Assembly: GCA_019233055.1 (NCBI GenBank)
Contig: JAFAMV010000013.1
Span: 1 to 40,373, forward strand
Direction: 5' to 3'
Length of the DNA stretch: 40,373 nucleotides
Source: Curvibacter sp.
Lineage (GTDB): Bacteria; Pseudomonadota; Gammaproteobacteria; Burkholderiales; Burkholderiaceae_C
Shown piece after piece: positions 1 through 40,373 of this stretch. The notes under the pieces were generated by a model that searched no databases, was not told the origin of the DNA, and saw nothing but the letters and a program-made list of their open reading frames with translations. The translations under genes were made by a program, and so were the position numbers. Positions within the stretch are counted from its first letter, which is position 1. Each line of letters starts with the position of its first letter.

Positions 1-48
1 CCCACGCAAGACCCCGGCCCGCCCCCGCCGCACCCCCCAGGACCCCGC

Positions 49-636
49 ATGAACACCCCCCAGATCACCGAAGCCCCGCTGCCCGAAGCCAGCCGCATCC
101 GGCTGGCACTGCCCGGTGCCGATTTCGCCGACTGCTACGTGGCCGCCGACCCGGCGCCCGGCCTGTCACCGATGCAGGCCTGGCTCGACACGGTGGCCTG
201 CACTCCCGCCTGGACCCGCCTGCTCATGGCCTGGCGCAACCGCCTGGTGCGCCTGGTCGGCCTCAAGGACCTGGGAGGCATCGGAGAGCTAGACGCCCGG
301 GCGCGCCGCAAGACCGCGGCGGAGTTCCGGGTCGGCGACCGCGTCGGCATCTTCGACATCCGCCACTTGAGCGAGGACGAAGTGCTGATGGGCCAGGACG
401 ACCGCCACCTCGAGGTGCAGGTCTCTTTGTGCAAGCGCCAACGCCTGGGCGCCGACGGCCGCAACGAGCCGGTCATCGCACTGGGCACGGTGGTGCACAT
501 CCACAACCCCCTGGGCCGGGCCTACATGGGGCTGATCACCCCCTTCCACCGCCTCATCGCGCCGGCCATGCTGCGCGCCGGGGTGCGGGCCATGTCGCGG
601 CCGCAGGCCGACCGGAGCCCGCATGCGCCAGGCTGA
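49..636 (+). CDS. DUF2867 domain protein
   Basis: The 195-residue product matches the pattern of DUF2867 proteins, which occur alone or as C-terminal domains of SDR-type proteins and have no established reaction. The recognisable part is residues 80-180. It has a charged segment (RKTAAEFRVGDRVGIFDIRH), then a DDRHLEVQVSL strand pair, and ends in HNPLGRAYMGLITPFHRLI, typical of this fold. No signal peptide or membrane segment is seen. The start has an AGGA about 7 nt upstream. The last 14 bases overlap the start of the UbiB-like kinase, so the two are probably co-translated. Whether an operon partner lies upstream cannot be seen, since the window begins 48 bp before the start codon. Family call fairly sure, function unknown. 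Confidence 0.75.
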   Translation: MNTPQITEAPLPEASRIRLALPGADFADCYVAADPAPGLSPMQAWLDTVACTPAWTRLLMAWRNRLVRLVGLKDLGGIGELDARARRKTAAEFRVGDRVGIFDIRHLSEDEVLMGQDDRHLEVQVSLCKRQRLGADGRNEPVIALGTVVHIHNPLGRAYMGLITPFHRLIAPAMLRAGVRAMSRPQADRSPHAPG

Positions 637-1993
637 GGCACCGCGCACCGGCGCGCTGGGCCGTGGGGCCATCACCGGGCTGGCCGTGGCGCGGGCCGGC
701 ATCGCCGAACTCGGCCACCGCGTCGGCCTGGGCGCTGGCGACGCGCCGCAGCGCCAGGCCCGCCATGAAGCCGAGATCGGCCGCATCCTCTTCCAGGCCA
801 TGAGCCAGCTGCGCGGCACGGCCCTGAAGGTCTCGCAGATCCTCAGCATGGAAGCCGGCTTCCTGCCCGAGGGGGTGCGCCATGAGCTGGCCCGGGCCTG
901 CCATCAGGTCACGCCCTTGAACCGGGCCTTGGTGGGCCGGGTGTTCCGCCAGTCCTTCGGCCAGGAGCCCGAGGCCCTGTTCGACCGCTTCGAGCCGGCC
1001 GCCTTCGCCGCCGCCAGCCTGGGGCAGGTGCACCGTGCCGAACTGAGGGGCCAGGGCCGGCTGGCGGTGAAGGTGCAGTACCCCGGCATCGCGGCGACCA
1101 TCCCGGCCGACATGCGACTGCTGCGCGGCACGCTCAAGGCGCTCGGCCATGGCGTGCTGTCCCTGCCCGACGCGCCGGTGCTCGACCGCCTGATGGACGA
1201 GATCGAGGCCACGCTGCAGCGCGAGGTCGACTACCTGCAGGAGGCCGAGCAGATGCAATGGTTTGCCGAGCAGGCGACCCTGCCCGGCGTGGTGTGCCCG
1301 CGCCCCCTGCCCTCACACTGCCGCCGCGAGGTCCTGACCCAGCAGCACCTGGACGGATTGCATCTCGATGACTGGTTGCGCGGGCAACCCGATGCTGCAC
1401 GCCGCGATGCCCTGGGGCAGCGCCTGTTCGACTGGTTCATGCAATGCGCCTTCGGCCTCGGACGGCTGCAGGCCGATCTGCACCCGGGCAACTTCCTGTT
1501 CCTGCACGACGGCCGCCTGGGCGTGCTCGACTTCGGCTGCACCCGCACGCTGTCGGACCATTTCCGCACGGCGCTGTGCGCTTCCTGGTCGGCCCAGTTG
1601 CTGCCCCCGGGACCGGCCCGGTCCAGGCGCCTGCTCGACAGCTACCGCCGGCTGGGCCTGATCGCAGCAGACCTGCCCCAGGCCTATTTCGACGACACCC
1701 TCTGGCCCGCCCTCCAGGCGTTTCTGGACTGGCAGAGCGAACCCTTCCGGCTGGCCGACGCCGAAGGCCGTTTCGATTTCGGCCGCAAGAGCGCGCCGGT
1801 GCATCCCGACCGCGCCACCCACCAGCTGCTGATGCAGCACCTGGCCGGCATGCCGCCGGAGATGCCGGCCTTCGAACGCGGCTGGCTGGGCCTCATGCAC
1901 CTGCTGAGCCGCATCGGCGCCCGCGTGGACACCCGCAACCCCTGGGTGGAACGGTCCGCCACCGGCGCCGCCGCCCCTGCAGACCTCAGCTGA
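623..1993 (+). CDS. ABC1/AarF/UbiB-family atypical kinase
   Basis: The 456-residue protein belongs to the UbiB/COQ8 atypical kinase family, whose members support ubiquinone biosynthesis and lipid homeostasis through ATP-dependent activity. Visible landmarks are the family N-terminal motif as KVSQ (residues 69-72, usually KxGQ), the alanine-rich nucleotide loop AAASLGQVHRA (129-139), the ATP-binding lysine in AVKVQYPG (K150), the catalytic DLHPGN (285-290) and the metal-binding DFG (303-305). It lacks the C-terminal hydrophobic helices of canonical UbiB, so it is probably a soluble paralogue rather than ubiB itself. A GGAG lies 5 nt before the ATG. The gene overlaps the DUF2867 gene by 14 nt and the convergent sulfite-oxidase-like gene by 8 nt. 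Confidence 0.85.
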   Translation: MRQAEAPRTGALGRGAITGLAVARAGIAELGHRVGLGAGDAPQRQARHEAEIGRILFQAMSQLRGTALKVSQILSMEAGFLPEGVRHELARACHQVTPLNRALVGRVFRQSFGQEPEALFDRFEPAAFAAASLGQVHRAELRGQGRLAVKVQYPGIAATIPADMRLLRGTLKALGHGVLSLPDAPVLDRLMDEIEATLQREVDYLQEAEQMQWFAEQATLPGVVCPRPLPSHCRREVLTQQHLDGLHLDDWLRGQPDAARRDALGQRLFDWFMQCAFGLGRLQADLHPGNFLFLHDGRLGVLDFGCTRTLSDHFRTALCASWSAQLLPPGPARSRRLLDSYRRLGLIAADLPQAYFDDTLWPALQAFLDWQSEPFRLADAEGRFDFGRKSAPVHPDRATHQLLMQHLAGMPPEMPAFERGWLGLMHLLSRIGARVDTRNPWVERSATGAAAPADLS

Positions 1994-1994
1994 G
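1985..1994. other. Palindrome containing both stops of a convergent gene pair
   Basis: CTCAGCTGAG is a perfect 10-bp palindrome. It contains the UbiB-like stop TGA (1991-1993) and, on the other strand, the stop of the sulfite-oxidase-like gene (TCA, 1986-1988). The two coding regions therefore overlap tail to tail by 8 bp with no intergenic space for a separate terminator. Confidence 0.8.
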
Positions 1995-3185
1995 CTGCAC
2001 CGTCACCGCGTGGTCCAGCCAGCTGTTGTTGTTGTAGCCGCCCGCGTTCTCGACACGCTCGCGCGGCTGTTCGCGCCCTGAGGCATCGATGACGCGCGAG
2101 ACCAGGGTGTGGCGGCCCGCCGGCAGGGTCACGTTCAAGGCGAACTTCCGCCAGGCGAAGCGTCCCAGATCCGGCCCCACCAGCTCGGCCTCCTGCCACT
2201 GCCGCCCGCCATCGACCGAGACCTCGACCCGGCTCACGGCCTGGGTTCCGCCGAAGGCCACGCCCTGCACCTGCAGACGGCCCGAAGGGAGCTTGCCGCG
2301 CTCGGTCAGCGGCGCATGGATCCAGGATTTCAAGGGCATCTCCCAGACCGGAGGCTGGCTCGGGTCCGGCCTGGCGCCCGGCGGCGCGAGGCGGAAATCC
2401 CGCGCCATGACACGGGCCTGGGATTCGGCCGCCGTGAAGGCCAGGCGGCGCAGGTATTTGACGTTGTTGACGCCCTGGTAGCCCGGCACGATGAGGCGCA
2501 GCGGGCCGCCATGGGCCAGGGGCAACGGCTGCCCGTTGAGTTCCCAGACCAGCAGCGCGTCTTCCAGGGTCGCCAGCGGCACCGATCGCTCGAACACCAC
2601 CGTCAGGGGATCGACCCCCTCGGGCAGGACCTCGCCGCCGGTGGCGGTGATGTAGTGGCTGCCGCCCTGCAGCCCGCCCAGGGCCTCGACCACGCGGCGA
2701 AGCGGCACCCCGCCCCAGACCACGCAGCCGGCGCCACCGACGGTCCAGGGAATGCCGGCGGGTTTGCCGGGAAAGAAGGCGCGGCCGTTGCCGGCCGCCT
2801 GCAGCACCGTGGCCAGCGTCACCTGGCCCAGGCCCTTGAGTTCCGACAGACTCAATGCGCGCGGCTTCTTCACCCCTTCGACCTGGAGCGCCCAGGCCTC
2901 GGGCCGGGCGACGATGGCCGCCGCCGGCGGCGCCAGCAGGTTGTGCACATAGAGCTGATCGGCCGGCGTGACGAGCGAGGTGCCGAGCACGGCGCGCCGG
3001 GTCTCCACCGCCGTCGCATTGAACACCTTCATGGACTCGCCGTCCTTCCACTCGAGGTAGGTCGGCGGCGGGTGCCCTTCGGCGCGTACCGGACGGCACC
3101 AACTGGCCAGACCGGCGCCGGCCAGGGCCGCCACCGAGGCCGTCAACATCTGGCGGCGGGGCATTTCGAGGAAGGAGGAGGACAT
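1986..3185 (-). CDS. Sulfite-oxidase-like molybdopterin protein, Mo-ligand Cys replaced by Ala
   Basis: The 399-residue product is in the sulfite oxidase/SorA/SoxC family: an N-terminal molybdopterin domain (about 80-265) followed by a Mo-co dimerisation domain (about 280-399). The N-terminus MPRRQMLTASVAALAGAGLA is a twin-arginine signal, so export to the periplasm as a folded protein is expected. Family blocks include GVPLRRVVEALGG, the ERSVPLA segment, LPLAHGGPLRLIVPGYQGVN and SVDGGRQWQEAEL. The motif that normally reads Q-C-S/A-G-N holds the Mo-coordinating cysteine. Here it is LQAAGNGR with Ala at position 130 (codon GCG, 2796-2798). The only cysteine of the mature part is C154. No cytochrome partner (SorB-like) is adjacent. 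It may be inactive, repurposed, or use a different ligand. Start ATG 3185 was chosen because it puts the RR motif near the N-terminus; the longer frame runs antisense to tgt. Confidence 0.85.
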   Translation of the reverse strand: MSSSFLEMPRRQMLTASVAALAGAGLASWCRPVRAEGHPPPTYLEWKDGESMKVFNATAVETRRAVLGTSLVTPADQLYVHNLLAPPAAAIVARPEAWALQVEGVKKPRALSLSELKGLGQVTLATVLQAAGNGRAFFPGKPAGIPWTVGGAGCVVWGGVPLRRVVEALGGLQGGSHYITATGGEVLPEGVDPLTVVFERSVPLATLEDALLVWELNGQPLPLAHGGPLRLIVPGYQGVNNVKYLRRLAFTAAESQARVMARDFRLAPPGARPDPSQPPVWEMPLKSWIHAPLTERGKLPSGRLQVQGVAFGGTQAVSRVEVSVDGGRQWQEAELVGPDLGRFAWRKFALNVTLPAGRHTLVSRVIDASGREQPRERVENAGGYNNNSWLDHAVTVQLS

Positions 3186-3236
3186 GGGACTGGTATGGCG
3201 GGCAAAGACATCGTCGGACGCCGATTGTGCCCTTGA

Positions 3237-4448
<1,212 letters not shown>

Positions 4449-4574
4449 TCCCCTCAGAGACTGTTCATGGTCTTCCGGGGTGGCAAAACAACTGCTTACC
4501 CCGCTTTCAGATCGTCAGACGCTTTCCGCCCGGGCCTCCTATGCTGCTCAGCCCGCAGCCACCTGGAGCCCACC

Positions 4575-5384
4575 GTGAACCCCGAAGCCGTCTGGCAATT
4601 CATCACCCACCAAGGTCTGGACCTGATGCTCAAGGTCCTGGGCGCCCTGGCCACCTGGGTCTGCGGGCGCTGGCTGATCGGCCATGCCACCCGGCTGATG
4701 CACCCGCTGCTGCTGTTGCGGGGCCAGATGGACGCCACACTGGCGCAGTACCTGGCCTCGATCGTCAAAGGCCTGCTGCATGTGCTGCTGGTGTTGCTGA
4801 TCCTGGACATCTTCGGCATCAGCACCACCTCGCTGGCCGCCCTGCTGGCCGGCGCCGGCCTGGCACTGGGGGCCGCCTGGGGCGGACTCCTGAGCCATTT
4901 CGCGGCCGGACTCTTCCTGCAGGTGATGCGGCCTTACCGCGTCGGCGACCATGTCACGCTGGCGGGCATCACCGGGCGGGTGAACGAACTGGGCCTGGTC
5001 AACACCCAGTTGATCAGCAGCGACCATGTCCTGACCCTGGTCGGCAACAACAAGGTGTTCTCCGAGGTGATCCGCAACTACAGCGCGCTGCCCGCACGCC
5101 GGGTGGAATGCCAGGTCCGGCTGGCGCACGGCGTGGACGCCGAACAGGCCATGGCGCGGATCCGTGCTGCGCTGCAGGCCGTGCCCCATGTGTGCATCGC
5201 GCCGCCGCCCGAGATCGGCATCGCCGAGTTCAGCGCCGAAGGCCCGGTGCTGAATGTGCGCCCCTACACCCACACCGACCACTACTGGCAGGTGTTCTAC
5301 GACACCCACCGCATGCTGCAGGCCGAGCTGCGCGAGGCCGGCTACCCGGTGCCGGAAAAGCCCATCCGCGTGCGGCAGATCTGA
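4575..5384 (+). CDS. MscS-type small mechanosensitive channel (first of a tandem pair)
   Basis: The 269-residue inner-membrane protein has three N-terminal hydrophobic helices (about 15-35, 65-85 and 90-113). The third is the glycine/alanine-rich pore helix LAALLAGAGLALGAAWGG typical of MscS, followed by the beta domain (RPYRVGDHVTLAGITGRV) and a cytoplasmic alpha/beta domain. Such channels release osmolytes on hypo-osmotic shock. GTG 4575 was chosen because a GGAG lies 6 nt upstream and the N-terminus then aligns exactly with the paralogue at 5541-6350. The two proteins have the same length and align without gaps, with about half the positions identical by eye. A TATGCT at 4540-4545 is a possible -10. 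Confidence 0.9.
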   Translation: MNPEAVWQFITHQGLDLMLKVLGALATWVCGRWLIGHATRLMHPLLLLRGQMDATLAQYLASIVKGLLHVLLVLLILDIFGISTTSLAALLAGAGLALGAAWGGLLSHFAAGLFLQVMRPYRVGDHVTLAGITGRVNELGLVNTQLISSDHVLTLVGNNKVFSEVIRNYSALPARRVECQVRLAHGVDAEQAMARIRAALQAVPHVCIAPPPEIGIAEFSAEGPVLNVRPYTHTDHYWQVFYDTHRMLQAELREAGYPVPEKPIRVRQI

Positions 5385-5406
5385 GCGCCTCACCACGGCC
5401 CAGGCC

Positions 5407-5422
5407 TGGCGGCGCGCCGCCA
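5407..5422. other. 16-bp perfect palindrome between the two mscS-type genes
   Basis: TGGCGGCGCGCCGCCA reads the same on both strands and could fold as a 6-bp stem with a CGCG loop. It starts 22 bp after the first channel's stop codon. No T tract follows, so it may be an attenuator or a protein site rather than a classical terminator. Confidence 0.5.
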
Positions 5423-5451
5423 TCCCACCGCACGACGGCCCTGCGAAGCCC

Positions 5452-5481
5452 ACTTTTTGCACATTCACGGACTTTTTGCAC
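5452..5481 (+). repeat. Direct repeat ACTTTTTGCAC, two copies 19 bp apart
   Basis: The 11-mer occurs at 5452-5462 and 5471-5481 in the spacer before the second channel gene. Start-to-start spacing is 19 bp, nearly two helical turns. The copies lie 60-90 bp upstream of ATG 5541, where an activator or operator site would be expected. A possible -10, TAAGCT, is at 5515-5520. I recognise no known regulator site, and the spacing does not fit a sigma-54 promoter. Confidence 0.45.
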
Positions 5482-5540
5482 GGTGCGGTCACGCCACGGA
5501 CACGCTCCCAAACGTAAGCTGCGCGGCGGAGGTGAACCCC

Positions 5541-6350
5541 ATGAACACTGAAGTCATCTGGAATTTCCTGAGCACACAGGGCGCCGATTTCGGCCTCAAG
5601 CTGGTGGGCGCGATTGCCGCCTGGATCGTCGGACGCTGGCTGATCAGCCTGTCGGTGCGGCTGATGGGGTCGGTGCTGGCCCGCGGCCAGAAGATCGACG
5701 CCACGCTGACCGAGTACCTGAAATCGATCGTGTCGGTGCTGCTCAACATCGTGCTGGCGCTGGCCCTGCTCGGGATCTTCGGCGTCAACACCGCGTCCTT
5801 CGCCGCCCTGCTGGCCGGCGCAGGCCTGGCCATCGGCACCGCCTGGGGCGGGCTGTTGACCCATTTCGCCGCTGGCGTCTTCCTGCAGGTGCTGCGCCCG
5901 TACAAGGTGGGCGACTTCGTCAGTGCCGGCGGCGTGACCGGCACGGTCAAGGAGCTGGGCCTGTTCTCCACCACCTTCGTCACGCCCGACAACGTGATCA
6001 CCATGGTGGGCAACAACAAGGTGTTCGCCGACACCATCCAGAACTTCAGCACCCTGCCCTACCGGCGGGTCGACTGCGTGGCCAAGGTGGCCAACGGGGT
6101 GGATGTGCAGGATGCCATCGCGCACCTGCGCCAGGCCGTCGCTGGCGTGGCCAACGTGGCCCGCACGCCGGTGCCGGACATCGAGATCCTGCAGTTCACG
6201 CCCGAAGGCCCGCTGCTGTGCGTGCGACCCTACACCCACACCGACCACTACTGGCAGGTGTATTTCGACACCCACAAGGCCATCGTCACCGCCTTCGGCT
6301 CGGCCGGCTATCCGGTGCCCGAGACGCCGATGGTGCATCGCAGCCTCTGA
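5541..6350 (+). CDS. MscS-type small mechanosensitive channel (second of a tandem pair)
   Basis: This 269-residue paralogue of the preceding channel has the same three-helix plus beta-domain layout. The pore helix is FAALLAGAGLAIGTAWGG, followed by RPYKVGDFVSAGGVTGTV and a C-terminal half that shares VRPYTHTDHYWQV with the first copy. A strong GGAGGTGA ends 5 nt before ATG 5541, which decides the start. The 156-bp spacer and its own repeats suggest separate control of the second gene. Tandem duplication followed by divergence is the simplest history. The two could form separate channels with different thresholds or mixed heptamers; the sequence cannot tell which. Confidence 0.9.
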   Translation: MNTEVIWNFLSTQGADFGLKLVGAIAAWIVGRWLISLSVRLMGSVLARGQKIDATLTEYLKSIVSVLLNIVLALALLGIFGVNTASFAALLAGAGLAIGTAWGGLLTHFAAGVFLQVLRPYKVGDFVSAGGVTGTVKELGLFSTTFVTPDNVITMVGNNKVFADTIQNFSTLPYRRVDCVAKVANGVDVQDAIAHLRQAVAGVANVARTPVPDIEILQFTPEGPLLCVRPYTHTDHYWQVYFDTHKAIVTAFGSAGYPVPETPMVHRSL

Positions 6351-6397
6351 CGCGGCGCCACAGGTGGTGGCGGCAGCAGTAGCAACACGCCCCGATC

Positions 6398-6415
6398 TCG
6401 TTGCTCCGGCAACGA
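6398..6415. terminator. Hairpin in the convergent mscS/rpe gap
   Basis: TCGTTGC-TCCG-GCAACGA forms a perfect 7-bp stem with a 4-nt loop in the 82-bp gap between two converging genes. It could stop transcription from both sides, but neither side has a U tract. Confidence 0.45.
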
Positions 6416-6432
6416 TCCAGGGGCCGCCGGCA

Positions 6433-7137
6433 TCAGGCCTGGAGTCCGCCCAACTGTGCGCGCATGGCGTCGATCACGCCCTTGTAGTCCGGCTTGCCGA
6501 AGATCGCGCTGCCGGCCACGAAGGTGTCGGCACCGGCGGCCGCCACGCGGGCGATGTTGTCGGTCTTGATGCCGCCGTCGACCTCCAGGCGGATGTCCTT
6601 GCCGCTGGCGTCGATGCGGCGGCGCACCGCCTCGATCTTGCGCAGGGCCGAATCGATGAAGCTCTGACCGCCAAAACCCGGGTTGACGCTCATGATCAGG
6701 ATCAGGTCGATGTCATCGATCACCCAGTCCAGCACATCGAGCGGCTCGGCCGGGTTGAACACCAGCCCCGCCTTCACGCCCTGGGCCTTGATGGCCTGGA
6801 TGCTGCGGTGCACGTGGCCGGAGGCATCCGGATGGAAGCTGATGTAGTCGGCGCCGGCCTGCGCGAAGGCCTGGGCCAACGCATCGACCGGCTGGATCAT
6901 CAGGTGCACGTCGATGGGCACGGCGGCGCCGGCAGGGGTGACGGCATGGGGCTTCAGCGCCTGGCAGACCATGGGCCCGAAGGTCAGGTTCGGCACATAG
7001 TGGTTGTCCATGACATCGAAATGGATCCAGTCGGCGCCGGCGGCGATCACTTGGCGCACCTCCTCGCCGAGCCGCGCGAAATCGGCCGACAGGATGGAGG
7101 GAGCGATGCGGAAGGTGGGGGTGGCAGGGTGGTTCAT
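6433..7137 (-). CDS. rpe: Ribulose-phosphate 3-epimerase
   Basis: Rpe interconverts D-ribulose 5-phosphate and D-xylulose 5-phosphate in the pentose phosphate and Calvin pathways. The 234-residue protein shows the family blocks in order: [16 protein letters not shown] at the N-terminus, the metal-binding [37 protein letters not shown] and LEVDGGI. Length is normal for the family. ATG 7137 is taken because it starts just before the first conserved strand; further upstream the frame has no conserved sequence. It is divergent from apaG across a 123-bp gap. No phosphoglycolate phosphatase gene, a common partner, lies in the window. Confidence 0.97.
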
Positions 7138-7180
7138 GGCCTGGATTGTCGCAGCAGCGGCACCTGGGCCATCAACCCTG

Positions 7181-7200
7181 GCCGGCACCGGGATGCCGGC
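7181..7200. other. Inverted repeat in the rpe/apaG divergent gap
   Basis: GCCGGCA and TGCCGGC flank a 6-nt spacer. The element sits about 60 bp before apaG and 45 bp before rpe, so it could be an operator for either gene. A possible apaG -10, CAGAAT, is at 7207-7212. GC-rich repeats of this length are common by chance here. Confidence 0.3.
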
Positions 7201-7260
7201 AACTGCCAGAATGGGGAACTTCGGCAGCACCGACCACTCTTTCCTGTCTGCCTTGCGCCC

Positions 7261-7656
7261 ATGTCCAAATACCAGATCCACATCCAAGTCGAACCGCAAT
7301 ACCTGCCCGATGCCCCCGAGACAGAGCCGGCCAGCTACGCCTTTGCCTACACCATCACCGTCACCAACCACGGCGAGGTGGCCGCGCAACTGATTTCACG
7401 GCACTGGCTCATCAACGATGCGCGCGGCCATGCCGAAGAGGTCAAGGGCCTGGGCGTGGTCGGCCAGCAGCCGCTGCTCAAGCCCGGCGAATCCTTCCAA
7501 TACACCAGCGGTTGCCGCCTGCGCACCGCCAGCGGCACCATGCGCGGCAGCTATTTCTTCGTGGCCGAGGACGGCGAGCGCTTCGACGTCCCCATTCCGC
7601 TCTTCCTGCTCGAAGCCCATGCGGGCCCCGGCCACCCCGGCCGGATCCTGCACTGA
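7261..7656 (+). CDS. apaG: ApaG (CorD) protein
   Basis: ApaG is a small immunoglobulin-like beta-sandwich protein (Pfam DUF525). In enterobacteria it lies with apaH and ksgA and is linked to magnesium/cobalt homeostasis, but its biochemistry is unsettled. The 131 residues cover the domain fully: N-terminal [39 protein letters not shown]-like [15 protein letters not shown], then FQYTSGC and MRGSYFF. ATG 7261 begins directly before the first strand, consistent with family N-termini. It is separated from the following Gcr-family gene by 23 bp and likely co-transcribed with it. Confidence 0.93.
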
Positions 7657-7679
7657 GGCCCGGGCCCACCGCCCCGACC

Positions 7680-9665
7680 ATGCCCACCAAGACCCCTGAC
7701 CTGCCCCAACTGCTCGACAGCCTCAACCCCCGTGCCTCGCTGGTCCAGCGCCACCTCTGGCTGATCGACCTGCTCGACTGGGTCCGCGGCCACGGCGACG
7801 ATGTGCAGGCCACGGTGGCACGGGTCCGCCTGCTGCTGGATGCGGTCCAGCTGCGCCCCGAATGGCAGGCACAGTGGCGGCTCTGGTGGGCCACCTTCAT
7901 CGGCTCGGTAGATGCCACGGTGCTGTTGGCCGACCATGGCTTCGCGCCGCGCACAGCCTTCTTCAGCGAGTTCGGCCATCGCCTGCGCAAGAAGTGCCTG
8001 CCCCTCACCCCCGAGACCACCGACCTGGCCGAGCTGTTCGAGCTGCTGCTGCCCAGCCCCTTCGACATGCAATGGCTGCGCGCGCTCGACACCGCCACAC
8101 TGGCACGGGTGCAGGAATTGCTGTTTGCCGGCACCGACCTCGACACCCAGACGGCCGCCACGACCGGCAGCGGGCAGACGATCCTGCTGGACGCCCTGAC
8201 CTTCAGCGTCGGCCAGATCAACGCCACCGGCTTCGCCTCCGAGATCCGCCAGCGCATGTCCGACCCGGCCCAGCAGGAACGCCCCTTCCATGATCTGCCG
8301 GCCCACTTCGCCGACTACCGCGCGGCCGTCGAGCAGCAGGGCCCCCGCAGCCCGGCCGCCCTGGCCGCCGCCGCCGCCCTGCGCCAGCAGCTCGATGCCT
8401 GCCGGCAGGCGGCCCTGACGGTCTATGCCCACCTCGAGGAACACGGCATCTCGGTGGGCATCGTCTTCCGGCTGCATCAGCTGCGCGAACGGGCCCTGCG
8501 CATCCGCGACCTCATGGACTGCCTGCAGAGCGAAACCCCTGTCGCGGCACTGACCAGGCTCATGGCCAAACTCGTCGCCGTCAGCCAGGAGGGGCGCAGC
8601 ATCCGGGCCCTGATCGCCAGCAGCTCACACCTGATCTCGGCCAAGGTGGCCGAACGCAGCGCCGAGAGCGGCGAACACTACATCACCCGCAATGCCGCCG
8701 AGTACCGCGACATGCTGCGCGCCGCAGGCGGCGGCGGGCTGGTTCTGGCCTTCACCACCTGGGCCAAGTTCGGCGTCTATGCGCTGGGCCTGTCGGCCTT
8801 CTGGGGCGGTTTTGCTGCCGGGCTCAACTACGCGCTGTCGTTCGTCATCGTGATGCTGCTGCACTGGACGGTGGCGACCAAGCAGCCCGCCGTCACCGCC
8901 CCGGCCATGGCCGCCAAGCTCAAGGACATGGACGCGCCGGACTCGGTCGAGAACTTCGTCGACGAGGTGGCCCATCTGTTGCGCTCGCAGATGGCCGCCA
9001 TCCTCGGCAACCTCGGGGTGGTGATTCCCGGCGTGCTGTTGATCTGTGCGGCCCTGCACTTCAGCGGCCGCCCACCGATGGTGACGCCTGAACAGGCCCT
9101 GCACGTGCTGCACGACCAGAGCCTGCTCGGACCCACTGTCCTGTTTGCGGCCTTCACCGGCGTGCTGCTGTTCGCCTCCAGCATCGTGGCGGGCTGGTTC
9201 GAGAACTGGTTCGTGTTGCACCGCATCGATTCGGCGCTGACCTTCAACCCGCGCTTCACCCGGGTGCTCGGTCCGCTGCGCGCCCGGCGCTGGGGGCAGT
9301 GGCTGCGCCACCACATCTCGGGTCTGGCCGCCAACATCTCGCTGGGCATGATGCTCGGACTGATCCCCGCCTTTGCCGGCTTCTTCGGCCTCGGCCTCGA
9401 GGTGCGTCACGTGACGCTGTCCACCGGCCAGGTCAGCGCCGCCGCCGCCACGCTCGGGCTGCAGGTGCTGCACCTGCCCGACTTCTGGTGGGCCGTGGCG
9501 GGTCTGTGCGCCATCGGGCCGCTGAACCTGGCGGTGAGCTTCTACCTGGCCTTCCGGGTCGCGCTGCGGGCGCACAACGTCAGCGGGGTGGAGCGCGAGC
9601 GCATCCACCAGGCCATCTGGTCACGGCTGCGCCGCGCCCCGGCGAGCTTCCTGCTGCCCCGTTGA
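7680..9665 (+). CDS. Gcr-family membrane protein ('site-specific recombinase' by name)
   Basis: This 661-residue protein looks like the family databases call site-specific recombinase (Pfam SpecificRecomb, after neisserial Gcr). The N-terminal half (1-345) is soluble and helical. The C-terminal half holds several hydrophobic segments, roughly 352-397, 440-460, 484-506, 550-575 and 600-628. I see none of the catalytic motifs of serine or tyrosine recombinases, and the topology suggests an inner-membrane protein, so the name should not be taken as a function. ATG 7680 lies 23 bp after apaG; upstream of it the frame runs through apaG. The apaG-Gcr-thiL order appears in related Burkholderiales as I remember them. 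Confidence 0.8.
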   Translation: MPTKTPDLPQLLDSLNPRASLVQRHLWLIDLLDWVRGHGDDVQATVARVRLLLDAVQLRPEWQAQWRLWWATFIGSVDATVLLADHGFAPRTAFFSEFGHRLRKKCLPLTPETTDLAELFELLLPSPFDMQWLRALDTATLARVQELLFAGTDLDTQTAATTGSGQTILLDALTFSVGQINATGFASEIRQRMSDPAQQERPFHDLPAHFADYRAAVEQQGPRSPAALAAAAALRQQLDACRQAALTVYAHLEEHGISVGIVFRLHQLRERALRIRDLMDCLQSETPVAALTRLMAKLVAVSQEGRSIRALIASSSHLISAKVAERSAESGEHYITRNAAEYRDMLRAAGGGGLVLAFTTWAKFGVYALGLSAFWGGFAAGLNYALSFVIVMLLHWTVATKQPAVTAPAMAAKLKDMDAPDSVENFVDEVAHLLRSQMAAILGNLGVVIPGVLLICAALHFSGRPPMVTPEQALHVLHDQSLLGPTVLFAAFTGVLLFASSIVAGWFENWFVLHRIDSALTFNPRFTRVLGPLRARRWGQWLRHHISGLAANISLGMMLGLIPAFAGFFGLGLEVRHVTLSTGQVSAAAATLGLQVLHLPDFWWAVAGLCAIGPLNLAVSFYLAFRVALRAHNVSGVERERIHQAIWSRLRRAPASFLLPR

Positions 9666-9709
9666 GCCCTCCTGCGGGGGGTATGCTCGGGGGTTCACGA
9701 GGAGTCTTC

Positions 9710-10705
9710 ATGGGTGAGTTCGACCTGATCGACCGCTTTTTCACCCGGTCGCCCAGGCCGGGCGGCCGCACCGTGCTGGGGGTGGGCGACGACTGCGCCC
9801 TGCTGCAGCCGGCCGCCGGCATGCAGCTCGCCATCTCCAGCGACATGCTGGTCGAAGGGCGGCACTTCCTGTCCACCGTCGACCCGGCCCGGCTCGGGCA
9901 CAAGGCGCTGGCCGTCAACCTCAGCGACCTGGCCGCCTGCGGCGCGACGCCGGTGGCCTTCACCCTGGCCCTGGCACTGCCGGGCGCCGACGAAACCTGG
10001 CTCGCGCCTTTTTCGCAGGGGCTGCTGGCGCTGGCCGACGCGCATGGCTGCGAACTGATCGGCGGCGACACCACGCGCGGCCCGCTGAACATCTGCATCA
10101 CCGTCTTCGGCGAAGTGCCGGTGGTCGAGGGCCACAGCCAGGCCCTGCTGCGCAGCGGCGCCCGCCCGGGCGACGACCTCTATGTCAGCGGCAGCCTGGG
10201 CGATGCCCGGCTGGCGCTCGAGGTGTTCCGGGGCCGGATCCGCCTGCCCGACGAGGTGTTCGAAGCGGCGCGGGCACGGCTGGAGCAGCCCACGCCCCGC
10301 GTGGCCCTCGGCCAGGCCCTGCGGGGCGTGGCCAGCGCGGCCGCCGACATCAGCGACGGCCTGCTGGGCGACCTGGGGCACATCCTGCGCCGCTCCGGCG
10401 TCGGCGCCCGCATCGACACCGAGGCGGCGCTCGCGCTGCTGGCCTCCCGCCCCTGGCCCGCCGATGCGGCAGGCGGATTCGACGCCGAGCAGGCCCTGGC
10501 CTGCGTGCTGGCCGGTGGCGACGACTACGAGCTGGTCTTCACCGCCCCGCCCGAGGCCCGCAGCGCGGTGCACCAGGCCAGCCGGCAGGCAGGCACACCG
10601 GTGAGCCGCATCGGCCGCATCGAGACCGACCCCGGCCTGCGCCTGATCGACCGCGACGGCCGCGTCCGCAGCGAGGGCTACCGGTCCTTCGATCATTTCG
10701 CCTAA
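9710..10705 (+). CDS. thiL: Thiamine-monophosphate kinase
   Basis: ThiL phosphorylates thiamine monophosphate to the cofactor thiamine diphosphate in the cytoplasm. The 331-residue protein carries the PurM-like fold motifs: VGDDCALL near residue 25, SSDMLVEGRHF, VNLSDLAACGATP, GGDTTRGP, ADISDGLLGDLGHI, and C-terminal GGDDYELVFT. ATG 9710 has GAGGAG about 5 nt upstream, a clear ribosome binding site, and yields the usual MGEFDLIDRFF start. TATGCT at 9682-9687 is a possible -10. The downstream pgpA starts within 65 bp, and the two belong to a run with cinA. Confidence 0.97.
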   Translation: MGEFDLIDRFFTRSPRPGGRTVLGVGDDCALLQPAAGMQLAISSDMLVEGRHFLSTVDPARLGHKALAVNLSDLAACGATPVAFTLALALPGADETWLAPFSQGLLALADAHGCELIGGDTTRGPLNICITVFGEVPVVEGHSQALLRSGARPGDDLYVSGSLGDARLALEVFRGRIRLPDEVFEAARARLEQPTPRVALGQALRGVASAAADISDGLLGDLGHILRRSGVGARIDTEAALALLASRPWPADAAGGFDAEQALACVLAGGDDYELVFTAPPEARSAVHQASRQAGTPVSRIGRIETDPGLRLIDRDGRVRSEGYRSFDHFA

Positions 10706-10769
10706 CATGGCGGCTTCGCCCCAGGGCCGTCCTGCGGCCCGACGGCCCGACCGCCCCCTCTTGCATTCC

Positions 10770-11321
10770 ATGAGCCTTCCCCCCCGCCCCGACCACGCCG
10801 AGCCTGCGCAACCCCGCCCGCCGAAGGTCCGGCCCGGTCCGCGTTTCCTGCTGGCCCACCCGGCCCACCTGATCGCCTTGGGCTTCGGCGCCGGCCTCAG
10901 CCCGGTGGCCCCCGGCACCGCAGGCACCCTGTGGGCCTGGGCCGCCTACCTGGTGCTGGCGCACTACCTGGACACCGCACAGATCGGCTGGCTGATCCTC
11001 GGCGCCAGCGCAGTCGGCTGGTGGGCCTGCACCGTCACCGCCCGACACCTGCAGACCCAGGACCCGAGCCCCGTGGTCTGGGACGAGGTGGTGGCGTTCT
11101 GGCTGGTGCTGTGGCTGGTCATGCCGGCAGGCCTGGGCGCCCAGTTCGCGGCCTTCGTGCTATTCCGGATCTTCGACGCGGTCAAGGCCGGCCCGGTGGG
11201 CTGGGCCGACAATCTCTGGCACGGCTACGGCCCCAAGGCCGGCTTCGGCATCCTGTTCGACGACTTCGTCGCCGCCTTCTGCACCCTGCTCGTGATCGCC
11301 CTGTGGCGCTTCCTGACATGA
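10770..11321 (+). CDS. pgpA: Phosphatidylglycerophosphatase A
   Basis: PgpA removes the phosphate from phosphatidylglycerophosphate to give phosphatidylglycerol at the inner membrane. The 183 residues show FGAGLSPVAPGTAGTLWAW, the acidic VVWDEVVAFWLVLW helix, and FRIFDAVKAGPVGWADN followed by GFGILFDDFVAA, all characteristic of the family, with three to four hydrophobic helices. Start is uncertain: ATG 10770 was chosen, but an in-frame ATG at 10707, one base after thiL, would add 21 residues; neither has a clear Shine-Dalgarno. The stop overlaps the cinA start by 4 bp (ATGA), a sign of translational coupling. Confidence 0.93.
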   Translation: MSLPPRPDHAEPAQPRPPKVRPGPRFLLAHPAHLIALGFGAGLSPVAPGTAGTLWAWAAYLVLAHYLDTAQIGWLILGASAVGWWACTVTARHLQTQDPSPVVWDEVVAFWLVLWLVMPAGLGAQFAAFVLFRIFDAVKAGPVGWADNLWHGYGPKAGFGILFDDFVAAFCTLLVIALWRFLT

Positions 11322-11797
11322 ACCTGCCGCTCCCCGACACGGCCACCCTGGCCGACCTCCTGCGCGCCCGCAACCTGAAGCTGTGCACCGCCGAGAGCTG
11401 CACCGGCGGCCTGATCGCGGCCGCCTGCACCGATCTGGCCGGCTCCAGCGACTGGTTCGAGCGCGGCTTCGTGACCTATTCGAACGAGGCCAAGACCGAG
11501 TTGCTGGGGGTCCCGGTCGAACTCATCGAAGCCCATGGCGCGGTCAGCGAGGCGGTGGCCCGCGCCATGGCCGGCGGCGCGCTGGCGCGCTCACACGCCC
11601 AGCTCAGCGTGGCGGTCACCGGCGTGGCTGGGCCCGGCGGCGGCAGTGCGGCCAAGCCGGTGGGCACGGTCTGGTTCGGCTTCGCCGTCCACGGCCAGGT
11701 GCACAGCGAACGGCTGCTCTTTGCCGGCGACCGTGCCGAGGTCCGCCGGCAGACCGTGGCCCACGCGTTCAGGCGCCTGCTGGACTGGCTGGGCTGA
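11318..11797 (+). CDS. CinA-type nicotinamide-nucleotide amidase (PncC)
   Basis: The 159-residue protein is the stand-alone amidase domain of CinA. PncC deamidates nicotinamide mononucleotide to nicotinic acid mononucleotide, recycling pyridine nucleotides. Conserved blocks are LCTAESCTGGLIAA (about 22-35), VTYSNEAKTELLGV, GAVSEAVARAMA and VAVTGVAGPGGGSAAKPVGTVWFG. The start ATG overlaps the pgpA stop in ATGA. The 3' end overlaps the convergent epimerase-like gene by 29 bp, so the two transcripts are complementary at their ends. Confidence 0.95.
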   Translation: MNLPLPDTATLADLLRARNLKLCTAESCTGGLIAAACTDLAGSSDWFERGFVTYSNEAKTELLGVPVELIEAHGAVSEAVARAMAGGALARSHAQLSVAVTGVAGPGGGSAAKPVGTVWFGFAVHGQVHSERLLFAGDRAEVRRQTVAHAFRRLLDWLG

Positions 11798-12761
11798 AGC
11801 GCAGCAGCCCCAGGTCGGCCAGGGCCTGACGCAGCGCCTGATCGAAGGGTGTGCGGACCTCGGCCCCCAGCAGCGCGCACAGCCGGCGGTTGTCGAGCCG
11901 GTGCGGCGTGCCGAACAGGTAGCGCGTCTGGGCCAGGGCGGCAAAGGTCGGCAGCACGCAGCCCGCCAGCGGGAAGACCCAGTCCGGGATGCGGCGCAGC
12001 CGCAGCTGTCCTGAGGGCGGCAGCCAGCCCTGCTCCCAGGCCACATCGGTCAGCACCTCCTGCCACTGCGCGGCCCTGAGCTGATGGCCGGCGAAGTTCA
12101 GGCTGGCCAGTGCCGGCAGTTGCCCGCGCCGGAGCGCCACCTGGACAAAGGTCCGGGCCAGATCGGGCAGATAGGCCCAGGGCGTGGCCACATCCTGCGG
12201 GCCGATCCAGGTGACGCGCCCCTGGGGCAGCCGGGGCGCCACCAGCAGGTCGAGCAGCGTGCCCCGGCCGCTGCCGAAGAAGTTCCCGGCCCGCAGCACC
12301 ACCGCCCGCAGGCCGCCCGCCGCCACCGCCTCGGCCAGGCGCTGCTCCATGGCGATGCGGATGCGCCCCAGCTCGAAGCGGGCCTGCTGCGGTGTGTCTT
12401 CCTGCAGCAGGGCCGGCATGTCCGGCCCGAAGTTGTAGACATTGCCCGGCAGCATCAGGGTGGCGCCCAGGGACCGGGTCAGGGCCAGCGAGGACTCGAG
12501 CATGGGCATCGCTTCACGGCGCCAGGCCGCCGGGGAATAGGCCGGGTTCAGGGCATGCACGACCACCGAGGTGCCCGCCGCCGCGCCGGCCAGCCCCGGC
12601 AGGGCCGACACCGCACAGGGCAGCCAGCGCACCCCCGGCAGGGGCGGCGTCGCGGCCCCGGGGCGCACCTGCGCCAGCACCTGCCAGCCCGCCTCGGCGA
12701 AGGCCTGCGCCGCCGCCGCACCGAGCCGTCCCCGGCCCCCCAGAATCAAGACTGTTTCCAT
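11769..12761 (-). CDS. NAD(P)-binding epimerase/SDR-like protein
   Basis: The 330-residue protein starts with METVLILGGRGRLG, a Rossmann dinucleotide-binding glycine motif (8-14), and resembles extended SDR proteins of the NAD-dependent epimerase type. Further features are VVVHALNPAYS, PGNVYNFGP (with the tyrosine of the active-site region) and AVVLRAGNFFG. The family covers sugar and cofactor epimerases and reductases; the substrate cannot be read from the sequence. ATG 12761 is preceded by AAGGA about 10 nt upstream; an ATG at 12770 and a GTG at 12785 are in frame. It is divergent from a LysR regulator, the usual arrangement for a regulated target gene. Confidence 0.8.
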   Translation of the reverse strand: METVLILGGRGRLGAAAAQAFAEAGWQVLAQVRPGAATPPLPGVRWLPCAVSALPGLAGAAAGTSVVVHALNPAYSPAAWRREAMPMLESSLALTRSLGATLMLPGNVYNFGPDMPALLQEDTPQQARFELGRIRIAMEQRLAEAVAAGGLRAVVLRAGNFFGSGRGTLLDLLVAPRLPQGRVTWIGPQDVATPWAYLPDLARTFVQVALRRGQLPALASLNFAGHQLRAAQWQEVLTDVAWEQGWLPPSGQLRLRRIPDWVFPLAGCVLPTFAALAQTRYLFGTPHRLDNRRLCALLGAEVRTPFDQALRQALADLGLLRFSPASPAGA

Positions 12762-12795
12762 GGCTCGCATGTCCTTTCGCGTCACACAGGCCGTG

Positions 12796-12825
12796 ATTGT
12801 CGAAAGCAGCGTGACACTTCACAAT
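12796..12825. promoter_or_regulatory. Candidate operator between the LysR gene and its divergent neighbour
   Basis: ATTGTCGAA (12796-12804) and TTCACAAT (12818-12825) form an inverted repeat with one extra base in the left arm. It lies in the AT-rich 94-bp gap between the divergent genes. Position and dyad symmetry fit a LysR-type autoregulatory site. Confidence 0.4.
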
Positions 12826-12855
12826 TGGCGATCGATCCATATCAGCAATTCATTT

Positions 12856-13770
12856 TTGAATACCTCTTTCGACTGGCGCCTGATCCCCTCCTTCCTGGCC
12901 GCACTCGAACATGGCAGCCTGCTCGGCGCAGCCCGGGCCCTGCGGTCCAGCCAGCCCACGCTGGGCCGGCACATCGCCGAACTGGAAGGCCAGCTCGGCG
13001 TGGTGCTGTTCGAACGCACCGGTCGCGGCCTCAAGCCCACCCCGATGGCCTTGCAGCTGGCCGGATCGGCCCAGGCCATGGAGGACGGCGCCCATGCGCT
13101 CAGGCGTTCGGTCTCCGGGGCCAGCGAACAGGTCCGCGGCACGGTGCGCCTCAGCGCCAGCCAGCCGGTGGCCTGCTACCTGCTGCCGCCGGTGCTGGCC
13201 GGGCTGCGCCGGGCCTGGCCCGAGATCCAGATCGAGCTGGTGGTCAGCAACGAGATCTCCAACCTGCTGCGGCGCGAGGCCGACATCGCCCTGCGCATGC
13301 TGCGGCCCGAGCAGTCCAGTCTGGTGACGCGGCATCTGGGCGATGTGGCGCTGTGTGCCTGTGCCCACCGCGACTACCTGCAGCGACACGGGACGCCGCG
13401 ACACCTCGAAGACCTGCTGACCCATGAACTGATCGGCGCAGATCGCCACGAGGCGGTGTTGCGGGGCTTTCTCGATCTGGGACAGCCCGTGACGCCCGAG
13501 CATTTCGCCTTCCGCACCGACGACCTGATCGCCTACTGGGAGGCGGTGCGCGCCGGCCTGGGGGTGGGGTTCGTGGCCCGCTACCTGTTGCGGCTCGACG
13601 CCCAGGTCCAGGAGGTGCTGGCAGGCATGCCGCTGCCGACCCTGCCGATCTGGCTGACCGTGCATCGGGAGATCAGCGGCAGCCGGCCGATCCGCGCGGT
13701 GTACGATTTCCTGGCCGGCCATCTGCCGGCCGCCCTGGCTCCGACCGAGCCGGCTCCACCCACCCACTGA
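12856..13770 (+). CDS. LysR-type transcriptional regulator
   Basis: The 304-residue product has the LysR winged-helix at the N-terminus (FDWRLIPSFLAALEHGSLLGAARALRSSQPTLGRHIAELE) followed by the periplasmic-binding-like effector domain from about residue 90 (GTVRLSASQPVACYLLPPVL). The fold and length are normal. The start is unusual: family N-termini begin a few residues before FDW, and the only start-like codon there is TTG 12856, with no clear Shine-Dalgarno. In-frame GTG 12811 or ATG 12769 would add 15 or 29 residues of AT-rich, unconserved sequence. It is divergent from the epimerase-like gene, its likeliest target, and 13 bp upstream of the NTF2-like gene. Confidence 0.85.
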   Translation: MNTSFDWRLIPSFLAALEHGSLLGAARALRSSQPTLGRHIAELEGQLGVVLFERTGRGLKPTPMALQLAGSAQAMEDGAHALRRSVSGASEQVRGTVRLSASQPVACYLLPPVLAGLRRAWPEIQIELVVSNEISNLLRREADIALRMLRPEQSSLVTRHLGDVALCACAHRDYLQRHGTPRHLEDLLTHELIGADRHEAVLRGFLDLGQPVTPEHFAFRTDDLIAYWEAVRAGLGVGFVARYLLRLDAQVQEVLAGMPLPTLPIWLTVHREISGSRPIRAVYDFLAGHLPAALAPTEPAPPTH

Positions 13771-13783
13771 AGAAAGCCACCCC

Positions 13784-14278
13784 ATGGCCCACCCCAACGC
13801 CGAGACCCTGCGACGTTTCTACACCGCCTTCAGCCGACTCGATGCCGAGGCCATGGCGGACTGCTATGCCCCGGAGGCCCGTTTTGACGACGAGGCGTTT
13901 TCGCTGCAGGGGCGCGAGCAGGTGGCGGGCATGTGGCGCATGCTGTGCGCCGGGGCGCTCAAGAGCGGTGCAGGTCATTGGAAGCTCGAATTCAGCGACA
14001 TCGACGCCGATGCCCAGCAGGGCCGCGCCCACTGGGAAGCCCGCTACCTGTTCAGCGCCACCGGCCGTCAGGTGCACAACATCATCGACGGGCACTTCAC
14101 CTTCACGCCGGAGGGCCTGATCGCGACCCACCGCGACCGCTTCAACTTCTGGCGCTGGTCCAGCCAGGCCCTGGGCCTGCCCGGCCTGTTGCTGGGCTGG
14201 TCGCCGTCACTGAAGCGCAAGGTCCGCTCGACCGCGGCGGCCAACCTGCGCCGCTTCCTGGCCGCGCCCACATCCTGA
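13784..14278 (+). CDS. NTF2-like (SnoaL-type) protein
   Basis: The 164-residue protein has the NTF2/SnoaL cone-shaped fold pattern: LRRFYTAFSRLDAEAMADCYAPEARFDD at the N-terminus, a middle GREQVAGMWRML helix, then antiparallel strands (WKLEFSDIDADAQQG, HWEARYLFSATGRQVHNIIDGHFTF). The fold serves isomerases, hydrolases and binding proteins; no family-specific catalytic set is clear. It starts 13 bp after the LysR gene and so is probably co-transcribed with it. The C-terminal 40 residues (WRWSSQALGLPGLLLGWSP) are mildly hydrophobic. Confidence 0.8.
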   Translation: MAHPNAETLRRFYTAFSRLDAEAMADCYAPEARFDDEAFSLQGREQVAGMWRMLCAGALKSGAGHWKLEFSDIDADAQQGRAHWEARYLFSATGRQVHNIIDGHFTFTPEGLIATHRDRFNFWRWSSQALGLPGLLLGWSPSLKRKVRSTAAANLRRFLAAPTS

Positions 14279-14305
14279 GGCGGTCGGGCGACAGCACACC
14301 GGCGC

Positions 14306-15157
<852 letters not shown>

Positions 15158-15344
15158 CTTGGTGGGGCGCTGGGCGCCGGCTGAAAGGAAAGGGTTGGCG
15201 GGTGCGCTCCCGACGGCCATGGCCCCGTATGATCCGAGGGCAGCAGGGCCGCGAACTGGCGAGACGCTCGCAAGGGCGATGCGCGCAGTGTAGCGGCCCG
15301 CCCAGCCCAGCAGAGGATCGCAGCCCCCGCATTTCGGAGACATC

Positions 15345-16982
15345 ATGCTGAAACAGCTCAATGCCATCTACCCGATCCGCTACACCGCGCTGGGCCTGTG
15401 CGTCTTCGGACTGCTGCTCAGTCTGTTCGTGTGGATCGGTTTCGGCCTGGCCCGCGGACTCACCCTGCTGCTGGCCGCCCTGGTGGTGCTCGGGGTCTAT
15501 GACCTGCTGCAACGCCGGCATTCGGTGCTGCGCAACTACCCGGTGATCGGCCATCTGCGCTTCGTGTTCGAATACATCCGGCCCGAGATCCGCCAGTACT
15601 TCATCGAAAGCGACAGCGAGTCGCTGCCGTTCTCTCGCGCCCAGCGCTCGCTGGTCTACCAGCGAGCCAAGGGCGAGCCCGACAACCGCCCCTTCGGCAC
15701 CATGCTCGACGTGGGCTTGCGCGGCTATGAATGGATCAACCACTCGGTCGCGCCGACCCGACTGCCGTCCCACGACTTCCGCATCACGATCGGCCCCGAC
15801 ACGGCCCAGCCCTACAGCGCCAGCGTCTTCAACATCTCGGCCATGAGCTTCGGCGCGCTCTCTGCGAATGCGATCCTGGCCTTGAACCTGGGCGCCCGGC
15901 GCGGCGGCTTCGCCCACGACACCGGCGAAGGTTCGATCTCACAGCACCACCGGGTGCACGGTGGCGACCTGATCTGGGAGATCGGCTCGGGCTACTTCGG
16001 TTGCCGCCACCCGGACGGCAGCTTCGATCCGGAGCGTTTCGCCCACAACGCCCGCGACCCCCAGGTCAAGATGATCGAGCTCAAGATGAGCCAGGGCGCC
16101 AAGCCGGGTCATGGCGGGGTGCTGCCCGGCCCCAAGGTCACCCCCGAGATCGCCGAGGCGCGCGGCGTGCCCGTCGGCCAGGAATGCGTGTCGCCGTCGG
16201 CCCACAGCGCGTTCTCGAATCCCATCGAGATGATGCATTTCATCGGCCTGCTGCGCGAACTCAGTGGCGGCAAGCCCACCGGTTTCAAGCTGTGCATCGG
16301 CCATCCCTGGGAATGGTTCGCGATGGTCAAGGCCATGCTGCTGACCGGCATCACGCCCGACTTCATCGTGGTCGATGGCGCAGAGGGCGGGACCGGCGCC
16401 GCGCCGGTCGAATTCAGCGACCACGTCGGCACCCCGCTGCAGGAAGGCCTGCTGCTGGTGCACAACACCCTCAAGGGTGTGGGCCTGCGCGAGAAGGTCC
16501 GCATCGGATGCGCCGGCAAGGTGATCACCGCCTTCGATCTGGCCCGCATGATGGCGCTGGGCGCCGACTGGTGCAATGCGGGCCGGGGCTTCATGCTGGC
16601 CCTGGGCTGCATCCAGGCCCAAAGCTGCCACACCGGCAACTGCCCCACCGGGGTGACCACCCAGGACCCGCTGCGCCAGCAGGCCCTGGTGGTGCCCGAC
16701 AAGGCTACCCGGGTGACCAACTTCCACCACAGCACCCTGCACGCCCTTCGAGAATTGGTGCAGGCCGCCGGCCTGGCGCATCCCAGCGACATCCAGGCCC
16801 ACCACATCGTGCGCCGGGTGTCGGACACTGAAGTACGGCTGCTGAGCAACCTGGTGATGCAGATCAGCCCGGGGGCCCTGTTCGGCCCGCTGGAGTCATT
16901 GCATCCGGTGTTCCGCCTCTACTGGCCGCTGGCCGATGCCCACAGTTTCCAGGCGCAGCCAGCACAAACCCGTCCCGCGTGA
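15345..16982 (+). CDS. Membrane-anchored FMN-binding glutamate-synthase-family protein
   Basis: The 545-residue protein resembles the FMN-binding synthase domain of glutamate synthase, here free-standing. Two hydrophobic helices at the N-terminus (about 13-33 and 36-52) anchor it in the membrane. The catalytic domain shows [54 protein letters not shown] and the iron-sulfur segment [20 protein letters not shown] with three cysteines in the pattern expected for a 3Fe-4S cluster. It lacks the glutamine amidotransferase domain, so it is not a complete GltB; its substrate is unknown. A GGAG lies 5 nt before the ATG. Confidence 0.9.
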
Positions 16983-17022
16983 AGCCCCTGTGGCCTGCCT
17001 GGCGTGTGTTTCGACGACCAGA

Positions 17023-17742
17023 TCAATAGGCCAGATGGGCCCAGCGGAACTCTTCCGGGTCGAGAGCCATCGGCAGGCGGCCGGTGAGCGCATCGAGATA
17101 GGTCTGGAAACTGCTCACGAAACGGATGCCGTCCAGTTGCCGGGTCGCCAGGCCCACGCCGAAGGGACAGGCACCACACAGGAGGATCACGTTGGCGCAG
17201 GCCGCCTCATGGGCCGCCAGTTCATGGCCGGGCACGAAGGCGTCCCAATGCGGCGGCGCCTCCACATGGAAACACACCGGCAGCGGCAGGCGCCTGGCAG
17301 GGGCGACATAGTCGTAGATCGGTACGCCGGTGCTGGCGTGGTCGGCCTGCGCGGCCGCCAGAAAATGGGCCACGCGGGTGAGCAACAGACGCCCGTCGTC
17401 CTCGGGCCAGTGGTAGTGCCGGACCTGCCATTCATGGGGCCGCGTCAACTCATGGTCGACATAGGCGGCCAGCAGGGCCGCCGGATCCTGCAACTGGTAG
17501 CAATGGGTGCGAAAGCGCGGCAGCCATCGCAAGACCCCCATGCGCACCAGATCGATCAACCAGGGCTCGGCCTGGGCCGGGTCCAGTTGGAGCATCGACA
17601 ACAGCCGTTCACCGGGAATGGTGGCGCGGTTCATCGCCAGCAGGGCGAAGGCCAGGCGGCGGTGCTCCGGGCGGCTCAGGTCGACCGGGCCACGGGTCCG
17701 TCGGTGCGTTCGCGTCGCCGGGAGACGGGCGGGCTCAACCAC
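17023..17742 (-). CDS. Unrecognised winged-helix protein, C-terminus AbiEi-like
   Basis: I do not firmly recognise this protein (239 residues from GTG 17742, or 203 from ATG 17634). An N-terminal winged-helix-like stretch (NRATIPGERLLSMLQLDPAQ then PWLIDLVRMGVLRW) precedes a middle part with TGVPIYDYVAP and VCFHVEAPPHWDAF. The C-terminal NVILLCGACPFGVGLATRQL then DGIRFVSSFQTYLDAL recalls AbiEi-type antitoxins (type IV toxin-antitoxin), which end in a similar 'pvvsp-QlYLDL' block. That similarity is by eye and weak. GTG 17742 overlaps the Crp/Fnr-like gene by 8 bp, so translation is probably coupled and the two proteins may act together. No nucleotidyltransferase toxin of the AbiEii type is adjacent. 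Confidence 0.65.
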   Translation of the reverse strand: MVEPARLPATRTHRRTRGPVDLSRPEHRRLAFALLAMNRATIPGERLLSMLQLDPAQAEPWLIDLVRMGVLRWLPRFRTHCYQLQDPAALLAAYVDHELTRPHEWQVRHYHWPEDDGRLLLTRVAHFLAAAQADHASTGVPIYDYVAPARRLPLPVCFHVEAPPHWDAFVPGHELAAHEAACANVILLCGACPFGVGLATRQLDGIRFVSSFQTYLDALTGRLPMALDPEEFRWAHLAY

Positions 17743-18553
17743 ACAACACCTCCGGCTCTCCCGCGCACTCATCGAGGATGCACATGAGCTGCCCGATGCT
17801 GGGGTTGCTCCGCCAGACCTGCTGCCGATGCAGGTGGGCGAAGACCCGCTGCCACACAGGCAACTGCAGCAGCTCGACCCCGCGATACTGCAATTGAGCC
17901 CAGTTGCCCTGCGCGAGTTGGCCCACGTATTCTGAAAACAAGGTGCGGGAAACGCCACAGAGGCGGGCGATCATCTGCTGGGACAGCGGCAGCAGCAGGC
18001 GATGGTGCCGCTCGCCTCCGTGAACGGCCATGGGCTGGCGCTGCTCGCCGAAACCTTCGGCGCACAGGGCCAGTCCGCCCACCACGCGCAAGGCGGAGTT
18101 GCTGCACTTGTTGACGATCAACAGCTTGGTCTGTTGCTGCATCTGCCGCGACAGCATGCCGACCAGGTGCCGGGCAAAGCCCGGATCGGCGTCCAGCAGG
18201 GCGCGGTAGACATCAGCCGGCAGGGTGAGCAGTTCGACGTCGGTGACGGCCACGTAGTCGACGCAGGCACGGCCGTCGCCTGACAGTTCCTGTCGCGCAA
18301 ACGAGCTGTTGCGGCCATGCAGGCTCAGGGGGTAGCCGCTGCCCGGCCCCAGATTGACGAGCTCGGCCACCATGCCATCCACGATGTAGCTCCAGTGGGT
18401 GATGGTTTCGCCATAGCGCCAGATCGGATCGCCGGCCCGCTTGGAGATCACCCGGCTCTGCCGGTTGGCCTCGAACGAAGCCGGTATCGCGATGCCCATG
18501 CGGGTATAGACCTGCAGGGTGAAGTCCTGCATGCGCTGGGTGACTTCAAACAT
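17735..18553 (-). CDS. Crp/Fnr-family transcriptional regulator
   Basis: The 272-residue protein has a cyclic-nucleotide-binding-like beta-roll (about 30-125; KRAGDPIWRYGETITHWSYIVDGMV), a dimerisation helix (126-150) and a Crp-type helix-turn-helix near 190-215 (LSQQMIARLCGVSRTLFSEYV). The ligand-pocket signature of cAMP-binding Crp is not evident, and no N-terminal Fnr cysteine cluster is seen, so the signal is unknown. About 40 residues extend past the recognition helix. ATG 18553 has GGGAG 6 nt upstream. That start site lies inside an inverted repeat (18551-18613), which could control translation. It overlaps the following unknown gene by 8 bp. Confidence 0.9.
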   Translation of the reverse strand: MFEVTQRMQDFTLQVYTRMGIAIPASFEANRQSRVISKRAGDPIWRYGETITHWSYIVDGMVAELVNLGPGSGYPLSLHGRNSSFARQELSGDGRACVDYVAVTDVELLTLPADVYRALLDADPGFARHLVGMLSRQMQQQTKLLIVNKCSNSALRVVGGLALCAEGFGEQRQPMAVHGGERHHRLLLPLSQQMIARLCGVSRTLFSEYVGQLAQGNWAQLQYRGVELLQLPVWQRVFAHLHRQQVWRSNPSIGQLMCILDECAGEPEVLCG

Positions 18554-18613
18554 GGCGGACTCCCGGCCCCAGGCGGCCACGCCGGCTCTGACAAGGATCG
18601 GGGAGTCGCCATG
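18551..18613 (-). promoter_or_regulatory. Inverted repeat enclosing the Shine-Dalgarno and start codon of the Crp/Fnr-like gene
   Basis: CATGGCGGACTCCC (18551-18564) and GGGAGTCGCCATG (18601-18613) are inverted copies differing by one extra base. In the minus-strand mRNA, the GGGAG ribosome binding site and the start codon would pair with the upstream arm across a loop of about 36 nt. This would hide the start site unless the hairpin is opened. Confidence 0.55.
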
Positions 18614-18673
18614 ACAAGGGATGAATCAACATGCACAAGCCTTCCGACACGGATGTACGGGATGCGGTGCGCT

Positions 18674-18735
18674 GGGCCGCCCTCGGCGGCCCACTTCGGC
18701 GGGTTATTCCGCCCGAAGGCCCGCAGACTTGCGGG
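18674..18735. other. Three consecutive GC-rich hairpins in the spacer upstream of the Crp/Fnr-like gene
   Basis: In 62 bp there are three adjacent stems. The first is GGGCCGCC-CTC-GGCGGCCC (18674-18692). The second is CTTCGGCGG paired with CCGCCCGAAG (18694-18718, one bulge). The third is CCCGCA-GACT-TGCGGG (18720-18735). The whole spacer, 18554-18847, has no gene I can support. The hairpins could be a structured leader, a small RNA, or termination signals for the PIN gene. Confidence 0.45.
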
Positions 18736-18779
18736 GGCACCCAGGCTGTCGATGTTGTTGGATGCGGCGGGAGTCACGA

Positions 18780-18811
18780 TGTTTGACTGTGCAAGGTCGA
18801 ACAGTCAAACA
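18780..18811. promoter_or_regulatory. Perfect 11-bp inverted repeat, possible operator
   Basis: TGTTTGACTGT and ACAGTCAAACA flank a 10-bp spacer. The element is AT-rich against its surroundings. It lies 36 bp past the PIN gene stop and about 230 bp upstream of the Crp/Fnr-like gene. The symmetry suggests a dimeric DNA-binding protein. It matches neither the FNR (TTGAT-N4-ATCAA) nor the Crp consensus. Confidence 0.5.
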
Positions 18812-18847
18812 GTAAGAAGTGTTTTTAGTTGCGCATGCACCCATGCA

Positions 18848-19270
18848 TCAGGTCGACGGCTCGAACCGGTCCTGCGTCCGGACGCCCGCCGTGGCCAGGC
18901 GGCGACGCATGCACAGCACCGCCTGGTCCTTGCTCAGCAACAGGCTGGCATGGGTGACCGCGAGATCGATGAACTTCTGGTCATCGGGGTCCTTGCAGGT
19001 CCAGGCGGCCTTGGGAGGCACCGGCATCAGCCGGGCCTGCCGGTCGAAGGCCTGCAGGACCTGCGATGCGGTCAGGCCATGGAACTGCCTGCGGCGCACG
19101 ATCTGCGGGTAGTCGAGCACCCGGGCCAATTCCTCGCGCATCGGCGGCGTGGCGATCCAGACCGACTCGTCGGACTCCAGACGCTGGCGCAGAGGTTCGG
19201 TGGCCGGATCGGCGAAGACCAGCAGGTCCAGGACGATGTTGGTGTCGAGCACCACGGTGGCCAGGCTCAT
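18848..19270 (-). CDS. PIN-domain protein (PilT/VapC-like, toxin-type family)
   Basis: The 140-residue protein has the PIN nuclease layout: VVLDTNIVLDLL with the first acidic residue Asp9, REELARVL (Glu46/47), CKDPDDQKFIDLA (Asp94-97) and LLSKDQAVL (Asp115). All four acidic positions expected for metal-dependent RNA cleavage are present. Proteins of this type are often annotated as toxin components, but no antitoxin gene is adjacent. Instead the ATG overlaps the stop of the rRNA-methyltransferase-like gene in ATGA (19267-19270), implying translational coupling. It may be an RNA-processing or housekeeping nuclease rather than a toxin; this is inference. Confidence 0.88.
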   Translation of the reverse strand: MSLATVVLDTNIVLDLLVFADPATEPLRQRLESDESVWIATPPMREELARVLDYPQIVRRRQFHGLTASQVLQAFDRQARLMPVPPKAAWTCKDPDDQKFIDLAVTHASLLLSKDQAVLCMRRRLATAGVRTQDRFEPST

Positions 19271-20529
19271 GCCGGCGCATCCGCCGCGCCGGGCGCGCGT
19301 TCGCGGGCGCTGCCGCGCACCATGTCGAAGCGGAACAGCCGGCATTCGATCGGGCCATTCCACATGGGCACCCGGCGCGACTCCTTGAGCCGCATGCGGC
19401 CGGGCAGCTTGAGGTCCGGGGTGAGCATCCAGGCGGTCCAGCCGGCATAGTTCTTCTTCCAGTGGGTCGCCAGCTGGGCGAAGAATTCGCTGCCATCCTC
19501 GGTCTGCGCCACTTCGCGCACCTGACGGGTCCCCCCTTGGCCCAGGGCCTTGCGGCCGGCCACACCGGCGGCCTCGATGCGTTCGCCATAGGGGGGGTTG
19601 AGCAGCATGACGCCCGGTTGCTCGCAGGGGGGCATGCGCTGCAAGGCATCGCCGCCGCGCAGTTGCAGCGCATGGGCCACGCCGGCCCGGTCGGCATTCC
19701 TCTGCGCGAAGTCGACCATGCGGAAGGCCACATCGCTGCCGAAGACCGGCACGGCCGGCGGGCGCTGTGCCGCCGCCGCCTCGTCCTTGAGCGCGGCCCA
19801 GACATGGGCCTGGTAGGGCAGCAGCTTTTCGAAGGCAAAGCGCCGTTGGGCCCCCGCCGCGATGCCGCAGGCGATCTGGGCGGCCTCGATGGCGATGGTG
19901 CCGCTGCCACAGCAGGGGTCGTAGAGGGGCGCCGGGGCCTCGCCCAGCGGGTCCCAGCCGCTGGCCGCGATCATCGCGGCGGCCAAGGTCTCCTTGAGCG
20001 GCGCGTCGCCCTTGTCCTCGCGCCAGCCGCGCTTGAACAACGGCTCGCCCGAGGTGTCGATGTAGAGGGTGGCGCCGTCGGTGGTCAGATGCAGGTAGAT
20101 GCGCACATCGGGCCACTGGGTGTTGACATCGGGACGGGCCCCGGTCTTGTGGCGGAAACGGTCCGCGATCGCGTCCTTCACCTTGAGCGCCGCGAAGTTC
20201 AGGCTGGTCAGCGGGCTGTGCTGGGCGGTCACCTCGACCTTGAAGCTCTGCCGGGTGGTGAACCAGATCTCCCAGGCCACGGCGCTGGCCGCCTCATAGA
20301 GGTCGCGCTCGTTGCGGTACATCGTGTGGGACAGCTGCACCAGCACCCGCTGGGCCAGGCGGCTGTACAGGTTGAGGCGCAGCGCGTCGCGCCAGGAAGC
20401 CCGGGCCAGTACGCCGCCCCGGCCGGTGAGCAGGTCTTCGCCGGTCAGGCCGGTGATGCGGTGGACCTCATCGGCCAGGAAACCCTCGACGCCGGCGGCA
20501 CAGGGCAGAAACAGTTGCAGTTGGTTCAC
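19267..20529 (-). CDS. THUMP-domain class I RNA methyltransferase (RlmL-type)
   Basis: The 420-residue protein fits the RlmL/YcbY N-terminal type that methylates the exocyclic amine of a guanine in 23S rRNA with S-adenosylmethionine. It has a THUMP RNA-binding domain (about 50-160), the SAM-binding segment YDPCCGSGTIAIEAA (203-217) and the catalytic NPPYGER (311-317). It lacks the C-terminal RlmK part found in E. coli. GTG 20529 was chosen because the family N-terminus (NQLQLFLPCAAGVEGFLADEV) begins there; the ribosome binding site (GGAAAG) is weak. It follows rpoN by 47 bp and is coupled to the PIN gene. Confidence 0.9.
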   Translation of the reverse strand: MNQLQLFLPCAAGVEGFLADEVHRITGLTGEDLLTGRGGVLARASWRDALRLNLYSRLAQRVLVQLSHTMYRNERDLYEAASAVAWEIWFTTRQSFKVEVTAQHSPLTSLNFAALKVKDAIADRFRHKTGARPDVNTQWPDVRIYLHLTTDGATLYIDTSGEPLFKRGWREDKGDAPLKETLAAAMIAASGWDPLGEAPAPLYDPCCGSGTIAIEAAQIACGIAAGAQRRFAFEKLLPYQAHVWAALKDEAAAAQRPPAVPVFGSDVAFRMVDFAQRNADRAGVAHALQLRGGDALQRMPPCEQPGVMLLNPPYGERIEAAGVAGRKALGQGGTRQVREVAQTEDGSEFFAQLATHWKKNYAGWTAWMLTPDLKLPGRMRLKESRRVPMWNGPIECRLFRFDMVRGSARERAPGAADAPA

Positions 20530-20576
20530 GGTGATTCTTTCCGGCCGGGCCGGGCGGCGGCAGGGCCGCCGACGGG

Positions 20577-22160
20577 TCAGAGGGCTTTTCTCAGGTTGGC
20601 GGGCGCAATGCGCAGCGCCTCGCGGTATTTGGCGACCGTGCGCCTTGCGCATTCGATACCCTGCTCCTTGAGCATCTCGGAAATCTGGTTGTCCGACAAG
20701 GGCTTCTTGGCACTTTCGGAGGACACGAACTGCTTGATCAGGGCGCGCACCGCCGTGCTGGACGCATTGCCGCCGGTCTCGGTGCCCAGCGCCGAGCCGA
20801 AGAAATACTTGAGCTCGAAGGTCCCGAAGGGCGTCCCCATGTATTTGGCCGTGGTGACGCGGCTGATGGTGGATTCGTGCAGTCCGAGTTCGTCGGCGAT
20901 CTCGCGCAGCACCAGCGGACGCATGGCCAGTTCGCCGTGCACGAAGAAATTCTTCTGGCGCTCGACGATGGCATTGGAGACCCGCAGGATGGTGTCGAAG
21001 CGCTGCTGGATGTTCTTGATGAACCAGCGCGCCTCCTGCAGCCGCTGCTGCAGCGCCGCATGGCCTTCGCCCTTGTGCGAGCGCAGCGCGCTGGCATAGA
21101 TGTCGTGCACCTTGAGCCGGGGCATGACCTCGGTGTTGAGCTGCACCCGGAAACGGGCCTGGGTACCGCGGCCGACCTTGGTCACCAGCACATCGGGCAC
21201 GATGATGTTGCGCTCGACGTCGACGAAGCGCCGCCCCGGCTTGGGCTCCAGGCGGGTCAGCAGGCCCAGGCCGGCACGGATGCGTTCATCGTTCTCGCCG
21301 CACAGTTGCTGCAGGCGCTTGACGTCGCGGCGGGCCAGCAATTCGAGCGGCTGGGCGCAGAGCTTGATCGCCACCTCCAGGATCTCGGGGCGCAGTTCGT
21401 CGCCGCCATCCCGACCGGCCTGCAGCTCGCGCACCTGCAAGGTGAGGCATTCGCGCAGGTCCCGGGCGCCGACGCCGGCCGGCTCCAGGCTCTGCAGCAG
21501 GCGCAGGGCCACGGTGAAATGGTGCACCAGTTCGTCGAGCTGCTCTTCGTCGTCGCCGGCCAGCGTGCGGGCCAGTTCGGTGAGTGGCTCTTCCAGGTAG
21601 CCGTCGTCGTTGAGGGACTCGATCAGAAAGCCCAGCGCGGCAGCATCCTCGGCCGACAGCCGGAGCGCCAGGGCCTGACGGTGCAGGTGCTGCTGCAGCG
21701 TCTCCTGGCTGCGCGCAAGCTCTGTGGCGTCGACTTCGCCGTCCTCGCCCTGCTTGGCCCGGCTCGGCGGGGCGTCGCTGCCCCATTCGCTGTCGTCAGG
21801 CGAGAGGTCGGACTGGCCGTCGCCCTCCCAGTCGGGCAGGTCGTCGGCGGCAGCGGTCGGCGCCTCGGTGTCCACAGCCCCGGATTCGGTCGCTGTGCCG
21901 ACCGTGTCCTTGACCGATGCGGGGACGGACTCGGCCTCGCCCGGCTCGTCGTCGCGGACCGGCACATCGGCATGGCTGAGGCCGAATTCTTCGCGCACCG
22001 CCTCGTCGGCGGTGAGTTCGAGGAAGGGGTTCTCGTCGAGCATCTGCTCGACCTCCTGGCTCAACTCGAGGGTCGACAACTGCAGCAGGCGGATCGACTG
22101 CTGCAGCTGCGGGGTGAGCGCGAGGTGCTGGGAGACGCGGAGCGAAAGGCCCTGTTTCAT
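20577..22160 (-). CDS. rpoN: RNA polymerase sigma-54 factor
   Basis: RpoN directs RNA polymerase to -24/-12 promoters and needs an AAA+ activator. Region I is the glutamine/leucine-rich start (MKQGLSLRVSQHLALTPQLQ). Region II (about 52-146) is long, acidic and unconserved. The core-binding and DNA-binding parts follow. The diagnostic RpoN box ARRTVAKYRE is at 505-514, near the C-terminus. At 527 residues the protein is longer than E. coli RpoN (477), mostly through region II. ATG 22160 lies 2 bp beyond the lptB stop; an in-frame GTG at 22166 is possible. Position after lptA-lptB is the common proteobacterial arrangement. Confidence 0.97.
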   Translation of the reverse strand: MKQGLSLRVSQHLALTPQLQQSIRLLQLSTLELSQEVEQMLDENPFLELTADEAVREEFGLSHADVPVRDDEPGEAESVPASVKDTVGTATESGAVDTEAPTAAADDLPDWEGDGQSDLSPDDSEWGSDAPPSRAKQGEDGEVDATELARSQETLQQHLHRQALALRLSAEDAAALGFLIESLNDDGYLEEPLTELARTLAGDDEEQLDELVHHFTVALRLLQSLEPAGVGARDLRECLTLQVRELQAGRDGGDELRPEILEVAIKLCAQPLELLARRDVKRLQQLCGENDERIRAGLGLLTRLEPKPGRRFVDVERNIIVPDVLVTKVGRGTQARFRVQLNTEVMPRLKVHDIYASALRSHKGEGHAALQQRLQEARWFIKNIQQRFDTILRVSNAIVERQKNFFVHGELAMRPLVLREIADELGLHESTISRVTTAKYMGTPFGTFELKYFFGSALGTETGGNASSTAVRALIKQFVSSESAKKPLSDNQISEMLKEQGIECARRTVAKYREALRIAPANLRKAL

Positions 22161-22162
22161 GC

Positions 22163-22948
22163 TCACATGCGGAAATGTTCGCCGAGGTAGACCCGCCGGA
22201 CGTCGGCGTTCTCCACGATCTCGGAGGGCGTGCCCTTGGCCAGCACATGGCCGTCGCTGATGATGAAGGCGTGGTCGCAGATGCCCAGCGTCTCGCGCAC
22301 GTTGTGGTCGGTGATCAGCACGCCGATGCCGCGCGACTTGAGGAATCCGACGATGCGCTGGATCTCGATCACCGCGATCGGGTCGATGCCGGCAAAGGGC
22401 TCGTCCAGCAGGATGAACCGGGGTTGGGTGGCCAGCGCCCGGGCGATCTCGACGCGGCGGCGCTCGCCGCCGGACAGGGCCAGGGCCGGCGAGTCACGCA
22501 GATGGTCCACCCGCAGGTCTTCCAGCAGCCCCTGCAGGCGCTGTTCGATGGTGGCCTTGTCGAGCGGGCGCCCATCTTCGTCCTGCTGCAGTTCAAGGAC
22601 CGCCTGGACGTTCTCGGCCACGCTGAGCTTGCGGAAGATCGACGCTTCCTGGGGCAGGTAGCTGAGGCCGAGCCGCGAGCGGCGGTGGATCGGCATGTGG
22701 CCGATCTGCTGACCGTCCATGGAAATGTCGCCGGCGTCGGAACGCACCAGACCGACGATCATGTAGAACGAGGTGGTCTTGCCAGCCCCGTTGGGCCCCA
22801 GCAGGCCCACGACCTCGCCTTTGGCGACCGACAGCGAGACGTCTTTCACCACCTTGCGGCTGCCATAGGCCTTGCGCAGGTGCCGCGCTTCGAGCCGGCT
22901 GGGCAGCTGGCCGGCCAGGGCCGGAATTTCCGACGGGGCCCCGCTCAC
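22163..22948 (-). CDS. lptB: Lipopolysaccharide transport ATPase
   Basis: LptB is the cytoplasmic ATPase that powers extraction of LPS from the inner membrane with LptFG. The 261 residues contain Walker A GPNGAGKTT (51-59), the Q-loop in YLPQEASIF, signature LSGGE (158-162), Walker B ILLDE (179-183) and the H-loop in LITDHNVRE. The C-terminus, VRRVYLGEHF, is typical of LptB. GTG 22948 is used as start and overlaps the lptA stop in GTGA. The N-terminus has about 15 extra residues before the conserved ARHLRKAYG. Confidence 0.97.
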   Translation of the reverse strand: MSGAPSEIPALAGQLPSRLEARHLRKAYGSRKVVKDVSLSVAKGEVVGLLGPNGAGKTTSFYMIVGLVRSDAGDISMDGQQIGHMPIHRRSRLGLSYLPQEASIFRKLSVAENVQAVLELQQDEDGRPLDKATIEQRLQGLLEDLRVDHLRDSPALALSGGERRRVEIARALATQPRFILLDEPFAGIDPIAVIEIQRIVGFLKSRGIGVLITDHNVRETLGICDHAFIISDGHVLAKGTPSEIVENADVRRVYLGEHFRM

Positions 22949-23583
22949 GGCTTGCCTCCGTCCATCGACTTGGACGGGCGCAGCGCCGGCAGGGCAGGCG
23001 TGGTCTCGGCCGGGGTGGTGGCGGCCTCGTCGGCGGCCGGCCCGCGCGGCGACAGCATGGCCCGGACCCGGTTGCCCGAAGGCTGTGCGGCCACGTTCTT
23101 GGGGGCTTTCAGGCCATCGACCGTGAACACGTCGGTCACGTTGTCATAGACGATGATGTCCCCGGTCACCTGATCGGCCAAGGCAGTGCCGCGGTAGCGC
23201 CGCAACTCGCCCCGCTTGATGAACTTGACGTTGTCGACGCGGCCGTCGTATTCGATGGTCTCGCCTTCGCCTTCGATGTATTCCTCGCCGCCGTCGCGCT
23301 TCTGGCGGTAGAAGGCCCGTTGGCCGGCAGCCGCCGTCACCACGCCGTACTGGTAGCCCTCGGCATCCTGGCGCACATCGAGGCGCTCGCCACGGATCAC
23401 GATGGTCCCCTTGGTCATGACGACGCGGCCGGTGAAGACGCTGACCTGGTTGAGGTCATCGTGCCGGAGGTTGTCCGACTCGATGTTCATCGGCTTGCCG
23501 CGGTCGGCACGCTCTGCCCAGGCCCCCGTTCCAGCCAGGCAGGCCAGGGCGAACAACACAGTGGAGACGAAAGCAGTTTTCAT
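22945..23583 (-). CDS. lptA: Periplasmic lipopolysaccharide-bridge protein LptA
   Basis: LptA forms the periplasmic bridge that carries LPS to the outer membrane. The 212-residue protein has a signal peptide (MKTAFVSTVLFALACLAGTGAWA) and the OstA/LptA beta-jellyroll domain (about 30-150: NIESDNLRHDDLNQVSVFTGRVVMTKG, IRGERLDVRQD, VKFIKRGELRRYRG). The tail from about 165 is rich in Ala, Pro and Thr. ATG 23583 begins the signal peptide and lacks a strong Shine-Dalgarno. lptC, which usually precedes lptA, is not here; dsbA and a terminator occupy that position. Confidence 0.95.
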   Translation of the reverse strand: MKTAFVSTVLFALACLAGTGAWAERADRGKPMNIESDNLRHDDLNQVSVFTGRVVMTKGTIVIRGERLDVRQDAEGYQYGVVTAAAGQRAFYRQKRDGGEEYIEGEGETIEYDGRVDNVKFIKRGELRRYRGTALADQVTGDIIVYDNVTDVFTVDGLKAPKNVAAQPSGNRVRAMLSPRGPAADEAATTPAETTPALPALRPSKSMDGGKP

Positions 23584-23605
23584 AGAGGCACGTTTCTTGC
23601 AATCG

Positions 23606-23611
23606 ATTGTA
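23606..23611 (-). promoter_or_regulatory. Possible -10 box of the lptA-lptB-rpoN operon
   Basis: On the minus strand TACAAT lies 22 nt before the lptA ATG and just downstream of the dsbA terminator, as expected for a new operon. No good -35 is visible at 16-18 bp. Confidence 0.4.
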
Positions 23612-23641
23612 CCGACCCCAGGCGGCCAATCCTTGCTCGGG

Positions 23642-23668
23642 CAAGAAAAAGCCCGCACAGGTGCGGGC
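23642..23668 (-). terminator. Rho-independent terminator after dsbA
   Basis: On the minus strand a perfect 7-bp stem (GCCCGCA, loop CCTG, TGCGGGC) is followed by five T residues and then CTT. It lies about 35 bp beyond the dsbA stop. Another perfect palindrome, CCGGCGCGCCGG (23689-23700), immediately follows the stop. Confidence 0.85.
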
Positions 23669-23700
23669 CGTCAGGGAAAGACGGAAGGCCGGCGCGCCGG

Positions 23701-24354
23701 TCAGTGCGCCTTGCGCGCTTCCGCGATCAGTTGCTCGGTCAGTTGCAGGGCTGCGGTCATGCTGCCGGTCATGGTCCCGTCGGTGAGATAGCGTCCGGCG
23801 ATGCCGATGGCGGGCACGCCGTCGAGCTTGTAGGCATCGACGATCTGGTTGGCGCGCTTGACCTTGCCGGCCACCGCAAACGACTTGTAGAACGAGAGGA
23901 ACTTGTCCTTGTCGATGCCTTGCTTGACCACCCAGTCGACGATGGCGTCATCGCCGACGACCCGCAGGTGCTCGACGTGGATGGCGTTGAAGATCTTCTG
24001 CTGCAGTTCGTCGACCTTGCCCATGGCTTCGAGCGCGTAATAGAGCCGCTGCTTGGGCTCGAAGTCGGCCAGGAAGGGCACCGGCACGCGGCGGAAGTTC
24101 ACATCCTTGGGCAGCTTCTTGAGCCAGGCCTCGAGTTCGGGCTCGAAATGGGCGCAGTGCGGGCAGTTGTACGAGAAGAATTCCAGCACCTCGATGCGGC
24201 CCGCCGGGCTGTCCACCGGCGCCGGCGTGCTCAGCACGGTGTAGTCCTTGCCGGCCTTGAAAGCACCCTGGGCACGGGCCGGCAGGGTGGACAGCAGACC
24301 CGCAGAGCCGGCCGAGGCGGCCACCACGGCCAGCGAAAAATCACGACGTTTCAT
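23701..24354 (-). CDS. dsbA: Thiol:disulfide interchange protein DsbA
   Basis: DsbA introduces disulfide bonds into periplasmic proteins. The 217-residue protein has the thioredoxin-fold active site FFSYNCPHCAHF with Cys64 and Cys67, the helical insertion, and the cis-proline loop in GVPAIGI. The signal sequence begins MKRRDFSLAVVAAS and carries a twin-arginine pattern, so Tat export is possible, though a Sec route cannot be excluded. ATG 24354 has GAGAGG about 8 nt upstream. It lies 108 bp after the SPOR gene. A strong terminator follows, separating it from lptA. Confidence 0.96.
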   Translation of the reverse strand: MKRRDFSLAVVAASAGSAGLLSTLPARAQGAFKAGKDYTVLSTPAPVDSPAGRIEVLEFFSYNCPHCAHFEPELEAWLKKLPKDVNFRRVPVPFLADFEPKQRLYYALEAMGKVDELQQKIFNAIHVEHLRVVGDDAIVDWVVKQGIDKDKFLSFYKSFAVAGKVKRANQIVDAYKLDGVPAIGIAGRYLTDGTMTGSMTAALQLTEQLIAEARKAH

Positions 24355-24462
24355 CAAAAAAACCTCTCATGGTTGGGTGTTCGGCCGGTTGGAAGGCCGG
24401 GCCGTCAAAAAGTTCTGCCGGGCTCAGAGGCTGCCGCGCGGGCCGCCGCCCGGATCGGCCCC

Positions 24463-25206
24463 TCAGCGCTGCACGCGCACCAGGGTGGTCTCCAGCCCGG
24501 CGCCGTCGAGTTTCTCCTTGATCCGGTCGGCATCGTCGCGCTTGCCGAACGGGCCGATGCGGACGCGGAAGACGGTGCGCCCCGCCTGCTCCCGCTCCGA
24601 GACCCGGGCTTCCCAGCCCATCATCGCAAGCTTGGCCTTCTGCCCTTCCGCGTCCTCGTTGGTCCGGTAGGCCCCGACCTGCACGAAGTAGTCGAACGGA
24701 TCGACGCCCGACGCCGGGGTGTTCGTCGGCGTGGCGGCCGCCTTGGCCTTGGCAAGATCGCCCAGCGGATCGGCTGACGGCGCAGGCTTGGTCTCGACCG
24801 GCTTCAGGCCGGGTTTGGCGTCGGCCTGGGCCGATCCGGTCTTGTCGGCTTTGTCGGTTTTATCGGCCTTGCCCGGCTTGGCGGCCGCCGCATCGCCGCC
24901 CGCCACCGCACCCGCACCCGCATCTGCGGGCGCGGCCGGCTTGGCATCGGCCGCCGGGGCATCGCCCCCCACCGTGCCGGAGGCGCCCTGGCGGGCCGGA
25001 TTCTTGCCGTACAGCGGCGAGTTCGGATCCCAGTCCTTGTTCTTGCGCGCCTCGGCGGCGTCCTGATCAGCCGTGCGGGTCTGCCCCTTGTTCAGAAAGG
25101 GCACCGGAACCTTGGTCACATAGATGGCCACGGCCAAGGCCGCTCCCAAGCCCAACACGACCCCGATCACCAGACCGAGGAACGTCCCGCCACGTTGTCT
25201 TTTCAT
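24463..25206 (-). CDS. SPOR-domain membrane protein
   Basis: The 247-residue bitopic inner-membrane protein has a short basic N-terminus, one transmembrane helix (about 10-31), a long low-complexity periplasmic linker rich in Ala, Lys, Pro and Asp (including a KADKTDKADKT repeat), and a C-terminal SPOR domain (about 168-247: DYFVQVGAYRTNEDAEGQKAKLAMMGWEARV). SPOR domains bind peptidoglycan stripped of stem peptides and gather at division sites, as in FtsN and DedD. It starts 8 bp after argS, so they are co-transcribed. A role in division is inferred from the domain, and it may be the FtsN-like protein of this organism. Confidence 0.9.
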   Translation of the reverse strand: MKRQRGGTFLGLVIGVVLGLGAALAVAIYVTKVPVPFLNKGQTRTADQDAAEARKNKDWDPNSPLYGKNPARQGASGTVGGDAPAADAKPAAPADAGAGAVAGGDAAAAKPGKADKTDKADKTGSAQADAKPGLKPVETKPAPSADPLGDLAKAKAAATPTNTPASGVDPFDYFVQVGAYRTNEDAEGQKAKLAMMGWEARVSEREQAGRTVFRVRIGPFGKRDDADRIKEKLDGAGLETTLVRVQR

Positions 25207-25214
25207 TGTTCAGC

Positions 25215-26888
25215 TCACATTTTCGAGGGTGCCGATACGCCCAGCACGGCCAGGCCATTGTGCAGCACCCGGGCCGTGGCGGCGACCAGCGCCAGGCGCG
25301 CCAGCTTGACGGCCTCGTCCTCGACCAGGATGCGCTCGGCATCGTAGTAGCTGTGGTAGCTCGCGGCCAGGTCGCGCAGGTAGAAAGTCACATCATGCGG
25401 GGCGAAATCCGTCGAGGCGGCGGTCAGCATTTCGGGGTACTTGGCCAGTTGCAGCATCAGTGCCTGGGCCTGCGGCCCCTGCAGCGCCGACAGGTCCACC
25501 GAGGCCAGCGTCGCGGTGTCGCCGCCCCAGGCGGTCAGCACCGAGCAGATGCGGGCATGCGCGTACTGCACGTAGTAGACAGGGTTGTCGTTGTTCTGGG
25601 CCAGGGCCAGATCGATGTCGAAGATGTACTCGGTGTCGGGTTTGCGCGACAGCAGGAAGAAGCGCACCGCGTCCTTGCTGGTCCACTCGATCAGGTCGCG
25701 CAGGGTCACATAGCTGCCGGCGCGCTTGGAGATCTTGACCTCTTCACCACCGCGCATCACCCGCACCATGGTGTGCAGCACATAGTCGGGGTAGCCCTCG
25801 GGGATGCCCACCCCGGCGGCCTGCAGGCCGGCGCGCACCCGGGCGATGGTGCCGTGGTGGTCGGTGCCCTGGATGTTCACCACCTTGCCGAATCCGCGCT
25901 CGAACTTGCTGATGTGGTAGGCCACATCGGGCACGAAATAGGTGTAGCTGCCGTCGGTCTTGCGCATGACCCGGTCCTTGTCGTCGCCGTAGTCGGTCGA
26001 ACGCAGCCACAGGGCGCCGTCCTGCTCGTAGGTCTTGCCGGCCTCGACCAGGCGCTTGACCGTGGCCTCGACGCGGCCGCTGGTGTAGAGGCTGGACTCG
26101 AGGTAGTAGTTGTCGAAACGCACCTGGAAGGCTTTCAGGTCCAGGTCCTGCTCATGGCGCAGATAGGCCACGGCGAACTGGCGGATGCCGTCGAGGTCCT
26201 CGACATCGCCGCTGCCGGTGAATTCGCGGTCGTCCGAACGGACCGTCTTGCCTGCCAGGAAGTCCGCCGCGATGTCGCCGATGTAGTCGCCGTTGTAGGC
26301 CGATTCGGGCCAGCCCGCATCGCCGGGCTTCAGGCCCTTGGCGCGGCATTGGGTGCTGTTGGCCAGGGTCTGGATCTGCACCCCAGCATCGTTGTAATAG
26401 AACTCGCGCCAGACGTCCCAGCCCTGGGTCTCGAACAGGTTGCAGATGGCGTCGCCCAGTGCGGCCTGACGGCCATGCCCCACATGCAGGGGCCCGGTGG
26501 GATTGGCCGAGACGAACTCGACCAGCACGCGCTGCTGGCGGGCCGGCTGCCAGCCGTAGCGCTCGCCCGCCTCCAGGACTTCACGCACCACGGCCTGCTT
26601 GGCCGCCGGCCGCAGGCGGATGTTGAGAAAACCCGGGCCAGCGATCTCGACCGCCTCGACCCAGCGGGCGAAGGCGGGGGTGGCCTCGAGCGCGGTCTTG
26701 AGGGTGTCGGCCACCTGACGCGGATTGAGCTTCAGCGGCTTGGCCAGCTGCATGGCGGCGGTGCAGGCGAAATCGCCATGGGCGGCCACCTTGGGGGATT
26801 CAAAAACAGCCTTGGCGCCGGCACCCGGGGAGAGTTTCTCGAGTTCGTCGGCCAGGACGGTGAGCAATTCGTGTTTGACAGAGAGCAT
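25215..26888 (-). CDS. argS: Arginyl-tRNA synthetase
   Basis: ArgS charges tRNA-Arg with arginine. The 557-residue class I synthetase has the N-terminal Add-1 domain (1-105), the HIGH motif as HVGH in [14 protein letters not shown] (135-138), the KMSKS-equivalent KISKR (385-389) and the all-helical DALR anticodon domain at the C-terminus, ending near [11 protein letters not shown]. Length is normal. ATG 26888 has no Shine-Dalgarno; TAAAAT sits only 6 nt upstream, which suggests a leaderless transcript. It heads a run with the SPOR gene and dsbA. Confidence 0.98.
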
Positions 26889-26894
26889 CCGCCA

Positions 26895-26900
26895 ATTTTA
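26895..26900 (-). promoter_or_regulatory. Possible -10 box of argS
   Basis: TAAAAT on the minus strand ends 6 nt before the argS start codon, so the transcript would begin at or next to the ATG. No good -35 is visible at 16-18 bp. Confidence 0.4.
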
Positions 26901-27018
26901 CGGGCCGGTGCACGGACGGCGTCTCCCGCCCGCCACAAGGCTTCGGTGCGGAAGGCATTCCCGGCTCGAATCAAGCCAGGCCGCAGGGCCTGTTCGCCAC
27001 TTCCAAGGAGACTTCCAG

Positions 27019-27261
27019 ATGACGCCTCGCCACCCCATCCGCCACCTCGTGCGCCACCTTGCCGGCCTGAGCCTCGGCCTGGCCCTGCTGGGGCCGGCGG
27101 CCCAGGCCGAAACCGGCCAGACCGCCAAGCCCCCCTCCCCGGCGCGCCAGGCCCAGAACCAGCGCATGGCCCAATGCAGCCAGGATTTCAAGGCCACCGG
27201 CCGGCCCGGCAGCGAACGCCGGGCCTTCATGAAGGAATGCCTGCGCAAGCCCCGCAGCTGA
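27019..27261 (+). CDS. PsiF-repeat secreted protein
   Basis: The 80-residue protein has a signal peptide (about 1-30, cleaved near AQA) followed by one PsiF repeat: NQRMAQCSQDFKATGRPGSERRAFMKECLRK, with the two conserved cysteines. PsiF was found as a phosphate-starvation-inducible protein in E. coli, where it has two such repeats; its function is unknown. ATG 27019 has AAGGAG 8 nt upstream, a strong ribosome binding site. No Pho box is recognisable in the 130-bp gap before it. It is divergent from argS. Confidence 0.85.
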   Translation: MTPRHPIRHLVRHLAGLSLGLALLGPAAQAETGQTAKPPSPARQAQNQRMAQCSQDFKATGRPGSERRAFMKECLRKPRS

Positions 27262-27321
27262 GCCCGGCGCCGGCCCGGGGCAGACCGCCGGGTGTCACGG
27301 GCCTCGCGGATAATCGCGCTC

Positions 27322-28305
27322 ATGCACGAGCGCGCCCACCCCCATCCGACCCTCTCCTGTGTCATGCCGGCCTACAACGAGGCCGGCAACCTCGGGCGTT
27401 TCGTGCCCGAGGTGCTGACCTTCCTGAAGAGCCTGTCGCCCGAGGTCGAACTGGTGATCGTCAATGACGGCAGCCGCGATGCGACCGCCGAGGTGGCGGC
27501 CGAGCTGACCCGCCAATTCCCCGAGGTGGTGCTGATCGACCTGTCGCGCAATTTCGGCAAGGAAGCGGCCCTGACCGCCGGCATGGAGGCCGCCCACGGC
27601 GAGGTGGTGGTGCTGATGGACTCCGACGGACAGCATCCGGTGAGCCTGATCGCCGACATGCTGCAGCGCTGGCGCCAGGGGATGGACGTGGTCTATGCGG
27701 TGCGCAAGACCCGTCACGACCAGACCCGCCTGCATGCCAATCTGGCCGGCGTGTTCTATTGGCTGGTGAACTACAACAACCGGGTGAAGATCCCGCCGAA
27801 TGCCGGCGATTTCCGTCTCATGGACCGCGCCGTGGTCGAAGCCCTCAAGCAGTTGCCCGAGACCAACCGTTTCATGAAGGGCCTGTATGCCTGGGTCGGC
27901 TTCAACAGCACCGCCATCGAATACGAACCCCTGCCTCGCACCGACGGCCAGAGCAGTTTCGGCCTCAAGAGCGCCGCCTCGCTGGCCCTGACCGGCCTGG
28001 TGGCGTTCTCGTCGCTGCCGCTGCGCGCCCTGGCCGTGCTGGGGCTGCTGATCTCGCTGGCCTCGCTGAGCTACGGCCTGTGGGTGGTGATCTCGTATTT
28101 CGTCTACGGCATCGATGTGCCCGGCTATGCCACGCTGGCTGCCGGCATCATGCTGCTCAGCGGCATCCAGCTGCTGTCGATCGGCGTGCTGGCCGAGTAC
28201 GTCGGCCGCATCTATGAAGAGGTGAAGCGCCGCCCCACCTACCTGCTCAAGACCCGCCTGGGTCAGGGCCTGCCCTCCGCCCCGAAGCCCCCCGCGGCAC
28301 CCTGA
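27322..28305 (+). CDS. GT2 polyisoprenyl-phosphate glycosyltransferase (ArnC/FlmF-like)
   Basis: The 327-residue enzyme transfers a sugar from a nucleotide donor to polyisoprenyl phosphate at the cytoplasmic face. The GT-A domain has VMPAYNEAGNLGRF (14-27), VIVNDGSRDATAEV (45-58), NFGKEAALTAGMEAA and the metal-binding MDSDGQHP (99-106). Two C-terminal transmembrane helices (about 232-260 and 268-294) and the KRRPTYLLK tail match ArnC and GtrB-type enzymes. The downstream convergent ArnT-like and YdjC-like genes suggest a shared lipid A modification route. ATG 27322 lies 7 nt after GATAAT (27309-27314), with no Shine-Dalgarno. A GTG at 27292 is an alternative start. Confidence 0.9.
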   Translation: MHERAHPHPTLSCVMPAYNEAGNLGRFVPEVLTFLKSLSPEVELVIVNDGSRDATAEVAAELTRQFPEVVLIDLSRNFGKEAALTAGMEAAHGEVVVLMDSDGQHPVSLIADMLQRWRQGMDVVYAVRKTRHDQTRLHANLAGVFYWLVNYNNRVKIPPNAGDFRLMDRAVVEALKQLPETNRFMKGLYAWVGFNSTAIEYEPLPRTDGQSSFGLKSAASLALTGLVAFSSLPLRALAVLGLLISLASLSYGLWVVISYFVYGIDVPGYATLAAGIMLLSGIQLLSIGVLAEYVGRIYEEVKRRPTYLLKTRLGQGLPSAPKPPAAP

Positions 28306-28321
28306 GCGGCACGGCTCAGGG
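28300..28321. terminator. Bidirectional hairpin containing both stop codons
   Basis: CCCTGAGC (28300-28307) and GCTCAGGG (28314-28321) form a perfect 8-bp stem with a 6-nt loop. The plus-strand stop TGA (28303-28305) and the minus-strand stop (TCA, 28316-28318) lie symmetrically in the two arms. Either transcript could fold it. There is no T tract. Confidence 0.65.
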
Positions 28322-29860
28322 CGGGCAGGCCGCCGCCCGGGGCGACCAGCCCCCCGCACTGCGGTACAGCGTCCACGCCCTGCCGCGCAGCACGGTCTCG
28401 AAACCGGCCACCTCGATCTCATTGGGGGCCACCACCCACTGGCCAGGCAGGCTGGCCGCCCGCACCAGGGCCTCCGGGCCCTGCAGGGCCTGCGCCGCCC
28501 GGGCATCGAAGGCCGCACCTTCAAACAACTCGCGCTGCCAGTTGTCGCCGGCATGGAGGCGTGCGTCATCCCAGTCCTGGACCACGGTCATGGGCCGCCT
28601 GAGTCGCAGCAGAAATGGCAGGTCGTAGGGGAAATCCCCCGCCGCCAGCACGGTGTCGTCGGGGCCCATGCGGCAGGCCAGCGCGGCGGCCACGTCGGCC
28701 GAAGCCCGGCGCTCGGTGTAGGGCACCGCCGCCAGGTTCAGCCCCACGGCCGCCAGCAGCGCCACACCGAAGAGGCCGCCGAAGACCCACCGCGCCTGCC
28801 GCAGCCGGCCCGGCCAACGCTCCCAGCCCAGGGCCGCCAGCAGGGCCAGCGGCGGCATCACCGGCAGGGCGTAGCCGATCAGCTTCGAATGCGGCACCGA
28901 AAAGAAGGCGATGATCAGCCCCAGCCAGAGCCAGGCCAGCGAGACCCAGACCCGGAACCTGGGCGCCAGCCCCAGCGTCCTGTCCCGCCACCAGGCCAGG
29001 GGCAGGCCCAGGACCAGGAAGGTCCAGGGGAACAGCATCAGGAACAGCCCGGCCAGGTAGAACCACCAGGGGTGGCCGTTGTTGAAGGTCGTGGCGGTGT
29101 AGCGGTGGAACTGCTGCTCGCCGAACAGGTAGGCCAGCAGGCCCGGCGCCCGTTGTTCGGCCAGCACGAACCAGGGCACGGCGATGGCGCCGAACAGCGC
29201 CAGGCCGCTGAGCCAGGGCAGATGGAGCACCTTGCGGAACTGGCGGGTCCACAGCAACCAGCCGAACAGCACCAGCCCCGGCAGCACCAGCCCGATCAGG
29301 CCCTTGCTCAGGATCCCCAGCGCACAGGCCACGAAACCCAGGCGGGCCAGACCGGCATGCGGCACCAGGCCTCCATCCGCGCCCTCAGGCCCGCCGGAGC
29401 GGACAAAGGACCAGGCGAATGCCCAGATCGCCACGCTGATCCAGCTCGCCACCACCATGTCGTGGTTGATGTACTGGCCGCCGACCAGGAAGGACAGGCT
29501 GCTGCCGAGCATCAGGGACGCCCGACGCGCCAGGCGCTCGTCACCCAGCGGGCGCACCGACAGGTAGAGCGCCACGGCCATCAGCCCGGCATGCAGGGCC
29601 GGCCCGAGGCGGGCGACCCAGACATGCACCCCCAGCCCGGCCATCAGCACCGCATCCACCCAGTGCAGCAGCGGCGGCTTGTGGAAGAAAGGGATGCCGT
29701 CGAGGCGCGGCACCAGCCAGTCGCCGCTTTGCAGCATCCAGCGGCTGACCTCGCCGTAGCGCCCTTCGTCAGGCACCGCCATCGGCCGCAGGGCGGCCAG
29801 CACCAGCAGCAGGCCCCACAGCAGGGCCAGCGAGGCCCAGGATCGTTGTCGTTCGGTCAC
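28316..29860 (-). CDS. ArnT-like (GT39/GT83, PMT_2) membrane glycosyltransferase
   Basis: The 514-residue polytopic membrane protein belongs to the ArnT/PMT family, which moves a sugar from a polyisoprenyl phosphate carrier to a periplasmic acceptor such as lipid A. The first periplasmic loop has the catalytic-type motif PDEGRYGEVSRWML (30-43) and PFFHKPPLLHW. About ten to twelve hydrophobic helices follow. The C-terminal soluble part (about 400-514) is small. GTG 29860 overlaps the stop of the YdjC-like gene in GTGA, a coupling signal. The substrate is probably an amino sugar made by the neighbouring genes. Confidence 0.9.
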   Translation of the reverse strand: MTERQRSWASLALLWGLLLVLAALRPMAVPDEGRYGEVSRWMLQSGDWLVPRLDGIPFFHKPPLLHWVDAVLMAGLGVHVWVARLGPALHAGLMAVALYLSVRPLGDERLARRASLMLGSSLSFLVGGQYINHDMVVASWISVAIWAFAWSFVRSGGPEGADGGLVPHAGLARLGFVACALGILSKGLIGLVLPGLVLFGWLLWTRQFRKVLHLPWLSGLALFGAIAVPWFVLAEQRAPGLLAYLFGEQQFHRYTATTFNNGHPWWFYLAGLFLMLFPWTFLVLGLPLAWWRDRTLGLAPRFRVWVSLAWLWLGLIIAFFSVPHSKLIGYALPVMPPLALLAALGWERWPGRLRQARWVFGGLFGVALLAAVGLNLAAVPYTERRASADVAAALACRMGPDDTVLAAGDFPYDLPFLLRLRRPMTVVQDWDDARLHAGDNWQRELFEGAAFDARAAQALQGPEALVRAASLPGQWVVAPNEIEVAGFETVLRGRAWTLYRSAGGWSPRAAACPP

Positions 29861-30693
29861 GCGGCTTCCTTGTTCGCAGAGGGTGTCGAGGCATACAGCG
29901 CGCGTCCGCGCGACAGGACCGCGCCGGCCTGCGCCAGGGCCTGCTCGAAGGCCGGACTGCGCAGGTAGGTCCATTCGCGCAGCCGGGCCGCCCCGATCTC
30001 GTCGCCGGGCTCATCGGCCAGGGCGGGGTGGCACATCAGCAGGGTGCCGTCCGGTGCGGCCGACAGCCAGCGCGCCATGCGCCGGCCGTAGTCGGCGGCG
30101 TCACCGCTGAAATCATCGATGCCCGACAGCCAGCGCGCCGCAGGAATGCCCTGCGCCCGGGCCAGCGACTGCAGGCGCCCGGCCCCCATGGCGGCGATGA
30201 CCCGGCCCTTGAGGCCGCCCTGCCAGCCCACCGGGCGCGACACCCGCAGATAGGGGCGCCGGGACGGCCCATAGCGCCGGCCCAGGACCTGGACCAGCGC
30301 CTCACGGATGCCGGCGAACTGCTGCACATGCTGATGGCCGTCCACATGGTCGGGCGCGGCGCCCCAGACCTTCTCGAACGCATCCAGCTGGGCTTCGATG
30401 CAGCGTGCGGCCGCAGCCACCTCATGCCCGGACAGGGCGGCCCGGCGCATCACGGCCCCGAGCGGCGCGCCGTGTCCGGCCGCGATGGCGAAGTCGCTGG
30501 TCCAATCCAGGTGCAGCCCCACATCCAGGCGATCCCGCAAAGAGGCCAGTGCCGGGGCATCCTGCGCCCAGCGGGGCGACAGGGTCATGACGCTGGTGGC
30601 GCTCAGGCGCCCCGCCTCGGCCAGCGCGACGATGCCCTGCGAGGCCGGCGCATGGAGCGCGAAATCGTCCGCGCACAGGACCAGGGACTTCAT
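29857..30693 (-). CDS. YdjC/ChbG/HpnK-family carbohydrate deacetylase (NaxD-like)
   Basis: The 278-residue protein has the YdjC-type metal site: CADDFALH (Asp9, Asp10), GLHLDW (His61) and DHVDGHQHVQQF with His116, His120 and His122. Members remove acetyl groups from N-acetylated sugars; in Francisella, NaxD deacetylates polyisoprenyl-phosphate-GalNAc before transfer to lipid A. The gene is coupled to the ArnT-like gene by a 4-bp overlap and lies 7 bp after a DUF2214 gene, so the three form one transcription unit. A NaxD-like role is inferred from the neighbours; chitooligosaccharide (ChbG) or hopanoid (HpnK) roles fit this context less well. Confidence 0.88.
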   Translation of the reverse strand: MKSLVLCADDFALHAPASQGIVALAEAGRLSATSVMTLSPRWAQDAPALASLRDRLDVGLHLDWTSDFAIAAGHGAPLGAVMRRAALSGHEVAAAARCIEAQLDAFEKVWGAAPDHVDGHQHVQQFAGIREALVQVLGRRYGPSRRPYLRVSRPVGWQGGLKGRVIAAMGAGRLQSLARAQGIPAARWLSGIDDFSGDAADYGRRMARWLSAAPDGTLLMCHPALADEPGDEIGAARLREWTYLRSPAFEQALAQAGAVLSRGRALYASTPSANKEAA

Positions 30694-30700
30694 GCCGGAC

Positions 30701-31147
30701 TCACCAGCCACGGGCCCAGAACACGGCGATCACCGGAATGACCGGAAACAGATGGGCCTGCCACATGACCAGACGGCGCACCCGATCCACCTCCTGCGGC
30801 GCCGGCAGGCTTGCATGGGCCCGCCATTCCCGCCGCCAGCGCCCGTAGGCACGGGTGCAGGGCACCGCCAGCCCGCCCATCACCATCAGCAGCAGCACCT
30901 TCAGGTGCAGCCAGCCCTGCGGCAGGTACCAGCCGGCACCCTTGACGCCCCAGAAGACCCGGGCCAGGCCGCTGGCCAGCACCAGGGCGATGGCCAGGCC
31001 ATACAGCCACTGGAGCCGGGGCAGGCGTTCGACCACGGCCCCATTGAGCCATTCGGATCGGCACAGGGCGGCCTGGCTGGTCAGGAACACCACCAGGGTC
31101 AGGATGGCCAGCAGATGCAGGCTGGCAAGAACGGCTTCGAGGGTCAT
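30701..31147 (-). CDS. DUF2214 family membrane protein
   Basis: The 148-residue protein resembles DUF2214: four hydrophobic helices (about 5-25, 48-66, 78-96 and 128-146) with the conserved early LHLLAI segment and RLVMWQAHLFPVIPVIAVFWARGW at the end. No enzymatic residues are known for the family. It starts the probable operon with the YdjC-like and ArnT-like genes, 7 bp upstream. Whether it takes part in lipid modification (for example carrier flipping) or just shares the transcript is unknown. Confidence 0.8.
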   Translation of the reverse strand: MTLEAVLASLHLLAILTLVVFLTSQAALCRSEWLNGAVVERLPRLQWLYGLAIALVLASGLARVFWGVKGAGWYLPQGWLHLKVLLLMVMGGLAVPCTRAYGRWRREWRAHASLPAPQEVDRVRRLVMWQAHLFPVIPVIAVFWARGW

Positions 31148-31217
31148 GGAAGGGGCTTTCAGGGCAGACTCGGCCGCCACGGACCGACAACCCGGACCCG
31201 GGTGCCGATGAAAGGCG

Positions 31218-32138
31218 TCAGGACGCCTGCCAGAAGCCAGCCTGGCCGTAATTGTGCTTGAGGAAATCGATCCACAGGCGCACCCGCAGCGGCAAATGCT
31301 TGCGCTGGGGGAAGACCGCATAGATGCCGTTGGGTGCCGCAGCGAAGCCTTCCAGCACCGACACCAGCCGCCCTTCGGCGATCTCGGCCTCCACTTCCCA
31401 GGTGCTGCGCCAGGCGATGCCATAGCCGGCGAGGCACCAGTCGTGCAGGACCTGGCCGTCCGAACAGTCCAGCGGACCGCCCGGCTTCATGTGGACCACC
31501 TCGAAACCATCGTCCTTGGGCAGCCGGAAGGCCCAGCCCCGGGTCTGGGATGCGTCGCTGGAGAGGGTCAGGCAGTCGAATCGCGACAGTTCGGCCGGAT
31601 GCCGGGGCACCCCGGCGCGCTGCAGATAGGCCGGGGTCGCCACACAGAGCCGTCGGTTGTCGGCCAGGCGCACGCTGACCAGGGACGAGTCCGGCAGGTC
31701 GCCGACACGCACCGCGCAGTCGAAGCCCTCGCCGGCCAGATCGATCACCCGGTCGCTGAGGTTCAGCGAGATCGTGACCTCGGGGTGCAGCTCGCGGAAG
31801 GCCGGGACCAGCGGGGCGACATGGCGCCGGCCGAAGCCCGCCGGCGCGGTGATCCGCAGATGCCCGCTGGCCTTCACGCCGCCGGCGCTGACACTGGCCT
31901 CCGCATTGGCCACATCGGCCAGCACGCGCTGGCAGTCCTCGAGAAAGGCGCTGCCCTCATGGGTCAGGGTGATGCGGCGCGTGGTCCGCATCAGCAGCTT
32001 GACCCCGAGCCGTTCCTCGAGCGCATCCAGGCGCCGCCCCATGATGGCGGGGGCCACGCCTTCGGCATTGGCGGCGGCGGTCAGGCTGCCGCGCGTGGCC
32101 ACCGACACGAAGGACTCCATTTGCTTGAGTTTGTCCAT
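31218..32138 (-). CDS. LysR-type transcriptional regulator
   Basis: The 306-residue regulator has a LysR winged-helix at the N-terminus (MESFVSVATRGSLTAAANAEGVAPAIMGRRLDALE) and an effector domain beginning around ASGHLRITAPAGFGRRHVAPL. It resembles the CrgA-like subfamily. The C-terminal half contains FDCAVRVGDLPDSSLV and ends in the usual LRVRLWIDFLKHNYG. The ATG is preceded by TAATCT (32145-32150) and TTGAGT (32168-32173) 17 bp apart, a plausible promoter with almost no leader. The operon 71 bp downstream on the same strand, starting with DUF2214, is a possible target. Confidence 0.92.
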   Translation of the reverse strand: MDKLKQMESFVSVATRGSLTAAANAEGVAPAIMGRRLDALEERLGVKLLMRTTRRITLTHEGSAFLEDCQRVLADVANAEASVSAGGVKASGHLRITAPAGFGRRHVAPLVPAFRELHPEVTISLNLSDRVIDLAGEGFDCAVRVGDLPDSSLVSVRLADNRRLCVATPAYLQRAGVPRHPAELSRFDCLTLSSDASQTRGWAFRLPKDDGFEVVHMKPGGPLDCSDGQVLHDWCLAGYGIAWRSTWEVEAEIAEGRLVSVLEGFAAAPNGIYAVFPQRKHLPLRVRLWIDFLKHNYGQAGFWQAS

Positions 32139-32144
32139 CCCCAC

Positions 32145-32173
32145 AGATTACATCCATAAACTGCAGGACTCAA
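32145..32173 (-). promoter_or_regulatory. Candidate promoter of the LysR gene
   Basis: On the minus strand, TTGAGT (32168-32173) and TAATCT (32145-32150) are separated by 17 bp and end 6 nt before the ATG. The start point would fall at or next to the start codon. Confidence 0.45.
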
Positions 32174-32233
32174 ACCGATCAAACCCTGATTACAGGCAAT
32201 AAGGTCACATATCAACCCCGGCAGGGTCGAAGT

Positions 32234-33547
32234 TCAGGCGCAGCAGGCCGCGTAGGAGATGCCGCCCTTGCCCGAGCGCTTGGCCTGGTACATGGCCTGA
32301 TCGGCGCGCTGGACGAGGTCGTCGACCGTTCCTTCGGCATTCGTGTGCACCGCCACGCCCACGCTCACCCCGAGTTGCAGGGCCCCTTGCGGCAGTTGGA
32401 AGGGGTCCTCGAAGGCCGCCAGGATGCGCCCGAGGATCAGTTCGACCGCCGGATCGGACACATCCTCGTCGAGCAGCACCACGAACTCATCGCCGCCGAG
32501 CCGCGCCAGGGTGTCGGTCTGGCGCACGGCCGCGCGCAGACGGCGCGCCACCAGACGCAACACGTCGTCACCGGCGCTGTGCCCCAGGCGGTCATTCACC
32601 GCCTTGAAACCGTCCAGGTCGAGGAACAGCAACACCAGACGGCCTCCGCGCCGACGCACCGAATCGAGGGCCTCGTCCATGCGGCCCATCAGGGCCCGGC
32701 GATTCACCAGCCCGGTGAGCGAATCATGGCGCGCCAGGTGCCACAGCTGCTCGGTGGCCCGCACCCGATCGGTCACATCCTCGATCTGCGACAGGATCGA
32801 GACCGTTTCGCCGTCTTCATTGGTCAGGGCCGAATTGAACCAGACGCTGTGGAACAGGGTGCCGTCCGGGTGCCAGTGGGTGGCCTCGGCGCGGTTCTGC
32901 AATTCCTGCCCGCTCTGCAGGCGCCACAGGGCGTCCCGCAAGGCGCCCGACCCTGGCGACAAGCCCGGCAGCTCCAGCACCGGCTGCCCCTGCAGACGCT
33001 CGCCCTCCCAGCCGAACCAGCGGGTCGCCCGACTCGAGCAATGCACCAGGCCCAGCCGGGCGTCCATCTCCACCACGGCCAGCGGACTGTTCTCCATGTG
33101 GGAGCTCAGCTTCTGGTTGGCCGCCCGCAGGGCGTCGTTCACCGGCACCGGCTCGGGCAAGGGACGCCCCGAACAGATCACCCCGAGCACCCGGGCCTGC
33201 GCATCCCGCCAAGGCTCCAGACGCACCGCATGCTGTCGGCCGCCCCCATCGACCGCCTGCGGCGCCCATTGGAATTCCAGGGTTTCGCCGGCCAGCGCTC
33301 GCACAAAGCACCCGCTCCAATCCTCCAGCCCCGCCGCCCGCTGCAGCGCCGGCGCATGGCGACCGCACAGATCGGCCGGCCGCGCCTGGAACCAGCCGGC
33401 ACAGGCCGGGTTCACGTAGCGGATCCGGAACTCGCTGTCGAGCAACGCGACCGCACAGCCTTGGTGGCCGGTCAGCACATCCAGAACCCCTTGGTCCAAC
33501 CACGCCGGGCTCAGGGGCAGAGGGCAATCGCATTCGCTCGGCGACAT
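32234..33547 (-). CDS. PAS-PAS-GGDEF diguanylate cyclase
   Basis: The 437-residue protein makes the second messenger cyclic di-GMP from two GTP. Two PAS-type sensor regions (about 20-130 and 150-265) are followed by a GGDEF domain (about 275-437). The active site GGDEF is intact in ARLGGDEFVVLL, and RQTD five residues upstream is a complete inhibitory I-site (RxxD), implying product feedback. No transmembrane segment or signal peptide is seen, so it senses a cytoplasmic cue. ATG 33547 has a GAGGA about 10 nt upstream. It is divergent from the dihaem peroxidase-like gene, and no c-di-GMP phosphodiesterase is nearby. Confidence 0.93.
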   Translation of the reverse strand: MSPSECDCPLPLSPAWLDQGVLDVLTGHQGCAVALLDSEFRIRYVNPACAGWFQARPADLCGRHAPALQRAAGLEDWSGCFVRALAGETLEFQWAPQAVDGGGRQHAVRLEPWRDAQARVLGVICSGRPLPEPVPVNDALRAANQKLSSHMENSPLAVVEMDARLGLVHCSSRATRWFGWEGERLQGQPVLELPGLSPGSGALRDALWRLQSGQELQNRAEATHWHPDGTLFHSVWFNSALTNEDGETVSILSQIEDVTDRVRATEQLWHLARHDSLTGLVNRRALMGRMDEALDSVRRRGGRLVLLFLDLDGFKAVNDRLGHSAGDDVLRLVARRLRAAVRQTDTLARLGGDEFVVLLDEDVSDPAVELILGRILAAFEDPFQLPQGALQLGVSVGVAVHTNAEGTVDDLVQRADQAMYQAKRSGKGGISYAACCA

Positions 33548-33704
33548 GGCGGAAGATTCCTCAAAATCCGATAACTTGCACGATCCAGACAAAACAGCAC
33601 TGCAAGAACATGTCAACGTTCGCGGGGCAGGCGACACCCCGGCATGCAGGAAGTGGCGAAGGTTACCTGCAATCCCGCCCCCTGTGTCAGACGTGTAAGG
33701 CAGT

Positions 33705-33733
33705 GAAATGAAGCCCGGGGTTCTTCATATTTC
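33705..33733. promoter_or_regulatory. Inverted repeat in the divergent gap before the dihaem lipoprotein gene
   Basis: GAAATGAAG (33705-33713) and CTTCATATTTC (33723-33733) are inverted copies with a single extra A. They flank CCCGGGGTT and lie about 55-80 bp before ATG 33786 in an AT-rich stretch. An operator for the downstream operon is plausible. The remainder of the 238-bp gap (33548-33785) shows no gene. Confidence 0.45.
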
Positions 33734-33785
33734 GTCCAGATTCACCCACTAGATTGCGGGGCATTCCTGTTTGGACGGAGGTCCC

Positions 33786-35084
33786 ATGCACGGCACGACG
33801 ACAAGCCATCGCCCCCGCTGGCCACAGCGCTCCCACCCCCTCGGGGCCCTCACCCTGGCCGCCCTGCTCGCCTTGCTGAGCGGCTGCGGCGGCGGTGGCG
33901 CAGACGGCAGCCCAGCCACCACCCCCTCGGCGCTGGCCGCCAAGGCCGCAACCGTGGCCACGGCGGCCACGCCCCCGGCCCCGCCTGCCGCGCTGGCCCA
34001 GCTGGGGCAGCAGATCTTCAACGACCCCAGCCTGTCGGTGCCGCCGGGAACCGCCTGTGCGGCCTGCCACCAGGCCGCACAGGGAGGCGCCGACAACCAC
34101 GGTTCGACCATCGGCGTGGCGCTGGGCAGCCTGCCCACCTCGCTGGGCCTGCGCAACTCCCTGATGAATGCCTACAGCGCCACCACGCCGGCATTCGGCT
34201 TCGTCACCCCGCCGGGGCGCCCGCTGGCCGCCCATGGCGGCCTGTTCTGGGATGGCCGCGCCGACACCCTGGCCGCCCAGGCCCTGCTGCCGCTGCTCAA
34301 CCCGCTGGAGATGAACAACCCGAGCGCCGCAGCGGTGGTCGCCAAGGTCGCGTCCGCCTCCTACGCCGCAGCCTTCCAGAAGCAGTTCGGCCCGGCTGTG
34401 TTCAACGACACAACCCAGGCCTTCAATGACGTCGGACTGGCCTTGCAGGCCTTCGAGCAGACCGCCGCCCTGCAACCCTTCAGCTCCAAATTCGACGCGG
34501 TGATCACCGGCAAGGCCAGCTTCAGCGCCGCCGAACAGCGGGGCCTGGCCCTGTTCACCGACCCGCAGGGCGTCAATTGCGCGGGCTGCCACAAGCTCAA
34601 CCTGAACTCGGGCAATCCGGCCGATTCGCTGTTCACCGACTTCACCTACATGGCCACCGGCATCCCGCGCAACACCGCCATCCCGGACAACGCGGTCGCC
34701 GGCTTCTACGACCTGGGCCTGTGCGGACCGTCGCGCACCAGCTTCACCCCTCCGGCCGGCGTCAGCACCAGCCAGTTCTGCGGCATGTTCCGCATGCCGT
34801 CGCTGCGCAATGTCGCGCTGCGCCAACGCTTCATGCACAACGGCTTCTTCAGCAGCCTGAGCGACGTGGTCAGCTTCTACTCGACCCGGGTCAGCAACCC
34901 CCAGCATTGGTACGGTGCCAACGGCATCCCCAACGACCTGCCCGCCGCCTACCTCGGCAACCTGCAGACCACGATCGCCCCCTTCAACCGGCGCCCGGGC
35001 CAGGGCCCGGTGCTGACCGCCGCCCAGATCAGCGACCTGGTGACCTTCCTCGGCACGCTCAGCGACGGTTACACCCCGCCCTGA
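33786..35084 (+). CDS. Dihaem cytochrome c peroxidase/MauG-family lipoprotein
   Basis: The 432-residue protein has a lipoprotein signal with lipobox LSGC (Cys34), a Gly/Ala/Pro/Thr-rich linker, and two c-type haem sites: CAACH (91-95) and CAGCH (265-269). Family blocks include GGLFWDGRAD, NPLEMNN, and RMPSLRNVALRQRFMHNGFF near the C-terminus. Members reduce hydrogen peroxide (CcpA) or oxidise protein residues (MauG). The position of the second group of ligands suggests a normal dihaem fold, but which activity it has is not clear. GGAGGT lies only 3 nt before ATG 33786. A histidine kinase follows 28 bp downstream, so an operon is likely. Confidence 0.9.
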   Translation: MHGTTTSHRPRWPQRSHPLGALTLAALLALLSGCGGGGADGSPATTPSALAAKAATVATAATPPAPPAALAQLGQQIFNDPSLSVPPGTACAACHQAAQGGADNHGSTIGVALGSLPTSLGLRNSLMNAYSATTPAFGFVTPPGRPLAAHGGLFWDGRADTLAAQALLPLLNPLEMNNPSAAAVVAKVASASYAAAFQKQFGPAVFNDTTQAFNDVGLALQAFEQTAALQPFSSKFDAVITGKASFSAAEQRGLALFTDPQGVNCAGCHKLNLNSGNPADSLFTDFTYMATGIPRNTAIPDNAVAGFYDLGLCGPSRTSFTPPAGVSTSQFCGMFRMPSLRNVALRQRFMHNGFFSSLSDVVSFYSTRVSNPQHWYGANGIPNDLPAAYLGNLQTTIAPFNRRPGQGPVLTAAQISDLVTFLGTLSDGYTPP

Positions 35085-35111
35085 AGCCGTTAGAGCCGTT
35101 ACAGCCGTTAC
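35085..35111 (+). repeat. Three tandem 9-bp repeats AGCCGTTAN before the histidine kinase
   Basis: AGCCGTTAG, AGCCGTTAC and AGCCGTTAC fill 35085-35111 exactly, between the stop of the dihaem gene (35082-35084) and ATG 35113. No Shine-Dalgarno is visible in the repeats. Confidence 0.9.
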
Positions 35112-35112
35112 C

Positions 35113-36633
35113 ATGGCAGGCCAGCTTCTGCACAACCCGATGCGACTTGGACTTGCCTCCCAACTGGCCCTTCTGCTGAGCGCCGCCGTGGTGGCCAGCA
35201 CCCTCAGCCTGGGCGGCCTGATCGCCTGGAGCCTGCGCAACGGCTTTGCCGACTACATGCGGGCCCGCGAAGAACAATCGCTCGACCAGTTCGTGGCGCT
35301 GATCGAACGCCGCGCCCGCTCGGACCCGGACCTCGGCTGGCTGCGCGGCCATCGGGAAGCCATGCGTGCCCTGGTCGACGAGCACGACGCGGCCGTCGAT
35401 GGCCGCAGGCCGCCTCCGCCCCCCTGGCGCGAGGAGCCCGGTGCCGACACGCCACCGCCCCCCCTGCCGGCAGGCGCCGCGCCGCCCCCGCCAAGACCGG
35501 AGGCGCCAGCGCCGCCGCCGCCACCGCCGCCGCCACGGGCAGGCACCCTCGCCGGCCGGGTCCAGATCTTCGACCGCCACCACCAATGGGTGGCGGGCCG
35601 GCCGCCCAATCCCGGCGATACCGTCATCACCCACGAGATCAAGGTGGACGGCGAGGTGGTCGGCTATACCAGCCTGAACCTGAGGCCGGAGCCCGGCAAC
35701 GCGGACAGCGCCTTCCTGCATCGCCAGTACGCCCGGCTGGCCTGGCTGACCGGCGCCATCCTGTGTCTGACCCTGCTGCTGTCCCTCGGCCTGGCCCGGC
35801 GCTGGAGCCGGCCGCTGCAGGCCGTCCAGAGCGCGGCCCGACGGATCGCCCGGGGCGACTTCAACGTCCGCGTGCAGCCCCAGGGAGCGACCGAGATCGC
35901 CGCCCTGATGGCCGACATGAACACCATGGCCCAGACCCTGGCCCACCAGGAGGCCTCGCGCCGCAGCTGGATCGCCCAGGTCTCGCACGAGCTGCGCACC
36001 CCCCTGGCGGTGCTGCAGGGCGAACTCGAATCGATCGAGGACGGGGTGCGCGAGGCGACGCCCCAGGTGGTCGCGAACCTGCGCGAAGAGGTGCTGCAAC
36101 TGGGCCGCCTGGTCAACGATCTGCACACCCTGGCCCTGGCCGACATGGGAGAACTCAAATGCGTGCTGCGCGACGGCGACGCCGGCGAGGCGCTGCTGCG
36201 CTGCGCCCAACGCTTCGAGCTCCAGGCCCGGCGCAAGGGCCTGCACCTGGAGCTGCCGGCATCAGGCCCGCCGCTGGCGGCCCATTGGGACTTCGGGCGC
36301 ATCGACCAGATGCTGGGCAACCTGCTCGAAAACAGCCTGCGCTACACCCATGCCCCGGGGGTGGTGCGTGTCGGCTGGCAGGCCAGCGCGCTGGGCTTGC
36401 GCCTGTGCGTGGAAGACAGCCCACCCGGCGTGCAGCCCGAGCAATGGCCCCGCCTGTTCGACCCCCTCTACCGCACCGACGCGGCGCGTCAGCGCCAGGG
36501 ATCGGCCGGCAGCGGCCTCGGGCTGGCCATCGCCCGGGCCATCGCCCTGGCGCACCGAGGCCGCATCACGGCCGGCGCCAGCCCCCTGGGCGGCCTGTCG
36601 GTGGTGGTGGAACTGCCACTCGACCCCGGCTGA
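35113..36633 (+). CDS. BaeS-like sensor histidine kinase with proline-rich periplasmic segment
   Basis: The 506-residue inner-membrane kinase has TM1 (about 15-40), a periplasmic region (41-205), TM2 (207-228), a HAMP domain (229-282), the H-box QVSHELRTPLAV (phospho-acceptor His292), an N-box (MLGNLLENSLRYT) and G boxes (VEDSPPGV, GSGLGLAIARAI). The architecture resembles BaeS. The striking part is residues 100-141, a low-complexity stretch mostly of proline, which interrupts the sensor domain. The start may be ATG 35113 or ATG 35140 (MRLGLASQLA); neither has a Shine-Dalgarno. The response regulator gene begins 19 bp downstream. Confidence 0.93.
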   Translation: MAGQLLHNPMRLGLASQLALLLSAAVVASTLSLGGLIAWSLRNGFADYMRAREEQSLDQFVALIERRARSDPDLGWLRGHREAMRALVDEHDAAVDGRRPPPPPWREEPGADTPPPPLPAGAAPPPPRPEAPAPPPPPPPPRAGTLAGRVQIFDRHHQWVAGRPPNPGDTVITHEIKVDGEVVGYTSLNLRPEPGNADSAFLHRQYARLAWLTGAILCLTLLLSLGLARRWSRPLQAVQSAARRIARGDFNVRVQPQGATEIAALMADMNTMAQTLAHQEASRRSWIAQVSHELRTPLAVLQGELESIEDGVREATPQVVANLREEVLQLGRLVNDLHTLALADMGELKCVLRDGDAGEALLRCAQRFELQARRKGLHLELPASGPPLAAHWDFGRIDQMLGNLLENSLRYTHAPGVVRVGWQASALGLRLCVEDSPPGVQPEQWPRLFDPLYRTDAARQRQGSAGSGLGLAIARAIALAHRGRITAGASPLGGLSVVVELPLDPG

Positions 36634-36652
36634 CCCCTCCTCCCCCCGCCCC

Positions 36653-37354
36653 ATGAACCCACCCACGCGCACCATCCTGATCGTCGAGGACGACGCCAAG
36701 ATCGCCGACATGCTGTCCAACTACCTGACGGCCCAGGGTTTCGCCGTCGAGTGGCTGGCCGACGGCCTCGAGGTCTGCCGACAGGTCCGCGAACGACCGC
36801 CCGCCGCCGTGCTGCTGGACCTGATGCTGCCCGGTCAGGACGGGCTGTCGGTGTGCCGCGACCTGCGCCGCTTCTCCGATCTGCCCATCATGATGCTGAC
36901 CGCCCGCATCGACGAGATCGACCGCCTGGTCGGCCTGGAGACCGGCGCCGACGACTACATCTGCAAGCCCTTCAGCCCCCGCGAGGTGGTGGCCCGGCTC
37001 CACGCCCTGCTGCGCCGGGCCGAAGGCCGGCTGATGCGGCCGCCGGCCTCCGAGGGCGGCTTTTCGGTGGACGAAGCGGGCATGCAGGTGCGCTGGGCCG
37101 GCCAGCCGCTGGGCCTGACCCCGGTGGAGTTCCGGCTTCTGCGCCTGCTTCTGTCGCGCCCCGGCCAGGTCTTCGAACGATCACGTCTGCTGGACGAACT
37201 GCACAGCGACAGCCGCGACGTCAGCGACCGCGTGATCGACAGCCACATCAAGAACCTGCGACGCAAGATCGACCGCTGCCGCCCCGAAGGCTCGGGCATC
37301 GTGTCGGTCTACGGCGTGGGCTACCGCATGGAGCTGCCCACCGGGCCGGCCTGA
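36653..37354 (+). CDS. OmpR/BaeR-type response regulator
   Basis: The 233-residue protein has a receiver domain with acidic pocket VEDD (11-14), phospho-acceptor Asp56 in LLDLMLPGQDG, Thr84 and Lys106 (ICKPF), then a winged-helix DNA-binding domain (about 135-228; LTPVEFRLLRLLLSRPG, SDRVIDSHIKNLRRKI, GVGYRMEL). It is the cognate partner of the kinase directly upstream, and the pair resembles BaeSR, which handles envelope stress in enterobacteria. A plausible target is the dihaem gene at the head of the same run. ATG 36653 has no clear Shine-Dalgarno, in keeping with translational coupling. Confidence 0.95.
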   Translation: MNPPTRTILIVEDDAKIADMLSNYLTAQGFAVEWLADGLEVCRQVRERPPAAVLLDLMLPGQDGLSVCRDLRRFSDLPIMMLTARIDEIDRLVGLETGADDYICKPFSPREVVARLHALLRRAEGRLMRPPASEGGFSVDEAGMQVRWAGQPLGLTPVEFRLLRLLLSRPGQVFERSRLLDELHSDSRDVSDRVIDSHIKNLRRKIDRCRPEGSGIVSVYGVGYRMELPTGPA

Positions 37355-37377
37355 CCCTGTTCCCTTCAGCACCGGGC

Positions 37378-37466
37378 ACACGCGCATCGATTACCCATTT
37401 TTTTGTCACAGATAAAACAATAATTCCAGGATTAATCAACACCCAGGTATCGAATAAAGTAAGGGC
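37378..37466 (+). promoter_or_regulatory. AT-rich leader/promoter region of the haloacid dehalogenase gene
   Basis: This is one of the most AT-rich stretches of the window. It contains a T7 run (37398-37404), TTGTCA (37403-37408) and the palindrome GATTAATC (37430-37437). A promoter for the next gene is likely, though no -10 at 16-18 bp from TTGTCA matches well. Confidence 0.4.
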
Positions 37467-38186
37467 ATGGACAAACGCCGCGCCTCGCCTCCAGCATCCC
37501 CCGCCCGACCCCGGGCGGTGCTGTTCGACGCCTACGGCACGCTGTTCGACGTCCACAGCGTGGCACTGCTGGCCGAACAGTTCTACCCCGGACAGGGGCA
37601 GGCGCTGAGCGTGGTCTGGCGCGACAAGCAGATCGAATACACCCGCCTGGTCACCACCAGCGACCAGGGGGCCCATTACCAGCCCTTCTGGGACCTCACC
37701 CGTGCCGCCCTGCGTTACGCGACGGCGCGCCTGCATCTGGAGCTGACGCCCCCGCGCGAGCAGCAGCTCATGAACCAGTACCGGGCGCTCAGCGCCTACC
37801 CGGAAAGCCGGGAGGTGCTCAAGCGCCTCCAGGAGCTGGGCGTCGTCACCGGCATCCTGTCCAACGGCGACCCGGACATGCTGGGCGTGGCGGTCCGCAG
37901 CGCCGGCCTCGACAGCTGGCTGGACCAGGTCATCAGCGTCGACCCGGTGCGCCTGTTCAAGACCCACCCGGCCTGCTATGCACTGGGGCCCGAACGCACC
38001 GGCGTGCCGGCCGCCGAGACCGTGTTCGTCAGCAGCAACGGCTGGGATGCCCTGGGCGCCACCTGGTTCGGCTACACCACGCTGTGGGTCAACCGCCACG
38101 GCCTCCCGGCCGAGCAGATCGGCCCGCCCCCGACGCGCACCGGCACCAGCCTGCGCGACGTCCTCAGCTTCTTTGCCGCGGCCTGA
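37467..38186 (+). CDS. Type II haloacid dehalogenase
   Basis: L-2-haloacid dehalogenases hydrolyse 2-haloalkanoates such as chloroacetate to 2-hydroxy acids (chloroacetate gives glycolate) through an aspartyl ester. The 239-residue protein keeps the whole catalytic set by comparison with L-DEX: nucleophile Asp21 in FDAYGTLFD, Arg52 in VWRDKQIEYTRL, Ser132-Asn133 in LSNGDPDML, Lys165 in RLFKTHPACY with Tyr171, and Ser190, Asn191 and Asp194 in FVSSNGWDA. A short extra N-terminal tail (about 15 residues) is rich in Pro and Ala. The ATG follows an AAGGGC almost directly. malate synthase G follows 51 bp downstream on the same strand. Confidence 0.93.
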   Translation: MDKRRASPPASPARPRAVLFDAYGTLFDVHSVALLAEQFYPGQGQALSVVWRDKQIEYTRLVTTSDQGAHYQPFWDLTRAALRYATARLHLELTPPREQQLMNQYRALSAYPESREVLKRLQELGVVTGILSNGDPDMLGVAVRSAGLDSWLDQVISVDPVRLFKTHPACYALGPERTGVPAAETVFVSSNGWDALGATWFGYTTLWVNRHGLPAEQIGPPPTRTGTSLRDVLSFFAAA

Positions 38187-38237
38187 CCGGCCGCCCCATC
38201 CACTCCTGATCACAACCCTTCTGACAAGGACCTCACC

Positions 38238-40373
38238 ATGACCGCACGCACCCAGATCCACGGCCTGCAAGTGGCCACCACGCTCTATCAGTTCGTCAAC
38301 GAACAGGTGCTGCCGGGCACCGGCGTGGACCCGGCGCATTTCTGGAAGGGCTTCGATGCCATCGTCTCCGACCTCGCGCCGAAGAACGTCGCCCTGCTGG
38401 CCGAGCGTGACCGGCTGCAGACCGAACTCGACACCTGGCACCGCGCCCACCCCGGCCCGATCGCCGACATGCCGGCCTACCGCGCCTTCCTGCAGCAGAT
38501 CGGCTACCTGGTGTCGCAACCCGTGGCGACCCAGGCCAGCACGGCCCATGTCGATGCCGAACTGGCCCAACAGGCCGGCCCGCAGCTGGTGGTGCCGATC
38601 CTGAACGCCCGCTACGCCCTGAACGCGGCCAACGCCCGCTGGGGCAGCCTGTACGACGCCCTGTACGGCACCGATGCCATCTCCGAAGCCGATGGCGCCG
38701 ACAAGGGCAGCGGCTACAACCCGGTGCGCGGCGCCAAGGTCATCGCCTTCGCCCGCCAGGTGCTGGACAACGCCACCCCGCTGGCCAATGGTTCGCACAA
38801 GGACGCCGTCGGCTACAGCGTGGCCAACGGCCAACTGCTGGTGAAGCTGGCCAACGGACACGACACCCCGCTGCAGAACGCCGCCCAGTTCATCGGCTAC
38901 CAGGGCGATGCCGCCAGCCCGAGCTCGGTGCTGCTCAAGCACAACGGCAACCACCTCGACCTCCAGATCAACCGCAGCACCCCGATCGGCCAGAGCGACC
39001 CCGCCGGCGTCTCCGACCTGGTGCTCGAAGCCGCGCTGTCCACCATCCTCGACCTCGAAGACTCGGTGGCCGCCGTCGACGCCGACGACAAGGTGCTGGC
39101 CTACAGCAACTGGCTCGGCATCCTGAAGGGCACGCTGACCGAAACCGTCAGCAAGGGCGGCAAGACCTTCACCCGCGGCCTCAACCCCGACCGCCTCTAC
39201 ACCGGCGCGCGGGGTGGCGAAGTCCGCCTGCACGGCCGCTCGCTGATGTTCCTGCGCAATGTGGGCCACCTGATGACCAACCCGGCCATCCTCTACGGTG
39301 AAGGCCGCGAGATCCCCGAGGGCATCATGGACGCGGTCGTCACCACCGCCATCGCGCTGCACGACCTGCAGGGCCATGGTGCCAACGGCATCCGCAACAG
39401 CCGCAGCGGCAGCGTCTACATCGTCAAGCCGAAGATGCACGGCCCGACCGAAGTGGCCTTCGCCAGCGAACTGTTCGGCCGCGTCGAACAGCTGCTGGGC
39501 CTGGCCGACAGCACCGTCAAGCTCGGCATCATGGACGAAGAGCGCCGCACCAGCGTCAACCTGAAGGCCTGCATCGCCGCCGCCGCCAGCCGCGTGGCCT
39601 TCATCAACACCGGCTTCCTCGACCGCACCGGCGACGAGATGCACACCGCCATGCTGGCCGGCCCCATGATGCGCAAGGGCGACATCAAGGGCAGCGCCTG
39701 GATCGCCGCCTACGAGCGCCGCAATGTGCTGATCGGCCTGCAGTGCGGCCTGCGCGGCCGGGCCCAGATCGGCAAGGGCATGTGGGCCATGCCCGACCTG
39801 ATGGCGGCCATGCTCGAACAGAAGATCGGCCACCCCAAGGCCGGCGCCAACACCGCCTGGGTGCCCTCGCCCACCGCCGCCACCCTGCATGCCCTGCACT
39901 ACCTGCAGGTCAATGTGGCCGAGGTCCAGGCCGGCATCGAGCAGTCCGGCCAGACCCCGGAATCCCTGATGGACGACCTGCTGAGCATCCCGGTGGTGGC
40001 CCAGGCCTCCTGGAGCGAGGCCGAGCGCCAGCAGGAACTCGACAACAACGTGCAGGGCATCCTCGGCTACGTGGTGCGCTGGGTGGACCAGGGCGTGGGC
40101 TGCTCGAAGGTGCCCGACATCCACAACGTCGGCCTGATGGAAGACCGTGCCACGCTGCGCATCAGCAGCCAGCACATCGCCAACTGGCTGCACCATGGCG
40201 TGGTGGGCGAGGCCCAGGTGCGCGAGACCTTTGCCCGCATGGCCGCCGTGGTCGACGCTCAGAACGCCGGTGACCCGCTCTACAAGAGCCTGGCCGCCCA
40301 TCCGCAGGGCGCGGCCTTCCAGGCCGCCCTCGACCTGGTCTTCAAGGGCCTGGCCCAGCCCAGCGGCTACACC
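38238..40373 (+). CDS. glcB: Malate synthase G, 3' end cut by the window
   Basis: GlcB condenses glyoxylate with acetyl-CoA to malate during growth on glycolate or other C2 compounds. 712 codons are present without a stop; E. coli GlcB has 723 residues, so only a short C-terminal piece should lie beyond 40373. Family blocks include [57 protein letters not shown] and [17 protein letters not shown], with the catalytic C-terminal part [16 protein letters not shown] lies 7 nt before the ATG. The gene runs in the same direction as the haloacid dehalogenase. Confidence 0.97.

Follow-up and report, generated by a model that had tools for sequence, protein, structure and literature searches.

The SorT protein of Sinorhizobium meliloti (structures 4pw3 and 4pw9; NCBIfam model NF052247) is the described enzyme that stands closest to the protein reported here. 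In its structural description, Cys127 is the molybdenum ligand of S. meliloti SorT, and Arg78 provides the dominant electron route from molybdenum to the SorU heme together with a salt bridge to the heme propionate (PMC4760952). According to another source, the Mo-ligating cysteine was invariant across every sulfite oxidase and nitrate reductase sequence known at the time and was mutated in the rat and human enzymes to prove its role, and the R160Q variant of sulfite oxidase has a normal molybdenum content and less than 5% of the activity (PMC10574614). Human C207S sulfite oxidase keeps the dithiolene Raman bands and loses the Mo-S(Cys) bands, and serine is a natural Mo ligand in DMSO reductases, as stated in a third (PMC9370002).

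The engineered animal variants (human C207S, chicken C185S and C185A) lack the same ligand in the same fold as the protein described below; the change in Curvibacter differs from them in being natural and in being accompanied by the loss of the electron acceptor. Replacing the cysteine by Ser or Ala in sulfite oxidase reportedly abolishes activity, and the introduced serine reportedly does not bind molybdenum. In the chicken C185S and C185A structures a third oxo group is reportedly present and sulfite oxidation absent. We take the R160Q site to be the equivalent of SorT Arg78, and from the C207S and R160Q data a protein that is loaded with molybdenum cofactor (Moco) and dead towards sulfite is therefore the natural expectation. 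No natural sulfite oxidase devoid of the cysteine was reported in the titles and abstract openings of the literature searched.

The window analysed here is a stretch of 40,373 nucleotides from the genome of a Curvibacter sp., in which an initial annotation had pointed to a sulfite-oxidase-like protein with alanine in place of the Mo-ligating cysteine. Our comparative analysis reveals a coordinated loss of the metal ligand, the electron gateway and the cytochrome partner, in a family whose ligand is otherwise fixed as far as sampled.

The SorT homologue and its active site

The sorT homologue without the Mo-ligating cysteine occupies positions 1986..3185 of the reverse strand and encodes 399 amino acids with the Tat-type start MSSSFLEMPRRQML, in which PRRQML is followed by a hydrophobic stretch (translation read by eye). 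The protein matches Pfam families PF00174 (Oxidored_molyb, 8.4e-40) and PF03404 (Mo-co_dimer, 4.5e-14), and its best NCBIfam model is SorT NF052247 with 552.4 bits, below the curated cut-off of 570. The SorA model (182.5 bits) and the SoxC model (152.6 bits, cut-off 420) remained far under their own cut-offs; hence the nearest family is SorT (552 versus 182 bits for SorA) instead of SorA or the chicken enzyme, against which the site had initially been read. The closest solved structure is S. meliloti SorT 4pw3, with an alignment covering residues 36-396 and both Pfam domains; it is free of gaps from residue 36 through Ala130, which faces a cysteine that is Cys127 by numbering offset. The C185S mutant 3hbg was also among the structure matches, and 3hbp has the same sequence.

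Ala130 lies within VLQAAGNGRAFF of the ORF translation, and its codon GCG (2796..2798, reverse strand, read 2798-2796) stands where the family has the codon of the Mo-ligating cysteine, which confirms the initial reading of this site. In overlapping sets of 60 relatives, 9 genus members, 399 genomes of the family, 399 of the order and 398 of the phylum, the ligand column of 81 distinct SorT sequences holds Cys in 78, Ser in two and Ala solely in the window protein. This Cys-to-Ala departure from the family pattern is far beyond chance. Both serine sequences come from same-genus genomes (G002 and G006), which we take to be Curvibacter gracilis ATCC BAA-807 and C. lanceolatus ATCC 14669. A motif scan of GTDB r220 for a non-Cys residue, which covers only V-x-Q-x-x-G-N-G-R-[AG]-[FY], misses Ser (AGY), Gly, Arg and Trp codons at the Cys position and perhaps excluded records near the window's genome, returned 15 stretches; SorT was represented in two of them, those of C. 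gracilis ATCC BAA-807 and C. lanceolatus ATCC 14669. No close relative bearing the Ala form was found among the genomes searched, and the plasmid search gave 74 matching records, none of them with at least 60% identity.

The window protein resembles S. meliloti SorT in both Pfam domains and in most invariant residues, but carries Ala for Cys127, His for Arg78 and Phe for Tyr267 and is devoid of SorU. Across 58 Cys-type SorT sequences (57 genomic and that of S. meliloti), 386 columns are well filled and 89 of them never vary; the window protein keeps 80 of the 89 and departs at nine, which in SorT numbering are H52, R78, N80, C127, S128, A154, V201, I262 and Y267. The Tat-type signal is present as initially described, whereas the domain is less intact than had been thought, and the cysteine is not the only residue lost. 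Among the replacements, all on the reverse strand, are His81 for Arg78 (2943..2945), the active-site arginine of the electron path and of the salt bridge with the SorU heme, Leu83 for Asn80 (2937..2939), Ala131 for Ser128 (2793..2795) and Phe264 for Tyr267 (2394..2396). We assume Tyr267 to be the active-site tyrosine, the counterpart of SorA Tyr236, and Ser128 and Tyr267 are presumably active-site or ligand-neighbouring positions, as judged partly from sequence neighbourhood. The R78 column holds arginine in 80 of the 81 SorT sequences, and in two other solved SorT chains aligned with 4pw3 it holds Lys (5k3x) and Gln (5wa0). The arginines of the GNGR and AWR motifs (R135 and R346 of the window protein) are kept in all 81. 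Fisher tests on the active-site residues gave p-values of 5.9e-5 or 0.007, with residue sets that were picked post hoc. An AlphaFold model of the window protein, built from a three-row alignment, had a mean pLDDT of 37.8.

The two serine-type proteins likewise retain 80 of the 89 invariant columns each. They are like the window protein in having no Mo-ligand cysteine, in the replacement of Ser128 by Ala, in the absence of SorU beside the gene and in belonging to the same clade; they differ from it in having Ser at the ligand site, in keeping Arg78 and Tyr267, both lost in the window protein, and in the MarR and FIST genes that still adjoin sorT. The states Ala131, Ala59 and Pro279 (window numbering) are common to all three proteins.

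Cys154 (2724..2726, reverse strand) had been proposed as a substitute ligand. This candidate was rejected, since cysteine is present at its column in 59 of 60 aligned SorT rows, while 57 of the 60 also possess the ligand cysteine, and S. meliloti SorT has it as well; a residue that relatives carry beside the real ligand is not a replacement for it. The remaining cysteine of the window protein, Cys30, is located inside the signal peptide. The alignment with homologues therefore gives Cys in SorT and Ala in the window protein at the ligand column, with no other cysteine taking its place.

The SorU partner and the cofactor

A CxxCH...GP cytochrome motif was present within 900 bases downstream and on the same strand in 75 of 78 Cys-type sorT genes; two of the other three run to the end of a contig, and the third (L163, genome G1140) is without the motif. 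When only genes with 500 or more flanking bases are scored, the SorU-type motif directly follows 75 of 76 Cys-type genes and none of the three Cys-less ones (Fisher p 5e-5, 79 genes, kinship ignored). L163 is the sole scorable Cys-type SorT with no detectable downstream SorU. When SorU of the same-genus genome G005 was used as a query (E 0.001), it recovered G005, G003, G021 and G022, gave a single weak match in G002 (35% identity, 1.4e-4) and zero matches in the window genome, G006 and G007, and no c-type cytochrome gene was seen beside the Ala or Ser form of sorT. Downstream of the window sorT the place expected for SorU is occupied by an ABC1/UbiB-type kinase homologue (623..1993, forward strand), which is convergent with sorT and overlaps its stop by eight bases. 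Since SorU and Arg78 are both gone, the electron route is also absent. With ligand, gateway arginine and cytochrome partner all missing, the loss of sulfite oxidation proposed in the initial annotation gains support as an inference.

As to the cofactor itself, moaA was over the cut-off in all five genomes searched, and Moco should therefore be available.

Gene order and rearrangement of the locus

The gene names tgt, ABC1/UbiB, MarR, FIST, recG, queA, phasin-like, MFS-acyltransferase, XRE and MscS used here are our own provisional labels for the sequences. Divergently from the window sorT lies tgt (queuine tRNA-ribosyltransferase; 3276..4448, forward strand), with counterparts that are 90-97% identical in 8/8 same-genus genomes. 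The 90-bp intergenic region between the two genes (3186..3275) contains a rearrangement breakpoint, as revealed by synteny. G005 shows the order phasin-like, FIST, MarR (reverse strand), Cys-type sorT, sorU and MFS-acyltransferase, and G006 and G002 have the same order, but with an opposite-strand XRE-type gene in the position of sorU. In both serine-type genomes this XRE-type gene (L059, 7121-7876) is convergent with sorT and overlaps its end.

FIST and MarR of the window genome are found beside queA and recG on another contig, and sorT adjoins tgt. The genes recG, queA and tgt are contiguous in G005, G007, G001 and G004, and three genes separate queA from tgt in G002 and G006. The queA/tgt and MarR/sorT breakpoints have thus been exchanged in the window genome, and by its position the window gene accordingly descends from the genus's own sorT. 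We considered whether it might instead be a separate copy, mobile or paralogous, and dropped this idea, as the recG-queA/MarR-FIST and sorT/tgt junctions show rearrangement. The counterpart of the sorT-tgt junction, where queA abuts MarR, is located at 4276-5891 of locus L133 (C28:1-14000) of the window genome.

The rearrangement may have removed sorT's own promoter. No promoter-like site was detected at positions 1800-3500 of the window, where none was expected by chance; the scan says little, because the promoter of tgt was not detected either. Beyond tgt the window carries two MscS-type channel homologues (4467-5384 and 5457-6350). Both are present in the same order in G002 and G006, whereas a single copy was detected next to tgt in each of G005 and G007.

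Phylogeny and selection

In the SorT gene tree the three Cys-less proteins group together (94/88) next to G005 (99/96), but they sit on long branches (0.75 and 0.84), and the software flagged a meeting of long branches at this point. When the two key columns were masked (24 rows), support for the group dropped to 70/14; when the serine pair was omitted, the window row was left unplaced and did not join G005; when the window row was omitted, the serine pair grouped with G005 at 100/99. Hence, the gene tree by itself was not accepted as an argument for a single origin, given the masked support and the instability on omission of long rows, and the argument was rested on a five-protein tree, the locus and the shared states. 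The five-protein tree of seven genomes joins the window genome with G002 and G006 (98/97), with G005 and G007 as the sister group (99/98); in this data set one protein is absent in G001 and G004, the FIST protein of G004 is represented by a piece of 60 residues, and G002 and G006 have a shortened recG. The ligand codons are TGC or TGT for Cys, TCG for Ser and GCG for the window Ala. As suggested by these sequence comparisons, the cysteine was likely lost once, followed by a change from Ser to Ala.

The serine pair has accumulated 7 nonsynonymous and 22 synonymous changes over 376 codons (dN/dS 0.108), which departs from neutrality with a binomial P of 3e-8, or 8e-6 under a laxer expectation. 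The pair has therefore diverged under purifying selection, and this selection postdates the cysteine loss unless the two lost the cysteine independently. For the mature part its dN/dS is 0.125, compared with 0.042-0.134 for the mature part of ten Cys-type pairs (dS 0.05-0.25, not mutually independent); over 400 codons including the signal peptide the value of 0.163 exceeds that Cys-type range, which was itself computed without the signal peptide. The earlier proposal that the window protein is still under selection thus gains direct support only in the serine-type sister lineage and indirect support for the window copy, through its open frame and 80 of 89 retained sites. Deeper comparisons gave median dN/dS values of 0.459 for the window versus Cys-type proteins (67 pairs), 0.543 for the Ser versus Cys-type proteins (68 pairs) and 0.339 among Cys-type proteins (1614 pairs), an elevation that fits relaxation as well as changed function. 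In a neutral simulation of the 399-codon frame, with substitutions and no indels, the probability of finding no stop was 0.29, 0.024 and 0.0095 at 0.05, 0.2 and 0.3 changes per site, respectively; because of these values, the intact frame is improbable under neutrality only if the cysteine loss is old.

Possible fates of the protein

We favour, with moderate confidence, the view that the window protein is a former sulfite dehydrogenase which has been retained as an exported pseudoenzyme and probably binds Moco. As in a pseudoenzyme, catalytic residues have been lost within an intact protein. The genus's own sorT would once have encoded an active sulfite dehydrogenase paired with SorU. In the common ancestor of the window genome and C. 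gracilis/C. lanceolatus, SorU would have been lost and the Mo-ligating cysteine replaced, by Ser first and then, in the window lineage, probably by Ala through the single-base change TCG to GCG. The protein should still fold, leave the cytoplasm by Tat and hold Moco via the dithiolene and the conserved pocket. By analogy with the engineered animal cysteine variants an oxo group may sit in place of the thiolate, and no sulfite turnover would therefore be expected. In the window genome, rearrangement cut sorT off from the divergent MarR gene and set it beside tgt, and the gateway arginine and the tyrosine were also lost in this lineage, in any order relative to the rearrangement. The constraint described above suggests that the protein persists in the periplasm as a pseudoenzyme that binds Moco or another ligand. 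A bolder reading, somewhat less likely than not, is that this lineage has acquired an exported Moco protein with a new selected role, acting either as a periplasmic pseudoenzyme that binds oxyanions or Moco, or as a Mo centre in which an oxygen ligand supports new chemistry.

The main rival to the pseudoenzyme reading is slow decay of the window copy, according to which sorT became useless after the loss of SorU, the active-site residues went first, the regulator was cut off and the open frame is residual. We regard such decay as rather unlikely, in spite of several observations that agree with it: the raised dN/dS in deep comparisons, the long window branch (0.75), active-site losses beyond those of the serine pair, the breakpoint directly upstream of sorT and, as a weak point, the absence of a promoter-like match. 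The same-genus genome G007, moreover, has neither sorT (zero matches at E 0.001) nor sorU. On the other hand, all 399 codons of the frame are open, a state that neutral drift would leave with a probability of 0.29 at 0.05 changes per site and 0.0095 at 0.3, 80 of the 89 invariant residues are retained, and purifying selection acts on the serine-type sister lineage.

The protein might instead be a functional Mo enzyme of changed chemistry, in which the thiolate is replaced by Ser or, for the Ala form, by an oxo group, water or another side chain, and both substrate and electron partner have changed; we consider this improbable. This reading agrees with the constraint on the mature serine form, which lies inside the range of Cys-type SorT, and with the retention of Arg78 and Tyr267 in the serine pair; serine as a natural Mo ligand has a precedent in DMSO reductases (PMC9370002). 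The window form, in contrast, is without Arg78 and Tyr267, and no c-type cytochrome gene was seen beside either form. The engineered Cys-to-Ser and Cys-to-Ala enzymes speak against it too, being reportedly inactive and leaving serine unbound to molybdenum.

That the protein is still a sulfite dehydrogenase, with another ligand and another electron acceptor, is very improbable: its domains and most conserved residues are present, but a replacement cysteine is absent (Cys154 is shared across the family, and Cys30 belongs to the signal peptide), the gateway Arg78 is lost and SorU is missing. A sequencing or assembly artefact is the least credible explanation, for although the assembly is a draft of 264 contigs, GCG differs from the usual TGC at all three bases, which makes a base-calling slip unlikely, a residue other than Cys occupies this site in two other assemblies, and the exchanged junctions lie on two separate contigs and are internal to each. 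A frame or base error was judged unlikely on the first two of these grounds. The cysteine loss is real and lineage-wide, and an artefact is very probably not its cause.

Curvibacter thus offers a natural version of the laboratory experiment, in which a single site of one genus varies between Cys, Ser and Ala and the product is kept. G005 (Cys, with SorU), G002 and G006 (Ser) and the window genome (Ala) constitute a compact comparison system, in which one can ask whether Moco is taken up in vivo without the thiolate, what purpose such a protein serves and by which sequence of steps an electron-transfer pair comes to be broken up. If the pseudoenzyme reading is true, a natural sulfite oxidase lineage gave up both the Mo-cysteine and the electron acceptor and gained a new selected role.

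The window protein also belongs to the same superfamily as SoxC of the SoxCD sulfane dehydrogenase, and the SoxC-like gene of the window genome keeps the cysteine and is 34% identical to the window protein over 283 residues. SoxB, taken as a marker of alternative sulfur oxidation, was over the cut-off in 0/5 genomes, but also in 0/14 control genomes, and the sensitivity of that search is for this reason not established. At locus L141 (contig C20) of the window genome, the gene that we label SoxC-like (3653-4909) is followed by a c-type cytochrome gene (4896-5468).
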